A stretch of 64,000 nt of DNA from Pseudolabrys sp. (GCA_029980465.1 JARYIJ010000001.1:806001-870000); one strand, 5' to 3'; positions 1 to 64,000 are shown, counted from the stretch's first letter. Numbers and translations: made by a program. The notes: generated by a model not told the origin, from the sequence alone.

Positions 1-1
1 G

Positions 2-565
2 ACGGACCGCGCCGCCTTCCTCTATCCGCTCGACGACAAGACCATGGACGCGACCTACATCTTCCGTCACGATCAGCGTAATTATGCCGGCGCGCGCACC
101 CTGACGTTTTTGCGCGCGCAATATCGCGGCGGCGGGTGGATTTCGGAGAACGTGCTGCGGCAGCACCAGCCGGGCGAGCCGCTCTACTTCGACAGCGCGA
201 CGCAGATCGTCATGCCGGAATGGCACCGCGGCCGGGTCGCCTTGATCGGCGATGCTTGCGGCTGCCTGACGCTGCTCGCCGGCCAGGGCTCGCACATGGC
301 GATGGCGGGCGCCTACGTGCTGGCGCGCGAACTCAAGCGGCACAGCGATCACGCCGACGCGTTCCGCGCCTATCAGGCGTTTCTCAAGCCGCACGTCGAC
401 AAGCGCCAGCGCGACGCGGCCCGTTTCTCAGGCTATTTCGTGCCGTCGCCCGGCTCGATACGATGGCTGCGCCATCTCACGATGAGGCTCCTGTTCAGCG
501 CGGCGGGCTTGCGAACGCTGATGGGCTTTGTCGGCTCGCGGAGCGTCCTGACCGGCCACTACTGA
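2..565 (+). CDS. FAD-dependent monooxygenase/oxidoreductase, C-terminal part (5' truncated by window edge)
   Basis: The reading frame is open from base 2, so the gene begins before the window; about 187 residues remain and it stops with TGA. The segment RVALIGDACGCLTLLAGQG followed by SHMAMAGAYVLARELKRH is the second FAD-contacting GD motif and following helix of the PHBH/UbiH-type flavin monooxygenase family. The N-terminal Rossmann GxGxxG motif lies outside the window, so the substrate cannot be judged. The next gene is convergent, with only 9 bases between the two stops. Confidence 0.8.
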   Translation, partial: TDRAAFLYPLDDKTMDATYIFRHDQRNYAGARTLTFLRAQYRGGGWISENVLRQHQPGEPLYFDSATQIVMPEWHRGRVALIGDACGCLTLLAGQGSHMAMAGAYVLARELKRHSDHADAFRAYQAFLKPHVDKRQRDAARFSGYFVPSPGSIRWLRHLTMRLLFSAAGLRTLMGFVGSRSVLTGHY

Positions 566-574
566 CCGGCGAAT

Positions 575-1822
575 TTACTCGTCGAAATCGCCGTCGGCGC
601 CGGCGACGGCGGCTTTCTGCGCCATCTGCCTGATCGAGCCGGTGATCAGCCGGTCGCCACGATGCGCGTACTTCGACTTCTGCGCCTGCCGAGCGGCGGC
701 TACTTCGCCGGGAATGGCGGTCGGCCGGCACGGACGCCTGCCGCTGGCGCGCCGCATCAGGTCAACGTGAATGTGATTGTAGTGGTAGATGTTGTAACCC
801 GGCGCCAGCACCGTCGTGAACGTGTCGCAGGCCGCGCCCTGCACGTCATGCAGAAAGCCGGACTCGTCCGGCGAGCCGTTCCAGCCGTCCTTGACCATGA
901 TCTTGCGGCCGTCGGCCAGAATGAAGCCGGCGATGTCGAGCGCGTTGCCGAAGGCGTGTTCGGAGATATGCGCGGTGCTCGAGCCGACCATGCCGCGGCA
1001 CGAATAGGACGAGATCTGCTTGATCTCGACGACCGGCTGGTGGAACCACTTCATCGCGGCGGGCTGCACGCCGTCTGCGACCCATTTGTCGAGCGCCGAG
1101 ACAATCGGACACGCCAGCGTCGCCGGCGGCGATAAAGCCGCTGTCACCGACCCCGCCGTCATCGGGCGCGCCGGACCAAGTTTCGGCAACTCATCGCGCG
1201 GCGGTGCATCCGGAGGCGTGCGATAGGTCTGGCGCGGCGCGCGACCGTCCGGCAGCACGGCGTCGTCGGGAATATCGTCCGATGCATCGGGCGCAGGCCC
1301 CGCCTGGGCCGGCGCAATATTTTGCGGCGCCGGATAGCGCGGATAGTCCGGTGCATTCGGCGGCGCGTAGGCCGGACGCTGCGGAGTTACACCGAACACA
1401 TAATCGTCGATGCCGGCCCCCGGCGCAGCGGCCCGCCGCGCCGGCGCGATCTGCATCGGCGTGCCGCCATCGCTCGGCGGTGCCTGATAATAGGGACGCG
1501 AATTGATCGGCCATCGCGGCATCGACGCGCTCGGGATCGAGCCGGGCGGCCGGATGTCGTCGCTGTAGCCGACAACCGGCGATCCTTCCCCGAGCGCCGA
1601 AACCTTGAGCGGGAAATCGGCGCCGCACATGCCGGGTCCCTCGATCGGCGTGATCCGCACCGCGCCGGGATTGTTCTTGAGCGCGCCCGACTGGAGGCAC
1701 TGCACCTCGGCGTCGTGGCGCCACTCGGCGCGTTCGCCGGCAAACTGGAACATGCGGCCGCAGCCGGCCAAGGCCGCCAGACCGGCCAATCCGATCAGGG
1801 ACAAACGCGCACGCCACCGCAT
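575..1822 (-). CDS. Extensin-like C-terminal domain lipoprotein
   Basis: The 415-residue protein starts with a lipoprotein signal peptide (hydrophobic residues 8-20, lipobox LAG-Cys21), so it should be anchored in the periplasm. Residues about 85-235 are Pro/Ala-rich and low complexity. The C-terminal third (about 236-362) is the extensin-like domain. It shows His289-x-x-Gly-x-Ala-x-Asp296 and His350-Ile-His352, the same arrangement of metal ligands as in M15/VanY-type D,D-peptidases. A zinc-dependent cell-wall peptidase role is therefore plausible but inferred. Four or more cysteines in the domain may form disulfides. It is convergent with the truncated monooxygenase. Confidence 0.85.
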   Translation of the reverse strand: MRWRARLSLIGLAGLAALAGCGRMFQFAGERAEWRHDAEVQCLQSGALKNNPGAVRITPIEGPGMCGADFPLKVSALGEGSPVVGYSDDIRPPGSIPSASMPRWPINSRPYYQAPPSDGGTPMQIAPARRAAAPGAGIDDYVFGVTPQRPAYAPPNAPDYPRYPAPQNIAPAQAGPAPDASDDIPDDAVLPDGRAPRQTYRTPPDAPPRDELPKLGPARPMTAGSVTAALSPPATLACPIVSALDKWVADGVQPAAMKWFHQPVVEIKQISSYSCRGMVGSSTAHISEHAFGNALDIAGFILADGRKIMVKDGWNGSPDESGFLHDVQGAACDTFTTVLAPGYNIYHYNHIHVDLMRRASGRRPCRPTAIPGEVAAARQAQKSKYAHRGDRLITGSIRQMAQKAAVAGADGDFDE

Positions 1823-1939
1823 TCGGCGAAAATGCGAGGGCTGTCTTTAACGGTGTCTCAACCCTGCCGGCCGACCCGCGGTTATGGCTAAGGAATGGTT
1901 ACACTGGTTACACTGTTCCGCGGCAACTCTGGCATGGCG

Positions 1940-5674
<3,735 letters not shown>

Positions 5675-5677
5675 GAC

Positions 5678-6625
5678 TTATGCTTGTGGTTGGATTTCCC
5701 ACTCGGTGTGGGTCATCGAGGTGTTGACCGGCACGGGCCGCAGGCCGAGCAGGTGACAGATCGCGTAGACGAGGTCGGCGCGATTCATCGTGTAGAAGTG
5801 GAAGTCGGTGACGCCACGGTCGAGCAGGTCGATCACCTGCTCCGACGCCACCGCCGCCGCAATCAGCTTGCGCGTCGCTGGATCGTCGTCGAGACCTTCG
5901 AAGCGCTCGGCGAGCCATAGCGGCACCGAGGCGCCGCAGCGCTCGGCGAACACCGTCATCGACTTGAAATTCTGCACGGGAATGAGGCCCGGCACGATCG
6001 GGATATGGATGCCCCGCGCCCGCACGCGCTCGAGATAGCGGAAATAGAAATCGTTCTCGAAGAAAAACTGGGTGATGGCCCGTGTCGCGCCGGCGTCGAC
6101 CTTGGCCTTGAGCATGTCGATGTCGGCTTCCATGGTCGGGCTGTCCGGATGCTTTTCCGGATAAGCCGACACTGATACCTCGATGTCCGGAAAGGCGCGC
6201 TTGATGCCGCCGACCAGATCAGCGGCATTCTTGTAGCCCTGCGGATGCGGCACATAACGCGCGCCGACGCCGCCGGACGGGTCGCCGCGCAGCGCCACGA
6301 TGTGACGCACGCCCGCCTTGTGGTAGTCGCGCACGATGCCGTCGACGTCGTCGCGGGTCGCGGCGACGCAGGTCAGGTGCGCCGCCGGCGTCAGCGTCGA
6401 TTCGGTCAGGATGCGCTTGACGGTGTTATGGGTGCGCTCGCGCGTCGTGCCGCCGGCGCCATAGGTTACCGAGACGAAATTCGGCGCGAGCGGCGCGAGG
6501 CGCTCGATCGAATTCCACAGCGTCTTCTCCATCTCCGGCGTCGCCGGCGGGAAGAACTCGAACGACACTCTCGTCTTGCGGCCGCTGTAATTGGCAAACC
6601 GGCTCGCACGCAGCGCTGACGTCAT
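5678..6625 (-). CDS. metF: Methylenetetrahydrofolate reductase
   Basis: This FAD-dependent (beta-alpha)8 barrel enzyme of about 315 residues reduces methylene-THF to methyl-THF, the substrate of the MetH encoded next to it. The sequence VSFEFFPP near the N-terminus, TYGAGGTTRERT, and GDPSGG are characteristic of the family. A longer frame reaches 6766, but I chose the ATG at 6625 because it overlaps the stop of the preceding gene in a TGATG junction and gives the usual family length; the extra 47 residues are out-of-frame sequence from the upstream gene. Translational coupling with both neighbours is likely. Confidence 0.95.
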   Translation of the reverse strand: MTSALRASRFANYSGRKTRVSFEFFPPATPEMEKTLWNSIERLAPLAPNFVSVTYGAGGTTRERTHNTVKRILTESTLTPAAHLTCVAATRDDVDGIVRDYHKAGVRHIVALRGDPSGGVGARYVPHPQGYKNAADLVGGIKRAFPDIEVSVSAYPEKHPDSPTMEADIDMLKAKVDAGATRAITQFFFENDFYFRYLERVRARGIHIPIVPGLIPVQNFKSMTVFAERCGASVPLWLAERFEGLDDDPATRKLIAAAVASEQVIDLLDRGVTDFHFYTMNRADLVYAICHLLGLRPVPVNTSMTHTEWEIQPQA

Positions 6626-7623
6626 CACGCAACCTCGCGATTGGAGTTGGCGGCGACCAGCGCGCGCGGATCGCGCGCCAGCCACAGCGAGACCGCGATC
6701 TTGCCGTCGCGGCCGGGGGGCAAATTCTTGTGCAGCACCGGCTCGAGGCCGGCGGCGGTCATCCATTGCGTCACCATCTCGGGCGCGAAGCCGAGGCGGC
6801 GGTGCGCGTGTTGTTCGCGCAGGAATTCGAGTTCATGCGGCGCGAAGTCGACGACCAGCAGCGAGCCGCCCGGCTTCAGCACGCGCGCGGCTTCCCTGAT
6901 GGCGCGGCCGCCGTCGTCGAGGAAGTGCAGCACCTGATGGATGATGACGGCGTCGAACGCATGGTCGGGCAGCGGCAGGTCGTAGATGTCGCCCTGCCGC
7001 ACGCTGCAATTCTTCAGGCCGGCGCGCTCCAGCCGGTCGCGCGCCAGTAGCAGCATGTCGAGCGACAGGTCGAGGCCGAGGCCGCGCTCGATCCGCGGAC
7101 CGAACAGTTCGAGCATGCGGCCGGTGCCGGTGCCGAGATCGAGCAGCGAGCGGAACGTATGGCCAGCCAGAGCGACCTGGATGGCGTCTTCGACCGCGGC
7201 ATCGGCGACGTGAAGCTTGCGGATGCGGTCCCACTCGGCGGCATGTTCGCGGAAATATTTCTGCGCGGCGGCCGCGCGCCCGGCGCGCACCGACGCGAGC
7301 CGCTCGCGGTCGCGCGCGATGACGCGGTCGTTGGTCTTGAGTTGCGCCAGCAGCGCGTGCGCCAGTTCGGCGCCGCCGCCGCCCTCGGCGAGACGGAAGA
7401 ACGCCCAGGTGCCCTCGCGGAAGCGCTGCACCAAGCCGGCCTCGGCCAGCAGCTTGAGATGACGCGAGATGCGCGGCTGCGACTGGTTGAGGATGTCGGT
7501 GAGGTCGGACACGGTAAGCTCCGCTTCCGCCACCAGCGCCAGAATGCGCAAGCGCGTGTCCTCGCCGGCTGCCTTGAGCGCCGCGTTGAGTTGATCGAAG
7601 CTGAGCCTGGTCGGATCTGCCAT
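6625..7623 (-). CDS. sahR: ArsR-family HTH/SAM-methyltransferase fusion regulator, SahR type
   Basis: The 332-residue protein joins an ArsR winged-helix domain (about 12-95; recognition region SQPRISRHLKLLAEAGLV) to a class I methyltransferase domain (about 125-300; motif I LDLGTGTGRML at 161-171). This fusion directly ahead of metF-metH matches the SahR family, known repressors of methionine-cycle genes that sense S-adenosylhomocysteine. The sequence itself shows only the architecture and context; effector and methyltransferase activity are inferred. It is the first gene of the operon, with a perfect palindrome 35 bases upstream, which suggests autoregulation. Its stop overlaps the metF start. 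Confidence 0.85.
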   Translation of the reverse strand: MADPTRLSFDQLNAALKAAGEDTRLRILALVAEAELTVSDLTDILNQSQPRISRHLKLLAEAGLVQRFREGTWAFFRLAEGGGGAELAHALLAQLKTNDRVIARDRERLASVRAGRAAAAQKYFREHAAEWDRIRKLHVADAAVEDAIQVALAGHTFRSLLDLGTGTGRMLELFGPRIERGLGLDLSLDMLLLARDRLERAGLKNCSVRQGDIYDLPLPDHAFDAVIIHQVLHFLDDGGRAIREAARVLKPGGSLLVVDFAPHELEFLREQHAHRRLGFAPEMVTQWMTAAGLEPVLHKNLPPGRDGKIAVSLWLARDPRALVAANSNREVA

Positions 7624-7657
7624 CGGCAGTACTCACGGTGGGGCGTGATCCCACTAT

Positions 7658-7673
7658 ATAAAGATATCTTTAT
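7658..7673. promoter_or_regulatory. Perfect 16-bp palindrome, probable ArsR/SahR operator
   Basis: ATAAAGATATCTTTAT is a perfect dyad in an AT-rich patch of otherwise GC-rich DNA. It lies 35 bases upstream of the ArsR-type regulator start codon and in the short gap before the divergent trmO gene. Its AT-rich dyad form resembles operators of ArsR-family regulators. It would control the regulator-metF-metH operon, and possibly trmO. Confidence 0.8.
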
Positions 7674-7832
7674 CTCTCTATATCCGATCCAGGCGAGGAT
7701 TACCAGTCAGGCCAGATTGGAATGTGGGCTTTGACCCGATCAGGTCCGCATTCAACCTATGCGATAAGCATGCCGGTTTGCGACCTTCTGTTATCCGTTG
7801 GCGCTGGCCGCCGCCTCGCCTAGCGTGCCGCC

Positions 7833-8357
7833 ATGACCGATAACTCACGAACCGCCGATTTCGGCGTCTGGCCCGGCGAAATCACGGTGGATTTGCCGGA
7901 CCACGCCGATGCCTCGCTCTACTTCATCGGCCGCATCCGCACGCCCTGGACGCGGCGCCAGGATTGCCCACGCAACTCGCGCGGCTCCGACGCAGTCTGC
8001 ACGCTCGAGATCGATCCGCGCTGGGCGCCGGGGCTCAAGGATGTCGAAACCTGCTCCCACCTGATCGTGCTGTACTGGATGGACCGGTCGGACCGCCATC
8101 TCGTGCAGCAGAAGCCGCGTCATTCAACCGAACCGCGCGGCACCTTCGCGCTGCGGTCGCCGGCCCGGCCCAATCCGATCGCGTTGAGCGTCGTCAGGCT
8201 TCTCAAGATCGAAGGAAACAAGGCGTCCGTAGTCGGGCTTGATTGCCTCGACGGTACGCCGCTGCTCGACATCAAACCGTACTTTGCGTCGACCGACAGC
8301 GTGCCGGATGCGGTGGTCGGATGGCGCGTCGCTCAGGACGCAAAAACCCCAACGTAA
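7833..8357 (+). CDS. trmO: tRNA (N6-threonylcarbamoyladenosine37-N6)-methyltransferase TrmO family
   Basis: The 174-residue protein belongs to the TsaA/TrmO (UPF0066) family, SAM-dependent enzymes that methylate t6A37 of certain tRNAs. Family hallmarks present are IGRIRTPW near residue 30, SPARPNPIALSVVRL (about 109-123) and LDCLDGTPLLDIKPY (about 138-152). The N-terminal 30 residues are a short extension. It is transcribed divergently from the methionine operon regulator. No strong Shine-Dalgarno sequence is visible before the ATG. The exact tRNA substrate is inferred from the family. Confidence 0.88.
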   Translation: MTDNSRTADFGVWPGEITVDLPDHADASLYFIGRIRTPWTRRQDCPRNSRGSDAVCTLEIDPRWAPGLKDVETCSHLIVLYWMDRSDRHLVQQKPRHSTEPRGTFALRSPARPNPIALSVVRLLKIEGNKASVVGLDCLDGTPLLDIKPYFASTDSVPDAVVGWRVAQDAKTPT

Positions 8358-8489
8358 CGCGTGGAACCGCTTCCGGTTCCTCGCGCACAAAGAAATTTCT
8401 TGACGGCTCGCATAGTGGTGATCGGAACCGATGAACCTCCTCGGCCATTGCCTCGACGAAGGACTCGAGACGATCAGAGGGAGGGTTTC

Positions 8490-9287
8490 ATGCGTAACTT
8501 CACCATCCCCGTGGCGCTTGCGCTGACAGCCGTAATCGGCCTCGGCAGCGCCCACGCACAGCAGTTTGCATTTTTGCAGCCACCGGCTGAGCAGCAACTC
8601 GCGCCGCAGGTCATGCCGCAAGCGCCGCAGGACCAATATCAGGATCAGTATCAAGATCAGGACAGCGTCGCGCCGCAGAATATGACTCCGGACGGCGCAC
8701 CCGTGATCGGCGACGAAAACGCCGAATTGCCGCCGCGGCTGCAGCGCCAGATCGTGGCCTATGCCGGCCACGAGCCGGCCGGCACGATCATCGTCGATAC
8801 GCCGCACACTTATCTCTACTACGTGCTCGGCGACGGCCATGCGATCCGCTACGGCATCGGCGTGGGGCGCGAAGGCTTCACCTGGTCGGGCGTGCGGAGC
8901 ATCGCGCGCAAGGCCGAGTGGCCGGACTGGTATCCGCCGCAGTCGATGATCGCGCGGCAACCTTATCTGCCGCGCATGACCGCCGGCGGCCCCGGCAATC
9001 CGCTCGGCGCCCGTGCGCTCTATATCGGCGGCACCGAATACCGCATTCACGGCACCAACGATCCATCCTCGATCGGCAAGTTCATGTCGTCGGGCTGCAT
9101 CCGCCTGACCAACGACAACATCATCGACCTGTACAATCGCGTTCAGATTGGCGCCAAGGTGGTCGTGCTTCCGAAAGATTCGACCGTGCAGATCGAACCG
9201 CCGCACGCGTCGCACCGGAACGCGCGGATCGAAACCGCCGGCCCGCGCCTTGCAACCTCGGCGCAGCAACCGTCGGGTCTTTACTAA
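8490..9287 (+). CDS. L,D-transpeptidase (YkuD domain), exported
   Basis: Start ATG 8490 is preferred over an in-frame ATG at 8361 because it follows AGAGGGAGG and begins a signal peptide (MRNFTIPVALALTAVIGLGS then AHA-Q). The 265-residue precursor has a Gln/Pro-rich linker with a DQYQ repeat (residues 48-57), then a YkuD domain (about 97-229). The catalytic motif is intact: His187-Gly-Thr-Asn and Ser-Ser-Gly-Cys203-Ile-Arg. The enzyme would make 3-3 peptidoglycan cross-links or attach proteins to peptidoglycan in the periplasm, which is typical of the many YkuD paralogs in Hyphomicrobiales. Confidence 0.92.
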   Translation: MRNFTIPVALALTAVIGLGSAHAQQFAFLQPPAEQQLAPQVMPQAPQDQYQDQYQDQDSVAPQNMTPDGAPVIGDENAELPPRLQRQIVAYAGHEPAGTIIVDTPHTYLYYVLGDGHAIRYGIGVGREGFTWSGVRSIARKAEWPDWYPPQSMIARQPYLPRMTAGGPGNPLGARALYIGGTEYRIHGTNDPSSIGKFMSSGCIRLTNDNIIDLYNRVQIGAKVVVLPKDSTVQIEPPHASHRNARIETAGPRLATSAQQPSGLY

Positions 9288-9317
9288 ACCATTCGTCAAA
9301 ATCGAACGGCGCGCCAA

Positions 9318-9350
9318 AAAGGTCGGTTCCATGCCATGGAGCCGGCCTTT
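9318..9350 (+). terminator. Terminator-like hairpin after the L,D-transpeptidase gene
   Basis: A 13-bp stem (9318-9330 with 9338-9350, two G-U pairs) with a 7-base loop lies 30 bases past the stop. The T-run is part of the stem rather than a free tail, so termination efficiency is uncertain. Confidence 0.5.
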
Positions 9351-9514
9351 CGCCTTGCAACACGTCTCGCAATGTTGTGACGATGCGCCCGACGCACGGG
9401 CGCGTTATACTGTGTATGTTGGTGGTCGCGACTCGCCGGAGTCCGCAGACCAGCCTCGCAGAGACTGGCCTCCACCGGTCGCGGCCTCGAACCTGAAGAC
9501 AGGGAGGTTCGCTT

Positions 9515-10387
9515 ATGGCTCAGTCGCACATTCTCGTCGGCGCCGCCGCCGCGCCGCAACCCGTCATCCGCACCATCGGCACCGGCGATCTCAAGGCCGC
9601 GCTGCGCGACGGCTGGCAGGACTTCGCCGCCATGCCCAGCCACGCGATCTTCCTGGCGATCATCTATCCGATCGTCGGCATCGTCCTGCTTCAACTCACC
9701 TTTGGCTACGCGATTCTGCCGTTCCTGTTTCCGCTTGCCGCAGGCTTTGCGCTGATCGGCCCGATCGCTGCGCTCGGCCTTTATGAGTTGAGCCGCCGAC
9801 GGGAAGCCGGACTCGATACGTCCGCCGGTCACGCGCTCGACGTGCTCCACTCGCCCTCGATCGGCGCCATCGCCGCTCTCGGCTGCCTGCTGGTCGCGAT
9901 CTTCGTCGCCTGGCTCGCTTTGGCGCATGCGATCTACATCGCCAATTTCGGCTACGCGATGCCCGCGTCGTTCGACGCCTTCGTCTCGGATCTGCTGACG
10001 ACGAACGCCGGCTGGACGCTGATCGTGGTCGGCAACATCGTCGGCTTCGTGTTCGCCGTCGTCGCGCTTACGCTCAGCGTGGTGTCGTTCCCGCTGCTGC
10101 TGGACCGCGAGGTCGGCGCCGCCACGGCGCTGACGACGTCGTTGCGGCTCGTCGCGAAGAATCCGCGCACCATGGCGCTGTGGGGCCTGATTGTCGCGGT
10201 GCTGCTGCTGATCGGGTCGATTCCAGCGTTCCTCGGTCTGGCCGTTGTCATTCCCGTGCTCGGCCATACCACCTGGCATCTCTATCGCCGCGCCATCGAT
10301 GCGGGCGACAGCCCAAAGGCGGAGTTCCGCGAGCCGCGGCGCGAGAAACGCTACGCCGCCGATTTCCCCGCTTCGCTATTCAAGTAA
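9515..10387 (+). CDS. DUF2189 domain integral membrane protein
   Basis: The 290-residue protein begins with a short soluble segment (VIRTIGTGDLKAALRDGW) and then about six hydrophobic helices, with the charged loop LYELSRRREAGLD between the second and third. This is the typical layout of DUF2189 proteins, which are of unknown function and sometimes annotated as cytochrome c oxidase subunit I-like by weak similarity. It starts after AGGGAGG. No redox ligands stand out, so I make no functional call. Confidence 0.8.
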   Translation: MAQSHILVGAAAAPQPVIRTIGTGDLKAALRDGWQDFAAMPSHAIFLAIIYPIVGIVLLQLTFGYAILPFLFPLAAGFALIGPIAALGLYELSRRREAGLDTSAGHALDVLHSPSIGAIAALGCLLVAIFVAWLALAHAIYIANFGYAMPASFDAFVSDLLTTNAGWTLIVVGNIVGFVFAVVALTLSVVSFPLLLDREVGAATALTTSLRLVAKNPRTMALWGLIVAVLLLIGSIPAFLGLAVVIPVLGHTTWHLYRRAIDAGDSPKAEFREPRREKRYAADFPASLFK

Positions 10388-10661
10388 GCCTTGCTGACTT
10401 GACGCTCATCGGGATTGGCAGAAATTGAGCGTCGTGAAATCCACGTGTGGGAGGTCTGCATGACGCCACCGGAGCAGAAAGCCGCATAACGCCGCGGATA
10501 GTTCGGACCGCGACGGAGCGGCACAACACACGAGCAAGAGCGCCTGCAGCGGAGTCCCCCGCGGGTCACAGTCAGTCAGGCAAGGCCCCACCTCACCCGC
10601 TCCACGGCGCTCTTTATTTTTGCCTGCGCCCGCGCTTAAGCTTCCCGCCTCACGCGGGAGC
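10388..10661 (+). ncRNA. Structured intergenic region; possible small RNA or leader with 9-codon ORF
   Basis: This 274-base gap contains several strong secondary-structure signals. A stem-loop at 10401-10433 (GACGCTCA/TGAGCGTC) follows the upstream stop. CCACGTGTGG at 10441-10450 is a small dyad. A very short ORF, MTPPEQKAA (10460-10489), has a good GGGAGG ribosome-binding site. A long hairpin at 10536-10614 is closed by AAGAGCGCC/GGCGCTCTT with an inner AGCGG/CCGCT stem and is followed by TATTTTT. The 3' end looks like an intrinsic terminator of a small RNA or a leader for the downstream gene. It matches no RNA family that I recognise. Confidence 0.4.
10536..10620 (+). terminator. Long hairpin with T-rich tail
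   Basis: A perfect 9-bp closing stem (10536-10544 with 10606-10614) is followed directly by TATTTTT. The inner part can form a second helix. It could end transcripts from the DUF2189 gene or from a small RNA within the gap. Confidence 0.5.
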
Positions 10662-11594
10662 ATGACGATGAAAATTGCGGTGATGGCGGCGGGCGCGGTC
10701 GGCGGCTATTTCGGAGCCCGGCTCGCGGCCGATGGGCACGATGTCTTCTTTATCGCGCGCGGCGCCCACCGCGACGCCATCCGCCGCAACGGCCTCAAGA
10801 TCGAAAGCGTGCACGGCGACCTGCTGGTGCCGAAGCCGAACGTCACCGACGACCCGAACACCGTCGGCCCGGTCGATGTCGTGCTGTTCGCAGTCAAGCT
10901 GTGGGACACCGAGACGGCGGCCGCGCTGACGAAGCCGATGGCCGGGCCGCAGACGCGCATCATCACGGTGCAGAACGGCATCGATAGCGTCGGACGCCTG
11001 GCGCCGATCCTCGGCGCGGATCGCGTCGTCGGCGGTGTCGCCTATATCGCGACGACCATCGCGGCGCCCGGCGTCATCAGGCACACCAGCCAGTTCGCCA
11101 CCCTGCATTACGGTCACGCCGACAAGCGCGCGGACGCGGTGCTCGACGCCTTCACCGCCGCCGGCAAGAAGGCGAAGTGCGACGTCGATATCTCGAAAGA
11201 CATCAATGTCGAGCTCTGGCAGAAATTCGTGTTCCTCACCGCGCTGGCCGGCGCCACCGCGTCGCGCCGCGCGGCAATCGGCCCGATCGTGGCGACCGGG
11301 GATGGCCGCGCGTTCTTCCGCGCGCTCATGGACGAGGCGCGCGCCGTCGGCAAGGCCTCCGGCGTCGATGTCGGCGACGCATTCGTCGAGCAGCGCATGG
11401 ACTTCGTGCTCAACAAGGTCGAGCCCGGCATGAAAGCCTCCATGGCGCACGATCTCGAAAAAGGCTACCGGCTCGAGCTCGACTGGCTCAACGGCAAGGT
11501 CGCCGAGCTCGGCGACAAATACGGCATCGATACCCCGGCAAGCGACGACGTCGTCGCCAAGCTCAGGGATTTCCGTCTCGGCAAGGCCGCCTGA
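10662..11594 (+). CDS. panE: 2-dehydropantoate 2-reductase (ketopantoate reductase family)
   Basis: The 310-residue protein has the ApbA/PanE fold: an N-terminal Rossmann domain (MKIAVMAAGAVGGYFGARLA) and a C-terminal helical domain from about residue 175. Family elements include VLFAVKLWDTE and VQNGID. The first glycine of the GxGxxG motif is Ala here (AAGAVGG), which is seen in some paralogs. NADPH-dependent reduction of ketopantoate for CoA synthesis is the family reaction, but several PanE-like paralogs act on other 2-oxo acids. Start ATG 10662 follows GCGGGAG; ATG 10668 is an alternative. Confidence 0.82.
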   Translation: MTMKIAVMAAGAVGGYFGARLAADGHDVFFIARGAHRDAIRRNGLKIESVHGDLLVPKPNVTDDPNTVGPVDVVLFAVKLWDTETAAALTKPMAGPQTRIITVQNGIDSVGRLAPILGADRVVGGVAYIATTIAAPGVIRHTSQFATLHYGHADKRADAVLDAFTAAGKKAKCDVDISKDINVELWQKFVFLTALAGATASRRAAIGPIVATGDGRAFFRALMDEARAVGKASGVDVGDAFVEQRMDFVLNKVEPGMKASMAHDLEKGYRLELDWLNGKVAELGDKYGIDTPASDDVVAKLRDFRLGKAA

Positions 11595-11655
11595 CGGCGG
11601 CGCGGCCGTTCGAGTGGTAAACAAGGGTTAACGCCGCGGCCTTACGCTGCCGCGG

Positions 11656-13119
11656 ATGACCGAGCAATCGATCCGCAGCAACGTCAGGCCGTTTGCCGTT
11701 TCCGCGGCGATGCCATGGCTTGTGGGCGCGGGCGTCTATCTGCTGCTCCTCGCGCTGGCGCCCAAGCTCCTCAACGATCCCGACACCTACTGGCATGTCA
11801 CGGTCGGCCGCTGGATTCTCGCGCACGGCACTGTTCCGACCGCCGACCCGTTCTCGTTCACGATGCACGACCGGCACTGGATCACCTTCGAGTGGCTGTC
11901 GGAGGTCGCCTATGCGGCGGCGCTGACGGTCGCCGGATGGCGCGGCGTCGCGATCCTCGCCGCGGCGGCCATCGCTCTCGCATTTGGCCTGCTCGCCCGC
12001 TTCCTGATGCGCCGGCTTCCTCCGGTCGCGGTGCTGCTCCTCATCGTGGCTTCGCTCGCGATACTGGCGCCGCATTTACTGGCGCGTCCGCACGTCCTGG
12101 TGCTGCCGGTCATGGTGGCGTGGGCGTCGGCGCTGGTGGATCGCATGGATCGCCGTGCCGGGCCTCCCTATGCCGCGCTTCCCCTTCTCGTACTCTGGGC
12201 CAACCTTCATGGCAGCGTGATCGTCGGCCTCGGACTGATCGGCCCGGCGGTGATCGAGGCGCTGCTGGACCCGCAACGTCAAGGCAAGCACTGGCGCATC
12301 GTCCGGCAGTGGACGCTGTTTGCGGGATTGGCCGTTGCCGCCGCCTGCATCACGCCTTACGGCGCGGGCCCGCTGCTCGCGCCTCTGAAGACGCTGGGCC
12401 TCGGCCACGCCCTGCAAACGATCATGGAGTGGCGGCCGCAGGATTTCAGCCGTCCCGGCGCGTTCGAACTCGTCCTGCTGCTTGGCATCTTCGCCCTGTC
12501 GCGCGGCGTGAGGCTGCCGCCGGTCCGCGCGCTGGTCCTGATCGGACTGTTGCACTTCGCTCTCGCCCAGACGCGCAATGCCGACCTTCTGGCGATGCTC
12601 GCGCCGTTCTATCTCGCGGCCCCGCTCGCTCTGCAATTCAAGCCGCGCAATCCGGCCGATGGCGCTCCGCGAGCGCCCGCCCATATTGTCGGTCTTGGCA
12701 TCGCCGCGGTCGCGGCTTGCGCGACGATCGTCGCCTTGCGGCAGCCGATCGCGCCGGATGCGCGCATCACGCCGCAAGCGGCGGTCCAGGCCGCCGGCCT
12801 TGCCCACGCCGGGCCGGTCCTGAACGACTATGCCTTCGGTGGCTATCTCATTTACGCTGGCATCGCGCCGTTCATCGACGGCCGTGGCGAGCTCTACGGC
12901 GGACAATTTATCGAGCGCCAGAGCCGGGCCGTGTCCCTGGCAAACTTGCCGGACTTTCTGAAACTGCTCGATCAGTATCACATCGAGGCCACACTCCTGA
13001 CGCCGGAGACGCCGGCGGTGGCCCTGCTCGATCGCCTGCCCGGCTGGCAGCGCGTCTACAGCGACGGCGTGGCGGTGGTGCACAAGCGGCGCATGGCCGC
13101 GCCGCGCGACGGCGGCTAA
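11656..13119 (+). CDS. Polytopic membrane protein, GT-C glycosyltransferase-like
   Basis: The 487-residue protein has about ten or more hydrophobic helices. An early acidic motif DPDTYWH at 41-47 sits in the first periplasmic loop after helix 1, which is the position of the catalytic acidic residues in GT-C lipid-linked sugar transferases. A soluble C-terminal domain of about 100 residues follows (from about 385; NDYAFGGYLIYAGI). I infer a membrane glycosyltransferase or related envelope role. It is convergent with a methyltransferase/GtrB-like pair, which supports a cell-surface glycan context. The specific function is unknown. Confidence 0.65.
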   Translation: MTEQSIRSNVRPFAVSAAMPWLVGAGVYLLLLALAPKLLNDPDTYWHVTVGRWILAHGTVPTADPFSFTMHDRHWITFEWLSEVAYAAALTVAGWRGVAILAAAAIALAFGLLARFLMRRLPPVAVLLLIVASLAILAPHLLARPHVLVLPVMVAWASALVDRMDRRAGPPYAALPLLVLWANLHGSVIVGLGLIGPAVIEALLDPQRQGKHWRIVRQWTLFAGLAVAAACITPYGAGPLLAPLKTLGLGHALQTIMEWRPQDFSRPGAFELVLLLGIFALSRGVRLPPVRALVLIGLLHFALAQTRNADLLAMLAPFYLAAPLALQFKPRNPADGAPRAPAHIVGLGIAAVAACATIVALRQPIAPDARITPQAAVQAAGLAHAGPVLNDYAFGGYLIYAGIAPFIDGRGELYGGQFIERQSRAVSLANLPDFLKLLDQYHIEATLLTPETPAVALLDRLPGWQRVYSDGVAVVHKRRMAAPRDGG

Positions 13120-13802
13120 GCCCGTCCCCAGATCGCGTACTGTGCGCCGAGCGGCACATGCCGCAGCGCCGATTCGACCCGGCGCGCCACAGGCACTGCC
13201 GACGGGAACAGCAGGAAATAACGCGCTTCGATTTCGCACAGCCCAGCGTCGAGGAGCATTTGCCGCGTGCGGCCGGCGCGCAAAAGCACGGCGTCGCGGT
13301 CGAATTCACATCGCGACACCGCCAGGCGAGTCAGCGGATTGAACGGATTGTGCTCGATAATGCAGACTAGCCCGCCCGGCCTGACGACACGACGCATCTC
13401 CTGCACAAAAGACCGCCACCGCTCGGGCGCGACGTGGTGCAGCACGCAAATCGCCGTCGCCAGATCGAAGCAGGCGTCGTCGAACGGAAAGCGCTGCCCG
13501 TCGAAAGCCTCATAATCGGCGTCCGGGTTGTCGAGGCGCGCCCGCGCGATACTGTCCGCCGAGATGTCGATGCCGCTCAGGCGTCCGGCGACATTCCGCA
13601 GAAAGGGATGGAAGGCGCCGACGCCACAGCCAACGTCCAGCATGTTGGGTCTGTCGCAACCCGGCAGTGATGCGGCGACGACGTCGCGCAGCAAGTCGGC
13701 CTTGGCGCGGAGGAAGAAATCATGCGGCAATCCCGAAAAATCAATCGACGACTGAACGACCGTCGCGTAGCTGTCGCGATAGCTATCGAACAATTCGGAC
13801 AT
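13116..13802 (-). CDS. Class I SAM-dependent methyltransferase
   Basis: The protein of about 228 residues has motif I MLDVGCGVGAFH (54-65), an acidic GIDIS motif, and LATAICVLHHV, typical of Methyltransf_11/25 enzymes. A longer frame reaches 13940, but the ATG at 13802 follows GAGG at correct spacing; the ATG at 13808 abuts that ribosome-binding site. The gene overlaps the end of the glycosyltransferase gene by 20 bases, indicating translational coupling. A role in modifying a glycan or lipid carrier is inferred from the neighbour only. Its stop overlaps the convergent membrane-protein gene by 4 bases. Confidence 0.82.
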   Translation of the reverse strand: MSELFDSYRDSYATVVQSSIDFSGLPHDFFLRAKADLLRDVVAASLPGCDRPNMLDVGCGVGAFHPFLRNVAGRLSGIDISADSIARARLDNPDADYEAFDGQRFPFDDACFDLATAICVLHHVAPERWRSFVQEMRRVVRPGGLVCIIEHNPFNPLTRLAVSRCEFDRDAVLLRAGRTRQMLLDAGLCEIEARYFLLFPSAVPVARRVESALRHVPLGAQYAIWGRA

Positions 13803-14799
13803 GACCATCCTCGCCGGCGGCGCGGCCGATGGGGTGCGCGCCGTCTTCCGCCGGACGGTCAAATCCCATCCTTGCCGCGACGACGTAAAGCGGACGCCGT
13901 TTGACCTCCGTGTGAATGCGGCCGACATAGAGACCGACAATGCCTGTCATGAGCATGTTGATTCCGCACAGGAACGACACGATGACGATCGTCGACGACC
14001 AGCCGGTCACGAGATGGCTGTCGCTGCTCAGCCACAGCAGCACGACATAGCTGCCGTAGAGCAGCGCCATCCCCGACACAAACAATCCGCACCAGACCGC
14101 CAGACGCAGGGGCGCGTCGGAAAAGCCGAGCGCCGCGTTGAGCGCCAGGCGGACCATTCGCCACAGCGAATACTTGGTCGCGCCCGCCACCCGCTCGGCG
14201 CGGTGGAACGTGATTTCCGTTTGCCGGAAGCCGAGCCACGCCACCATGCCGCGCACGAACCGGTCCTGCTCCGGCATCTGGCGCAAGGCATCGAGAACCT
14301 TGCGATCGATCAGGCGAAAGTCGCCGACATTGGCGGGAATCGGCACCGAAGAGATCGCGCCGAGGACCTTGTAAAAGAGATGGGCGGTCGCGAGCTTGAA
14401 CGGGCTTTCGCCGGCGCGCGAGAGACGGCGCGCGTACACGACGTCGAAGCCCTGCTTCCATTGCTCGATCATGCGGTCGACGACTTCCGGCGGATCCTGA
14501 AGATCGGCGTCCATGACGATGATCGCCGCGCCCTGCGCGGCATCCATGCCCGCCGTGATCGCGACCTGATGCCCGAAATTGCGTGAGAGGCCGAGATAGC
14601 GGCAGCGCGAATCGTCCTTGGCCAGCGCTTGCAGGACAACCGGGCCGGAATCGGTGCTGCCGTCGTCGACGAAGATCGCCTCGGCCGGTCCGTCCAGACG
14701 GTCCAGCAACAGCCGGACTCGCCGCAGCAGCACCGGCAGCGCGGCCTCTTCGTTGAAGACGGGAATGACGACGCTGTAGCGCACGGAGCTCGTTTTCAT
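13783..14799 (-). CDS. Glycosyltransferase family 2, GtrB/DPM1-like with C-terminal membrane helices
   Basis: The 338-residue protein has a GT-A domain with VVIPVFNEE at the N-terminus, VDDGSTD (44-50), LSRNFGHQVA, and the metal-binding DADLQDPPE (97-105). Two C-terminal transmembrane helices lie at about 228-255 and 265-290. This architecture is that of polyprenyl-phosphate glycosyltransferases such as GtrB and the undecaprenyl-phosphate ArnC family. It would load a sugar on a lipid carrier at the cytoplasmic face. The start at 14799 gives the normal N-terminus; the longer frame to 14898 adds unrelated residues. It is the first gene of the pair with the methyltransferase. Confidence 0.9.
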   Translation of the reverse strand: MKTSSVRYSVVIPVFNEEAALPVLLRRVRLLLDRLDGPAEAIFVDDGSTDSGPVVLQALAKDDSRCRYLGLSRNFGHQVAITAGMDAAQGAAIIVMDADLQDPPEVVDRMIEQWKQGFDVVYARRLSRAGESPFKLATAHLFYKVLGAISSVPIPANVGDFRLIDRKVLDALRQMPEQDRFVRGMVAWLGFRQTEITFHRAERVAGATKYSLWRMVRLALNAALGFSDAPLRLAVWCGLFVSGMALLYGSYVVLLWLSSDSHLVTGWSSTIVIVSFLCGINMLMTGIVGLYVGRIHTEVKRRPLYVVAARMGFDRPAEDGAHPIGRAAGEDGHVRIVR

Positions 14800-14932
14800 G
14801 GGCAAAGCCAGACGAAAAACGAGCCAACCTAGATCGGAGGTAGTTAAGACGGGCTTGCCGCTTTCCAACAGGCCGATTTCCGGCGGCCTGCCGCGCATTG
14901 ACAGGAAAGCCGGCGACCTTAAATTCAGGCTA

Positions 14933-15004
14933 TTCCGAGGGGTGCCCGGGTTCCGGGCTGAGAAAAACCCTTAGAACCTGATCCGGGTCATGCCGGCGAA
15001 GGGA
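14933..15004 (+). promoter_or_regulatory. TPP riboswitch (THI element)
   Basis: The conserved thi-box is complete: GAGGGGTGCC at 14937, CTGAGA at 14958-14963, ACCCTTAGAACCTGATC at 14968-14984, and ATGCCGGCGAAGGGA at 14990-15004. It stands directly before the small membrane protein gene at 15011, and its 3' strand GAAGGGA is also the best Shine-Dalgarno candidate. That arrangement suggests thiamine pyrophosphate represses translation initiation of the membrane protein and, through coupling, of thiC. Confidence 0.96.
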
Positions 15005-15010
15005 CAGGAC

Positions 15011-17402
<2,392 letters not shown>

Positions 17403-17507
17403 CGGTGCTGGAGATCATTATTCTTGCGGGGCCGAACGGCGGCCCGGAGCGCTGCCTCGCGCTTGCGGGAGAGGTAAAACGGACGCGCAGAATGACGGAG
17501 ACAGCCG

Positions 17508-17881
17508 ATGCGGCCGAAGCTTCTGCCTGCCATCGCACTCGCCCTTCTTCCCGCGCCGGCCTTCGCGTTCTCGATCGCGGTGAGCTGGGCCGGAACGAAA
17601 GCCTGCTTCGATCCGCAGTCGCCGGTGATCGCGCTCAAGGACGTGCCCGGCGGCACGGCGACGATTGCGTTTCACATGCAGGATGAGGATGCGCCGAACT
17701 TCCGGCACGGCGGCGGCACGGTTCGCTACATGGGGCAGACGTCGCTCGCCAAAGGCGCGTTCGCCTACAAGGACCCTGCCCGCCGTCGCCGCACCGCTAT
17801 CACTGGACCGCGCAAGCGCGCGACGCGAATGGCAGGGTGCTGGGCCGCGCCGAGACGACGCTGACCTTCCCGCCGAGATAA
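17508..17881 (+). pseudogene. Frameshifted YbhB/YbcL (PEBP-like) exported protein
   Basis: The frame from ATG 17508 encodes a signal peptide (PAIALALLPAPAFA) and then the start of a PEBP-like domain (FSIAVSWAGTKACFDPQSP, DEDAPNFRHGGGT, GAFAYK). After YKDP near 17779 it becomes Arg-rich. Reading one base later from about 17780 gives CPPSPHRYHWTAQARDANG continuing to LTFPPR and a TAA at 17879-17881, which is the expected family continuation. One G appears lost in AAGGACCCTGC (17770-17780). This is either a true inactivating frameshift or a sequence error. An intact, more distant family member is at 22413-22910. Confidence 0.8.
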
Positions 17882-17988
17882 CGCCGACACCGATCCAATG
17901 CGCTTACGTGGTCATGGCCGCGCTGTCCCGGTCCCGATCAGGCAGCGCCGTGCGTGCCCGGGCCAGTATGCGCGACCACGCGACGTGC

Positions 17989-18249
17989 TCAGCAGTCGCG
18001 GCACAGTTGCGGCAACGGGCCGAGCGGATCGCTGACGCGCCGGCCGCTTTCCTCATGCCGCACCGCCGACGGCACGGTTTCGGCATTGGGCTGACGATGA
18101 CCGACCGGCGCCTCGGCGGCCGCGCCGGTCGTCTGATGCGACGGCGGTTGATGACGCAGCGGCGCGGACGGCGCTGCCTGGTTCTGTTGCGCTGCGACGA
18201 CGACGGGAACGAGAGCGGATAACGCAACAGCGATCACCGTGACTCGCAT
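17989..18249 (-). CDS. Small exported protein, unknown
   Basis: The 86-residue product begins with a clear signal peptide (MRVTVIAVALSALVPVVVAA then Q) and continues with a Gln/Pro/His-rich, probably disordered region ending in the sequence LPQLCRDC. A GGGAGG ribosome-binding site sits at good spacing before ATG 18249, which is why I prefer it to the upstream in-frame ATG at 18285. I recognise no family. Confidence 0.55.
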   Translation of the reverse strand: MRVTVIAVALSALVPVVVAAQQNQAAPSAPLRHQPPSHQTTGAAAEAPVGHRQPNAETVPSAVRHEESGRRVSDPLGPLPQLCRDC

Positions 18250-18428
18250 GGCGGCCTCCCGAACTATTTTTCTTTGTAATGGCAAATCCGGCGCGTGGTT
18301 CCACCAGCCACCCGCGTCATCGGCTCGTGGAGTTCGCAGCCGTCGTTGCCGCGATCAGGTTATTGGCCAGGGTCGCGGGATTTTTATTCCAGCCGTCGAG
18401 GCGGCAGTACCTGCATTTGTCGAGTACA

Positions 18429-18692
18429 TCAGTCACTCGTTGGATAAAGTGACGTAAGTAACAACACTGCTTTTTCGTAATGTGGCTTCAAATTTTTTAG
18501 ATGCGCTAGTCGCTTCGAAGGCGGGAGCAAATCTTCAGCTCCGACCCCCGCATATGCGGTTGCAATTCTTTGATCAGGCGTATCGATAACGTCAGGCGCT
18601 TTGAATTCTGATGTTAATTCCTCTATGGCCCCAAGCGGACGTCGAATTACAGCAAAATTTTCGTAGATATAACAAAACCATACGACGTACAT
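18429..18692 (-). CDS. Hypothetical 87-residue frame in an AT-rich patch
   Basis: This frame covers most of an AT-rich island between 18400 and 18720. Its translation has a normal amino-acid mix (segments AIEELTSEFKAPDVID and HLKNLKPHYEKAVLLLTSLY), unlike the Arg-rich shadows nearby. There is no Shine-Dalgarno sequence before ATG 18692 and no recognisable family. It might be a remnant of a horizontally acquired gene, or chance. Confidence 0.25.
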   Translation of the reverse strand: MYVVWFCYIYENFAVIRRPLGAIEELTSEFKAPDVIDTPDQRIATAYAGVGAEDLLPPSKRLAHLKNLKPHYEKAVLLLTSLYPTSD

Positions 18693-19375
18693 TCGAACAC
18701 GCCAATCAAGGACACTATTCGAAGGGGGTCCAGATATGTTTCTGAACCAGCGTGCCGTGCAGGCAGGGCGCTTTCATGAGGTGTTCTGGAAGCGGGATCG
18801 TCCGGGAGGCGGCGGCGCCGACAACTGCGCCGCCCCGCCCGGAGCCGGTTGTGGCCCGCGGGCCGGCGCGCATCGCGCCCAAGCCTTCGGACGATGTCCG
18901 CAGCCCGTTCGCGGGCGAACGGATTGGCCTTGCCGGCGGCGCGGTCCCCGCGCGCGTGCCTCGCAAGCACGCTCCCGGGCGGCCCGGGACCTCGCCCGTC
19001 GGGCATAACGACCCGTCCGTGAGGAGCTCACTTAACGCGAATGCCGCCGGCGCAACGCACCGGCTCGCTTCGCGGAAGCGCGACCCCGGGCTGAGCGTCG
19101 AGGCTTCGGCCTCACGCGAGAGCCGCCGTGGAGCGCCGGGAGGCGAGCGCGTCTTCGCCGGACGCGCGACACGCCTCACCAGCGTGTGTGGTCCCGCTCG
19201 CACCGGGACCGATGGTGCGCCGACCGGCGCTCCATGACCCTCGGCCTGCCGGCCGGGGAAACGGACGACGGGCGCCCCCGCGCCGGCCAGACAACGGGGG
19301 CGATGACGCATGCCTGCCATTATTCCTCATCCTGAGAGGTCTGGCCGGAAATGACTCCAGGTTTTCAAACTCGTG

Positions 19376-19434
19376 TCCCGGGCGCAGCGCAGCGTGAACG
19401 AAGCGAAACGATGCGCTGCAGACCCGGGATCCCG
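19376..19434. repeat. Palindromic intergenic repeat
   Basis: TCCCGGGCGCAGCGCA (19377-19392) pairs with TGCGCTGCAGACCCGGGA further on, giving a long imperfect hairpin around GTGAACGAAGCGAAACGA. Its layout is like other dispersed palindromes in Bradyrhizobium-type genomes. No gene is associated. Confidence 0.6.
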
Positions 19435-19676
19435 GTTTCTTTGCGTATAATCGGGGTCCCGGCTCTGCGGTGCACCATTTCGCCATAGTGCGTCGAAGGC
19501 GCGCGTCAACGCAGTGATGGCTCGTGCTGCACCGCGTCCGGGACACGGAGGCGGATACACGTGATGACAGCCGAACGTGGAACGCCGTTCGCACTACGGG
19601 ATTTCCCGCGTTTGACAACCGCCTTCGCCTTGCCGACCATTGCCGCGACACGTCAACAAGATCGGGCACGACACCC

Positions 19677-19889
19677 ATGGCCGACGACAACGAAAGCACG
19701 CTGCTTCTGGGCGACCTCGAGGACCGCATCGCGATGCTGCGCGACAACATCCGCCAGCTCATCGAGCAGGCTGCCGCGTCGTCCGGCGCCGGCGACGAAA
19801 GCCGCAACGCCGACCGCATCGCCGATCAGCAGGCGGAGCTCGACAAGCTCGTCAAGCAGCGCGACGCCATTCTGGCGAAGCGGACGTAA
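19677..19889 (+). CDS. Small coiled-coil protein, unknown
   Basis: The 70-residue product (start MADDNEST) is almost wholly helical, with heptad-like patterns in LLLGDLEDRIAMLRDNIRQL and QQAELDKLVKQRDAILAK, so a short coiled coil is likely. An in-frame ATG exists upstream at 19524, but its extra residues are low quality. The ribosome-binding site is weak. A strong hairpin follows before the convergent SPW gene. I recognise no named family. Confidence 0.6.
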   Translation: MADDNESTLLLGDLEDRIAMLRDNIRQLIEQAAASSGAGDESRNADRIADQQAELDKLVKQRDAILAKRT

Positions 19890-19964
19890 GGCGCGCGCAG
19901 ACTCTGCCGCCGCTGCGTCGCGCCCGACGCGGACGCGCGGCGAAATTTGCCATTTGCAAAAACG

Positions 19965-20002
19965 AACGGCCGCGCGCCGAAGCACGCGAGCGCGCGGCCG
20001 TT
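19965..20002. terminator. Bidirectional terminator hairpin
   Basis: A perfect 12-bp stem (AACGGCCGCGCG at 19965-19976 with its complement at 19991-20002) with a 14-base loop lies between two convergent genes, 76 bases after the coiled-coil gene and 16 bases from the SPW gene stop. Confidence 0.7.
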
Positions 20003-20017
20003 CCCGTTTGAGCGGCG

Positions 20018-20401
20018 TCAGGCGTGAGTATGGGACGCCATGCCGGGCTGGGTGTTGAGGTCCCAGATCGCGAGGATGAAGGTTATCGCGCCGATGATGA
20101 GCGCGTTCCCCATCGCGGCGTGGCTGACGCTGTAATAACGCAGCACCCACGGCGAGATGAAGAGCAGCACCGCGGCGACGATGTTGATCCACTCCTCCCA
20201 GGGCTGGGCGCGGACCAGCGCGGCGATCGAGAATACGCCGATCACGATGGCGAGAATCCACGCCGTCCATGAGGCGGCAACGGATGCACCCGCCGTGGCC
20301 GGAGCAAACGACAGCGCCCACGGCGAAATGAACAGCCAAATGGCCAGAATGAGATTGACCCAATCCTGCCATTTGTTGGTAATGGCTCGGGTTTCAGGCA
20401 T
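20018..20401 (-). CDS. SPW repeat membrane protein
   Basis: The 127-residue protein has four hydrophobic helices arranged as two copies of a helical pair, each with the Ser-Pro-Trp signature (FISPWALSF and FISPWVLRY), the hallmark of the SPW family (PF03779). Function is unknown in the family. ATG 20401 follows AAGGAG; a longer frame to 20548 adds a low-quality N-terminus. It is convergent with the coiled-coil gene and divergent from the SDR gene. Confidence 0.85.
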   Translation of the reverse strand: MPETRAITNKWQDWVNLILAIWLFISPWALSFAPATAGASVAASWTAWILAIVIGVFSIAALVRAQPWEEWINIVAAVLLFISPWVLRYYSVSHAAMGNALIIGAITFILAIWDLNTQPGMASHTHA

Positions 20402-20667
20402 GACGGTCTCCTTTCGACAGACGTCTGAACGGGACCAGATCGGATCGCGGACTCTGGGCGCCGTCGCGCGGCCGGGAACCCGACGCCCGCGCTGATCCTT
20501 GCTCTCATAACGGGAAAGTGCCGGCAGTCGTTCAATCATGAACTGCAATTAACGTTCCGGCGCATCGCTCTCGCCGTCTGGCGTGGCGCATCCGAAAGGC
20601 TCCTCACGGGCATCATAGCCCGCTATCCTGTTCCGCAACCGAACCGGGAACCGCCGAAGGAATATCC

Positions 20668-21438
20668 ATGACCGACTTGCTGAAAGGCCACATCGCCGCC
20701 GTCACCGGGGCTGCGTCCGGCATCGGCCGCGCCATCGCGCAGGGCTACGCCAGGGCAGGCGCCCGCGTCGTCGTGCTCGACATGAACGAAGCCGGCGCCG
20801 CCGAGGTCGCACAGGAGATCAAGGCGGCCGGCGGCGACGCGGCGGGCTTCGCGCTCGACGTGACGAAGCGCGACGACTGCTTCGCGATGGCGAAGAGGGT
20901 CGCCGACACGATCGGCGCCGTCTCGGTGCTGGTCAACAATGCCGGCATCAACCGGCGCAACCCGTTCGCCGGCGACGAGGCCGCCTTCCTCAAGGACTGG
21001 CAGGACATCATGGCGATCAACCTCAACGGCGTATTCAACGTCACGCACGCCTTCCTGCCGCAGTTGCGCGCCGCCAAGGGCCGCGTCGTCAATATCGGCT
21101 CGATCCAGTCGTTCCTGCACGTGCGCACGCCGAATTCGGCCGCCTATACGACGTCGAAGCATGGCGTGCTCGGCTTCACCAAGGCGCTCGCCGCCGAGCT
21201 CGGCAAGGACGGCGTGCGCGTCAACGCCATCGGCCCCGGGCTGATCGAGACGCCGCTCAACGCCGCGGTGCGCGTCAACAATCCGGCGCTGACCCAGATC
21301 TTCCTCGACCACACGCCGCTCGGCCGCGCCGGCAAGCCGGACGACATCGTCGGCCCGGCGGTCTTTCTGGCGTCGGACATGTCGTCCTACGTCACCGGCA
21401 CCATCGTCATGGCGGACGGCGGCTACCGCACCATCTAG
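20668..21438 (+). CDS. Short-chain dehydrogenase/reductase (SDR) family oxidoreductase
   Basis: The 256-residue classical SDR has the cofactor motif TGAASGIG (13-20), Asn90-Asn-Ala-Gly, catalytic Ser145, Tyr160 and Lys164 (YTTSK), and the C-terminal MADGGY. Asp38 at the end of strand 2 (VVLDMN) favours NAD over NADP. Sequence style is like glucose/gluconate-type or FabG-like SDRs, but the substrate cannot be read from it. It stands alone, with a hairpin directly downstream. Confidence 0.92.
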   Translation: MTDLLKGHIAAVTGAASGIGRAIAQGYARAGARVVVLDMNEAGAAEVAQEIKAAGGDAAGFALDVTKRDDCFAMAKRVADTIGAVSVLVNNAGINRRNPFAGDEAAFLKDWQDIMAINLNGVFNVTHAFLPQLRAAKGRVVNIGSIQSFLHVRTPNSAAYTTSKHGVLGFTKALAAELGKDGVRVNAIGPGLIETPLNAAVRVNNPALTQIFLDHTPLGRAGKPDDIVGPAVFLASDMSSYVTGTIVMADGGYRTI

Positions 21439-21448
21439 CGCGCAGCGA

Positions 21449-21480
21449 AAAGGGCGCGCGGCCTGCGCCACGCGCCCTTT
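21449..21480. terminator. Bidirectional hairpin between convergent genes
   Basis: AAAGGGCGCG (21449-21458) pairs with CGCGCCCTTT (21471-21480) across a 12-base loop, placed 10 bases after the SDR stop and 20 bases from the stop of the facing gene. Confidence 0.65.
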
Positions 21481-21500
21481 CGCGGATCGGAGAAAACAGC

Positions 21501-21956
21501 CTACTTGAGGCCGAGCGCAAGACCGCTGAGATCAGCGGAGACGATCAAGCCGTTCTGCGTACCGGTCAGCGTCAGCACGGCGCCGTTCTGGTTGGTCAGC
21601 ACCACAGCCTGCCCGCCGTGGATCGCCGCGATGCCCACGCCGGCCTGGGCGTAGACGCCGGCGATGTCGGACGGACGGCGGATGTGGGTGACGCGGCCGT
21701 TGAAGTGCGTCTCGGAGGCGCCGAAGGTGAAGCCATAGCTCAGGCCGCCAACGCTGAGCGGATAGTTGCGGCCGTGGAAGTGCAGGACGCCGCTGCCGGC
21801 CGAACCGCCGATCACGAAGCCGGCCTTGAAGATGCGGATGCTGACGGTGCCGCTATCGGCATAGGCCGCCGACGGGACGGCCACCGTCGTGACCGCCGCG
21901 CCGGTCAGCGCAGCGATGGCGACAAACAACGCACGAAATCCTGACGGAAACCGCAT
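21501..21956 (-). CDS. Exported DUF1134-like (EipA-related) protein
   Basis: The 151-residue precursor has a signal peptide ending near AYA-DSG, then a beta-rich domain with alternating hydrophobic strands: VSIRIFKAGFVIGGSAGSGV, YPLSVGGLSYGFTFGAS, DIAGVYAQAGVGIA, VLTNQNGAVLTLTG. This pattern is like DUF1134/EipA envelope proteins of alphaproteobacteria, though I cannot confirm the family without a profile search. TAGGAGGAT lies before ATG 21956, a very good ribosome-binding site. It is probably a periplasmic envelope protein. Confidence 0.7.
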   Translation of the reverse strand: MRFPSGFRALFVAIAALTGAAVTTVAVPSAAYADSGTVSIRIFKAGFVIGGSAGSGVLHFHGRNYPLSVGGLSYGFTFGASETHFNGRVTHIRRPSDIAGVYAQAGVGIAAIHGGQAVVLTNQNGAVLTLTGTQNGLIVSADLSGLALGLK

Positions 21957-22114
21957 AGCAATATCCTCCTAAATGACAGGCAGCTTGGAACCGGACCCCC
22001 CGGCGGCGGGATGAAGCATTCCGACAATCCCCGAGGGGCGAAGCTGGTTCCATAGCAGCCCTGCATCGATTGGGGAACCGGTCTCTTGCGCCCTTGTCCG
22101 AGCCGGGTCACAAA

Positions 22115-22150
22115 TTGCCGGTCTGGAAGGAGTTGCCGGTCTGGAGGGAG
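22115..22150 (+). repeat. Tandem 18-bp duplication containing the ribosome-binding site
   Basis: TTGCCGGTCTGGAAGGAG (22115-22132) is followed directly by TTGCCGGTCTGGAGGGAG (22133-22150), one mismatch. Each copy carries a Shine-Dalgarno sequence; the second is 5 bases before ATG 22156. Confidence 0.85.
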
Positions 22151-22155
22151 CCGCC

Positions 22156-22398
22156 ATGAGCCATGTCACATACCGGATCGTGCGCCACGACGACGGCTGG
22201 GCCTACAAGGTCGGCGACGTCTTTTCCGAGCGTTTCAATACCCACGAACAGGCCCTGAAAGCCGCCCGGCGGGCCGCCGCCGAACAGCGGGTCGGCGGCC
22301 GCACCGAAACCATTGAATGGGAAGACGAAAGCGGCCAGTGGCACCGCGAGGTCGCCCGGGGCAGCGACCGGCCGGACACCGATGTCGAGGACGGCTGA
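22156..22398 (+). CDS. DUF2188-like small protein
   Basis: The 80-residue protein has the pattern of the DUF2188 family: a Gly-Trp beta hairpin (HDDGWAYKVGDVFSERF), then a helix with the ThrHisxxAlaxxAAxxAA pattern (THEQALKAARRAAAEQ), and a final beta strand TIEWEDESGQWH. Function is unknown. It is preceded by a duplicated ribosome-binding-site repeat and is convergent with the YbhB gene, 14 bases apart. Confidence 0.75.
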   Translation: MSHVTYRIVRHDDGWAYKVGDVFSERFNTHEQALKAARRAAAEQRVGGRTETIEWEDESGQWHREVARGSDRPDTDVEDG

Positions 22399-22412
22399 AG
22401 CTGACGCCGGCG

Positions 22413-22910
22413 TCAGCGCTTGAACAGGCCCATGATGGAGGCCTTCGCCAAGGTCGCGAAGTGAAGGTTGAAGCCGACCACCGCGGCCGAGGTATCCGCG
22501 CCGACGTCGATCTTGTCCTTGCCGACGGCGAAGACCGTGAACAGATAGCGGTGCGGGTGGTCGCCCTCGGGCGGGCACGGGCCGCCGTAGCCGGGCTTGC
22601 CGAAATCGGTCCGCGTCATCAGCGACCCGGCCGGCATCCTGCCGCCGGCGCTCCCCGCCCCCGCCGCCAGCTCCGTCACGGTCGCCGGGATATTGACGAC
22701 GAGCCAATGCCAGAAGCCGGAACCGGTTGGCGCGTCCGGGTCGTAGCAGGTGACGGCGAAGCTTTTGGTGCCATCCGGCGCGCCGCGCCATGCCAGATGC
22801 GGCGAGCTGTTGCCGCCGGCGCAGCCGAAACCGAAATCCGCCGACAGGATGTGCTCCTTCGGAAGGTAATCGCCGTCCTTGAAGCTGTTGCTGGTCACCG
22901 TGAAGGCCAT
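22413..22910 (-). CDS. YbhB/YbcL family Raf kinase inhibitor-like protein (PEBP)
   Basis: The 165-residue cytoplasmic protein shows the PEBP signatures: CAGGNSSPHLAWRGAP, CYDPDAPTGSGFWHWLVVNIP (about 55-75, the DPDxP and GxxxHW ligand pocket) and GYGGPCPPEGDHPHRY (about 108-123). The length is normal. No signal peptide is present, unlike the broken paralog at 17508. Biochemical function of bacterial family members is poorly defined. A GAGGAGA ribosome-binding site precedes ATG 22910. Confidence 0.92.
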   Translation of the reverse strand: MAFTVTSNSFKDGDYLPKEHILSADFGFGCAGGNSSPHLAWRGAPDGTKSFAVTCYDPDAPTGSGFWHWLVVNIPATVTELAAGAGSAGGRMPAGSLMTRTDFGKPGYGGPCPPEGDHPHRYLFTVFAVGKDKIDVGADTSAAVVGFNLHFATLAKASIMGLFKR

Positions 22911-22997
22911 CGCCGGTCTCCTCTCGTCAAGCGCCGCCTGCAGCGTAACGCGCGGAGCGGCAGCGGCAAGGCGGCCCCGCGCAAGACCCGAACGGAC

Positions 22998-23393
22998 TCA
23001 GGTGTATTTCGGATCGCGCTCGAGCAGCTCGATCGAGATGCCCTGCGGCCCGCGGATGAAGCAGATCTTGATGCCCGGCCGCGGCGAATTCGGCTCCATC
23101 GTGAACTCGACGCCCTTGCTCTTGAGACCGGCCACGACAGCGTCGAGATTCTTCACGAACAGGCCGAAATGGTCGAGACCCTGATACGGAGTCTTCGGCG
23201 GCGCGTTGACGCCGTCTCCCGCGGCCACTGGCGCGATGAAGATGCTGGCGCCGCCGAGCTTGAGATCGACCCGCGGCTTACCCTGCTGCATCGTTCGGAT
23301 CACTTGAGCGTCCAGAACCCGTTCGAACCAGACGGCGGTCGCCTCCGGATCGGGGCTGCGCAAATGGATGTGGTCCCAGGTGCAATCGAGCAC
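22998..23393 (-). CDS. VOC (glyoxalase/dioxygenase superfamily) protein
   Basis: The single-domain VOC protein has about 131 residues. It opens with LDCTWDHIHLRSPDPEATAVWF, where the His is a typical metal ligand; the second half has GLDHFGLFVKNLDAVV and ends with ICFIRGPQGISIELLE with the Glu ligand. I place the start at GTG 23393 because GGGAGAG precedes it and VOC domains begin there; an ATG at 23441 would add 16 unrelated residues. Substrate is unknown. Confidence 0.8.
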   Translation of the reverse strand: MLDCTWDHIHLRSPDPEATAVWFERVLDAQVIRTMQQGKPRVDLKLGGASIFIAPVAAGDGVNAPPKTPYQGLDHFGLFVKNLDAVVAGLKSKGVEFTMEPNSPRPGIKICFIRGPQGISIELLERDPKYT

Positions 23394-23744
23394 GGCGTCT
23401 CTCCCGTTTTCCGAGTTCTGGCAGGGATCGGCTTTTAGCATACCGGCCGGGCGCGAGGCACGCGACACGGAAGCCGGCGGAAAATAAGTTCGGGACGCGG
23501 AAGCGCGTCTGGCCGGAGATCCGGGGCGGCGAGCGTTCGTCGCCCTCGTCCCGTTTGAGGCCCGGGCGCGAAATCTGCTTCGGCATGCAAACTCGGCAGC
23601 GTGGACACGCCCTCAAATGCCGGCTGCAGTCGCATTCGCCCCCGGAAAACGCCGCCAAATGCCGGCGTTTAAATTTCAACCGGCATTACAACGTAATGTT
23701 TACTGCGATCGGGTTAGGTGAACTGCCTCCGCGCGGAGCCTGAC
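23394..23744. other. Intergenic, 351 bases, nothing recognised
   Basis: This divergent gap lies between the VOC gene and the sterol-desaturase gene. Open frames here are Arg-rich shadows. The AT-richer end (23660-23715, GTTTAAATTTC and CATTACAACGTAATG, the latter a small dyad) probably contains the promoter of the downstream gene. Confidence 0.5.
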
Positions 23745-24752
23745 GTGGATTTTATCTCCAACGTTTCCTATTTCTGGACTCAGCTGAGCGGACTCTTGTT
23801 TTCGCTCGGATCGGAGTTTTCGTTCGCGTCGCTGGCCACCGCACTCGCGATCGCGACGGCGTATTACGCTTATAAGCGGATAGCGCATGGCCGGCGCGTG
23901 CGGCCGAGAACAATCCTGCGCGCGCTATTTCCGAAACACGTTGTCGCAAGTCCGTCGAGCTACACCGATCTGGGCTATCTCTACTTCAATCTCTTCGTTC
24001 TCAGCCTCGTCATCGGCTGGGGCGTGCTGACGTTCCAGACCGTCACGAACGGCATCGTCGGCGGCCTTGTTCGTATGTTCGGAGAACCGGGGCCGGCGCC
24101 GCTGCCAGACGTCGCTTCGCGCGCCGTCGTGACGGTCGTGCTGTTTCTGGCCTACGAGCTGGGATACTGGTTCAACCATTGGCTCAGCCATCGCGTCCCC
24201 GTCCTCTGGGAATTCCACAAGGTCCATCATTCGGCCGAGGTGCTGACGCCGCTGACAAACTTTCGCGTCCATCCGGTCTATACGTGGGTCTTCACCAACA
24301 TTCTCGCTTTGGCGACAGCGATTGCCAGCGGCTTCACCCATTATTTTCTCGGCGAGACGACGAAAATATATGTGCTGTCGGACCACAACGTCATTCTGGT
24401 GTTCTTCATCTACGCCTACGTCCACCTGCAGCACACCAACATCTGGATCTCGTTCACTGGCTGGCTCGGCCGCATTTTCGTGAGCCCCGCGCATCATCAG
24501 ATCCACCACTCGAACGACCCGAAGCATTTCAATCGCAACTTCGGCAGTTGCCTCGCTCTGTGGGACTGGATGTTCGGCACGCTCTATGTACCGGCCAGAG
24601 AACGGGAGAAGATCTCGTTCGGCGTCGAGCCGGACCAATATCCTGCGCATACCATCACCGGCGAACTGATCGCGCCGTTCATTCGCGCCTACAATCAGAT
24701 TCGCGCACGGTTGCCGCAGTCGTCGCCGCGGCCCAAAAAGCAGACGACCTAG
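23745..24752 (+). CDS. Sterol desaturase/fatty-acid hydroxylase superfamily membrane protein
   Basis: This membrane di-iron oxygenase family protein has about 335 residues. It carries the three histidine clusters HWLSH (about 145-149), HKVHH (158-162) and HHQIHH (about 252-257), and the family ending NFGSCLALWDWMFGTLY. Four to five hydrophobic helices place the histidines at the cytoplasmic face. The likely role is hydroxylation or desaturation of a lipid such as a hopanoid, carotenoid or fatty acid; substrate unknown. The start is uncertain: GTG 23745 has GGAG nearby, while GTG 23718 gives nine more residues. Confidence 0.88.
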   Translation: MDFISNVSYFWTQLSGLLFSLGSEFSFASLATALAIATAYYAYKRIAHGRRVRPRTILRALFPKHVVASPSSYTDLGYLYFNLFVLSLVIGWGVLTFQTVTNGIVGGLVRMFGEPGPAPLPDVASRAVVTVVLFLAYELGYWFNHWLSHRVPVLWEFHKVHHSAEVLTPLTNFRVHPVYTWVFTNILALATAIASGFTHYFLGETTKIYVLSDHNVILVFFIYAYVHLQHTNIWISFTGWLGRIFVSPAHHQIHHSNDPKHFNRNFGSCLALWDWMFGTLYVPAREREKISFGVEPDQYPAHTITGELIAPFIRAYNQIRARLPQSSPRPKKQTT

Positions 24753-25015
24753 CGCCGCTTCTTTGCCGGGGCTTTCTTGGCGGCGGATTGCGATGCCGCC
24801 CGCGCACTCAGCTTCAACGCTTCGCGAAAATCGGCGCTGCGCCCGTACTTCCTGAGAAGATCGCGGAACGCCTCCTCGGTAATCTCCTGGATATCTTTCA
24901 TCTGATCGCGAGCAAGCAGATCGATGGCGCCCCACGTTTCGCGGTCGAAGACGACGCGCTTGCCGACGCGATCCTCACCGTCTCTTGTCCGTTTTCGAGC
25001 CGCTTGCCTCGCCAT
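24749..25015 (-). CDS. Small basic protein, possibly ribbon-helix-helix-like
   Basis: The 88-residue protein has a central helical part (VVFDRETWGAIDLLARDQM then DIQEITEEAFRDLLRKYG) that resembles RHH-type DNA-binding folds, and a Lys/Ala-rich tail ending KKAPAKKRR. I chose ATG 25015 because GGAGGC precedes it; the frame is open to 25039. Its end overlaps the convergent desaturase gene by 4 bases. The RHH idea is a weak inference. Confidence 0.65.
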   Translation of the reverse strand: MARQAARKRTRDGEDRVGKRVVFDRETWGAIDLLARDQMKDIQEITEEAFRDLLRKYGRSADFREALKLSARAASQSAAKKAPAKKRR

Positions 25016-25073
25016 CTTCGCCTCCATCGCTCTCGCCACGACAGTGGCACGCCGCCGCTGGCGCTGTCATTGC

Positions 25074-25105
25074 CGGTCATGGCGAGTAACGGTCATGGCG
25101 AGTAA
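25074..25105 (+). repeat. Perfect 16-bp tandem duplication
   Basis: CGGTCATGGCGAGTAA occurs twice head to tail (25074-25089 and 25090-25105), 21 bases upstream of the NUDIX start codon, in the divergent gap between two genes. Confidence 0.85.
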
Positions 25106-25126
25106 GATGCCGCTCCGGGACGAATC

Positions 25127-25612
25127 ATGAAGCGGCGCAAAGCAAGACAGGGGACGACTCTTGCAGCCGGGGGCATCGTCACGCGGCGCGGACGTCGGCC
25201 GTTGATCGCCGTCGTGCAGCGCCGCAAGGACAAGGCCTGGGTGCTGCCGAAGGGCAAGCTGAAGCGGCACGAGAAGGCTCTCGCCGCTGCGCGCCGCGAA
25301 GTCGTCGAGGAAACCGGCGAGAATGTCCGCGTCCGCGAATTCCTCGGCGCCACCTCGTACTGGGCTGGCGGCAAGCCGAAGGTGGTGCAGTTCTGGCGGA
25401 TGCAGAGCACGGGCGGCGAGCCACGCAGGCTGATGCGCGACATCCGCGCCGTCGCATGGCTGCCGCTTAAGAAGGCGGTCGCACGGCTGAGCGAGCCGAT
25501 CGAACGCGTGTTTCTGAGCGAGATCGGCCGGCAGGCGCTGAAACCGCGCCATAAGGCGGCGGCGAAGAAGCGGGCCTCCCGGAAAAAGGCCAGGCGCCGG
25601 ACGCGCCGCTGA
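25127..25612 (+). CDS. NUDIX hydrolase
   Basis: The 161-residue protein has a full Nudix box at about residues 43-65 (GKLKRHE, then RREVVEETGE), which binds Mg and hydrolyses nucleoside diphosphate derivatives. The following region (YWAGGKPKVVQFWRM, VAWLPLKKAV) suits diphosphoinositol polyphosphate or Ap4A hydrolase-like members. The C-terminal 20 residues are extremely basic (KKRASRKKARRRTRR). Substrate is unknown. Confidence 0.9.
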   Translation: MKRRKARQGTTLAAGGIVTRRGRRPLIAVVQRRKDKAWVLPKGKLKRHEKALAAARREVVEETGENVRVREFLGATSYWAGGKPKVVQFWRMQSTGGEPRRLMRDIRAVAWLPLKKAVARLSEPIERVFLSEIGRQALKPRHKAAAKKRASRKKARRRTRR

Positions 25613-25751
25613 TCGCAAGGCTGTGATCGGAACCGCCGGCTTTTTCCAAGCTCGAACAAGGCGTTCAGCCTCCATTCAGGCGCCAGGCGCGAACCTTCCG
25701 GTCAGGTTGGACGTTATAGGGTCGAGAGAACCCTCGACTAGGAGGTGTGTC

Positions 25752-26051
25752 ATGTTGAAAACCCTGACCGGAATCGCAGCCGCCGCTGCCCTTGCCGTCG
25801 CGGGCCTGACTGCGGCGCCGCAGAAGGCAGAAGCCCATTGCTACGGCTGCGCCGTCGGCGCGGGCGTGATCGGCGGTCTTGCCGCCGGTGCGATCATCGG
25901 CTCGGCGATCGCGGGCCCGCACTATTACGATTACGGTTACGGCCCCGGCTACTATTATGCGCCAGCTCCGGCCTATTATTACGGGCCGCACTGCTGGTGG
26001 CACCGGCACTGGACGCCGTACGGCTGGCGGGCCGTGCGTGTCTGCCGCTAG
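25752..26051 (+). CDS. Small exported Gly/Tyr/His-rich protein (paralog of the next gene)
   Basis: The 99-residue precursor has a signal peptide (AAAAALAVAGLTAAPQKAEA) and then HCYGCAVGAGVIGGLAAGAI followed by a Tyr/Gly/Pro-rich tail ending in a Trp/His/Arg segment. GGAGG precedes ATG 25752. The glycine-zipper-like AGVIGGLAAGAIIG segment suggests an envelope or surface role, but no function is known. A strong terminator follows directly. The neighbour at 26245 has the same layout, so a local duplication is likely. Confidence 0.8.
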   Translation: MLKTLTGIAAAAALAVAGLTAAPQKAEAHCYGCAVGAGVIGGLAAGAIIGSAIAGPHYYDYGYGPGYYYAPAPAYYYGPHCWWHRHWTPYGWRAVRVCR

Positions 26052-26083
26052 ATAGAGCACAGATGCCGAACCATGTTAAAAAG

Positions 26084-26107
26084 GCCCGGCTAACGCCGGG
26101 CTTTTTT
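26084..26107 (+). terminator. Rho-independent terminator
   Basis: GCCCGGC (26084-26090), loop TAAC, GCCGGGC (26095-26101) and six T residues: a classical intrinsic terminator 32 bases after the stop of the exported protein gene. Confidence 0.95.
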
Positions 26108-26124
26108 CCGCCAACGACTGCGGC

Positions 26125-26154
26125 CAGAGTTTACAGCCCCAGAGTTTACAGCCC
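26125..26154 (+). repeat. Perfect 15-bp tandem duplication
   Basis: CAGAGTTTACAGCCC occurs twice in tandem at 26125-26139 and 26140-26154, between the terminator of one paralog and the promoter region of the next. Confidence 0.8.
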
Positions 26155-26244
26155 AAGTCCCGACACGTTAACAGTGCCAGTCCATCTCTGATTCTCAGCT
26201 TGCAGCGGCCATACCGGCCGAGACCGAAACGGGGGAGAACCCAC

Positions 26245-26574
26245 ATGCAGAAGGCTCTGATTGCTCTCGCGACAGTCGCCGCGGTTGCAGCCGGCACGTT
26301 GGCCGCGCCTGCCCCGGCGCAAGCGCGTTGCGATGGCTGCGCGATCGGCGCAGGCGTCATCGGCGGTCTCGCCGCCGGCGCGATCATCGGCGGCGCCATC
26401 GCCAACAGCCAGCCGCACTACTACGCGCCGGCCCCAGGCTACGTCGTCTACCAGGGCTACGGCGCGCCGTATCCGGTCGAGTGCCCCGGCGGTTACTGGG
26501 CGCGCCGGCCGGTCGCATTCGACGCCTATGGCCGTCCGATCCGCTGGAGCCGGCCGCGCTTTATCTGCCCTTGA
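26245..26574 (+). CDS. Small exported Gly/Tyr-rich protein (paralog of the previous gene)
   Basis: The 109-residue precursor has a signal peptide (LATVAAVAAGTLAAPAPAQA) and the same RCDGCAIGAGVIGGLAAGAI core as the gene at 25752, then a Pro/Tyr-rich stretch and the tail YGRPIRWSRPRFICP. ATG 26245 follows GGGGGAGA. The pair shares the two-Cys CxGC motif after the cleavage site. Function unknown. Confidence 0.8.
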   Translation: MQKALIALATVAAVAAGTLAAPAPAQARCDGCAIGAGVIGGLAAGAIIGGAIANSQPHYYAPAPGYVVYQGYGAPYPVECPGGYWARRPVAFDAYGRPIRWSRPRFICP

Positions 26575-26657
26575 GCAAGACGTAACGGCGGCGGATGGAT
26601 CGGCCGATTTGAGCCTGATCATCCGCGAAGCCGGAGCTTACGAAATACCTCGTACAA

Positions 26658-26690
26658 AACGCCGTGGCCGCATGCCGCTGCCACGGCGTT
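26658..26690. terminator. Bidirectional hairpin between convergent genes
   Basis: AACGCCGTGGC (26658-26668) pairs perfectly with GCCACGGCGTT (26680-26690). It stands 1 base before the stop of the lytic transglycosylase gene and 84 bases after the facing gene. Confidence 0.75.
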
Positions 26691-26691
26691 G

Positions 26692-27948
26692 TCATTTCAT
26701 CGCACCGAGCACCGCCGCACTCGGCCAGCAATCGACCTTCAGGCCCCGCGCCTTCTGGAACGCGCCGAGCGCCGAGCGCGTCAGCATCCCCGCCTTGCCG
26801 TCGATCTTGTCCTTGTAGAAGCCGAGCGTGGTCAGTCGCTTCTGCATCGCCTCGACGTCGCGCGTGCGCAGTTGCGATGTCTTGCCCCACGGCGCGACAA
26901 ACGGCCCGCCACCGCCGATCAAATCGCTGAGATGGCCGACGAACAGCACGTAGAGGTCGGAGTAGTTGTATTCTTTGATGACGTAGTAGTTGGCCGGCGT
27001 GAGGAACGCCGGGCCGGTGGTGCCTTCCGGCATCAGCAGCGACGCCTCGATTGATAGATCGCGCGCCGAGAACGGCTGCCCGTCGGCGCGCCGCACGCCA
27101 CGCGCCACCCATTGCCGGATCGTCAGTTTGTGTGCCGGCTCGGCAATGGTGCAATCGATGCTCGCCGGCACCTTGACCTCGAAAGCCCACGGCTCGCCGC
27201 GCTGCCAGCCTTTGCCGGCAAGCTGCTTCGCCGCCGACGCAAGCGCGTCAGGCACCGAATTCCAGATGTCGACCTTGCCGTCACCGTCGAAATCCGTGCC
27301 ATACTTGTAGAATTCCGATGGCAGGAATTGCGTCAGCCCGACCGCGCCGCCCCAGGACGACCGCAATTCGCTGCGCGGCACACCGTCCTGCAGCATCTTG
27401 AGCGCGTGCGCGAACTCGTTGGCGAAGAACTCTCTGCGCCAGCCGGTATAGGCCTGGGTCGCAAGCACCTGCACCGCGTCGTGCGGCAACTTGTAGCGGC
27501 CATAATCGGTCTCGCGCGCCCAGATCGCCAGCACGACGTCGCCCGGTACGCCGATCTCGCGGGCGATGCGCGCCAGCGTATCGCGGTACTTCGCGCGCAG
27601 CATTTGGCCCTGCGCGGCGAGCCGTGCGAAGGTCGACTCCTTCAAATACTGCGAGGGCGTCAGCACGAACTCGGCCTGCGGCGGCGGCTTCTCCGGCCGC
27701 CCGGGAATGACGAGATCGGGCAGCGACAGGTCCGGTTCGAGGCCTTTGATCGCCGAATCGAACGTGGCGCGCGACACGCCGAGCCGCTCCGCCGCCGGCC
27801 ACTGCGACTGCAGGAAGGCGTCGAATGCGGGATCGGCGAAAGCAGCGTGCGCGAACAGGAGGCAGAGCAGCACGCCACACGTCGCTGTTATCACCCGCGA
27901 AACCGGATGATCCGGCGATCGCAAGTACCCGAAGTATGGCCACCTCAT
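26692..27948 (-). CDS. Lytic murein transglycosylase, MltB family with peptidoglycan-binding domain
   Basis: The precursor has about 418 residues. After a membrane/signal segment (ITATCGVLLCLLFAHAAFA) comes the SLT-type catalytic domain (about 40-340) with catalytic Glu146 in AIWARETDYG and the MltB-style GGAVGLTQFLPSEFY and DFDGDGKVDIWNS. A C-terminal peptidoglycan-binding domain 1 (about 350-417) has RDVEAMQKRLTTLGFYKDKIDG. It cleaves glycan strands with 1,6-anhydro ends in the periplasm. ATG 27948 gives the natural N-terminus; the frame runs to 28023. Confidence 0.92.
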   Translation of the reverse strand: MRWPYFGYLRSPDHPVSRVITATCGVLLCLLFAHAAFADPAFDAFLQSQWPAAERLGVSRATFDSAIKGLEPDLSLPDLVIPGRPEKPPPQAEFVLTPSQYLKESTFARLAAQGQMLRAKYRDTLARIAREIGVPGDVVLAIWARETDYGRYKLPHDAVQVLATQAYTGWRREFFANEFAHALKMLQDGVPRSELRSSWGGAVGLTQFLPSEFYKYGTDFDGDGKVDIWNSVPDALASAAKQLAGKGWQRGEPWAFEVKVPASIDCTIAEPAHKLTIRQWVARGVRRADGQPFSARDLSIEASLLMPEGTTGPAFLTPANYYVIKEYNYSDLYVLFVGHLSDLIGGGGPFVAPWGKTSQLRTRDVEAMQKRLTTLGFYKDKIDGKAGMLTRSALGAFQKARGLKVDCWPSAAVLGAMK

Positions 27949-28270
27949 TGGTTCCCGGAGGCCTCGCTTTCGCCGGCCATCGTTGGTGTGAGGCCGGCGG
28001 GACGAGAAGATGAGTTGCGGCAATGCGGCAGTCCTCTGGCGTCGCGCAAGATGACCGGCTCGCCGGCGGACATCGACATCGGCGGGACATCTCCGTTTCG
28101 CTGCGACTTATAGGCGATTCGGGCGAGGCATTTGTGGGGCGGCCGACGCCGCGCAAGGACGGGACACTGCGTCACTTTTATCGTCGCCTGGGGACGTGCC
28201 TCTCCGCCTACGTTCCCTTTGGTCCTGCAGCATGCTTTGCTGGGCGTGCCATTCACAGGGGGACCGACCC
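27949..28270. other. Divergent intergenic, 322 bases, no gene recognised
   Basis: The gap between the transglycosylase and the small exported protein holds only shadow frames. The last 70 bases before 28271 (with GTCACTTTTAT and an AGGGGGA ribosome-binding site) presumably carry the promoter of the small gene. Confidence 0.45.
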
Positions 28271-28513
28271 ATGAGAAAAATTACTGCCGTGGCCATCGCT
28301 GTCGCCGGGCTTGTCGCCGCGCCGGGCGTCGCCTCGGCACAGGTGCTGTGCGCCATCCCGCTCCTCGTGATGGGCGCTTACACCGGCGCCACCGAGCATC
28401 GCGAGTTGACGCAGAAGGAGGCAATGTGGTGCGGCCTCTATCACGAAACGCAGCCGGCCAAGGAGGTCAAGGCCAAGCCGCACAAGACGATGAAGAAGAC
28501 GAAGGCGCAGTAG
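28271..28513 (+). CDS. Small exported protein, unknown
   Basis: The 80-residue precursor has a signal peptide (MRKITAVAIAVAGLVAAPGV then ASA-Q), a short core with two Cys (VLCAIPLLVMGAYTGATEHR, MWCGLYHET) and a Lys-rich tail. ATG 28271 follows AGGGGGA; the open frame begins at 28196. I recognise no family. Confidence 0.7.
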   Translation: MRKITAVAIAVAGLVAAPGVASAQVLCAIPLLVMGAYTGATEHRELTQKEAMWCGLYHETQPAKEVKAKPHKTMKKTKAQ

Positions 28514-28607
28514 GACGCGCAAGTCTTTCATCTGCCATATCGGGCTTGTCCCGGTGATGGCACTCGAGAACGCAGCGCATTCTTCGTCGAGATGGCCGGA
28601 GGCGCGG

Positions 28608-28952
28608 TCAGAACTGCTTTTCGAACACCGGGCCGAACATGGTGCCGTGCTTGGGACCGTCGAGGTCGTCGCGCAGGCCCGGCGCGCCGCTGCCGCCGAT
28701 GCGCTGGTCCTGGTAGGGCGTGATCATCTGGCCGCCAACCGACCAGCCCTGCCCCATGTCGCGCTTGATGATCATCTTCGAGGTGCCGGTGAAGCCGTTG
28801 TCGTGATTGGTGATGGTGGCCGACCACGGGCTTTTGTCGATGTCGGGCAGCGGCTTCTTCTCCGGCTTTTTGCTTGTGTCGGCCTGCGCCAGCGCGGCCG
28901 CGGCATGCGCGGCGAACGCAATGGCAAGACCGACGGTCAGCAGCTTCTTCAT
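28608..28952 (-). CDS. Small exported protein, unknown
   Basis: The 114-residue precursor has a signal peptide (MKKLLTVGLAIAFAAHAAAA then LAQA), a charged Lys/Pro linker and a core with ATITNHDNGFTGTSKMIIKR and GWSVGGQMITPYQDQRIGG, probably beta-rich. It has no cysteines. It is likely periplasmic. I recognise no family. Confidence 0.7.
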   Translation of the reverse strand: MKKLLTVGLAIAFAAHAAAALAQADTSKKPEKKPLPDIDKSPWSATITNHDNGFTGTSKMIIKRDMGQGWSVGGQMITPYQDQRIGGSGAPGLRDDLDGPKHGTMFGPVFEKQF

Positions 28953-29130
28953 GATGGCGCCCCGGCGAACGACAGGTCACGGCACCACGCCATTGTGGCG
29001 ATTTGCTGATTAAAGTCGACCAGGCTTCGCCACCCCCCAGTGTCGCGCGCGGGCGTGACCCGCGCATCCATGATGACGTTCAGCATGAGCGCACCTTGCG
29101 CAAGGCCGAACAGTTACGCCGCCTTCATCG

Positions 29131-29153
29131 ATTGCCGGGTCAAGCCCGGCAAT
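29131..29153. repeat. Short palindromic repeat / hairpin
   Basis: ATTGCCGGG-TCAAG-CCCGGCAAT is a 9-bp perfect hairpin 16 bases past the EttA stop. The sequence TGCCGGGTCAAGCCCGGCA is typical of a dispersed repeat family in Bradyrhizobium-like genomes and may act as a terminator. Confidence 0.6.
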
Positions 29154-29168
29154 GACAACGGAATGCCA

Positions 29169-30824
<1,656 letters not shown>

Positions 30825-31138
30825 TGAAACCCTCGGATTTGCCGAACAGCGCGCCGCCCCGCGCGGCCGCCGCACACGCCATGTTGCAAAACATGTCGGA
30901 AAGTCGCGCTGATGTAGCGAGCGGAACCCTTAAGGGCAAGCGCGCTGCGGCAACCAATTGGCAACGCTGTGAGGAAAGATTCCTCGAATAATCTGTTCGA
31001 CACCCCGTCGCCACAAACGCCACCTTAATAAAACTCGAGTCAAATTCCCGGCGTGAACCTGGTCGCGTGGGGACGCGACACAGGAGTACGGGCGCCGACC
31101 CGAAGCGAAATCCATGGCGCCCGGTTCGGGAGTTTGTC
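30825..31138. other. Divergent intergenic, 314 bases, no gene recognised
   Basis: The gap between ettA and a small hypothetical gene includes an AT-richer part around 30960-31050 that may hold promoters. No structured RNA or dyad above chance was noticed. Confidence 0.45.
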
Positions 31139-31384
31139 ATGGGCCGTGCGATTGCCCACATGTCCGCGTCGACCGCCACAGGCATCCTGACCGGGATTGC
31201 CAAGTTCTGGCTCGAATTCACCGCCCTCTTGTTCGACGGCTATCGCCCCGAGCGCCACTATATGCGTGGTCCCGGCCCCGCCTGGCGCGCCAAGTACGGC
31301 GACCCGGACGGGTCCGAAGCCGTTCTGGCCGCCGTTCGTCCCCGCGACAGCAGGGCCCTGGAGTCGGTCGCGCCGCGCCTGTAG
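31139..31384 (+). CDS. Hypothetical 81-residue protein
   Basis: ATG 31139 follows TTCGGGAG. The product has an amphipathic N-terminal helix (GILTGIAKFWLEFTALLFDG) and a polar tail (YRPERHYMRGPGPAWRAKYG). It could be a small peripheral or membrane-associated protein. No family is recognised; the base usage fits coding sequence moderately. Confidence 0.5.
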   Translation: MGRAIAHMSASTATGILTGIAKFWLEFTALLFDGYRPERHYMRGPGPAWRAKYGDPDGSEAVLAAVRPRDSRALESVAPRL

Positions 31385-31388
31385 CCCC

Positions 31389-31416
31389 GGATTCCCGCTT
31401 TCGCGTGAATGAGCGG
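31389..31416. repeat. Degenerate half copy of the REP-like element
   Basis: GGATTCCCGCTTTCGCGTGA and the next bases to GAGCGG at 31416 match, in reverse complement and with few differences, the left arm of the elements at 47904 and 50389. Only one arm is present here. Confidence 0.65.
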
Positions 31417-31488
31417 AGTTGCCCGCCTTGTGATCGCTCCCGCGAGCGGCTTTAGTCCCGCCCGGGCAGGAACCACAAGGGACGGGAC

Positions 31489-32451
31489 ATGACCATCAGG
31501 GCCGCCATTCTCGACGACTACCAGAACGTCGCGCTCAAATTTGCCGACTGGTCCCCTGTCTCCAAGGACGTCGAACTCAAGGTCTTCACCAAACCCTTTG
31601 CCGGCCGGGACCAGGCGATCAAGGCTCTGCAAGGGTTTCCCATCGTGGTCGGCATGCGCGAGCGCACGCCCTTCCCGCGCCAGGTCATCGAGGCGCTGCC
31701 CGACCTCAAGCTGCTGATCACTACCGGCGCCCGCAACAATTCGTTCGACGTCGCCGCGGCCACCGCGCGCGGCGTCACCGTGTGCGGCACCCGCGCCACC
31801 GGCAATCCGACCACCGGCATCGTGTTCGGCCTGCTGCTCGAGCTGACCCGCCGCATCGGCTTCGAGAACGCCCGCATGAAGGCCGGCGAGCCGTGGCAAA
31901 TCACCATCGGCAAGGACATCGAGGGCCTGACCTTGGGCATCGTCGGACTCGGCAAGCTCGGCCAGCGTGTCGCCGGCGTCGCCAAGGCCTTCGGCATGAA
32001 TGTCATCGCCTGGAGCCAGAACCTGACGCCGGGGAAATGCCAGGAGGTGGGCGTCGGCTACGCGACGCGCGAGGAGCTGTTCGCGAAGGCGGACGTTGTC
32101 ACCGTCCACCTCGTCCTGTCGGACCGTTCGCGCGGCCTCGTCACCGCCGCCGACATCGGCCGCATGAAGCCGGGCGCCTACCTCATCAACACCGCACGCG
32201 CGCCGATCGTCGACCAGGCCGCGCTGCTCAAGGCGCTGCAGGACAGGACGATCGCCGGCGCCGGGCTCGACGTGTTCGAGACCGAGCCGCTGCCGCTCGA
32301 TCATCCCTACCGCAAGCTCGACAACGTCGTGCTGACGCCGCATCTCGGCTATGTCAGCGAGCAGAACTACCGCACCTATTTCGCCGACATCGTCGAAGAC
32401 ATCCGCGCCTTTCTCGACGGCAAGCCGGTACGCGTTATCGCCGCGAAATAG
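31489..32451 (+). CDS. D-2-hydroxyacid dehydrogenase family protein (NAD-binding)
   Basis: The 320-residue protein has an N-terminal flanking domain, then the NAD-binding motif GLGKLGQRV (about 150-158) with the helix following. The catalytic set of D-2-hydroxyacid dehydrogenases is present: Arg in NTARAP (about 235), Glu in DVFETEPLP and His in TPHLGY. It is like PGDH/hydroxypyruvate reductase relatives that lack the ACT domain. The exact 2-oxo acid is not readable. It stands alone, in front of a set of small exported protein genes. Confidence 0.9.
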   Translation: MTIRAAILDDYQNVALKFADWSPVSKDVELKVFTKPFAGRDQAIKALQGFPIVVGMRERTPFPRQVIEALPDLKLLITTGARNNSFDVAAATARGVTVCGTRATGNPTTGIVFGLLLELTRRIGFENARMKAGEPWQITIGKDIEGLTLGIVGLGKLGQRVAGVAKAFGMNVIAWSQNLTPGKCQEVGVGYATREELFAKADVVTVHLVLSDRSRGLVTAADIGRMKPGAYLINTARAPIVDQAALLKALQDRTIAGAGLDVFETEPLPLDHPYRKLDNVVLTPHLGYVSEQNYRTYFADIVEDIRAFLDGKPVRVIAAK

Positions 32452-32523
32452 CCCCGGTTCCTTCGGGAACGGCATCCGGACCCGAAGTGTTTGCCTCCGG
32501 TCTCACAAGCAAGGAGGACCGTG

Positions 32524-32826
32524 ATGAAGACCTTGATTGCGGCCGCGACGGCCGGAGCGTTTTTGATTGCCTCTGGTGCGGCGATGGCCGGAAGCGTGTC
32601 GGGTTCCATGCATACGGGTGCCAAAGCCGATACGCCGGGTATCCAGATGCAGAACAAGGGTTCTGTGAGAGGTACGACCGGAGCACCCGGCTATTCGTCC
32701 GGCCATCAGATGCAGACAAATGGTTCGGCGAACGGCTCGGTGGGCGCGTCAGGTTACGCGCCAGGTCGCGCGTCAGGTCACGTGAAGACCAATTCCGACA
32801 TCAACGCCGGCGCGAAGGTCAAATAG
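32524..32826 (+). CDS. Small exported repeat-containing protein
   Basis: The 100-residue precursor has a signal peptide (MKTLIAAATAGAFLIASGAA then MA) and a low-complexity mature part rich in Gly, Ser, Asn and Thr. Two similar units are visible, GSVRGTTGAPGYSSGHQMQT and GSVGASGYAPGRASGHVKT, so it arose by internal duplication. GGAGG precedes ATG 32524. Function is unknown. Confidence 0.75.
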   Translation: MKTLIAAATAGAFLIASGAAMAGSVSGSMHTGAKADTPGIQMQNKGSVRGTTGAPGYSSGHQMQTNGSANGSVGASGYAPGRASGHVKTNSDINAGAKVK

Positions 32827-32844
32827 CGCCACTGCACAACTCGT

Positions 32845-32878
32845 AACAGAAGGCCGCCGAACGGCGGTCTTCTGTTTA
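32845..32878 (+). terminator. Rho-independent terminator
   Basis: AACAGAAGGCCGCC (32845-32858) pairs with GGCGGTCTTCTGTT (32863-32876) with one G-U pair and a 4-base loop, ending in TTTA. It terminates the exported repeat-protein gene. Confidence 0.85.
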
Positions 32879-32901
32879 GCATCGCGGAGGAGACGATCTC
32901 T

Positions 32902-33168
32902 ATGTCACTCATAAAACCCATCATCATCGCCATCACGACCGCGTCGGCGATGTCGTTTGGCCTGGCGGCTGCATCGGCTCAAAGCGCCTCATCGACCGAC
33001 ATGACAACCGTGAGCAGCCCGGCGACCACGACCCCGCACAAGCGGCATGTCGAGCGGCGTGTTCACCGCCGCTATACGACCGGTGTCGACCTGCACAGCG
33101 GCAGTCATGTGACTCCCTTGCCTGACAAGGACGAGCTGAATTCGAAAGCCTACATCGTCGACCACTAA
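32902..33168 (+). CDS. Small exported protein, unknown
   Basis: The 88-residue precursor has a signal peptide (IIIAITTASAMSFGLAAASA then Q), a Ser/Thr-rich stretch, a basic His/Arg patch (HKRHVERRVHRRY) and an acidic C-terminus (PDKDELNSKAYIVDH). GGAGGAG lies before ATG 32902. No family recognised. Confidence 0.7.
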   Translation: MSLIKPIIIAITTASAMSFGLAAASAQSASSTDMTTVSSPATTTPHKRHVERRVHRRYTTGVDLHSGSHVTPLPDKDELNSKAYIVDH

Positions 33169-33234
33169 GCGTCGGGCAACCCGACGATGGGGCGCTCCTC
33201 GTGTTACGCCTCGTTCGGCAGCGGTAGACCGCCG

Positions 33235-33411
33235 CTATTTCCTGATCCGCTTGAGCGGCCTGGCATCTTCCTTTTCACCACCGATCGGCGTGAAGCTTGG
33301 CGGGTCGCTGGCCGGGAAGCTGTCTTCGACCGCGATATCGACGCGGTCTTCGCGCTCTTTCACGTTGTCCTTGTCCTGATGCTGCGTCGGCTTTTTCTCG
33401 CGCCTGGTCAT
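33235..33411 (-). CDS. Small conserved-looking acidic/basic protein of 58 residues
   Basis: ATG 33411 opens a 59-codon frame (stop CTA complement at 33235) with GGAG at suitable spacing. The product starts MTRREKKPTQHQ, and its core reads VEDSFPASDPPSFTPIGG, a motif I associate with small conserved alphaproteobacterial proteins of unknown function; the tail is ARPLKRIRK. It is probably disordered outside the core. It is too short for many gene finders. It sits between two exported-protein genes and the UdgX gene. Confidence 0.7.
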   Translation of the reverse strand: MTRREKKPTQHQDKDNVKEREDRVDIAVEDSFPASDPPSFTPIGGEKEDARPLKRIRK

Positions 33412-33471
33412 CGAACGCTCCGTCGGTGCTCTACTGCGAACCGCCGAAAGGCGCGGAAGTTCCGCCGAACT

Positions 33472-34089
33472 TCAGGCAGCATGTTCGAGCGCTTCGCGGC
33501 ACCGCACGAGGTCGTCAACGAACATCCTGTATTGCTTGTGTTTATCGGCTTCGTCCTGGATGCGCAGCAGATAGGACGGATGGATGGTCGCCAGAAAGCG
33601 GCCGCCCGTCGCCATTGCGATAAAACGGCCGCGGATTTTTCCGACCGCCAGCGGCTTGCCGGCGATGCTGCGCACCGCCGTAGCGCCGAGCGCCACCACG
33701 ATCTCCGGTTTCACCAGCGTCTTCTCGATGTCGAGCCACCAGTGGCAACGATCAATCTCATGGGCGTTAGGCCGCTTGTGTAGCCGTCGCTTGCCGCGCG
33801 GCTCGAATTTGAAATGCTTGACGGCATTGGTGACGAACACCAGCTTGCGATCGATACCCGCATCGGCGATAGCACGATCGAGCACGCGGCCCGCCGGCCC
33901 GACAAACGGCTTGCCGGCCAGGTCCTCCTGATCACCCGGCTGCTCCCCGACCATCATGATGCGGGCGTGTGCCGGACCCTCGCCCGGCACGACCTGCGTG
34001 GCGTTCTTGTAGAGCGGACAGCGCGTGCAGCCTGCTTCCGCTTCGCGCAGCGCCTTGAGAGACTGGATATCGGGGCGTTCGTCAGCCAT
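33472..34089 (-). CDS. udgX: UdgX-family uracil-DNA glycosylase
   Basis: The 205-residue protein belongs to the UDG superfamily, family 4-related. It has Fe-S type Cys21-x2-Cys24, motif GEQPGDQED (48-56) and KRRLHKRP (100-107). GEQPGDQED together with the Arg-Arg-Leu-His loop is diagnostic of UdgX, where the loop His (here His104) makes a covalent link to the abasic DNA after uracil removal. The closing motif HPSYLLR is at 170-176. Start ATG 34089 follows CAGGGAC. Confidence 0.88.
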   Translation of the reverse strand: MADERPDIQSLKALREAEAGCTRCPLYKNATQVVPGEGPAHARIMMVGEQPGDQEDLAGKPFVGPAGRVLDRAIADAGIDRKLVFVTNAVKHFKFEPRGKRRLHKRPNAHEIDRCHWWLDIEKTLVKPEIVVALGATAVRSIAGKPLAVGKIRGRFIAMATGGRFLATIHPSYLLRIQDEADKHKQYRMFVDDLVRCREALEHAA

Positions 34090-34222
34090 GTCCCTGACAA
34101 GCAGCAAGCGAGGCGGCGGTTCCTGATCCCTCCTCGCTTGCAGGGAGGGTGACTGTGAGCGGTAGCGAGCAAGTCGGGTGGCGGAGCTTTGCAGGCTCTA
34201 CATGACTCCACCCGGCTGCCTG

Positions 34223-35101
34223 TCAGCCGGCGACCTGCTGCCGCTCGGAGTGACCCTGCGAGGCGTGATAGCCGAACTCGGTCGACAGCGAGCGCGCCGC
34301 CTCCATGATGGTTTCGCGCATCAACGCAAGATGCTTGTCGTTGGCGCGCATGGTCGGCGTCGAGGCGCTGATCGCTCCAACCACGGCGCCGGCATGATCG
34401 CGGATCGCCGCGCCGATGCAGATCACGCCCGGCAGGTATTCCTCGCGGTCGACCGCGTAGCCGTCCCGGTGGACGGTGCGCAGCTCCTCGAAGAACTTGT
34501 CATGATCGACGATGGTGTTGTTGGTCCAGCGCTTGAGCGTCGGGCCGAGCACGCGGCGGACTTCGTCGTCTGGCAGCCAGGCCATGATCGCCTTGCCGCC
34601 GGCGGCGGCGTGCGGCGCGTCGTGGCGGCCGAGCTTGCCGGTGCCGACGCGCACCGCGTGCGTCGCTTCGCGCACCGAGAGCACGACGAGATTGTCGCCC
34701 TGCAACGTGACGAGATGCACGGTCTCGCCGGTCTTGCGGTTGATGTCCTCGAGATAGGCTTGGGCGCGGCGCGGCAGGTCGACCTGGAGACAGGCATGTC
34801 CGATGTAGAGGATGCGGCCGCCGAGCGCGTAATGACGGCGGCCCGGCACCTTGGCGACGAAGTTGCGCTTGATAAGCGTCGCCAGCAGGTGATGGCACGT
34901 CGAGATGTTGAGCCGGGTGCGGTTCGACAGCTCGGTGAGCGTCGCCTCGCCGCCCATGTCGGCGATCGTTTCGAGCAGCAGCAGCGCCCGGTCGACCGAC
35001 TGGATACTGTGGCGGCTGGCCTTGCTGTCCTGCTCCTTGTTGTGACCGTTGACCGGAGCGTGCCCCCTTACGCCGGGGCCGGGCAAAACTTTTGCGTCCA
35101 T
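34223..35101 (-). CDS. IclR family transcriptional regulator
   Basis: The 292-residue protein has a 30-residue polar N-terminal extension, then the winged HTH (about 32-95; SVDRALLLLETIADMGGEAT, LNISTCHHLLATLIKRNFV) and the IclR effector domain (about 110-285; AAGGKAIMAWLP, GYAVDREEYLPGVICIGAAI with the effector-pocket Cys). It is divergent from an MFS-thioesterase pair that it probably regulates. The effector is likely an organic acid. Confidence 0.92.
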   Translation of the reverse strand: MDAKVLPGPGVRGHAPVNGHNKEQDSKASRHSIQSVDRALLLLETIADMGGEATLTELSNRTRLNISTCHHLLATLIKRNFVAKVPGRRHYALGGRILYIGHACLQVDLPRRAQAYLEDINRKTGETVHLVTLQGDNLVVLSVREATHAVRVGTGKLGRHDAPHAAAGGKAIMAWLPDDEVRRVLGPTLKRWTNNTIVDHDKFFEELRTVHRDGYAVDREEYLPGVICIGAAIRDHAGAVVGAISASTPTMRANDKHLALMRETIMEAARSLSTEFGYHASQGHSERQQVAG

Positions 35102-35178
35102 TTTTGGTTTCCTCCGAGGCGCGAAGCAAAAAGGCGGAACAGGTCTGAGTCAAGGTGATTTCAGGATGGCGAAGCCTT

Positions 35179-35195
35179 ATTTCATCTTCCGAAAT
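35179..35195. promoter_or_regulatory. Possible IclR operator dyad
   Basis: ATTTC-N7-GAAAT lies in the divergent gap between the IclR gene and the MFS gene. IclR-family operators are often short dyads of this size, but 5-bp arms can arise by chance. Confidence 0.3.
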
Positions 35196-35280
35196 GATGG
35201 GCAGCCCTGCGCCACCCCAACTCGACAGGCCGTGCAGGCAGCGGATACGGTGCGACCCCTCCATTGGCGTCGCCGGGGCG

Positions 35281-36489
35281 ATGCCGGACACTGACGCCGG
35301 GCCAATGACCCTTTCGCAAAGTGCTGCCTCGACGCGGCCGATCTGGCTTTCGCTACTGCTGCTCTGGCTTGCCGGCAACGCCCTGCGGCTGACCATCCTG
35401 GCGGTGCCGCCCGTCATCCCGCTGATCCATGACGACCTGCACATGTCGGAAACGCAGGTCGGCATCCTCACCGGCCTGCCCTCGATGCTGCTCGCCTTCG
35501 CCGCAGTGCCAGGCTCGCTGCTGATCGCGCGGACCGGCATCACCGCCGCGCTGGTGACCGGTCTCGTCCTCACCGCGATCGGCGGCGCATTGCGCGGCGC
35601 GATCGACGACGTGTGGTGGCTCTATGCGATGACGATCGTGATGGCGGGAGGCGTCGCCATCATGCAGGTCAGCCTGCCGCCGACCGTGCGCGACTGGGCG
35701 CCGCAGCGTATCGGCTTTGCCACCGCGATCTACACCAACGGCTTGCTGATCGGCGAAATCATCCCGGTCGCATTGACTCTTCCGCTGATCGTGCCGCTCA
35801 CCGGCACTTGGCAGCGCGCCTTCGCCTTCTGGAGCGTGCCGGTCGCGGCGATCGCGATCCTCATCCTGCTGCTGGCGCCCCGTGCCCATAGCGCCGCCGC
35901 AACGACCAAGCGGCGCTGGTGGCCGGACTGGAACGACCCGCTGATCTGGCGGCTTGGCATCATGCTGGGCACGGTCAACGCCATGTATTTCGGCACCAAC
36001 GCCTTCCTGCCGGACTACCTGACGCGCACCGGACAGGCGGAATGGATCAGCCCGGCCCTGACAGCGCTCAATGTCGGCCAGCTCCCGGCCTCCATCGTTC
36101 TGCTCGCCTTCGCGGCCAAGCTCGAGCGCAAGCCGTGGCCATTCGTGCTGTGCGGCGTGCTGTGCCTGATCGCCACCGCCGGCATCATTTTCGGCACCGG
36201 CCTGTGGGTCGTGGCGGGCGCGGCCGCGATCGGATGCGCGGCGGCCGTCATTCTCATCCTGGCGTTGGCATTGCCGCCTTTGCTCGCGCCGCCGGACGAC
36301 GTGCATCGAGTCACTGCCGCGATGTTCACGATCAGTTATAGTTGCGCGGTGATCGCGCCTGTGCTGAGCGGGCTGATCTGGGACGTCACCGGAATTCCCG
36401 CGACGGCCTTCGCGATGACGCTGCTGTGCGCCGTGCTGCTGATCATGCTGGCGCCGGCGATCGGCCACGTACAGCCGCGGAGAGATTAG
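35281..36489 (+). CDS. MFS transporter, CynX/NimT-like
   Basis: The protein of about 402 residues has 12 hydrophobic helices. The N-terminus LRLTILAVPPVIPLIHDDLH and SETQVGILTGLPSMLLA resemble the CynX/NimT branch of the major facilitator superfamily. It is likely an importer or exporter of a small anion. The start is ambiguous between ATG 35281 and ATG 35305. Its stop is 1 base from the thioesterase start, so the two are coupled. It is divergent from the IclR gene. Confidence 0.88.
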   Translation: MPDTDAGPMTLSQSAASTRPIWLSLLLLWLAGNALRLTILAVPPVIPLIHDDLHMSETQVGILTGLPSMLLAFAAVPGSLLIARTGITAALVTGLVLTAIGGALRGAIDDVWWLYAMTIVMAGGVAIMQVSLPPTVRDWAPQRIGFATAIYTNGLLIGEIIPVALTLPLIVPLTGTWQRAFAFWSVPVAAIAILILLLAPRAHSAAATTKRRWWPDWNDPLIWRLGIMLGTVNAMYFGTNAFLPDYLTRTGQAEWISPALTALNVGQLPASIVLLAFAAKLERKPWPFVLCGVLCLIATAGIIFGTGLWVVAGAAAIGCAAAVILILALALPPLLAPPDDVHRVTAAMFTISYSCAVIAPVLSGLIWDVTGIPATAFAMTLLCAVLLIMLAPAIGHVQPRRD

Positions 36490-36490
36490 C

Positions 36491-36889
36491 ATGCGGGACA
36501 TTCCGGTCGGCGCCACCGGCATCTACACCCAGAAGGTGACGGGCGCAGACCTCGCCAGCCAGTTCAAGGACACGGCGCTGCCGCCGGTGTTCGCGACGCC
36601 GATGATGATCCGCGCCATGGAAAACGCCGCGCTCAACGCGGTGCGCGACTATCTCGAGCCGGGTGAAAGCGCAGTCGGCACCGCGATCGATGTCCGTCAT
36701 CTGGCGGCGACGCCGGTCGGATTGCAGGTGACCGCCACCGCGACCGTGACCAAGATCGAAGGCCGCAGGATCTGGTTCGACGTCAGCGCCCGCGACGACG
36801 TCGAGGACATCGGCGCCGGCACGCACGAGCGCATGGTGGTCGACCTGAAGCGGCTCGGCGCGCGGCTGGCGCAGAAGGCCGACCGCTAG
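36491..36889 (+). CDS. FlK-like (fluoroacetyl-CoA type) hot-dog thioesterase
   Basis: The 132-residue hot-dog protein is of the FlK family. Thr36, Glu44 and His70 align with the FlK catalytic triad Thr42/Glu50/His76; the spacings (8 and 26 residues) are identical. It would hydrolyse a short acyl-CoA. Whether the substrate is a fluoroacyl-CoA or a simple acyl-CoA cannot be told. It is co-transcribed with the MFS carrier and its last 4 bases overlap the stop of the convergent acyl-CoA ligase gene. Confidence 0.82.
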   Translation: MRDIPVGATGIYTQKVTGADLASQFKDTALPPVFATPMMIRAMENAALNAVRDYLEPGESAVGTAIDVRHLAATPVGLQVTATATVTKIEGRRIWFDVSARDDVEDIGAGTHERMVVDLKRLGARLAQKADR

Positions 36890-38259
36890 TCAGCCGCTTT
36901 CGCCGCCATCGCCGTGACGGCGCGGCGGTCGCCTTTGCCGGTGCCGCCGACCGGCAGCGCATCGACGAAGTAGAATGCCTCCGGCACCTTGTAGCGCTCG
37001 GTGCGCTTGAGCAGCCATTCGCGTAATTCGACAGCGTCGACGCTGGCACCGTCGCGGCGCACGATGGCGGCATGCACGACCTCGCCCAACCGCTCGTCCG
37101 GCACGCCGGCGCAGAGCGCGGCGGCGACCGCAGGATGCTCGGCGATCAGGTTGTCGATCTCGAGCGGCGCGATCTTGGTGCCGCCGCGCGAGATGATCTC
37201 CTTGGCGCGGCCGATCAGTTGCACGAAGCCATCGGGCATTTCACGCGCGAGGTCGCCGGTCCTGTAGTAGCCGTCGGCGAACGATGCCGCTGTGAGCTCC
37301 CGCGCGTCGAGGAAGCCGAGCATGCCGAACGGCGACTTGATCTGCAGCTCGCCGTTCGGCGCGATGCGATACTCGACCTGCGGCGTAGCGCGGCCGATGC
37401 TGCCGAAGCCGTGCGGCGCGTCCGGCGGCGCGAGGCAGAAGTCGCAGGTGCCGGTTTCGGTCAGGCCGTAGAGATCGAAAATGCCGGCGCTGGAAAACTT
37501 CGTCATCGCCTGCGCGAGATGCGGCGGCAATACCTCGCCGCCGGTCATCATCATGCGCAACATGGGCGCCGGCGGCGGATCGAGCAGCAGCGCGCGATAG
37601 ACCGATGGCACGGCGGCGAGCACGGTGGCGTCACGCAGGCCAATCGCCATCACATCGGGCGAAAACTTCGGCACCAACACCAGCCGCGCGCCTCTGGACA
37701 GCGTAAGCAGCATGACCCAAAGGCCGAAGATGAAGGTCATCTGCAACGGCAGCAGAACGACGTCGTCGCTGCGGAAGTTGAGAAGGCCGTCGAGCACCTT
37801 CAGCTTGGCCGCCATGCGGTCGTGGCCAACCACGGCGCCTTTCGGCACGCCGGTGGTGCCGGAGGTAAACATGATGAGCGCCGCGCCGGCGAGCAATGGG
37901 CGCGCCGGTGGCGGCGTTGGCGCTATCTCGTCGATGCGGTCGCCATTCACGAGGAAACGAGCGCGGCTCAAGTCTTCCAGCCGCGCAATCGTTGTTGACG
38001 CTGCAGAAACATGGACCGGCACCGCGATGGCACCGGCCCGCCAGATGCCGAGCAAAGCGCCGATATCGGCCGGTCGGTTGCCCATGCGCAGATGGACCGG
38101 CTCATCGGGCGTGGCGCCCTTAGCGCGCAGCGTCGTGGCGACGCGATCCGCCACCTTTAGGAGCTCAGCGCCGCTGCAACGCTCGGCAGCGGCGCTGCCG
38201 ACCGGATGCGTCAGCGCCGTCAGCGCATCGCCCAGCCAGACTGCCAGCGCGCCGGTCAT
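36886..38259 (-). CDS. AMP-dependent acyl-CoA ligase/synthetase
   Basis: The 457-residue ANL-superfamily enzyme is shorter than the usual 500-550. It has the P-loop MFTSGTTGVPKG (about 130-141), the aromatic-acid binding region LYGLTETGTCDF, the hinge GYYRTGDLAR and RAKEIISRGGTKIAP, and the catalytic Lys442 in GGTGKGDRR. It activates a carboxylic acid to its CoA thioester. It is the last gene of the minus-strand ABC operon; its ATG overlaps the stop of the enoyl-CoA hydratase gene by 4 bases. Substrate is inferred to be the ligand of the ABC importer. Confidence 0.92.
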   Translation of the reverse strand: MTGALAVWLGDALTALTHPVGSAAAERCSGAELLKVADRVATTLRAKGATPDEPVHLRMGNRPADIGALLGIWRAGAIAVPVHVSAASTTIARLEDLSRARFLVNGDRIDEIAPTPPPARPLLAGAALIMFTSGTTGVPKGAVVGHDRMAAKLKVLDGLLNFRSDDVVLLPLQMTFIFGLWVMLLTLSRGARLVLVPKFSPDVMAIGLRDATVLAAVPSVYRALLLDPPPAPMLRMMMTGGEVLPPHLAQAMTKFSSAGIFDLYGLTETGTCDFCLAPPDAPHGFGSIGRATPQVEYRIAPNGELQIKSPFGMLGFLDARELTAASFADGYYRTGDLAREMPDGFVQLIGRAKEIISRGGTKIAPLEIDNLIAEHPAVAAALCAGVPDERLGEVVHAAIVRRDGASVDAVELREWLLKRTERYKVPEAFYFVDALPVGGTGKGDRRAVTAMAAKAAD

Positions 38260-39077
38260 TTCCTGGCCGGAAAGCGGGCGTCGCGCCAGGCCAATGCGGC
38301 CTTGAGGCCGTCGCGCCGCGCGATCTCCATGAATGCGATCTTGTCGGGCGAGCCCGGCCCCTCGATGTCGAGATCGATGGCGAGCGCCTCCTCCAGCGCG
38401 TCGAGCATGTTCTGCGCCTCGAGCGCGCGGTTGATGGCACGCTTGGTCTGCTTGATGAGGTTGGGATCGACCGCGGCGATATGCTGTGCCATCGCCGTCA
38501 CAGTGCTTTCGAGCTCGCCGTCCGGCACCACGCGATTGACCATGCCGATCTCGCGCGCCCGCGCCGCCGTCACCCGATCGTCACCGAGCATGATGATCTC
38601 CTTGGCGACCTTCGGCCCGGCCAGCCACGGCAGCAGCATGGCGACGATGCCGGCGCCGAACTTCAATTCCGGCTCGCCGAAGAACGCATCCTCGGTGGCG
38701 ATGGTCATGTCGCAGGCCATCGCCATCTCGCAGGCGCCAGCAAGGCAAGGCCCGCGCACCGCTGCGATGGTCGGCAGCGGGCAATGCCAGAACCGCATGA
38801 TGGTGTCGAAATCCTTGCGCAGCACCGCGCGCCACTGGTCGAAGCCGGTGGGTCGGCGCTCCATCTGTTCCTTGAGGTCGAAACCGGACGAGAACGCCTT
38901 GCCGGCGCCAGTGACAATGACGACGCGCGACCGGCCGTCGCACTCGATGTCGTCCATCGCCGCCTTGATCTCGTCGAGCATCTGCGCGTTGAGCGCGTTG
39001 GCGCGCTCCGGCCGCGACAGGATCAGCCGCGCGATCGCGTCGCGCCTCTCGACAACGATGGTCTTGAACTGGCTCAC
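38256..39077 (-). CDS. Enoyl-CoA hydratase/isomerase family protein
   Basis: The 273-residue crotonase-fold protein has the oxyanion-hole segments KAFSSGFDLKE (about 60-70) and GPCLAGACEMAMACD (about 109-123), where the common GG is GA. Acidic residues follow at Glu133 and Glu135 (AFFGEPELKFG). It acts on an acyl-CoA, as expected between RraA-like aldolase and ligase genes. It overlaps both neighbours by 4 bases. Confidence 0.93.
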   Translation of the reverse strand: MSQFKTIVVERRDAIARLILSRPERANALNAQMLDEIKAAMDDIECDGRSRVVIVTGAGKAFSSGFDLKEQMERRPTGFDQWRAVLRKDFDTIMRFWHCPLPTIAAVRGPCLAGACEMAMACDMTIATEDAFFGEPELKFGAGIVAMLLPWLAGPKVAKEIIMLGDDRVTAARAREIGMVNRVVPDGELESTVTAMAQHIAAVDPNLIKQTKRAINRALEAQNMLDALEEALAIDLDIEGPGSPDKIAFMEIARRDGLKAALAWRDARFPARK

Positions 39078-39790
39078 CGCCCGTTCTTCTTGCGCCAGGC
39101 CTGGAAGTCGACGGTGGTCTGCGGATCGGTCGCCGGATAGAGACCCACGATCGAGCGTCCTGCCAGCACCTGCTCAGTGACGAAGTCCTCGAAAGCCGTC
39201 ATCTCGAAGGTTTCGTTGGCGATCTCATCGGCGATGCCGGCCGGGATCACCACCACGCCTTCGGCGTCGCCGACGATAACGTCGCCTGGCCAGACCGGCG
39301 CGTCGCCACACCCGATCGGCACGTTGATATCGACAGCCTGGTGCAGCGTCAGGTTGGTCGGAGCGGCCGGGCGGTTATGATAGGTTGGGATGCTGAGCCT
39401 GGCGATCTCCGGCGAGTCGCGAAACCCGCCGTCGGTGACGGCGCCCGCGACGCCCCGCTTCATCAAGCGCGCCACCAGAATCGAGCCGGCTGAGGCCGCG
39501 CGCGGGTCCTGACGGCTGTCGATCACCATCACCGCGCCGGGCGGGCATTCCTCCACCGCCTTGCGCTGCGGATGGTTACGGTCGGTGAACACCGTGATCG
39601 GGTTCAAGTCCTCACGGGCCGGGATGTAGCGCAGCGTAAAAGCTTCGCCGACCATGTTGCCGAAGCCCGGATTGAGCGGATGCACGTCCTGGATCATCTG
39701 CCGCCGCAGGCCGCGCTTGAACAGCGCGGTGGTGATGGTGGCGGTGCTGACGGTCTTCAGCTTGTCGCGGGTCGATGGACTCAGGCTCAT
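39074..39790 (-). CDS. RraA-like protein (HMG/CHA aldolase type)
   Basis: The 238-residue protein has the RraA/HMG-aldolase fold. Residues GAVTDGGFRDSPEI (about 113-126) form the Arg/Asp metal-binding loop, preceded by GAVMVIDSRQDPRAASAG, and followed by VGDAEGVVVIP. Besides regulating RNase E, family members are class II pyruvate aldolases acting on 4-hydroxy-4-methyl-2-oxoglutarate. In this catabolic operon an aldolase role is more likely than an RNase role. The gene ends in a 4-base overlap with the hydratase gene. Confidence 0.88.
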   Translation of the reverse strand: MSLSPSTRDKLKTVSTATITTALFKRGLRRQMIQDVHPLNPGFGNMVGEAFTLRYIPAREDLNPITVFTDRNHPQRKAVEECPPGAVMVIDSRQDPRAASAGSILVARLMKRGVAGAVTDGGFRDSPEIARLSIPTYHNRPAAPTNLTLHQAVDINVPIGCGDAPVWPGDVIVGDAEGVVVIPAGIADEIANETFEMTAFEDFVTEQVLAGRSIVGLYPATDPQTTVDFQAWRKKNGR

Positions 39791-39804
39791 GGCAACTCCG
39801 GAAG

Positions 39805-40656
39805 TCAGTGGGCCGCCTCGCGCTTGACGCGCGTGACGATCTGGGTCGGATCGACGAATTTCAGCGCAAGCAGCAGCCAGACGAGGGTCGTAATCATATA
39901 GATCACGGCCATGGCGTCTATCGACTGGTTCGAGCGCACGCCGGCCGAGCCGACGGCGTAATAGAGCGTCACGACAAGCGTCTGGCTATCGGGTCCGGCG
40001 GTGAAGAAGGTGAGCTCGAACATCGCGATGGTGCGCACCAGCACCAGCAGCAGCGCCGCGAGGATGCCCGGCGTGAGCAGCGGCACCAGCACGTGCATGA
40101 ACAGGCGGCCGGTGCCGGCCCCGAACACGCGGGCCGCCGCTTCGATGCGCGGGTCGATCTGTTCGATGAATGGGATCATCACCAGCACGACGAATGGCAC
40201 GGTCGGCACCAGGTTCGCCAGAATGACGCCCGACATGTTGCCGCCCAGATGCGCCTGATAGAGCACGGTGGCCAGCGGAATGCCGAAGGTAATGGGCGGG
40301 ATCATCATCGGCAGCAAGAACAGCACGATGATGAGCGGCTTGCCCGGAAAATTGCGGCGCGCCAGCGCGTAGGCCGCCGGAACGCCGAGCAGGCCCGACA
40401 GCAGCACGACGGCGCCGACCACCTCAAAGGTGACGATGAGAACGTCACGGAGCTGGAACTCGTCCCACGCGGACTTGTACCAGTGCGTCGTGAAGGCGAC
40501 CGGCAGCCATGAATTGAACCAGCGGGTGCCGAAAGAATCGACGGCGACCGCGGCGATGGTCGCAATGACGTTGACGATAAAGAAGATGACCAGCGCCCAG
40601 ATCGCGATGGCCCACAGCCTCTCACCGATCGATTTGTCCTGGACCATCGGCTTCAC
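39805..40656 (-). CDS. ABC transporter permease (second)
   Basis: The 283-residue inner-membrane protein has six hydrophobic helices and the EAA loop (EAAARVFGAGTGRLFMHVLVP), the contact with the ATPase. It belongs to the PotC/PhnV-like permease branch. Start ATG 40656 overlaps the stop of the first permease by 4 bases; ATG 40647 is possible. It is 14 bases from the RraA gene, in the same transcript. Confidence 0.92.
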   Translation of the reverse strand: MKPMVQDKSIGERLWAIAIWALVIFFIVNVIATIAAVAVDSFGTRWFNSWLPVAFTTHWYKSAWDEFQLRDVLIVTFEVVGAVVLLSGLLGVPAAYALARRNFPGKPLIIVLFLLPMMIPPITFGIPLATVLYQAHLGGNMSGVILANLVPTVPFVVLVMIPFIEQIDPRIEAAARVFGAGTGRLFMHVLVPLLTPGILAALLLVLVRTIAMFELTFFTAGPDSQTLVVTLYYAVGSAGVRSNQSIDAMAVIYMITTLVWLLLALKFVDPTQIVTRVKREAAH

Positions 40657-41555
40657 CCTTTCCCGCCGCCGACGGCGCCGCGATAGAGCAAATTACGTCC
40701 CGCAAGGATCAGCAAGATCACAAAGAGTTGCGCGAAACCCATGATCATCGCGACCGCCGACGCCATCGAGTAATCGTATTGCTCGTAGGCCGCCTGATAG
40801 GCTGCGATCGAAATCACGCGCGTTTCGCCGGCCGGCGCGCCGAGCAGCACAGCGGACGGGAACACCGAGAAGGTCTGCACGAACGACAGGCAGAGATTGA
40901 TCGCCAGCCCTTGCGCCAGCAGCGGCATGATGATGTGCCAAAATCGCGCGCGCGGCGGCGCGCCGAGCGTCGAGGCGGCCTGCTCGAGCGACGGGTCGAT
41001 GCCGGTGACATAGGACAACGTCAGCAGGAAGGTGAACGGAAAGCCGGACATGATGAGCGACAGCATCACGCCCATGTAGTTGTGCACGAGCCGCACCTGG
41101 CCGATGCCGAAAAGCGCCAGCGTGCGGTTGAACCAGCCCTGCGGACCGAGATAGGTCAGCAGGCCCTCGGCGATCAGCACGGTGCCGAGCGTGATCGGCA
41201 CCACCAGAATCGTCGTCAGGACACGGCGGCGCTGCAGACGCCGCACCCGCATCGCCACCGGGATCGAAAGAAACACGTTGATCAAGGTGGCCGGCACGGC
41301 GAGACGAAACGTCGTCCAGACCGTGTCGTAGAGGAACGGCTCGGAGAAGAACTTGCGATAGTTGGCGAGCCAGCCGCCCGCTTTCGGCTCGAACGACAGG
41401 ATAAGACCGTAGAGGAACGGATAGACAAACAGCGCCAGCACGAACAGAACCGCGGGCACAGCGAGCAGCGTCACGCCGTCGAGATCACGCAACGCGAGAC
41501 GGATGCGCAGCGGCGGGCGCTCCGGCGCGGCGGCGCCAATGGCCCGATCGGTCAT
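40653..41555 (-). CDS. ABC transporter permease (first)
   Basis: The protein of about 300 residues has six membrane helices and the EAA loop (EQAASTLGAPPRARFWHIIMP). It is like PotB/PhnU permeases. ATG 41555 overlaps the ATPase stop by 4 bases; the frame is open to 41681 but that part is a shadow of the ATPase gene. It forms a heterodimer with the next permease. Confidence 0.92.
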   Translation of the reverse strand: MTDRAIGAAAPERPPLRIRLALRDLDGVTLLAVPAVLFVLALFVYPFLYGLILSFEPKAGGWLANYRKFFSEPFLYDTVWTTFRLAVPATLINVFLSIPVAMRVRRLQRRRVLTTILVVPITLGTVLIAEGLLTYLGPQGWFNRTLALFGIGQVRLVHNYMGVMLSLIMSGFPFTFLLTLSYVTGIDPSLEQAASTLGAPPRARFWHIIMPLLAQGLAINLCLSFVQTFSVFPSAVLLGAPAGETRVISIAAYQAAYEQYDYSMASAVAMIMGFAQLFVILLILAGRNLLYRGAVGGGKG

Positions 41556-42616
41556 GAGGCCGCTCCCGGATAGACGAGAACGCGTGCCGGATCGGCGGCA
41601 AGCCGTATGTTGTCGCCCTTGGCGACAAGCGTATCGGCCATGAAATAAAGCTCGGTACCGTCTCCGGTGCGGCCCGAACAATAGAAATTGCGGCCGTGAT
41701 ACTGCGCGGATTCCACCGTCACGGCGAGCGGCCCGCCCGCCTCCGCCTTCAGATCGTCGGGGCGGATCGCCACTATCGCTTGCCCGTTGACGGCGTTGCC
41801 GATTGGCGTGCCCGCAAACGCGGCGCCGCCAATCGTGACATTGACGGCATTGCCGCTGCGGGCGGCGCTCGACTTCACCAGATTGCGGTAGCCCATGAAC
41901 TCGGCGACGTCGGCGTGCGCCGGGCTGGCGTAAAGCTCCTGCGGCGTGCCGACCTGGCGCACCGTGCCGTCGCGCATCACGACGATGCGGTCGGCGAGCG
42001 ACAGCGCCTCCTCCTGGTCGTGCGTGACGTAGATGGTTGCCGACCCGATCAGGTCGTGGATACGGCGGATCTCGGCGCGCATTTCCAGCCGCAGCTTGGC
42101 GTCGAGGTTCGACAACGGCTCGTCCATCAGAACCAGCGGCGGCTCGATGACGATGGCGCGCGCGATGGCGACGCGCTGCTGCTGGCCGCCTGACAACTGG
42201 CCCGGCAACTTGTCGCCCTGATCGCCGAGCCGCACGATCGACAGCGCCTCGGTGACCTTACGGTCGATGTCGGACCTCGACACGCCCTGCATGGCGAGAC
42301 CGAAACCGATATTCTTGCGCACGCTCATGTGCGGAAACAGCGCATAGTTCTGGAATACCATGCCGAAGCCGCGCTCTTCGGGCTTGCGCCGGTCGATGCG
42401 CGTGGAGTCGAGCCAGATGCTGCCGCCCGACAGCGTCAGCAGGCCGGCGAGGCAATTCAGCGCAGTCGACTTGCCACAGCCCGATGGGCCGAGCAGCGCG
42501 ATGAACTCGCCGCGCTTGACGTTGAGCGTGACGCTCTTGAGCGCGTTGACGGTGCCAAAGCTCCGGCTCATTCCGTCGAGCCTGAGCTCGCGGAAATCGC
42601 GTGCGGCGATTGCCAT
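41552..42616 (-). CDS. ABC transporter ATP-binding protein (PotA/FbpC type)
   Basis: The 354-residue ATPase has Walker A GPSGCGKS (43-50), Q-loop in VFQNYALFPHMSV, signature LSGGQQQRVAIARA, and Walker B LVLMDEPLSNLD, followed by a C-terminal TOBE domain (about 240-350) typical of MalK/PotA/FbpC ATPases. It energises uptake by the two permeases. It is 75 bases downstream of the substrate-binding protein gene. Confidence 0.95.
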   Translation of the reverse strand: MAIAARDFRELRLDGMSRSFGTVNALKSVTLNVKRGEFIALLGPSGCGKSTALNCLAGLLTLSGGSIWLDSTRIDRRKPEERGFGMVFQNYALFPHMSVRKNIGFGLAMQGVSRSDIDRKVTEALSIVRLGDQGDKLPGQLSGGQQQRVAIARAIVIEPPLVLMDEPLSNLDAKLRLEMRAEIRRIHDLIGSATIYVTHDQEEALSLADRIVVMRDGTVRQVGTPQELYASPAHADVAEFMGYRNLVKSSAARSGNAVNVTIGGAAFAGTPIGNAVNGQAIVAIRPDDLKAEAGGPLAVTVESAQYHGRNFYCSGRTGDGTELYFMADTLVAKGDNIRLAADPARVLVYPGAAS

Positions 42617-42691
42617 GTCGACTGTACCTCCCGAACCGGCACGTCGGAGGCCGGCGGCCGTTGCCGCCAGCCTCTTTCTTGTGTGCCTATC

Positions 42692-43873
42692 TTACTTCTT
42701 TTTGGCGGCGCCGATCTGCTCGTCCCAGCGCGAGAACGCGTAGACGAGCTTGTCCGGCAGCAGCGGGATTTCCTGCGGATGCGAGGTGATCTCGTTGGCG
42801 TATTCGGCGCGGCCGTATTCCGCGATCACCTTCTGGCTCGAGGCCGGCGCCATCGACAGCGGCACGTCTTTCACGGCGGGGCCGGGATAGAAGTAACCGT
42901 CGTCATAGGTCATGGCCTGGGCCGGCTTCGACAGCATGTAGTTGAGGAAGTCGATCAGCACGTAGAGCTTGTCGTTCGACACGCCCTTCGGGATGCAGAG
43001 ATAGTGCGCATCGAGGATCCAGTGGTAGCCCTTGAGGAAGAACACCTTGGCTTCCTTCGGCACCACGCCGAGCGCGCGCGGGTTGATGTCCCAACCCATC
43101 TGCGACGGGATCATGTCGCGCGAGCCCTCGCCGAGCTCCTTCATGGTCGGGCCGGTGCCGGCCGGATAGTATTCGACGTACTGGCCGAGCTCCTTCAGAT
43201 ACGACCAGGTCTTGTCCCAGCCGTTCTTGGGATCGTGCGGATCCTTGTCGCCGAGGATGTAGGGCAGCCCCATCATGAAGACGCGGCCCGGGCCGGAGTT
43301 GGCCGGACGCGCATACATGAAGCGGTTCGGGTTGGCCTTGGCCCAGGCGAGCAGGTCTTCGGCCGTCTCCGGCACCTTCTTCACCTTGTCCGGCATGTAT
43401 TCCATCACCGGGCCGGCCGGGCAGAACACGATGCAGACGCCCTGGTTCGAGGCCAGCGCCTGCATCTTCTTGGCGCCGTCGAGATAGATGTCGTCGAGCT
43501 TGGGCAGCTTGGAGGCATATTCCGAGGCGATCGGAATCCATAGCTTCTGGTCGACGCCCGCCGACAACGCGTCGATGCCGGTCAGCACGCCGTCGATGTC
43601 GACGCGGCCGGCGTCCTGCTGCGCCTTGACCTTGCCCGGCAGTTCCGGCGCCGGCGCCTTTGAAAACGTGACGCGCGACACCAGTTTCGGATTCTTGTCG
43701 CGGTAGGCCTCGATCGCCTTCTGCGTCAGCGCAAGGTTGCCGGCGACGTCGACGAAGTTCAGCGACACCGGCGACTTCGGCGCGGCCAGGGTCTGCGCAA
43801 AGGCGCGCAGATCCATCGCCATCGTCCCGGCGATGCCCGCCACCACGGCGCGGCGTGTAGGTTTGAATGTCAT
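42692..43873 (-). CDS. ABC transporter substrate-binding protein, Tat-type signal
   Basis: The 393-residue precursor has an N-terminal twin-arginine signal (TRRAVVAGIAGTMAMDLRAF), ending near AQT. The mature part has the family 1 solute-binding fold, with SPVSLNFVDVAGNLALTQKA at the start. Similar proteins bind organic anions, polyamines or iron. GGGAGG precedes ATG 43873; the frame to 44422 is a shadow. It is the first structural gene of the operon downstream of the GntR regulator. The ligand is unknown. Confidence 0.9.
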   Translation of the reverse strand: MTFKPTRRAVVAGIAGTMAMDLRAFAQTLAAPKSPVSLNFVDVAGNLALTQKAIEAYRDKNPKLVSRVTFSKAPAPELPGKVKAQQDAGRVDIDGVLTGIDALSAGVDQKLWIPIASEYASKLPKLDDIYLDGAKKMQALASNQGVCIVFCPAGPVMEYMPDKVKKVPETAEDLLAWAKANPNRFMYARPANSGPGRVFMMGLPYILGDKDPHDPKNGWDKTWSYLKELGQYVEYYPAGTGPTMKELGEGSRDMIPSQMGWDINPRALGVVPKEAKVFFLKGYHWILDAHYLCIPKGVSNDKLYVLIDFLNYMLSKPAQAMTYDDGYFYPGPAVKDVPLSMAPASSQKVIAEYGRAEYANEITSHPQEIPLLPDKLVYAFSRWDEQIGAAKKK

Positions 43874-43920
43874 CGTTCGTTCCTCCCCGGTTACGTTGGA
43901 TTCGTCTGTTTCGGCTTCGA

Positions 43921-44736
43921 TTATCTCGACCTGGATCGAAGGTATTGCCGCGGCGGCCGCCGCTTGCGCTGACCAGCCTTCTGGCGGTCGACGGGCCGCG
44001 GCGGCGGTTGCCCGTCCTGCTGGTCGGCGAAATAGTCCGTCTTTTCGCCGCGCAGCAATTCGATCGTGAAGAAGATGCCGCGCAGATGCGCGCGCATGGC
44101 ATCGACCGCGCGCGGCGGATCGCGCGCCAGCACGGCGTCCACCACCGCCTGATGTTCGGCAAGGATGTTGGCCTGCTTGCGCGGGATCGTGATGGCGAGG
44201 AAGCGGACGCGATCCATTTGCGCCTTGGCGCTCTCGACGAAATGCCAGGCGCTCTCGTGGCCGGATATCTTCAGGAGCAGTCGGTGCATGTCCTCGTCGG
44301 CGCGGAAGAAGCGCTCGCGATCCTGCGGCCGCTGCAGCGAGCGCTGGCGGTCGATCACTGCCTTGAGCTGCCGGGCCTGACCGTCGTCGAGCCGCTCCGC
44401 CGCCTTGGCGACCGCGGCGCATTCGAGCGACTCCCGCACGAACTGGCTGTCGAACACGTCGCGCAATTCGATCGGCGCGACGAACGAGCCGTATTGCGGG
44501 AAGATCTCGACCAGCCCTTCTTCGGACAGCTTGATCATGGCCTCGCGCACCGGCGTGCGCGACACGCCGAACCGGGCCGCGAACTCCTGCTCGGACAGCA
44601 CGGCGCGCGGCGTCAGCCGGCCGGTGATGATGTCCCGGCGCAGCACGGCGTGAATCTGCGCGCCGATGGTGGTGCGGCGCGCGATCGTATCGCGTGGCGG
44701 CGTGATGCTGTCGATGCGGGCGGGCCGCGAGCCCAT
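43921..44736 (-). CDS. GntR family regulator with FCD effector domain
   Basis: The 271-residue protein has a GntR winged HTH (about 22-85; RRDIITGRLTPRAVLSEQEF, FGVSRTPVREAMIKLSEEGL) and the all-helical FCD domain (about 92-220), whose metal-site histidines are visible in DEDMHRLLLK, LAEHQAVVDA and MRAHLRG. The last 45 residues are basic. It stands 47 bases upstream of the substrate-binding protein gene and presumably controls the ABC/catabolic operon. Confidence 0.93.
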   Translation of the reverse strand: MGSRPARIDSITPPRDTIARRTTIGAQIHAVLRRDIITGRLTPRAVLSEQEFAARFGVSRTPVREAMIKLSEEGLVEIFPQYGSFVAPIELRDVFDSQFVRESLECAAVAKAAERLDDGQARQLKAVIDRQRSLQRPQDRERFFRADEDMHRLLLKISGHESAWHFVESAKAQMDRVRFLAITIPRKQANILAEHQAVVDAVLARDPPRAVDAMRAHLRGIFFTIELLRGEKTDYFADQQDGQPPPRPVDRQKAGQRKRRPPRQYLRSRSR

Positions 44737-44763
44737 CCCATCCTCCCGGTTCTTATTATTATG

Positions 44764-44775
44764 CTAGTATATTAG
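44764..44775. promoter_or_regulatory. AT-rich dyad, possible GntR operator
   Basis: CTAGTATATTAG is a 10-of-12 palindrome in an AT-rich patch 28 bases upstream of the gntR start codon. TAGTAT also occurs twice with 2 bases between (44765-44778). It resembles the short TNGTATACNA-like sites of FCD regulators. Confidence 0.45.
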
Positions 44776-44847
44776 TATTGCGAACGCTGACAAGCGCGGC
44801 CGGAACCGGTCGCGGCGTCGCAGATGCCCGAGGCCGGCCTGGCCGCC

Positions 44848-45810
44848 TCAGGCTTTCGGCGACTCGTAGTTGAAGGCGAAATCCTCGGGCGGCGTCGGTC
44901 CCCAGAGGTAGAACGAATCCTCCGGGTCGTGGTCGCCCGCCTCCCACTCGTTCTCGCGCGCGATGTAGTCGATGTCGCAGGAATATTCCGAGTAGCTGCC
45001 CCACGGATCGCGCACATAGTGGAAGAAGTTGGAGCCGAGCACGTGACGGCCCAGCCCCCAGCCCTTCTGGTAACCCTTGGTCGCCATGTGCTGCGCGCCG
45101 AGGCCGATATCGCCGACCGAGCCGACGTCCCAGCTGCAGTGATGGAAGCCCGGCGAATCCGACTTGGCGAACGCCAGCAGATGGTGGTCGCTGCCATGGA
45201 TGCCGTGCATGAAGGCAACGATATCGCGCGAGCGGTCGGACAGCTTGAGGCCAAGATTACGGCTGTAGAAGTCGATGGCAGCGCTGATATCGCTGGTGAA
45301 AATGAGCACGTGCGACAGCCGCCGCGGCCGGCCCTGCACGGCCTTGCGGCGCATCGGCGCGCTGGCGACGCCCGCCGGCGCGGCCGGCCACGTCACGTCC
45401 GACTTGGTGTCGGGCGAGCACTTCGCCGCGACCCTCACCTCGGTCAGCACATTGTCAAAGCCGTAGAACCAGAAGCCGTTGCTCTCGAAGCCCGGCGGCG
45501 CATCGATTAGCTTGATGCCGTTGCCTTCGATCCGCCGTTTGAGGCCGTCGATGTCCTCGGCATAGCAGCCGAACGATAAATGATGGATTTTCTTGGTCGG
45601 TCCCTCGATCACCGAGCCCCAGATGTGATCCTGGCCGAAGGTCTTGAGGCTTAGTGTGTTGTCCTTGCTGGACACATCGAGGCCGAACTCCTTGTAGAAG
45701 TTCTCCGCCACGGACCCGTCCGGCACGCTGAGCACGAACTGGTCGAGTGAATGAATGCCGAGATCGCCGCTTTTTGCCGTCGGCGCGATCCGTCCGCCAA
45801 TCGCCGTCAT
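44848..45810 (-). CDS. Two-domain VOC extradiol ring-cleavage dioxygenase
   Basis: The 320-residue protein has two VOC modules. The N-terminal one (about 18-130) appears structural. The C-terminal one (about 163-290) keeps the type I extradiol dioxygenase iron ligands: His167 (LSHVLIF), His223/224 (GFHHCSWDVG) and Glu275 (SYSEYSCD). It would open a catecholic ring with oxygen. GGGAGG lies before ATG 45810. It lies upstream of gntR on the same strand and divergent from an Lrp gene; substrate unknown. Confidence 0.88.
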   Translation of the reverse strand: MTAIGGRIAPTAKSGDLGIHSLDQFVLSVPDGSVAENFYKEFGLDVSSKDNTLSLKTFGQDHIWGSVIEGPTKKIHHLSFGCYAEDIDGLKRRIEGNGIKLIDAPPGFESNGFWFYGFDNVLTEVRVAAKCSPDTKSDVTWPAAPAGVASAPMRRKAVQGRPRRLSHVLIFTSDISAAIDFYSRNLGLKLSDRSRDIVAFMHGIHGSDHHLLAFAKSDSPGFHHCSWDVGSVGDIGLGAQHMATKGYQKGWGLGRHVLGSNFFHYVRDPWGSYSEYSCDIDYIARENEWEAGDHDPEDSFYLWGPTPPEDFAFNYESPKA

Positions 45811-45969
45811 TATGACCTCCCGAAATCGTTGCCGGAGATTAGGCCCGGCCTCGGCGTCCACTCAAGCACCGCGTGAGCCTCGGCGGGCGGGCCGGTGGGG
45901 CTCGCCCACCCTGCCCGCCGGGATTAGAATGTCATTTCCTCAAATACCATCAGGACGGGACCGGATTCC

Positions 45970-46434
45970 ATGGACCGCATCGACTGCAAGATACTGGAAG
46001 CGCTGCAGAAGGACGCCACCGCGCCGGTCGCCGACATCGCCGCCCATGCCGGCCTGTCGGTATCGCCATGCTGGCGGCGCATCCAGAAGCTCGAGGCCGA
46101 CGGCGTCATCCGGCGCCGCGTCGTTTTGGTCGACCCGGACAGGATCAACCTCGGCCTCACGGTCTTCGTCACCGTGCGAACCAGCCACCACAACGCCAAA
46201 TGGGCGCAACAATTCTGCAAATCGGTGTCGCTCATTCCGGAGGTCATCGAGTTCTACCGCATGGCCGGGCGCGACGATTATCTGCTGCGCATCGTGGTGC
46301 CCAACATCCAGGCCTATGACGGCGTGTACAAGCGGCTGATCGAGACGGCGGAACTGCTCGATGTCACATCGAGCTTCGCCATGGAGACGATCAAATCGAC
46401 CACCGCGCTGCCCTTGAAATACATCGAATCGTAA
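45970..46434 (+). CDS. Lrp/AsnC family transcriptional regulator
   Basis: The 154-residue protein has the AsnC HTH (about 3-55; AHAGLSVSPCWRRIQKLEADG) and the RAM/AsnC ligand domain (about 65-140). The ending ETIKSTTALPLKYIE is typical. It is divergent from the extradiol dioxygenase gene with a 159-base gap, and so may regulate it or itself in response to an amino acid or aromatic compound. Confidence 0.92.
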   Translation: MDRIDCKILEALQKDATAPVADIAAHAGLSVSPCWRRIQKLEADGVIRRRVVLVDPDRINLGLTVFVTVRTSHHNAKWAQQFCKSVSLIPEVIEFYRMAGRDDYLLRIVVPNIQAYDGVYKRLIETAELLDVTSSFAMETIKSTTALPLKYIES

Positions 46435-46565
46435 TTGGCTCGGCGGCCAGCCCCCGATAATGAGATTTCCATAGAGAGCCATTTCGCGAAAATACTTTGC
46501 GCGACGGCCGCCTCGTACCTCCCACAACGCAAACCGCTGCCCGCGCCTGACGAGCACACTATGGC

Positions 46566-46617
46566 CGTTCGTCATGACGAAGGCGCAGTCACGTTCGTCA
46601 TGACGAAGGCGCAGTCA
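46566..46617 (+). repeat. Tandem 26-bp direct repeat with a perfect 14-bp palindrome in each unit
   Basis: Two identical 26-bp units lie at 46566-46591 and 46592-46617. Each contains TTCGTCATGACGAA, a perfect palindrome (46568-46581 and 46594-46607), 26 bases centre to centre. They end 11 bases before the start codon at 46629, next to AAAGGAG. They could be twin operators or hairpins in the 5' untranslated region. Confidence 0.8.
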
Positions 46618-46628
46618 AAGGAGCGGCG

Positions 46629-46883
46629 ATGCCCCTGTTTTCCGACCACCCGGCCTCTGTCGGCGAGACCTATTGGCAGCACATGCGATCGGCATTCGGC
46701 TTCGGCGGTTGCATGATCGCCGGCGGTGTCGCCTGCCTGGCGCACGGCCTGCTGCCGTTCCTGTTCACCTCGACCGGATCGCGCACGGTCGCCGAGCTGC
46801 ATGACCGCATGATTACGCACCGTAGCCGGGTGAAGCCGCTGAACCAATCCGCGTCGGTCGACGTGGCCTGCCTGGATCGATAG
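46629..46883 (+). CDS. Small DUF6356-like membrane-associated protein
   Basis: The 84-residue protein begins LFSDHPASVGETYWQHMRSA, a pattern I associate with DUF6356 proteins, followed by one hydrophobic helix (GGCMIAGGVACLAHGLLPFL). The tail is polar. AAAGGAG lies before ATG 46629. Function is unknown. The tandem palindromes just upstream suggest specific regulation. Confidence 0.7.
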   Translation: MPLFSDHPASVGETYWQHMRSAFGFGGCMIAGGVACLAHGLLPFLFTSTGSRTVAELHDRMITHRSRVKPLNQSASVDVACLDR

Positions 46884-46967
46884 CGTTCCGGCTGGCCGGG
46901 ACGTCACGCGCGTTGCATGCCTTTTGGCCAAGCGCGACGCACGGCCCCGACCAATCGCCGTTCCGGT

Positions 46968-46996
46968 TTGACAATCGCCGTGCGCCGATTATCGTT
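46968..46996 (+). promoter_or_regulatory. Probable promoter of the molybdenum hydroxylase operon
   Basis: TTGACA at 46968-46973 is a consensus -35. A -10-like TATCGT starts at 46990 (16-base spacing). It overlaps the left arm of the inverted repeat at 46990-47011. Confidence 0.5.
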
Positions 46997-47011
46997 TGTA
47001 TGCAAACGATA
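46990..47011. promoter_or_regulatory. 22-bp inverted repeat, probable operator of the molybdenum hydroxylase operon
   Basis: TATCGTTTG-TATG-CAAACGATA has perfect 9-bp arms and a 4-base spacer. It sits over the likely -10 region, 23 bases before the first gene. The core TTTGTATGCAAA is like GntR/FCD or LacI-type operators. A repressor bound here would block initiation. Confidence 0.8.
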
Positions 47012-47033
47012 TGTCCGGGGTTGAGCCACCATC

Positions 47034-47888
47034 ATGAAGCCTGCGCCCTTTGTCCGTCACGCGCCGAAGACGCTCGATGAGGCGCTGAAGATCCTCGCCG
47101 AGGTCGCGCCGCAGGACGGCCGCATCCTCGCCGGCGGCCAGAGCCTGGTGCCGGTCATGGCGTTCCGCATGGCGCGCCCGGCCCATCTCGTCGACATCAA
47201 CGAGGTCGCCGGTCTCGACAAGCTCGCGGTCGAGGACGGCAAGCTGATCGTCGGCGCGCGGGTGCGCCACGCCACCTTTCACAGGCCAGCAGCGCCCGGC
47301 CCGCTCGGCGCGCTGCTCGCCGTGGTCGTACGCAATATCGCGCATTACCCGATCCGCACGCGCGGCACGATGTGCGGCAGCCTCGCCAATGCCGATCCGG
47401 CATCCGAGTGGTGCCTGACTGCCGCGACGCTCGGCGCACAGATGGTGGCGAAGAGCGCGAGCGGCGAACGCGTGATTGCCGCAGACGACTTCTTCGAAGG
47501 CATCATGTCGACCGCGCTTGCCGAAGATGAGTTGCTCGCCGAAGTGCGCTTGCCGCTACTGCCGGACGGCACGAAATTCGGCTTCAATGAATTCAGCCGG
47601 CGCGCCGGCGATTTTGCGATGAGCGTCGCGCTCGCCGTCTACGAGATCAAGGACGGCAGGATCGCGTCGCCGCGCCTCGGCGTCGGCGGCGCCGAACCGC
47701 ATCCGCGCCGCATCCCTGAAGCCGAAGCCGCGCTCGATGGCCAGGCGCCCGGCGACATGGCGTTCCGCGCCGCCGCCGAGGCGGCGGCCGCCGCCATCGA
47801 TCCGCTCGAGGATGCCCAGACCGACGCCAGTTACCGCCGCGATCTCGTCCGCGCCGTGGTGCGCCGCGCGCTGGAGGCGAGCCTGTGA
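47034..47888 (+). CDS. Molybdenum hydroxylase, FAD-binding medium subunit (CoxM/CutM-like)
   Basis: The 284-residue subunit has the FAD-binding motifs AGGQSLVPVMAFR (33-45) and TRGTMCGSLANADPASEW (about 109-126) and the CO-dehydrogenase flavoprotein C-terminal domain (about 180-280). It passes electrons from the Fe-S subunit to FAD. It is the first gene of a four-gene operon; a REP-like element separates it from the next gene. Confidence 0.95.
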   Translation: MKPAPFVRHAPKTLDEALKILAEVAPQDGRILAGGQSLVPVMAFRMARPAHLVDINEVAGLDKLAVEDGKLIVGARVRHATFHRPAAPGPLGALLAVVVRNIAHYPIRTRGTMCGSLANADPASEWCLTAATLGAQMVAKSASGERVIAADDFFEGIMSTALAEDELLAEVRLPLLPDGTKFGFNEFSRRAGDFAMSVALAVYEIKDGRIASPRLGVGGAEPHPRRIPEAEAALDGQAPGDMAFRAAAEAAAAAIDPLEDAQTDASYRRDLVRAVVRRALEASL

Positions 47889-47903
47889 CGGCGTTCCGGC
47901 AAT

Positions 47904-47996
47904 CCGCTCATTTCCGCGCAAGCGGGAATCCAGAACCACAAGTTCCTGCGCAGCGAGATGTCACGCCGGGTCCCCGCTTTCGCGGGGACGAGCGGG
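47904..47996. repeat. REP-like palindromic element, copy 1
   Basis: The element runs from CCGCTC (47904-47909) to GAGCGG (47990-47995). The arms are CCGCGCAAGCGG (left hairpin) and TCCCCGCTTTCGCGGGGA (right hairpin). It is nearly identical in layout to the copy at 50389-50468 and lies between the FAD and the first Mo subunit genes. Confidence 0.85.
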
Positions 47997-48012
47997 ATTT
48001 ACGGAGGGCGCG

Positions 48013-50364
48013 ATGAGCGCAGCCTCCCATTCCCGGGAAACCAAAGGCTCGGGCGTGAAATGGGTCGGTCGCGCCATGCGGCGCGTCGAAGATCCGACTC
48101 TCGTGACCGGACAGGGCCGCTTCACCGCCGATCTTCCCGCCGCGCATCACGTGCGCTTCGTGCGCAGCCCGGTCGCGGCCGGCGTCATCATCGGCATTAC
48201 GCCGCCGCAAGGCGCGATGGTGTTCACCGGCAAGGACGTCGCCGGCATCAAGCCGATCACGCCGATGCTGCACAAGTTCAATTACAAGCCGCTCGGCCAG
48301 CCGATCCTGGCGCAAGGCGCGGCGTATTTCGTCGGCGAGATGATCGCCGCCGCCGTGGCGCCGACGCCGGCCGAGGCCGAGGATATCGCTGAGCAGACCG
48401 AAGTCTCGATCGAGGAGACCACGCCAGTGATCGACGCGCGCGCCGCGCTCGAACCCGGCGCACCGACGGTCCACAAGACGATCCCCGGCAATCTCATCGT
48501 CGAGGGCCGACTCAAGACCGACGGCTTCGACGGCGTGTGGGCTGGCGCCGCGCATCACGTCACGACGGACATCCGTTCGCATCGCCAGAACGCGACGCCG
48601 ATGGAGGCGCGCGCCGGACATGCCGCCTATGATGCCGCGACTGGCCGTGTCACGCTGACCTGCACGACGCAGATGCCGCATCTGACGCGTACCGCCATCG
48701 CCGACCTGATCGGCATGCCGGAGAACGATCTGCGCGTCATCGCACCGGACGTCGGCGGCGGCTTCGGCCAGAAGATGTCGCTCGCCGCCGAATACGTCTT
48801 CCTGGTCTGGCTGGCGCGCAAGCTCAAAAGCTCGGTGTCATGGGTCGAGGACCGGCGCGAGAACCTGATCGCCTCGTTCCACAGCCGCGACCAGTACATC
48901 ACGCTCAAGGGCGCGTTCGACGCCGACGGCAAATTGCTGGCGCTCGATGCCAACGTGCTCGCCAATACCGGCGCCTATTCCTGCTTCCCCAACACCTGCG
49001 CGGTCGAGCCGCTGATGGCGCTCGCGGAAATGCCGGGCCCGTACGACGTCAAGGCCTATGCCTGCGTGGCACGCGGCGCGGTGACCAACACCTGCACCAT
49101 GGCGCCCTATCGCGGCGTGTCGCGGCCGATCATCACCTTCGCGCTCGAGCGGCTGATGGACAAGGCGGCGGCGGCTTGCAGACTCGATCCGGTCGAGATT
49201 CGCCGCCGCAACCTGGTGACGACGTTCCCGTACACTACCGCCGCGGGCCTGGTGCTCGATGAGGGCAGCTACCTCAAGACGCTCGACATGGCGGCCCAGG
49301 CCATCGACCTGCCGGCGTTCCGCGCGCGGCAGGCCGACGCGCGCAAGCGAGGCCGCTATCTTGGCGTCGGCTTCGCGCCGTTCTCCGAGCGCACCGGTTA
49401 CGGCAGCCCGGCCTTCGCGGCGCGCGGCATGGGAATCACGCCGGGCTGGGAAACCGTCATCATCTCGGTCGATCCGGGCGGCTTCGTCGAGGCGAGGATC
49501 GGCTCGTCGCCGCACGGCCAGGGCCTGCGCACCACCCTTGCCCAGATCATCGCCGACGAGATCGGCGTCGCTCCCGACCGCATCAAGATCGTGCACGGCG
49601 ACACCGACCGCGCGCCCTATGGTTGGGGCACCTTTGCCAGCCGCTCGCTGGTGATTTCCGGCGGCGCCAGCCTGATCGCGGCGCAGAAGGTGCGCGCCAA
49701 GCTGCAGAAGATCGCCGGCGACATGCTGGAGGCCGCGCCCGCCGACATCGTGCTGGAGAACGGCAACGCCACCGTCGCCGGCACCGACCGCACGCTCAGC
49801 ATTGCCGAGCTGGCGCGCGAGGCCTACACGCAGACGCATCGCTTCAAGGGCGAAATCGAGCCTGGCCTGACCGAGAGCGGCACTTACGACCCGTCCGGCA
49901 CGTTCTCGAATGCGTGCCACGCTGCCATCGTCGAGGTCGATATCGAGACCGGCAAGACGACGATCGAACAGTACGTGGTCGCGGAAGACGCCGGCGTTCT
50001 CATCAACCCGATGATCGCGGACGGCCAGGTGCACGGCGGCGTCGCCCAAGGCATCGGCAACGCGCTGCTGGAAGAGATCGTCTACGACGAGACCGGCAAC
50101 CCGTTGTCGACCACCCTCGCCGACTACCTGCCGCCGACCTCTCACGAAATTCCACAGATCGAGCTTCATCACGCCGTCACGCCGTCGGTGAATTCCGTCA
50201 CGAAGGCCAAGGGGCTCGGCGAAGGCGGCGGCATCGGCGCGCCGGGCGCGGTGATCAATGCGATCAACGATGCGCTGGCGCCGTTTGGTGTTCAGATCGA
50301 CGAGATGCCAGCAACGCCGCAGCGCGTCCGCGCGGCTTTGCGCGCAGCGGAGACGGCGGCATGA
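48013..50364 (+). CDS. Molybdenum hydroxylase, large Mo-cofactor-binding subunit (first)
   Basis: The 783-residue protein has the aldehyde oxidase/xanthine dehydrogenase a/b hammerhead (about 20-140) and Mo-binding domain. Features are VGGGFGQKMSLAAEY, APYRGVSRP (the position of the AYxCSFR loop in form I CO dehydrogenase, which is not present) and the active-site Glu in KGLGEGGGIGAPGA near the C-terminus. It hydroxylates a heterocycle or aldehyde. Start ATG 48013 follows GGAGGG; the frame to 47737 overlaps the FAD gene. Confidence 0.94.
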   Translation: MSAASHSRETKGSGVKWVGRAMRRVEDPTLVTGQGRFTADLPAAHHVRFVRSPVAAGVIIGITPPQGAMVFTGKDVAGIKPITPMLHKFNYKPLGQPILAQGAAYFVGEMIAAAVAPTPAEAEDIAEQTEVSIEETTPVIDARAALEPGAPTVHKTIPGNLIVEGRLKTDGFDGVWAGAAHHVTTDIRSHRQNATPMEARAGHAAYDAATGRVTLTCTTQMPHLTRTAIADLIGMPENDLRVIAPDVGGGFGQKMSLAAEYVFLVWLARKLKSSVSWVEDRRENLIASFHSRDQYITLKGAFDADGKLLALDANVLANTGAYSCFPNTCAVEPLMALAEMPGPYDVKAYACVARGAVTNTCTMAPYRGVSRPIITFALERLMDKAAAACRLDPVEIRRRNLVTTFPYTTAAGLVLDEGSYLKTLDMAAQAIDLPAFRARQADARKRGRYLGVGFAPFSERTGYGSPAFAARGMGITPGWETVIISVDPGGFVEARIGSSPHGQGLRTTLAQIIADEIGVAPDRIKIVHGDTDRAPYGWGTFASRSLVISGGASLIAAQKVRAKLQKIAGDMLEAAPADIVLENGNATVAGTDRTLSIAELAREAYTQTHRFKGEIEPGLTESGTYDPSGTFSNACHAAIVEVDIETGKTTIEQYVVAEDAGVLINPMIADGQVHGGVAQGIGNALLEEIVYDETGNPLSTTLADYLPPTSHEIPQIELHHAVTPSVNSVTKAKGLGEGGGIGAPGAVINAINDALAPFGVQIDEMPATPQRVRAALRAAETAA

Positions 50365-50388
50365 AAAAATCACCAAGACTTCCGTTTC

Positions 50389-50468
50389 CCGCTCATTCCC
50401 GCGCAAGCGGGAATCCAGAGACGCAGCACGTGCCGCTCCTGGATCCCCGTTTTCGCGGAGACGAGCGG
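50389..50468. repeat. REP-like palindromic element, copy 2
   Basis: The element begins CCGCTC (50389-50394) and ends GAGCGG (50463-50468). The left hairpin CCCGCGCAAGCGGG is perfect apart from the loop; the right one is CCCCGTTTTCGCGG-like. It lies between the first Mo subunit and the Fe-S subunit genes. Confidence 0.85.
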
Positions 50469-50485
50469 TCGGGTGAGTAGCGGCC

Positions 50486-50968
50486 ATGTCAAAAAAACAA
50501 CCTATCACGCTCAACATCAACAACCGTGATCACAAAATCGAAGTCGAGCCGCGCAAGACGCTGGTTGACGCGATCCGCGACGATTGCGGCCAGACCGGCA
50601 CCCATATCGGCTGCGAACACGGTATTTGCGGCGCCTGCACCGTGCTGGTCGACGGCGAGCCGGTGCGCTCCTGCCTGATGTTCGCCGTGCAGGCCGACGG
50701 CAAGACGATCCGCACGGTCGAAGGCCTCGCCAACGGCGACGAGCTGCATCCGATGCAGAAGGCCTTCATGGATCACCACGGCCTGCAATGCGGCTTTTGC
50801 ACGCCGGGCTTCCTGATGCTTGCGGTCGGCGTGCTCGAGCGCGAGCCGGACATCAGCGACGAGGATCTGCTCGACGTGCTGTCGTCGAACCTGTGCCGCT
50901 GCACCGGCTATCAGAACATCATCAAGGCGGTGCGCGCCGCCGCCGCCGAGATGCGTGGTCCGCGGTGA
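50486..50968 (+). CDS. Molybdenum hydroxylase, 2Fe-2S small subunit
   Basis: The 160-residue subunit carries two [2Fe-2S] clusters. The plant-type site uses Cys43, Cys48, Cys51 and Cys63 (CEHGICGAC). The second site uses Cys102, Cys105 (QCGFCTPGF), Cys137 and Cys139 (LCRCTGYQ). It transfers electrons between Mo and FAD. It lies between two large-subunit genes and can serve either. Confidence 0.96.
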   Translation: MSKKQPITLNINNRDHKIEVEPRKTLVDAIRDDCGQTGTHIGCEHGICGACTVLVDGEPVRSCLMFAVQADGKTIRTVEGLANGDELHPMQKAFMDHHGLQCGFCTPGFLMLAVGVLEREPDISDEDLLDVLSSNLCRCTGYQNIIKAVRAAAAEMRGPR

Positions 50969-50978
50969 GCGCCGCACG

Positions 50979-53255
50979 ATGAGCAAGGATGCGGGCGGCA
51001 CGGTGATCGGCCGCTCGGTGCCGCGGCTCGAGGACAGGCCGCTGCTGACCGGGCAAGGCCGCTTCGCCGCCAACATCTCGTTTCCCGGACAACTGCACAT
51101 GCGGGTCGTGCGCTCCGCGGTCGCGCACGGCAAACTGACAGGCCTCGACGCCAGCGCGGCATTGAACGTGCCGGGCGTCCATGCGGTCTGGACTGCAGCC
51201 GATGTCGCGCACATTCCGCCGATCGGATTCCGCCTCACCGGCCTCACCGAGCTCGAGCCATACCGGCAATATGTGCTGGCGCGCGACCGCGTGCGCTATG
51301 TCGGCGAGCCGGTCGCCGCGGTGTTCGCATCCGATCCCTACATCGCCGAGGACGCCGCCGATCTTGTCGACGTACGAACCGAAGACCTGCCGAGCATCAT
51401 CGACGCGGCCGAGCAACCGGGCTTCTACGACGATGAACGTCGGACCGAACCGGCGATCATCCGCAAGGGCTATGGCGACGTCGACGCCGCCTTCGCCCAG
51501 GCGCAACATATTGTGGAGCTTGAGCTTTCCATCGGGCGGCACAGCGGCGTGCCGATCGAGACGCGCGGCGTCATCGCGACATACGACGAGGAGCGCGATG
51601 TTCTGGCGATGTACGGCGCCGCCAAGGTGCCGCACTGGAATCGCGACAGCATCGCCATGATGCTGGGGCGAAAACTCGAGACCGTTCAATTATTTGAGGG
51701 CCATGTCGGCGGCGGCTTCGGCATCCGCGGCGAGCTCTATCCGGAAGACCTGCTGGCCTGCGCCGCCGCGCTCAAATTCCGCAAGCCAGTCAAGTGGATA
51801 GAGGACCGGCGCGAGCACCTGATCGCCGCCAATCACTCGCGCCAGCAGCGCCATAAGATCCGGGCCGCTGTCGACGACCACGGCCGGATTCTCGGCCTCG
51901 ACGACACGTTCTTCCACGACAACGGCGCCTACATGCGCACCCATGCGGCGACAGTGCCAGATCTTGCGGCGGCGATGCTGCCGGGCCCCTACATCGTGCC
52001 GGCGTATCGGGCGCACGGGCATATCCGGCTCACCAACAAGACGCCGTGCGGCACCTACCGGGCGCCCGGCCGCTACGAAAGCACGTTCGTGCGCGAGCGC
52101 CTGATGGACGCGATTGCGCAACGAATTCAAGTGGATCGCCTGGAAATTCGGCGCCGCAATCTGATCGCGAAAGAGCAGATGCCGTACGATGCGCGCACCG
52201 CGACGCTCGGCACCGACATCATCTACGACTCCGGCGACTACGCCGGGCTACTTCGGCGCGTCGATCGCCACTACGGCCTTGCGCGGGCCATTGCCCGGGC
52301 CGAACAACGCCGATCAACGGGCGTGCTCGCGGGTGTCGGCCTGGCGATGTTCGTCGAGAAGAGCGGGCTCGGTCCGTCCGACCTCGTGCGCATCACCCTC
52401 CATGCCGACGGCACCACCGAGGTCGTCACCGGCTCGGCCTCGGTTGGCCAGGGCATGGAGACGGCGATGGCGCAGATCTGCGCCGGCGCGCTCGGGATCG
52501 ACTACGCCACCGTCCGCGTCATCCACGGTCAGACCGACCGCATCGAGCGTGGCGGTGGCGCCTATGCGTCGCGCGTCACGGTCATGACCGGCGAAGCCAC
52601 CCATCGCGCCGCATGCGACCTGCGGGCCAAGGCGCTCGCCGCCGCGGCGCCGCTGATGCAGACGACGCCGGACCGGCTTACCATCGCCGGCGGCGTCATC
52701 ACCCGCGTCAACGGCGGCGCCTCGATGCCGCTCGCCGAGCTCGCGCGCATCGTTTCGCTCACCGGCGAAGGGATCTTCGAGTACAAGCACATGGTCTATC
52801 CCTACGGCGTCCATATCGCCGAGGTGCTGGTCGATGCCGAGAGCGGCGGCGTCACCGTCGAGCGCTATTTCGTCGGCTACGACATCGGCCGCGCCGTCAA
52901 CCCGATGCTGATCGAAGGCCAGATCGCCGGCGGCGTCGCCCAGGGCATCGGCGGGGCGCTCTATGAAGACTTCCGCTATGCCGAGAACGGCGAGCCGCTG
53001 TCGGTCAGCTTCGCCGACTACCTGATGCCGACCGCCCACGAGATTCCGCGGATCGAGCTGCTGCTGACCGAAGACGCGCCCTCGCCGCTCAACTCGCTCG
53101 GCCTCAAGGGCGCGGGCGAAGGCGGCGCCAACGCCGCCGGCGCGGCGATCGCATCCGCCGTCGACGACGCTATCGGCCTGCCGGGCGCGATCACCGAGCT
53201 CCCGATCACGCCGCAGCGGCTGAAGGCGCTGCTGCGCGGCCTGCCTCCGCACTGA
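50979..53255 (+). CDS. Molybdenum hydroxylase, large Mo-cofactor-binding subunit (second)
   Basis: The 758-residue protein is clearly homologous to the first large subunit: RLEDRPLLTGQGRF start, GHVGGGFGIRGELYPED, CGTYRAPGRYES loop and the active-site Glu in KGAGEGGANAAGAA. It differs widely in sequence, so substrate scope may differ. Start ATG 50979 is 10 bases after the Fe-S gene stop; the open frame begins at 50820. The loop lacks the CO-dehydrogenase Cys. Confidence 0.94.
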   Translation: MSKDAGGTVIGRSVPRLEDRPLLTGQGRFAANISFPGQLHMRVVRSAVAHGKLTGLDASAALNVPGVHAVWTAADVAHIPPIGFRLTGLTELEPYRQYVLARDRVRYVGEPVAAVFASDPYIAEDAADLVDVRTEDLPSIIDAAEQPGFYDDERRTEPAIIRKGYGDVDAAFAQAQHIVELELSIGRHSGVPIETRGVIATYDEERDVLAMYGAAKVPHWNRDSIAMMLGRKLETVQLFEGHVGGGFGIRGELYPEDLLACAAALKFRKPVKWIEDRREHLIAANHSRQQRHKIRAAVDDHGRILGLDDTFFHDNGAYMRTHAATVPDLAAAMLPGPYIVPAYRAHGHIRLTNKTPCGTYRAPGRYESTFVRERLMDAIAQRIQVDRLEIRRRNLIAKEQMPYDARTATLGTDIIYDSGDYAGLLRRVDRHYGLARAIARAEQRRSTGVLAGVGLAMFVEKSGLGPSDLVRITLHADGTTEVVTGSASVGQGMETAMAQICAGALGIDYATVRVIHGQTDRIERGGGAYASRVTVMTGEATHRAACDLRAKALAAAAPLMQTTPDRLTIAGGVITRVNGGASMPLAELARIVSLTGEGIFEYKHMVYPYGVHIAEVLVDAESGGVTVERYFVGYDIGRAVNPMLIEGQIAGGVAQGIGGALYEDFRYAENGEPLSVSFADYLMPTAHEIPRIELLLTEDAPSPLNSLGLKGAGEGGANAAGAAIASAVDDAIGLPGAITELPITPQRLKALLRGLPPH

Positions 53256-53271
53256 CCCAACGGCTCAGGCG

Positions 53272-54180
53272 CTATCGCAGATAGTTGGCGAGGTTGAGGC
53301 TCTGGACCTTCGAGATCGCCGCATACGAGGCGGTCAATTGTGCCTGGTATGTCGACAACTGCGCGGTGACCGCGGCGACGTCGACGCCTGTGAGGTTTCC
53401 CGCCACGGTCGTCATGTCCGACTTGAACTGCGTCTGCAGCGCGCTGGCGCTCTCGATCGCCGAGGATGCCTGGCCGACCTGAGCCTGCAGGCTACCAACG
53501 CTCTTCACCGCGTTCTCGGCCAAGGCCATCGCCTCGTTGACCGTCGCGCTGTTGAGCGAGCCGCTGCTGGCGATCAAATTGAGCGCGCGCAACCCCTGCT
53601 CGAAGGCCGAATTGTCGGCGGTTACGCCGTAGCTCACCACCTGGGTCGCCGAGACCCGGACTGATGCCGTTGCGCTGTCCCCCTGATAATAGCTCGTATC
53701 GGGAGACGACGGCGAGTAGGCGGGCGGATACACACTGCTCGAAAGATCGACCGGCGCGGTATCGACGCGCGAGCCGCTGAACAGGTAGCCGCCGGCATAT
53801 TGGGTATTCAGCAGCGAACCCAGCTCCTGCATCATCTGCTTCGCCGAGGTCGTGATGCTTGAGGTGTCCGTCATCGACGAATTATAGGACGCCAGCGTGC
53901 TGCGAAACTGCGCCAGGATTGAACTGACGGAGCCCATCGTCGAGTACATCACCTGGATTTTGCTGTCCGCCGCCGTCGCGTTGTCGATGTAGCTCTGGGC
54001 CCGCGTCGTGGCGACCTGCAGATCGAGAACCTGGCGGGTCGTCGAGCCGAGCCCGCCGAACTCTGTCGATATCTGGCCGGACGCTTCCTGGAGCTGATCG
54101 TTCGCCATGACGCTCTGGGCGCGCAGGGCCGCATCAATCATCTGCTCGCTGATGGCAAAACTGGCAACACGCGGAATCAT
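53272..54180 (-). CDS. flgL: Flagellar hook-associated protein FlgL (HAP3)
   Basis: The 302-residue protein has flagellin-like N- and C-terminal helices (MIPRVASFAISEQM, QVATTRAQSYIDNATAADSK and the C-terminal heptads) and the FlgL-typical GGYLFSGSRVDTAPVD in the middle. It links the hook-FlgK junction to the filament. It follows flgK by 11 bases, the last gene of the flagellar transcript in this window. Confidence 0.9.
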   Translation of the reverse strand: MIPRVASFAISEQMIDAALRAQSVMANDQLQEASGQISTEFGGLGSTTRQVLDLQVATTRAQSYIDNATAADSKIQVMYSTMGSVSSILAQFRSTLASYNSSMTDTSSITTSAKQMMQELGSLLNTQYAGGYLFSGSRVDTAPVDLSSSVYPPAYSPSSPDTSYYQGDSATASVRVSATQVVSYGVTADNSAFEQGLRALNLIASSGSLNSATVNEAMALAENAVKSVGSLQAQVGQASSAIESASALQTQFKSDMTTVAGNLTGVDVAAVTAQLSTYQAQLTASYAAISKVQSLNLANYLR

Positions 54181-54191
54181 CGTCTCTCGCC

Positions 54192-55958
54192 TTATGCCGT
54201 CGACATCACGGTCATCAGCAGCGAGAACATCTGCTTGATGGTGGCGAGAACTTGGGCGCTGGCCTCATACTGGTTCTGCAGCGTGCTGATGCGCGACGTC
54301 TCCTGGTCGATGTTGACTCCCGTCTCGGACGACAGCGCGGAAGAATAAAATGACTGCGTGGTCTGCTTGTTGGTGTAATCCGACGATGCCGACGATGCCT
54401 TGCTCGCGACATCGGACACGATATTCGCGGCGTAGTCGGCAAAGGATGCCGAAACAGCCGCAAGCCCGCCGACCGCGGAGAACGAGGTCGATCCGGTCAG
54501 CGCATTATAGAGACCGTTCGTAACGGCCGATGAGCCCGGCGGCAGAACATTCGCCCCGGCCGTCAGAGTCGAGGATGAGTCGAGCGACGACGCCGGCAAA
54601 AGCGAGGCGTTGTTGAGGAGACTGGAGCGTACGGCGATATCGGCTGCGCTGCTTCCCGTAACGATGTCGTTGAGGCCCAGCCAGGCCGAGAGACCCTCCC
54701 CGCCTGGGCTTACGGCGCTCGTCATTTCGTTGATGGCCACGCCATATGACGCGCTCGAGCTTGTGATGGTCAAATTGCCGTTGCCGTTGATCGAGGCCGA
54801 CAGGCCGGACACACCGTTGATCGCAGTCACCAGATCGCCAACCGTGGCGTAGCTCGACAGATTGAAGTCCTGATAGGATGACAGCTTGCCGGAGCTGTCG
54901 ACGAGCGCGATCCTGAACGTCCCTATCCCGGACAGGGACGTGGACGGCGTGACGGTCGCCGTTCCGGTCAGGGTGGCTGGCGCCGGCGACGGCGTGCCCT
55001 GGTTCGCAACGCCGTTCACGGCCGTTTCGAGTTGCGTCGCAAGCTGATCGAGCTGCGCCTGCGCGTCCGGCAGCGTATTATCGCGCAGGTTGACCAGCGC
55101 GCCGATATTGCCCGACTTGATCTGCGAGGTCACGTCGATGCCGTTGACGGTAATTCCGCTAAAGCCGCCTGAGCCGCCGGGAATGTAGGTCGTCGCGGAC
55201 GTCACGGTCGACGCCGGCGTATAGCTCAAACGATGAACGGTGGTATCGACCAGCGCTTGGCCGGACGGGGTGTAGACCTGAAGGCTGCCGCTTGACGTCG
55301 TAAAGTACTGGACATTCATCTGCGAGGCGACCGACTGCAGCGCGGTGTTGCGCTGATCCTCGAGGTCGCCGGTCGGCTGGCCTGCGGCCTTAGCCTGCTG
55401 GATCTGGATATTGAGGCTGCCGATCAGATTGAGCTGCTTGTTGACGGCGTCGACATCCGCGTTGATGTCCTTGTCGGCGTTCGACCGCTGGTTCTGAATA
55501 CCGGCCGAGATGGAGCGCAATTGGGTCAGCGTCGAATCCAGCGCGCTAACGACGCTCGCCTTGGCGGTCGCGTCGCTTGGATTCGACGACAGCGAGGACA
55601 ATGCGGATTCCAGGGACGCCAGCGTATTGGCGATCGACGTTCCGGTGCCGTTGGAGCCTGTCGTGGCGCCATAGAGCGCCTGCAGATTGTTCAGATAACT
55701 GTTGGTCGTGTTCGACGCGTCGAGGGCGGAAACCGAATCGATGAGTGACTTCAGCAACGCCTTGTCGATCGTGCTGCCGATCCCTGAGATGGCCGTGCCG
55801 GCGCCGGCGCCGGCGCTGACGACCGAAACCTGCTGGGCGGTCTTGGCGGTGTAGCCGGCCGTATCCGCGTTCGAAATGTTGGCGGAAGCGACCTCAAGCT
55901 GCACCTGAGTCGCCATCATTCCGCTCAGCGCGATATATGCGGCGCTGTTGATCGACAC
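54192..55958 (-). CDS. flgK: Flagellar hook-associated protein FlgK (HAP1)
   Basis: The 588-residue protein has the rod/hook N-terminal motif SAAYIALSGMMATQVQLEVA followed by NISNADTAGYT and the FlgK-specific C-terminus (GVNIDQETSRISTLQNQYEA). The central part is Ser/Thr/Gly-rich. It forms the first hook-filament junction ring. It is 12 bases downstream of the FlgN-like gene, its likely chaperone. Confidence 0.95.
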   Translation of the reverse strand: MSINSAAYIALSGMMATQVQLEVASANISNADTAGYTAKTAQQVSVVSAGAGAGTAISGIGSTIDKALLKSLIDSVSALDASNTTNSYLNNLQALYGATTGSNGTGTSIANTLASLESALSSLSSNPSDATAKASVVSALDSTLTQLRSISAGIQNQRSNADKDINADVDAVNKQLNLIGSLNIQIQQAKAAGQPTGDLEDQRNTALQSVASQMNVQYFTTSSGSLQVYTPSGQALVDTTVHRLSYTPASTVTSATTYIPGGSGGFSGITVNGIDVTSQIKSGNIGALVNLRDNTLPDAQAQLDQLATQLETAVNGVANQGTPSPAPATLTGTATVTPSTSLSGIGTFRIALVDSSGKLSSYQDFNLSSYATVGDLVTAINGVSGLSASINGNGNLTITSSSASYGVAINEMTSAVSPGGEGLSAWLGLNDIVTGSSAADIAVRSSLLNNASLLPASSLDSSSTLTAGANVLPPGSSAVTNGLYNALTGSTSFSAVGGLAAVSASFADYAANIVSDVASKASSASSDYTNKQTTQSFYSSALSSETGVNIDQETSRISTLQNQYEASAQVLATIKQMFSLLMTVMSTA

Positions 55959-55970
55959 GGGAAGGACCGG

Positions 55971-56417
55971 CTAGGCGCGAACGTTGGCGACGTAGGACGA
56001 AATCGAGGGAGCCTGGGCATGACCCTTGGCGGAATAGGACGCCTCGGCCGCCATCTGCTCGCGGATCGCCATCATGACCGCGTTGATCCGCCGCTGACTT
56101 GCCTCGATCGCGGCACGCAGACTGGTGATGTTTTCCGTCATGATCGCCTGCAGCGTATTCAAACGCTCGATCAGCATGGCATGCAGCGCCTTGTCCGACG
56201 TGAAGATCGCCGAAGGCTCGGTGGCGACGGCGGCCGCCCAGGGCTGGAACAGCTCGGCGAGCTCGGCCTTGCGCTTGAAGGGAATGAGCTGGGAGGCCGG
56301 CCACCCTTTCCCGAGCAGCGTGTTCTCTTCCCGCGTGATCGCAATGAGCTCGTCGATCAGCGCAATGAGATCCTCGATGCGCCCCTGGTTGCCTTGCGTA
56401 TTGGCGGCCGGATTCAT
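55971..56417 (-). CDS. FlgN-like flagellar export chaperone
   Basis: The 148-residue all-helical protein has IEDLIALIDELIAITREENT at the N-terminus and long helices after it, as in FlgN chaperones that hold FlgK and FlgL before export. Its position directly upstream of flgK and flgL supports this. Sequence similarity is by pattern only. It overlaps the previous small gene by 4 bases (ATGA). Confidence 0.75.
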   Translation of the reverse strand: MNPAANTQGNQGRIEDLIALIDELIAITREENTLLGKGWPASQLIPFKRKAELAELFQPWAAAVATEPSAIFTSDKALHAMLIERLNTLQAIMTENITSLRAAIEASQRRINAVMMAIREQMAAEASYSAKGHAQAPSISSYVANVRA

Positions 56418-56692
56418 GGCATTCTCCTATTCCGTTCACTCGGGTTGGCCCGCAGGCTTGTCAGCCGGTACGCAGCAGAAGCCTTGGTACGCAAAATCGA
56501 AGCCTGGAGCTCCTTGTCGAGCTCGATGGTTTTCCGTTTCAGCGCCGCGATCGCAGCAGCCAGGTCGGCGGCAAGGAGCCGGGCTCCCCGATCCGCCTTG
56601 CCCGCCGTGACCGCGGCTTGCGCGCGGGCGGCAAGACGGCGCAGCTGCCACAACGAGCGGTCCTCGCCCGGATCACCGCGTGTTGCCTTCAT
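56414..56692 (-). CDS. Small helical flagellar-locus protein, unknown
   Basis: The 92-residue basic protein is mostly helical (LRRLAARAQAAVTAGKADRG, LAADLAAAIAALKRKTIELD). It might be another export-related factor, for example FliJ- or FliT-like, but I cannot assign it. Its ATG shares a base with the flgE stop (TGATG) and its stop overlaps the FlgN-like gene, so it is firmly in the operon. Confidence 0.7.
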   Translation of the reverse strand: MKATRGDPGEDRSLWQLRRLAARAQAAVTAGKADRGARLLAADLAAAIAALKRKTIELDKELQASILRTKASAAYRLTSLRANPSERNRRMP

Positions 56693-57951
56693 CAGCGACT
56701 GACGGCGCTCATGAGCGTGTCGTACATCTTGTTCACGGCGGTTATGACCTGAGCAGACGCCGAATAGGCCTGTTGCGCCGTCAACATCGTGCTGAATTCC
56801 TGGTTGGTATTGGTCGTGCTCGATTCCAGCTCGCTGCCGTAGACGGTGCCGGCACCGCCGGTGCCCGACGCCTGGATAATGGCGTTTCCGGATCGGGCGG
56901 TGGACTCGTAAAGCCCGTTGCTCTGCGCCTGGAGTTCGTCTGGCGATGAGAAGGTCGCGACCGGAACCTTGTAGATCGCGATGGTCTGGCCATTCGAATA
57001 GGTCGCGTTGACCAACCCGTTTGCGCCGACGGAAACCGAGCTCAGCTTACCGAACGCGAGACCGTCCGATGTAATGCTCGACACGCTGATCGCGGGCGTC
57101 GTCTGACCGGACGAAAACTGCGTCAGGCCATCCGTGCTGCTGGCCGTGCCGAGGTCGAGCGCGATGGTGCTGTTGGTCGCGCCATCGGTCCATCCCGAGA
57201 TGGAAAACGTCGGCGGATTCGGCATCGTGGTCGCCAGCGAGCCGTCGCTGTTGAAGGTGATCGCAACGGTGCCGGAGCTTGTACCGGTCGGCGTCGCGGA
57301 GTTGGCCGACGATGTCGGATTGGCAAAGGCCGCGCTCCAGGCATTCGAGCCGGTTTTCGTCCACGTCACTTCAACCGTGTTGGACGCGCCCAGGCTGTCG
57401 TACACCGGAATCGAGGTCGTGAACGTCGCGCCGACAGCGGCGTCCGCCGGAAGGTTGGCCGAGATCGTCGCTTTCGTGGTCGCCGATCCACTGACCGTCG
57501 CGACATTGGTATTGACCGCCTCGAGGTTGCCGCCGTTGACAACGTTGCCCTGGGCGTCGGTCCGCCAGCCCATCAGATAGCTGCCTTTGTCGGTCAGATA
57601 ACCGCTGCTATCGACCGTGAAGGCGCCGTTGCGCGTATACGACACCTGGCCACCGTTGAGCGCGCTTTCGACGATGAAAAAACCCTGCCCCTGGATAGCC
57701 ATGTCGGTTGAGTTCGTGGTCGCCGCGAGCAGGCCCTGCTGCGTGATGTTGGCGCGACCATATACGGTGACGCCGCCGGAGGAGTACTGCGTGCTCCCCA
57801 TGGCGTTCGTGACAAGGTCGTCGAACATTCCCATCGTGGTTTTGTAACCGGTGGTCGAGGAGTTCGCGAGGTTATCGCTGACCATGGCCAGAGCCTGGCT
57901 CTGTGCGCCGAGAGCGGAAATGGCAGACGATAATGCGCCCGAAAGACTCAT
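56692..57951 (-). CDS. flgE: Flagellar hook protein FlgE
   Basis: The 419-residue protein starts with MSLSGALSSAISALGAQSQA and DNLANSSTTGYK, the hook/rod N-terminal motif, and has the FlgE/F/G-type MAIQGQGFFIV and the C-terminal motif NTNQEFSTMLTAQQAYSASA. Thr/Ser/Ala-rich domains lie between. It is 19 bases downstream of flgD. Confidence 0.95.
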   Translation of the reverse strand: MSLSGALSSAISALGAQSQALAMVSDNLANSSTTGYKTTMGMFDDLVTNAMGSTQYSSGGVTVYGRANITQQGLLAATTNSTDMAIQGQGFFIVESALNGGQVSYTRNGAFTVDSSGYLTDKGSYLMGWRTDAQGNVVNGGNLEAVNTNVATVSGSATTKATISANLPADAAVGATFTTSIPVYDSLGASNTVEVTWTKTGSNAWSAAFANPTSSANSATPTGTSSGTVAITFNSDGSLATTMPNPPTFSISGWTDGATNSTIALDLGTASSTDGLTQFSSGQTTPAISVSSITSDGLAFGKLSSVSVGANGLVNATYSNGQTIAIYKVPVATFSSPDELQAQSNGLYESTARSGNAIIQASGTGGAGTVYGSELESSTTNTNQEFSTMLTAQQAYSASAQVITAVNKMYDTLMSAVSR

Positions 57952-57970
57952 GGATGTTCTCCAACCAAAA

Positions 57971-58627
57971 TTACGAGTTTACGCTCACGAGGTCGCTGAG
58001 GTTGACGAGCTGTCCGTCAACGTCGAGTTGGGCCGTTCCGTTGGTGGTCGAGATGTCGTCGACCTTGCCGTTGAAGGTCGTGTAATTAAGAACGGAATTA
58101 CCGGAGGTGTCCGTCGCGGTGACTTTGATCGTGTATTTTCCGCCATCGGCGAGTTGCGTCCCGCTCGACGTCTTTCCATTCCACGTGAAGGAATTCATGC
58201 CGGCGTTGGTCGGGCCGGTTCCCGACCACACGATGTTGCCCGAGGAGTCGGAGATCGTGATCTGCGCCGACGACGCGGTCGAGCTGAGATCATAGCCGAA
58301 GGTCGCCTGGCCGTTCGTCAGCGTGGCGGTGCTGCCTTTGGCCTCGACCGTGTGCCCGATGTAGTTCAGCGAATTGAGCGTCAACAAGCTGCCGAACGAC
58401 GACAGCAATGAGTTGAAGTTGCTGTTGAGCGTCTGCTGCTCGTCGAAGTTCGCGTACTCGCTCATCTGGTTGACGAAATCGGTCGTGCTCGTCGGCTGGA
58501 GCGGATCCTGGTTCTTCAACTCGCTGACCAGCAGCGTCAGAAAGTCGGCCGAGCTGATGCCCGCCGACGCGGCGGCCGAACTGACCGCCGACGACATATT
58601 TGTGGAGGTTGCGGAAGTGACGTTCAT
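57971..58627 (-). CDS. flgD: Flagellar hook capping protein FlgD
   Basis: The 218-residue protein has the FlgD N-terminal motif ADFLTLLVSELKNQDPLQPT followed by STTDFVNQMSEYANFDE, and the C-terminal Ig-like FlgD domain with SFTWNGKTSSGTQLADGGKY. It scaffolds hook assembly. A 219-base gap separates it from the upstream sensor-like gene, so it may have its own promoter. Confidence 0.95.
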   Translation of the reverse strand: MNVTSATSTNMSSAVSSAAASAGISSADFLTLLVSELKNQDPLQPTSTTDFVNQMSEYANFDEQQTLNSNFNSLLSSFGSLLTLNSLNYIGHTVEAKGSTATLTNGQATFGYDLSSTASSAQITISDSSGNIVWSGTGPTNAGMNSFTWNGKTSSGTQLADGGKYTIKVTATDTSGNSVLNYTTFNGKVDDISTTNGTAQLDVDGQLVNLSDLVSVNS

Positions 58628-58732
58628 GCCAGACTCGCCCGTTGAGGCGCCTGCAGACGCCCCTTATCCCGGCTCGAATTGTGCGAAGGTGATCAATCGT
58701 GCTCGTAGTCTTTAACGACGAGGCACGGAAAA

Positions 58733-58772
58733 TCAGGCCAAGAATCTTGGGCGAAGAATCTCAGGCCAAGAA
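58733..58772. repeat. Direct repeat in the flgD upstream region
   Basis: TCAGGCCAAGAA occurs at 58733-58744 and again at 58761-58772 in the gap upstream of flgD. The 28-base phase is near three helical turns, so the copies would face the same side of the DNA. It could be an activator site. Confidence 0.45.
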
Positions 58773-58846
58773 ACTCAATTCAGGGACTTCGGAGCCGTCC
58801 GGCCGGGCTGAGACACGTGGCGGCCAGCTGGTGGCCGGCTGACGGG

Positions 58847-59308
58847 TTAGCGAGGCAACGGGCCGAAAATCGGGGAAATTCGCATTTTGGCCAACTTGCG
58901 CCTGTCGTCGAGCGAGAGACGCGAAATGCCGTCGGCAAAGATTCGATCGGCCTCGGCCTCCATTTTGGCGCGATCGGCCCGTTCGCCTTTCTTTTCCTCC
59001 AAAAAGGCGATTTTTGAAAAGCGGTCGGCGTTCAGGATCGTGACCAGCTGATCCCTGGAGGCCTTGAACGTGCTGCGGTTGTTCTCGAATACGGACCGCA
59101 TGTCGTCGAACGTCTGGGTCATCATTTGCGACCCTTGATCGCTGAGCGTCCCCAAAATGCTCTCGACGAACCGGCCCGAATCCGGCGGCTCGCTCCACGA
59201 CAGGCGGGAATGGCCTGCGATCCAGCCGGCCAGGAAGAGATTGGCCCCGATGGAGGCGACCAACAGCCAAGAGGTCAGGTGACGCCCTGCCGGCGAGCGC
59301 AGATCCAT
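58847..59308 (-). CDS. Periplasmic heavy-metal-sensor-like (CnrX/Spy-type) protein
   Basis: The 153-residue protein has one N-terminal membrane anchor (WLLVASIGANLFLAGWIAG) and a periplasmic helical domain (FDDMRSVFENNRSTFKASRD, KMEAEADRIFADGISRLS). Topology and pattern match the Heavy-metal resistance/CnrX-type family often found next to ECF sigma genes. No Met/His cluster for metal binding is evident. It follows the anti-sigma-like gene by 27 bases, so they act together. Confidence 0.7.
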   Translation of the reverse strand: MDLRSPAGRHLTSWLLVASIGANLFLAGWIAGHSRLSWSEPPDSGRFVESILGTLSDQGSQMMTQTFDDMRSVFENNRSTFKASRDQLVTILNADRFSKIAFLEEKKGERADRAKMEAEADRIFADGISRLSLDDRRKLAKMRISPIFGPLPR

Positions 59309-59335
59309 CGCATCCCCGTCTAAACCGCGAAAAAG

Positions 59336-59788
59336 CTAATCTTTCGCGTACCTTACATCGAGGACCGTGGCCATAAAATCATGAAAATCGACTTCGTTCA
59401 GGTCCAGCGCCTGCATGTTGTGTAAAACGCCGCAAGCGAGCCCGACCACAAAGCAAATGGACAAAAACGCGAGCCGCACCACGCGGCTCGAGGGCACCAT
59501 CCAGGCCGGGAGAACACCCGACGCAGGCCCATCCGGCGTGCCGGACCTCGTCCCGGACTGCCCGTTTTCGATCGTCCTGGCGAAAATGGCGTCGCGCAGC
59601 CCCTGGGACGCAGGAGCGACCGGTGTCGTCATCAACTGGCGAAGGGCGACGGCCTCCTGCAGAAGCCGCCTTGCAACCTCGGATTCAGCCAGAAGCTGAC
59701 GCGCGGCCGCCTGTTGAGCCGGCGGCCATCGCGACAAATCCTCGCCGAGGCGATCCAACAGGTCTTCGAATTCGACAATCGTCATCAC
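59336..59788 (-). CDS. Single-pass anti-sigma-like membrane protein
   Basis: The 150-residue protein has a cytoplasmic N-terminus with FEDLLDRLGEDLSRWPPAQQ and AARQLLAESEVARRLLQEAV, a layout common to small proteins encoded with alphaproteobacterial ECF sigma genes, then one membrane helix (VVRLAFLSICFVVGLACGVL) and a short periplasmic tail. No zinc HxxxCxxC motif is seen. An anti-sigma role is inferred from context: the sensor-like gene follows and an ECF gene lies 3.2 kb upstream. Confidence 0.6.
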   Translation of the reverse strand: MMTIVEFEDLLDRLGEDLSRWPPAQQAAARQLLAESEVARRLLQEAVALRQLMTTPVAPASQGLRDAIFARTIENGQSGTRSGTPDGPASGVLPAWMVPSSRVVRLAFLSICFVVGLACGVLHNMQALDLNEVDFHDFMATVLDVRYAKD

Positions 59789-59898
59789 TCGCCCCGCAAC
59801 CGGCGCGAACGACCTTCCCGGCGTCAGTTGAAGCCGGACCTAATCAGACGGGAATTTTCGATGCAAGCCCGTGGCGGCGGTCAGCGGGCGCGGCAGGC

Positions 59899-60306
59899 TT
59901 AACGGCCGCGCATGCCCTTTTGCCCGGCTGTCGCCCTAACAAAGGACCAGGCGTCGCGAAGCTGAACCAGGCTGGCGATGATCCGGCCGTACCGCGCCGG
60001 GGCGTCGGGACGCCCGAACGAGCGGAGCGCGGCGATGATCAATGCGTTGTAGGTGCGAAACAGCCGGTCCGGCAGATCGCCGCCTTTGTCGAAATTCAGG
60101 CATTGGCTCAAGCCGCGCAAAATCTGCGTCGCCTTCATCAGATGATTGTGGCTTTCCTCGAAGCGCTTCGCTTCGCTGGCGGCGACCAGCTTTTCAATCG
60201 ATGCAATCGCACCGTCGAGCAGCATCACGATGCCCGTCAGGGGAGATACCGCCATCGAAACGCTTCGGTAGGTTTGAGCAGCCTGGTACGCAACGGCATC
60301 CGACAT
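59899..60306 (-). CDS. fliS: Flagellar export chaperone FliS
   Basis: The 135-residue helical protein has the FliS pattern (AYQAAQTYRSVSMAVSPLTG, IVMLLDGAIASIEK, NHLMKATQILRGL, LFRTYNALIIAALR). It binds the C-terminus of flagellin to prevent polymerisation before export. It follows fliD by 23 bases as usual. Confidence 0.92.
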   Translation of the reverse strand: MSDAVAYQAAQTYRSVSMAVSPLTGIVMLLDGAIASIEKLVAASEAKRFEESHNHLMKATQILRGLSQCLNFDKGGDLPDRLFRTYNALIIAALRSFGRPDAPARYGRIIASLVQLRDAWSFVRATAGQKGMRGR

Positions 60307-60329
60307 GATTTACTTCTCTGGTAACGCGT

Positions 60330-62021
60330 TCAGTGTGTGCTCTTCTGATTCAGAAGCGCCTGAAGATAGTTCAGCGTCGTCGAAGCAGACGCAATTTCAG
60401 CCTGATATTTTGCATAGAGCGTCTGCAATTGTATCTGATAGGCCGATGCCGCCGACTGGATGTCGGAGACTTGCTGCGACAACGACGTGTCCTGTGTTTG
60501 CAGCCCTGAAATCAAGGTTTGAAGCGAGCCGTTCGTCGTATTGGACACAGACGTAGCCAGACTCTTGATCATCGATGCAATGCCGTTCGTGCCGGTCACG
60601 CTGATCGACTGCGATGTCGTGCCGGTATACTCGAAGGCAATACCGGAATATGCCGTTCCGGCATTCCCGATGATGGTGTCACCGACGATGGAAAACATCG
60701 AGCTGTCACCGCCGACCGACGCCGAAGCGAGGTTGCCGGACCCGTCAACAGTCACATCGAGAGTGAAGGACGACGGCGGCGAATCGCCGGCGGAGATCGT
60801 GAGCAGATTGCTGGATGATGCGGTGAGCTGGTTGGCCAGCAGCGACTCGACGCCCGAAAGCTTACTGGTCAGCGTCGATTGCAAGGTTGTCGTATCGAGT
60901 TGGAGGTCGTTGGAATTGTTGAATGACAGGCCGAGATCACTCATCGACAAGCCGCCGACGATCGAGCTTATGGCGAACTGGATTTGATCGCTCAGGCCGT
61001 TCATCGTGCTGTCGCCAAACAGGACGGCGCTCGACGAGGCCGTGCCGTCGGAATTGGTGGCTTGCTGCGACACCACATAATCCCGCAGCGCATTGTAGGC
61101 CGTGACGAAATTCTGCAGATCCGTCGTCATCGTGCTGGTGTCGGGACTCAGCGTGATATTGAGCGACGTTCCCGGCGGCGTGGCCTGGTATAAATGAAAC
61201 GTCGTGTTGGTGAGGACGTCGCTGATATCGTTGGTATTGCGAGTCATCTGGATGCCGTCGAGCGTGAACTTCGCCGGCTGCGAGGTCTGCAGGACGTCGG
61301 TGAAGTTTCCGCTTCCGTCCGTGGCGCCGATCTTGTTGAGCACGTTGTCGCCGGAAACCGATGAGGTCACGATATTGGCATTGTCGTTCTGCGCAGTCAG
61401 GACCAGTTCGTACTGCCCGGCGCCAACCTGCAGGACCGACGCCTGAACGTTGGTCGTGCTTTCCTGCGCATTGATCGCGGCAGCAACGTCCTGCAACGAC
61501 ATCCCGCTTGTGACAGAAATGTTTGCCGTCGCGCCACCCGCGAGCCCGAGCGAAAACGTGCCAATGTAGCCCAGAGCGGACGTGTTGCTGGTGACGGTCG
61601 CGCTAGCGGCCTTTTGCGCCTGCGCAACCTGCTGAACTGTCAGCGTGTAGCTGCCGCTCGGAGCTCCGTTATTGACCGTCATGCCGAGAACGGCGGCAGG
61701 ACTGACGTCACCCGTCGCCGTGATGGCCGCCGTCGCGGCGCTGAATGCGCTCGACGACAAAGAGCTCGTATTGGAGGTCGAAAACGGCCCTGCGGCGTTC
61801 GCCAGATTGCTCAGCAGGCTCTGCAGCTTCTGGTAAGCGGCGATCTTGGCCTGGTTGTTCGTGATCGATGTCTGGATCGTCGTCGCCGCGGCCAGCTTGG
61901 CGTCGACTTGCGACGTAATCAGCGCATTCCAGTCGATACTCGACAGATTGGTCGAGACGTTCGAGGTCAAGGCGGACGTCGGCGATGTCGAGCTCGAAGA
62001 CGTAGCGGAGCTGACCGTCAT
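60330..62021 (-). CDS. fliD: Flagellar filament capping protein FliD (HAP2)
   Basis: The 563-residue protein has the FliD N-terminal domain (SIDWNALITSQVDAKLAAAT, helical start) and the C-terminal domain (SLSQQVSDIQSAASAYQIQL, with the coiled-coil end), with a Ser/Thr/Asn-rich middle. It caps the growing filament. It lies between flagellin and fliS. Confidence 0.95.
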   Translation of the reverse strand: MTVSSATSSSSTSPTSALTSNVSTNLSSIDWNALITSQVDAKLAAATTIQTSITNNQAKIAAYQKLQSLLSNLANAAGPFSTSNTSSLSSSAFSAATAAITATGDVSPAAVLGMTVNNGAPSGSYTLTVQQVAQAQKAASATVTSNTSALGYIGTFSLGLAGGATANISVTSGMSLQDVAAAINAQESTTNVQASVLQVGAGQYELVLTAQNDNANIVTSSVSGDNVLNKIGATDGSGNFTDVLQTSQPAKFTLDGIQMTRNTNDISDVLTNTTFHLYQATPPGTSLNITLSPDTSTMTTDLQNFVTAYNALRDYVVSQQATNSDGTASSSAVLFGDSTMNGLSDQIQFAISSIVGGLSMSDLGLSFNNSNDLQLDTTTLQSTLTSKLSGVESLLANQLTASSSNLLTISAGDSPPSSFTLDVTVDGSGNLASASVGGDSSMFSIVGDTIIGNAGTAYSGIAFEYTGTTSQSISVTGTNGIASMIKSLATSVSNTTNGSLQTLISGLQTQDTSLSQQVSDIQSAASAYQIQLQTLYAKYQAEIASASTTLNYLQALLNQKSTH

Positions 62022-62044
62022 CTATTTCCGTCTCTAAAAGCTAT

Positions 62045-62070
62045 GGAGAGCCGGCTTTCGCCGGCTCTCC
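62045..62070 (-). terminator. Terminator after the flagellin gene
   Basis: GGAGAGCCGGC (62045-62055) pairs perfectly with GCCGGCTCTCC (62060-62070), loop of 4. On the minus strand it comes 9 bases after the flagellin stop and is followed by ATAGCTTTTAG. It would give a high-level monocistronic flagellin transcript. Confidence 0.85.
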
Positions 62071-62078
62071 GATTACGC

Positions 62079-62903
62079 TTAGCCGAGCAGCTTCAGGAGA
62101 TACTGCGGGATCTGGTTGGCTGCCGTTTCCGCGGCGACCGCGGCTTGTGTCTTCACTTCCGAAGACGACAGAGTCGCCTCTTCGGCGGCAACGTCGACGT
62201 CCGTGATCACCGACTTGGCCGACTGCAAGTTCTGCGTCTGCGTCGAGATTTCGTTGGCGCTGAAGTTGAACCGCGATTCCTGCGCGCCGATAGAGGCGCG
62301 AGCCGATGAAACCGTACCGATCGCGGTATCGAGAGCGGTGAGTGCGGAGTTCGCGCCCGTCTGGGTGCTGACATTGAGCGTACTGACACCGAGCGAACTC
62401 GCCGTCAGTGTCGACAGGGTCACCGTCACGGTATCGGTCGCCTTGGCGCCGACGAGCACCGAAACGCCCGACGAGAAAGCGCTGCTGCCGTCGAGCAGGC
62501 TCACGCCGCCGTACGACGTGCCGCCCGCGATCGTGCCGATTTCACTGATGAGCTGCGAAAATTCCGACTGGATGTAGCCGCGGCTGCTGTCGGTGACGGT
62601 GCCGGACGAAGCTTCCGACGCCAGCGTCTTCATGCGGGCCAGAATGTCGCTGATGTTCGAGGCGCCGCCGTCGGCGGTCTGCAGGATCGAGGTCGCCTGA
62701 GACGCATTGGTCGCAGCCTGCTGCAGGGTCGAAATGTCCGACGAGATGCTGGTCGAGATCGCGAGGCCGGCCGCATCATCGGAGGCTTTGGTGATGCGCG
62801 AGCCGCTCGACAGCTTCGACAGCGCGCTGGTCTCCTGCGCCGAGTTCATATTCAGGTAATACACCGCGGCATTGGCTGCCGTGTTCGTGGCAATCACGGG
62901 CAT
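62079..62903 (-). CDS. fliC: Flagellin
   Basis: The 274-residue flagellin has conserved N-terminal (LNMNSAQETSALSKLSSGSR, then ASDDAAGLAISTSI) and C-terminal (ARASIGAQESRFNFSANEIS, QIPQYLLKLLG) D0/D1 helices with a short D2 region, as usual in alphaproteobacteria. AAGGGAG precedes ATG 62903. It has its own terminator. Confidence 0.96.
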   Translation of the reverse strand: MPVIATNTAANAAVYYLNMNSAQETSALSKLSSGSRITKASDDAAGLAISTSISSDISTLQQAATNASQATSILQTADGGASNISDILARMKTLASEASSGTVTDSSRGYIQSEFSQLISEIGTIAGGTSYGGVSLLDGSSAFSSGVSVLVGAKATDTVTVTLSTLTASSLGVSTLNVSTQTGANSALTALDTAIGTVSSARASIGAQESRFNFSANEISTQTQNLQSAKSVITDVDVAAEEATLSSSEVKTQAAVAAETAANQIPQYLLKLLG

Positions 62904-63034
62904 TGGATACTCCCTTTCCGCGGCGGCCAGCCGCGCCCCAATTAGACATGACGGAAGCTATCCCCCGTCCAACAGCTTGAACGGTCGGCATGCACGAAAC
63001 CGGGCGCGCTAGTTCGGCGGACACGCGCTTATGG

Positions 63035-63712
63035 TTACGCGTCGGTAAACGTCTGCCTGATATCGCCCTCGTTATGCCGCAGGGCTTTCTTGAGCTGCTG
63101 GCGGCCCCGCTTGAGCAGAGACTCGACCGCCATCACCGTCGTTCCCATGATGTCGGCGATGTCCGCGTTCGACATGTCCTCGTGATACGAGAGGATTACG
63201 GCGATCCGCTGCTGCTCCGGAAGGGAATTCATGGCTTCGTCGAGCATCCCCGCAACTTCGCTCTGCTGCAGCGTGCTCATCGCGTCCGGCGTCAAATCGG
63301 CCGGCTCCGGCACCGCCTCGACGTCTTCGGTGCGCGGCCGCCGGCGCAGGTCGATGCAACGGTTCGTCACAACGCGATAAAGCCAGGTCGAGAACTTGGC
63401 CCGGCCTTGCTGATACTCGGCGCGACGGCTCCAGACCTTGAGAAACGTGTCCTGGACGACGTCTTCGGCATCGTCCCGACTCCCCAGAATGCGAAGGGCG
63501 AGGGCAAACATCCGATCGATGTGGCGTTCGACGAGAATGCGGAACGCGTTCTGATCGCCGAGAGCAAGGCGATCGAGAAGTTCGGCCTCCTCGTCCCGCG
63601 CCACGTCAACGCTGGGGGCGGCCGCGGGCGTGCTTATCCGGTCAGCCGGCCGTTCAGGCGCCGCATCCGCCGGTAACGCGATCGGCGCGAATGCATTAAG
63701 CGCTAAAGCCAT
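63035..63712 (-). CDS. ECF-type RNA polymerase sigma factor
   Basis: The 225-residue protein has an N-terminal extension of about 40 residues, sigma region 2 (about 50-120; DDAEDVVQDTFLKVWSRR, FSTWLYRVVTNRCIDLRRR) and region 4 (about 158-212; SLPEQQRIAVILSYHEDMSN then ADIMGTTVMAVESLLKRGRQ). GGGAG lies before ATG 63712. It heads a locus of flagellar genes, with anti-sigma-like and sensor-like genes 3-4 kb downstream. Target promoters are unknown. Confidence 0.93.
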   Translation of the reverse strand: MALALNAFAPIALPADAAPERPADRISTPAAAPSVDVARDEEAELLDRLALGDQNAFRILVERHIDRMFALALRILGSRDDAEDVVQDTFLKVWSRRAEYQQGRAKFSTWLYRVVTNRCIDLRRRPRTEDVEAVPEPADLTPDAMSTLQQSEVAGMLDEAMNSLPEQQRIAVILSYHEDMSNADIADIMGTTVMAVESLLKRGRQQLKKALRHNEGDIRQTFTDA

Positions 63713-64000
63713 GCTGATCTCCCGCCCAGACTGGCCCCACCGCCAGCTTTCAACACTTCAACGGGCAAGATCGGAATTCCGGGCGCACTTTTTTCTTTAT
63801 TTTTCAGATACTTAGAAGGAAAGTTTTGCCTGTCCCCGGGCATTTTTTGCCCCTAGGCGATAGGCGCATAGTCAAGCCGCACGCGCTGAGCAGACGGCAT
63901 CCGACAACCAACAAGGGGGTGAGGACAAACGCGGTGAACGCAAAACCGCAACAAAACCCGACGTTTAAGCTTACGCCGCAGCTCATACGCCGAAACCGGT
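63713..64000. other. Upstream region of the sigma factor gene, 288 bases to window end
   Basis: It contains the dyad CGGAATTCCG (63772-63781) and an AT-rich run with TTTTTTCTTTATTTTTC (63789-63805). These presumably form the control region of the sigma gene. No coding frame here looks real. Confidence 0.5.

Follow-up and report, generated by a model that had tools for sequence, protein, structure and literature searches.

In Azospirillum brasilense, the sigma factor RpoE6 is bound by Asf6 and activates the fliC2 promoter, mapped as CGCCAG-N16-CGTGAG (Gupta et al., December 2025; PMC12826043). In the wild-type polar flagellum, FliC2 was described as a minor flagellin, and strains deleted for fliC2 or rpoE6 show no detectable defect in swimming on plates (PMC12826043). 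Upon deletion of asf6, FliC2 increases, the main flagellin band of ~100 kDa disappears and the filaments become thinner (PMC12826043). RpoE6 also activates rpoE8 (PMC12826043). An interleaved order of regulatory and filament genes has been published for Rhodopseudomonas, Bradyrhizobium and Magnetospirillum, and is thus not peculiar to the Pseudolabrys genome studied here, in which the order equals the Rhodopseudomonas/Bradyrhizobium form, sigW-fliC-fliD-fliS-hp-hp-flgD-... (PMC12826043).

The window, that is, the whole 64-kb stretch analysed, corresponds to positions 806001-870000 on contig C1 in a Pseudolabrys sp. genome (3.77 Mb, 99.4% complete). On its minus strand, the genes follow in the order ECF sigma, flagellin, fliD, fliS, asf, sensor, flgD, flgE, a small gene, flgN-like, flgK and flgL. 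As assessed by Pfam and family profile searches, all the genes named in the original prediction are present with the coordinates, strand and order that it gave, and the set runs beyond flgE to flgL, its last gene, which ends at 53272 (Table 1). In A. lipoferum, the flgK homologue carries a flgK annotation, and a small hypothetical gene is found at the same place as the 92-aa gene. The possibility of a separate anti-sigma gene past the sigma gene, which would have spoken against the predicted regulatory set, was not borne out: the next genes lie on the opposite strand and code for 816-aa, 443-aa and formyltransferase-domain proteins, with no anti-sigma gene among them.

Table 1. Genes and predicted regulatory sites of the cluster (positions counted from the first base of the window)
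Feature	Position	Strand	Basis or remark
ECF sigma, RpoE6-type	63035..63712	-	Sigma70_r2 + r4_2; NF009190 (PRK12538) above cut-off
Tandem GGCA-N17-GGCA boxes, GGGGCAAAAAATGCCC ggggac AGGCAAAACTTTCC	63818..63853	-	putative activator/repressor site, sigma gene
Predicted RpoE6-type promoter, sigma gene	63757..63785	-	CGCCCG-N16-CGTTGAA
Predicted RpoE6-type promoter, flagellin-fliD-fliS-asf-sensor	62977..63006	-	CGCCCG-N17-CGTTCAA
Small flagellin, FliC2-like, 274 aa, D0-D1 only	62079..62903	-	PF00669 + PF00700 span nearly all
fliD, filament cap	60330..62021	-	PF02465, PF07195
fliS, flagellin export chaperone	59899..60306	-	PF02561
asf, Asf6-homologous anti-sigma, 150 aa, C-terminal TM	59336..59788	-	phmmer; signature FEDLxDRxGEDxSxWP
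Membrane-anchored periplasmic CpxP/Spy/CnrX-like sensor	58847..59308	-	PF13801 sub-threshold; Foldseek
Predicted RpoE6-type promoter, flgD-flgL genes	58711..58739	-	GGCCTG-N16-CGTTAAA
flgD, hook cap, surplus copy	57971..58627	-	PF03963, PF13860
flgE, hook protein, 419 aa	56692..57951	-	NF004242 above cut-off
Small protein, 92 aa	56414..56692	-	without family match; conserved position; possibly export chaperone, by position
flgN-like chaperone	55971..56417	-	PF05130 E 0.009, weak; position
flgK, hook-filament junction	54192..55958	-	position; 43-54% identity homologues in syntenic loci
flgL, hook-filament junction	53272..54180	-	position; 41-52% identity homologues in syntenic loci

The sigma factor has regions 2 and 4 only, as in the ECF families, and matches A. 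brasilense RpoE6 (WP_035682069) with 52.9% identity (174 aa). In an unrooted tree, the sigma factors of flagellar loci fell on one side of a branch with weak support (59/61). Asf has no match in Pfam and, used alone as the query, gave none in a contig search. It was, however, matched to Asf6 of A. brasilense by phmmer (E 2.2e-12, and 1.6e-12 in the reverse search), and the family shares the N-terminal signature listed in Table 1, with a C-terminal TM helix present in some members and absent from others. The Asf of the window contains a single strong TM segment (from residue 103, Kyte-Doolittle 2.37) and a short tail predicted to be periplasmic. Four helices make up the N-terminal part of its predicted structure, and confidence is high for the first three; structure searches produced no strong match, and against the class I anti-sigma domain (ASDI) the best match, to RslA, was weak (Z 4.7, rmsd 5.7, 59 aligned). 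The assignment of the pair as sigma and anti-sigma factor is strong, and we infer that the two bind each other as RpoE6 and Asf6 do.

The window thus shares with RpoE6/Asf6 an orthologous sigma factor, a homologous anti-sigma factor, the same promoter class and linkage to a small flagellin, fliD, fliS, flgD, flgE, flgK and flgL. It differs from Azospirillum in that the sigma gene comes first rather than near-last, and in that Asf has a TM segment and is followed by a periplasmic sensor, whereas Asf6 is short and has neither. The window holds a system of the known RpoE6/Asf6 kind and shows the regulators in their fullest form; the role of the system is probably wider than published. Like FliA/FlgM, it pairs a sigma factor with an anti-sigma factor controlling late flagellar genes, but the sigma factor is of the ECF type and not a sigma28 with regions 2, 3 and 4, the TM helix of Asf sets it apart from an exported soluble protein, and the genes controlled form an additional hook-filament set. 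Short Asf relatives without a TM segment might themselves be exported.

The order of the genes is conserved. Scanning named genomes with the sigma alignment identified 80 loci, mainly in Bradyrhizobium, Rhodopseudomonas, Tardiphaga, Rhodoplanes, Pleomorphomonas, Prosthecomicrobium and Devosia. In all 79 that are not cut off ahead of asf, the order sigma-flagellin-fliD/fliS-asf is kept; a sensor gene is present or absent, and flgD, flgE, flgN, flgK and flgL then follow where the contig is long enough. The series sigma-flagellin-fliD-fliS-asf-(sensor)-flgD-flgE was also found in genomes G004, G008 and G011. A fliD of more than 40% identity occurs in 5/60 relatives, and in all five it is adjoined by a homologue of the anti-sigma-like gene. 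The embedding of filament genes within the regulatory set, as first predicted, therefore represents a stable arrangement and not an accident of one genome, and their chance insertion in a single genome was ruled out.

Three predicted promoters are conserved with the genes. The motif [CG]GCC[CTA]G-N15..17-CGT[TG] was found upstream of the sigma gene in 77/94 cases, of the flagellin gene in 85/94 and of flgD in 71/89, as compared with about 1.5 expected from dinucleotide shuffles (1.5 for sigma, 1.6 for flgD); these counts are not independent, many loci being closely related, and distant loci show the motif too. Before fliD, fliS, asf, the sensor gene, flgE, flgN, flgK and flgL, the motif occurred only at background. 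The flagellin promoter of the window is conserved in relatives and is of one class with the fliC2 promoter mapped in A. brasilense. A conserved, predicted ECF promoter before exactly three genes of the cluster is new here. No RpoE6-type promoter was found with simple patterns before the non-flagellar sigma-asf-sensor triples described below, nor before the RpoE8-type gene of an A. brasilense strain (L085). Tandem GGCA boxes precede the sigma gene in 71/94 upstream regions, against 1-2 of ~90 for other genes, and lie 66 nt from the -35 element in 63/67 loci. A search for a sigma54 site upstream of the sigma gene found none, and a literature search on FlbD as the binding protein gave no usable consensus. 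Similar boxes stand before the main flgE, a gene with a sigma54-type promoter.

The original prediction described the regulatory and filament genes correctly but missed a main hook-filament set elsewhere in the genome. This set includes a FlgE of 665 aa (C1:324712-326706; the FlgE of the cluster has 419 aa) with a sigma54-type promoter before its gene, a FlgK of 622 aa and a flagellin of 501 aa; no FliD was found for the main filament. The genome codes for one FliF, one FlhA and two FlgD proteins, the second FlgD (C1:2803495) lying near FliF and FlhA, and no basal-body genes were found within the cluster. In 19 of 20 cluster-bearing genomes, there is one FlgD more than FliF (counted over cut-off); the exception, Bradyrhizobium sp. 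BTAi1 (G446), has two more. None of 55 cluster-free relatives, most of them flagellated, has more than one FlgD, and only 1/55 has a FliD when searched with that of the window. From these counts it follows that the cluster is a surplus set for a hook and a FliD-capped filament, without a base. This reading is new here: we found no paper describing the cluster as such in the open-access literature, most subscription journals being outside the search. Since the genome has a single basal body and export gate, the surplus set is probably mounted on a shared base. Gene counts do not by themselves demonstrate the use of one base by both sets, which we infer; its best support is the altered filament composition of the A. 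brasilense asf6 mutant.

A more modest role would be that the sigma factor just adds a little FliC2-like flagellin to the main filament, with the extra flgD, flgE, flgK and flgL little used. The minor share of FliC2 in wild-type A. brasilense and the normal plate swimming of the fliC2 and rpoE6 deletions (PMC12826043) would agree with this. The hook and junction genes, however, stay with the flagellin gene in nearly all loci, flgD has a sigma-type promoter motif of its own in most of them, and the asf6-mutant filament probably consists almost only of FliC2. We regard this explanation as unlikely.

We consider it probable that, as a switch of the RpoE6/Asf6 type, the cluster governs an alternative flagellar hook and filament, and switching between hook-filament types is likely. 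Besides its own gene, the ECF sigma factor would activate a promoter ahead of flagellin-fliD-fliS-asf-sensor and another ahead of flgD-flgE-...-flgK-flgL, and Asf, with its one TM segment, would hold the sigma factor at the membrane; because asf would lie under a sigma promoter, negative feedback is expected too. Most likely, the CpxP/Spy-like protein in the periplasm senses the state of the envelope or flagellum, and it would decide whether Asf releases the sigma factor, acting as in CnrX-CnrY-CnrH but without the CnrX metal site. Active sigma factor would then lead to a second, FliD-capped hook and filament on the shared base, either replacing the main hook and filament or mixed with them. 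The A. brasilense phenotypes, with normal plate swimming of the rpoE6 mutant and FliC2 as a minor component, fit mixing as well as replacement. On this reading, a regulator of a 'minor flagellin' is likely to switch one motor between two types of hook and filament, with relevance for soil and plant-associated genera, Bradyrhizobium, Rhodopseudomonas and Azospirillum among them. More tentatively, it seems possible that one basal body serving two hook-filament programmes, with an envelope sensor picking between them via a membrane anti-sigma factor, is widespread in Alphaproteobacteria. The main programme would then combine a sigma54-type promoter with a large FlgE and flagellin, no FliD having been found, and the alternative one the ECF sigma factor with a small FlgE and flagellin and FliD/FliS. 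If so, two-programme flagella have been overlooked, as annotations count flagellar systems by name and not by basal body.

The sensor itself matched PF13801 (Metal_resist) only below threshold (E 9e-6, 26.3 bits; cut-off 29.2). Its AlphaFold2 model (mean pLDDT 77.5) shows a helix at the N terminus together with a helical domain, and the top Foldseek matches in the PDB, weak by E-value but consistent, include CpxP, Spy, ZraP, NccX and CnrX. The alignments to CpxP and CnrX cover the whole domain (Z 8.6, rmsd 3.1 and 105 aligned residues for CnrX), although helical bundles easily score middling Z values, so that support for a CnrX fold is moderate. The alignment of the sensor family has no conserved His or Cys, and no conserved Met beyond Met1. 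Metal sensing by this protein was rejected as unsupported, given the absence of conserved His/Met ligands, and we therefore name it a CpxP/Spy/CnrX-like envelope sensor and not a metal sensor.

In the CnrY-CnrX-CnrH system of Cupriavidus, a one-TM anti-sigma factor has an anchored periplasmic partner. The window resembles that system in both respects, the partner being of the same fold class and the sigma factor of the ECF type, and homologous contiguous triples exist, all of which would suit a response to envelope or metal stress in which metal is the signal and the filament genes are mere targets. The window differs, however, in that conserved metal ligands are lacking, Asf is related to Asf6, the neighbours are flagellar and filament genes separate the regulatory ones. 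Moreover, the cluster contains no metal-resistance gene, and most relatives that keep the sigma factor and asf have no sensor. Such a stress system is very improbable; from the sigma system as originally proposed, control of the filament genes by the regulatory set very probably stands, whereas 'metal-responsive' is not supported. That the cluster is the remnant of a second flagellum stripped of its basal-body genes is scarcely credible: it does lack such genes and is patchy within the genus (4/36 genomes, the window's own, G000, counted), but across several families, at 45-65% identity, the reading frames have stayed open and gene order and promoters are conserved, which argues for function.

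The regulators occur in three forms. Of the 79 named loci, six have a TM Asf with a sensor, as in the window, which has the fullest form; 15 have an Asf with a TM or strongly hydrophobic tail and, where the contig includes flgD, too little space before it for a sensor gene; and in 58 Asf, mostly of ~90 aa, has no TM and no sensor. Among 35 flagellar loci picked for the tree, the sensor is found in 13/18 with a TM Asf and in 0/17 with a soluble one (Fisher p 7e-6). These loci are related to one another, however, and with few independent changes the independent pairs, 3:0, are not significant; a sensor was never seen beside a soluble Asf in these loci. The ordering of these forms, from TM Asf with sensor through TM Asf alone to soluble Asf alone, suggests the entry point of the RpoE6 signal, and the comparison names the strains in which to seek it. 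The expectation that the three regulatory genes are normally contiguous was correct: sigma-TM Asf-sensor triples were found in non-flagellar paralogues (L010, L011, L012, L014, L017, L085, L087), and in flagellar loci L063-L066 of other Alphaproteobacteria a contiguous triple ends the flagellin-fliD-fliS operon. Similarly, the Azospirillum RpoE8 tricistron (sigma, hp and 'periplasmic heavy metal sensor') has a homologous anti-sigma factor and sensor but, in contrast to the window, is contiguous and not flagellar. The simplest reading is that the contiguous triple is the older unit, from which the sensor and the TM segment were lost repeatedly, although an unrooted tree cannot prove direction.

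Lastly, the strict promoter motif gave eight matches in the window's own genome, as compared with two in a reversed control, the sigma and flagellin sites included. Further matches lie before the main flgE and before the 443-aa gene adjoining the sigma gene. Another was found 40 nt before a glycosyltransferase-like gene, and would fit flagellin glycosylation.

The predicted RpoE6-type promoter motif also occurs about 190-300 nt 5' of main flgE, the hook gene outside the cluster, in the Pseudolabrys sp. genome and likewise in its relative G011, and a looser version is found upstream of main flgE in the relative G008 (further loci: L177 and L179). The motif is farther from main flgE than are the box pair and the sigma54-type promoter. 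It may point to cross-talk between both hook sets. An exact motif in the Pseudolabrys sp. genome, 40 nt upstream of a glycosyltransferase-looking gene (L175), makes that gene a candidate flagellin-glycosylation target.

Divergent genes beside the sigma gene, just outside the window, code for proteins of 816 and 443 aa, both without a Pfam match, and for a formyltransferase-domain protein. The 443-aa gene has an exact motif 62 nt upstream, and a similar gene adjoins the sigma gene in G011.

Coordinates of the features
Feature	Position	Strand
Motif, main flgE	C1:326895-326923 (L086:18896-18924)	minus
Motif, glycosyltransferase-looking gene	C1:1662666-1662694	
Divergent gene group	L003:12196-16817	plus
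443-aa-like gene, G011	L028:13999-15411	
Predicted dehydrogenase genes	window 47034-53255	

Directly adjoining flgL are two large genes for putative xanthine dehydrogenase/CO dehydrogenase-like subunits, accompanied by predicted FAD and iron-sulfur subunit genes. In Bradyrhizobium sp. BTAi1, FlgD (three copies) exceeds the base count (one FliF, one FlhA) by two. 'Frankia sp. RB7' and 'Rhodovulum sp. PH10', the names on the records for the Bradyrhizobium-like locus L113 and the Rhodoplanes-like locus L160, look wrong.
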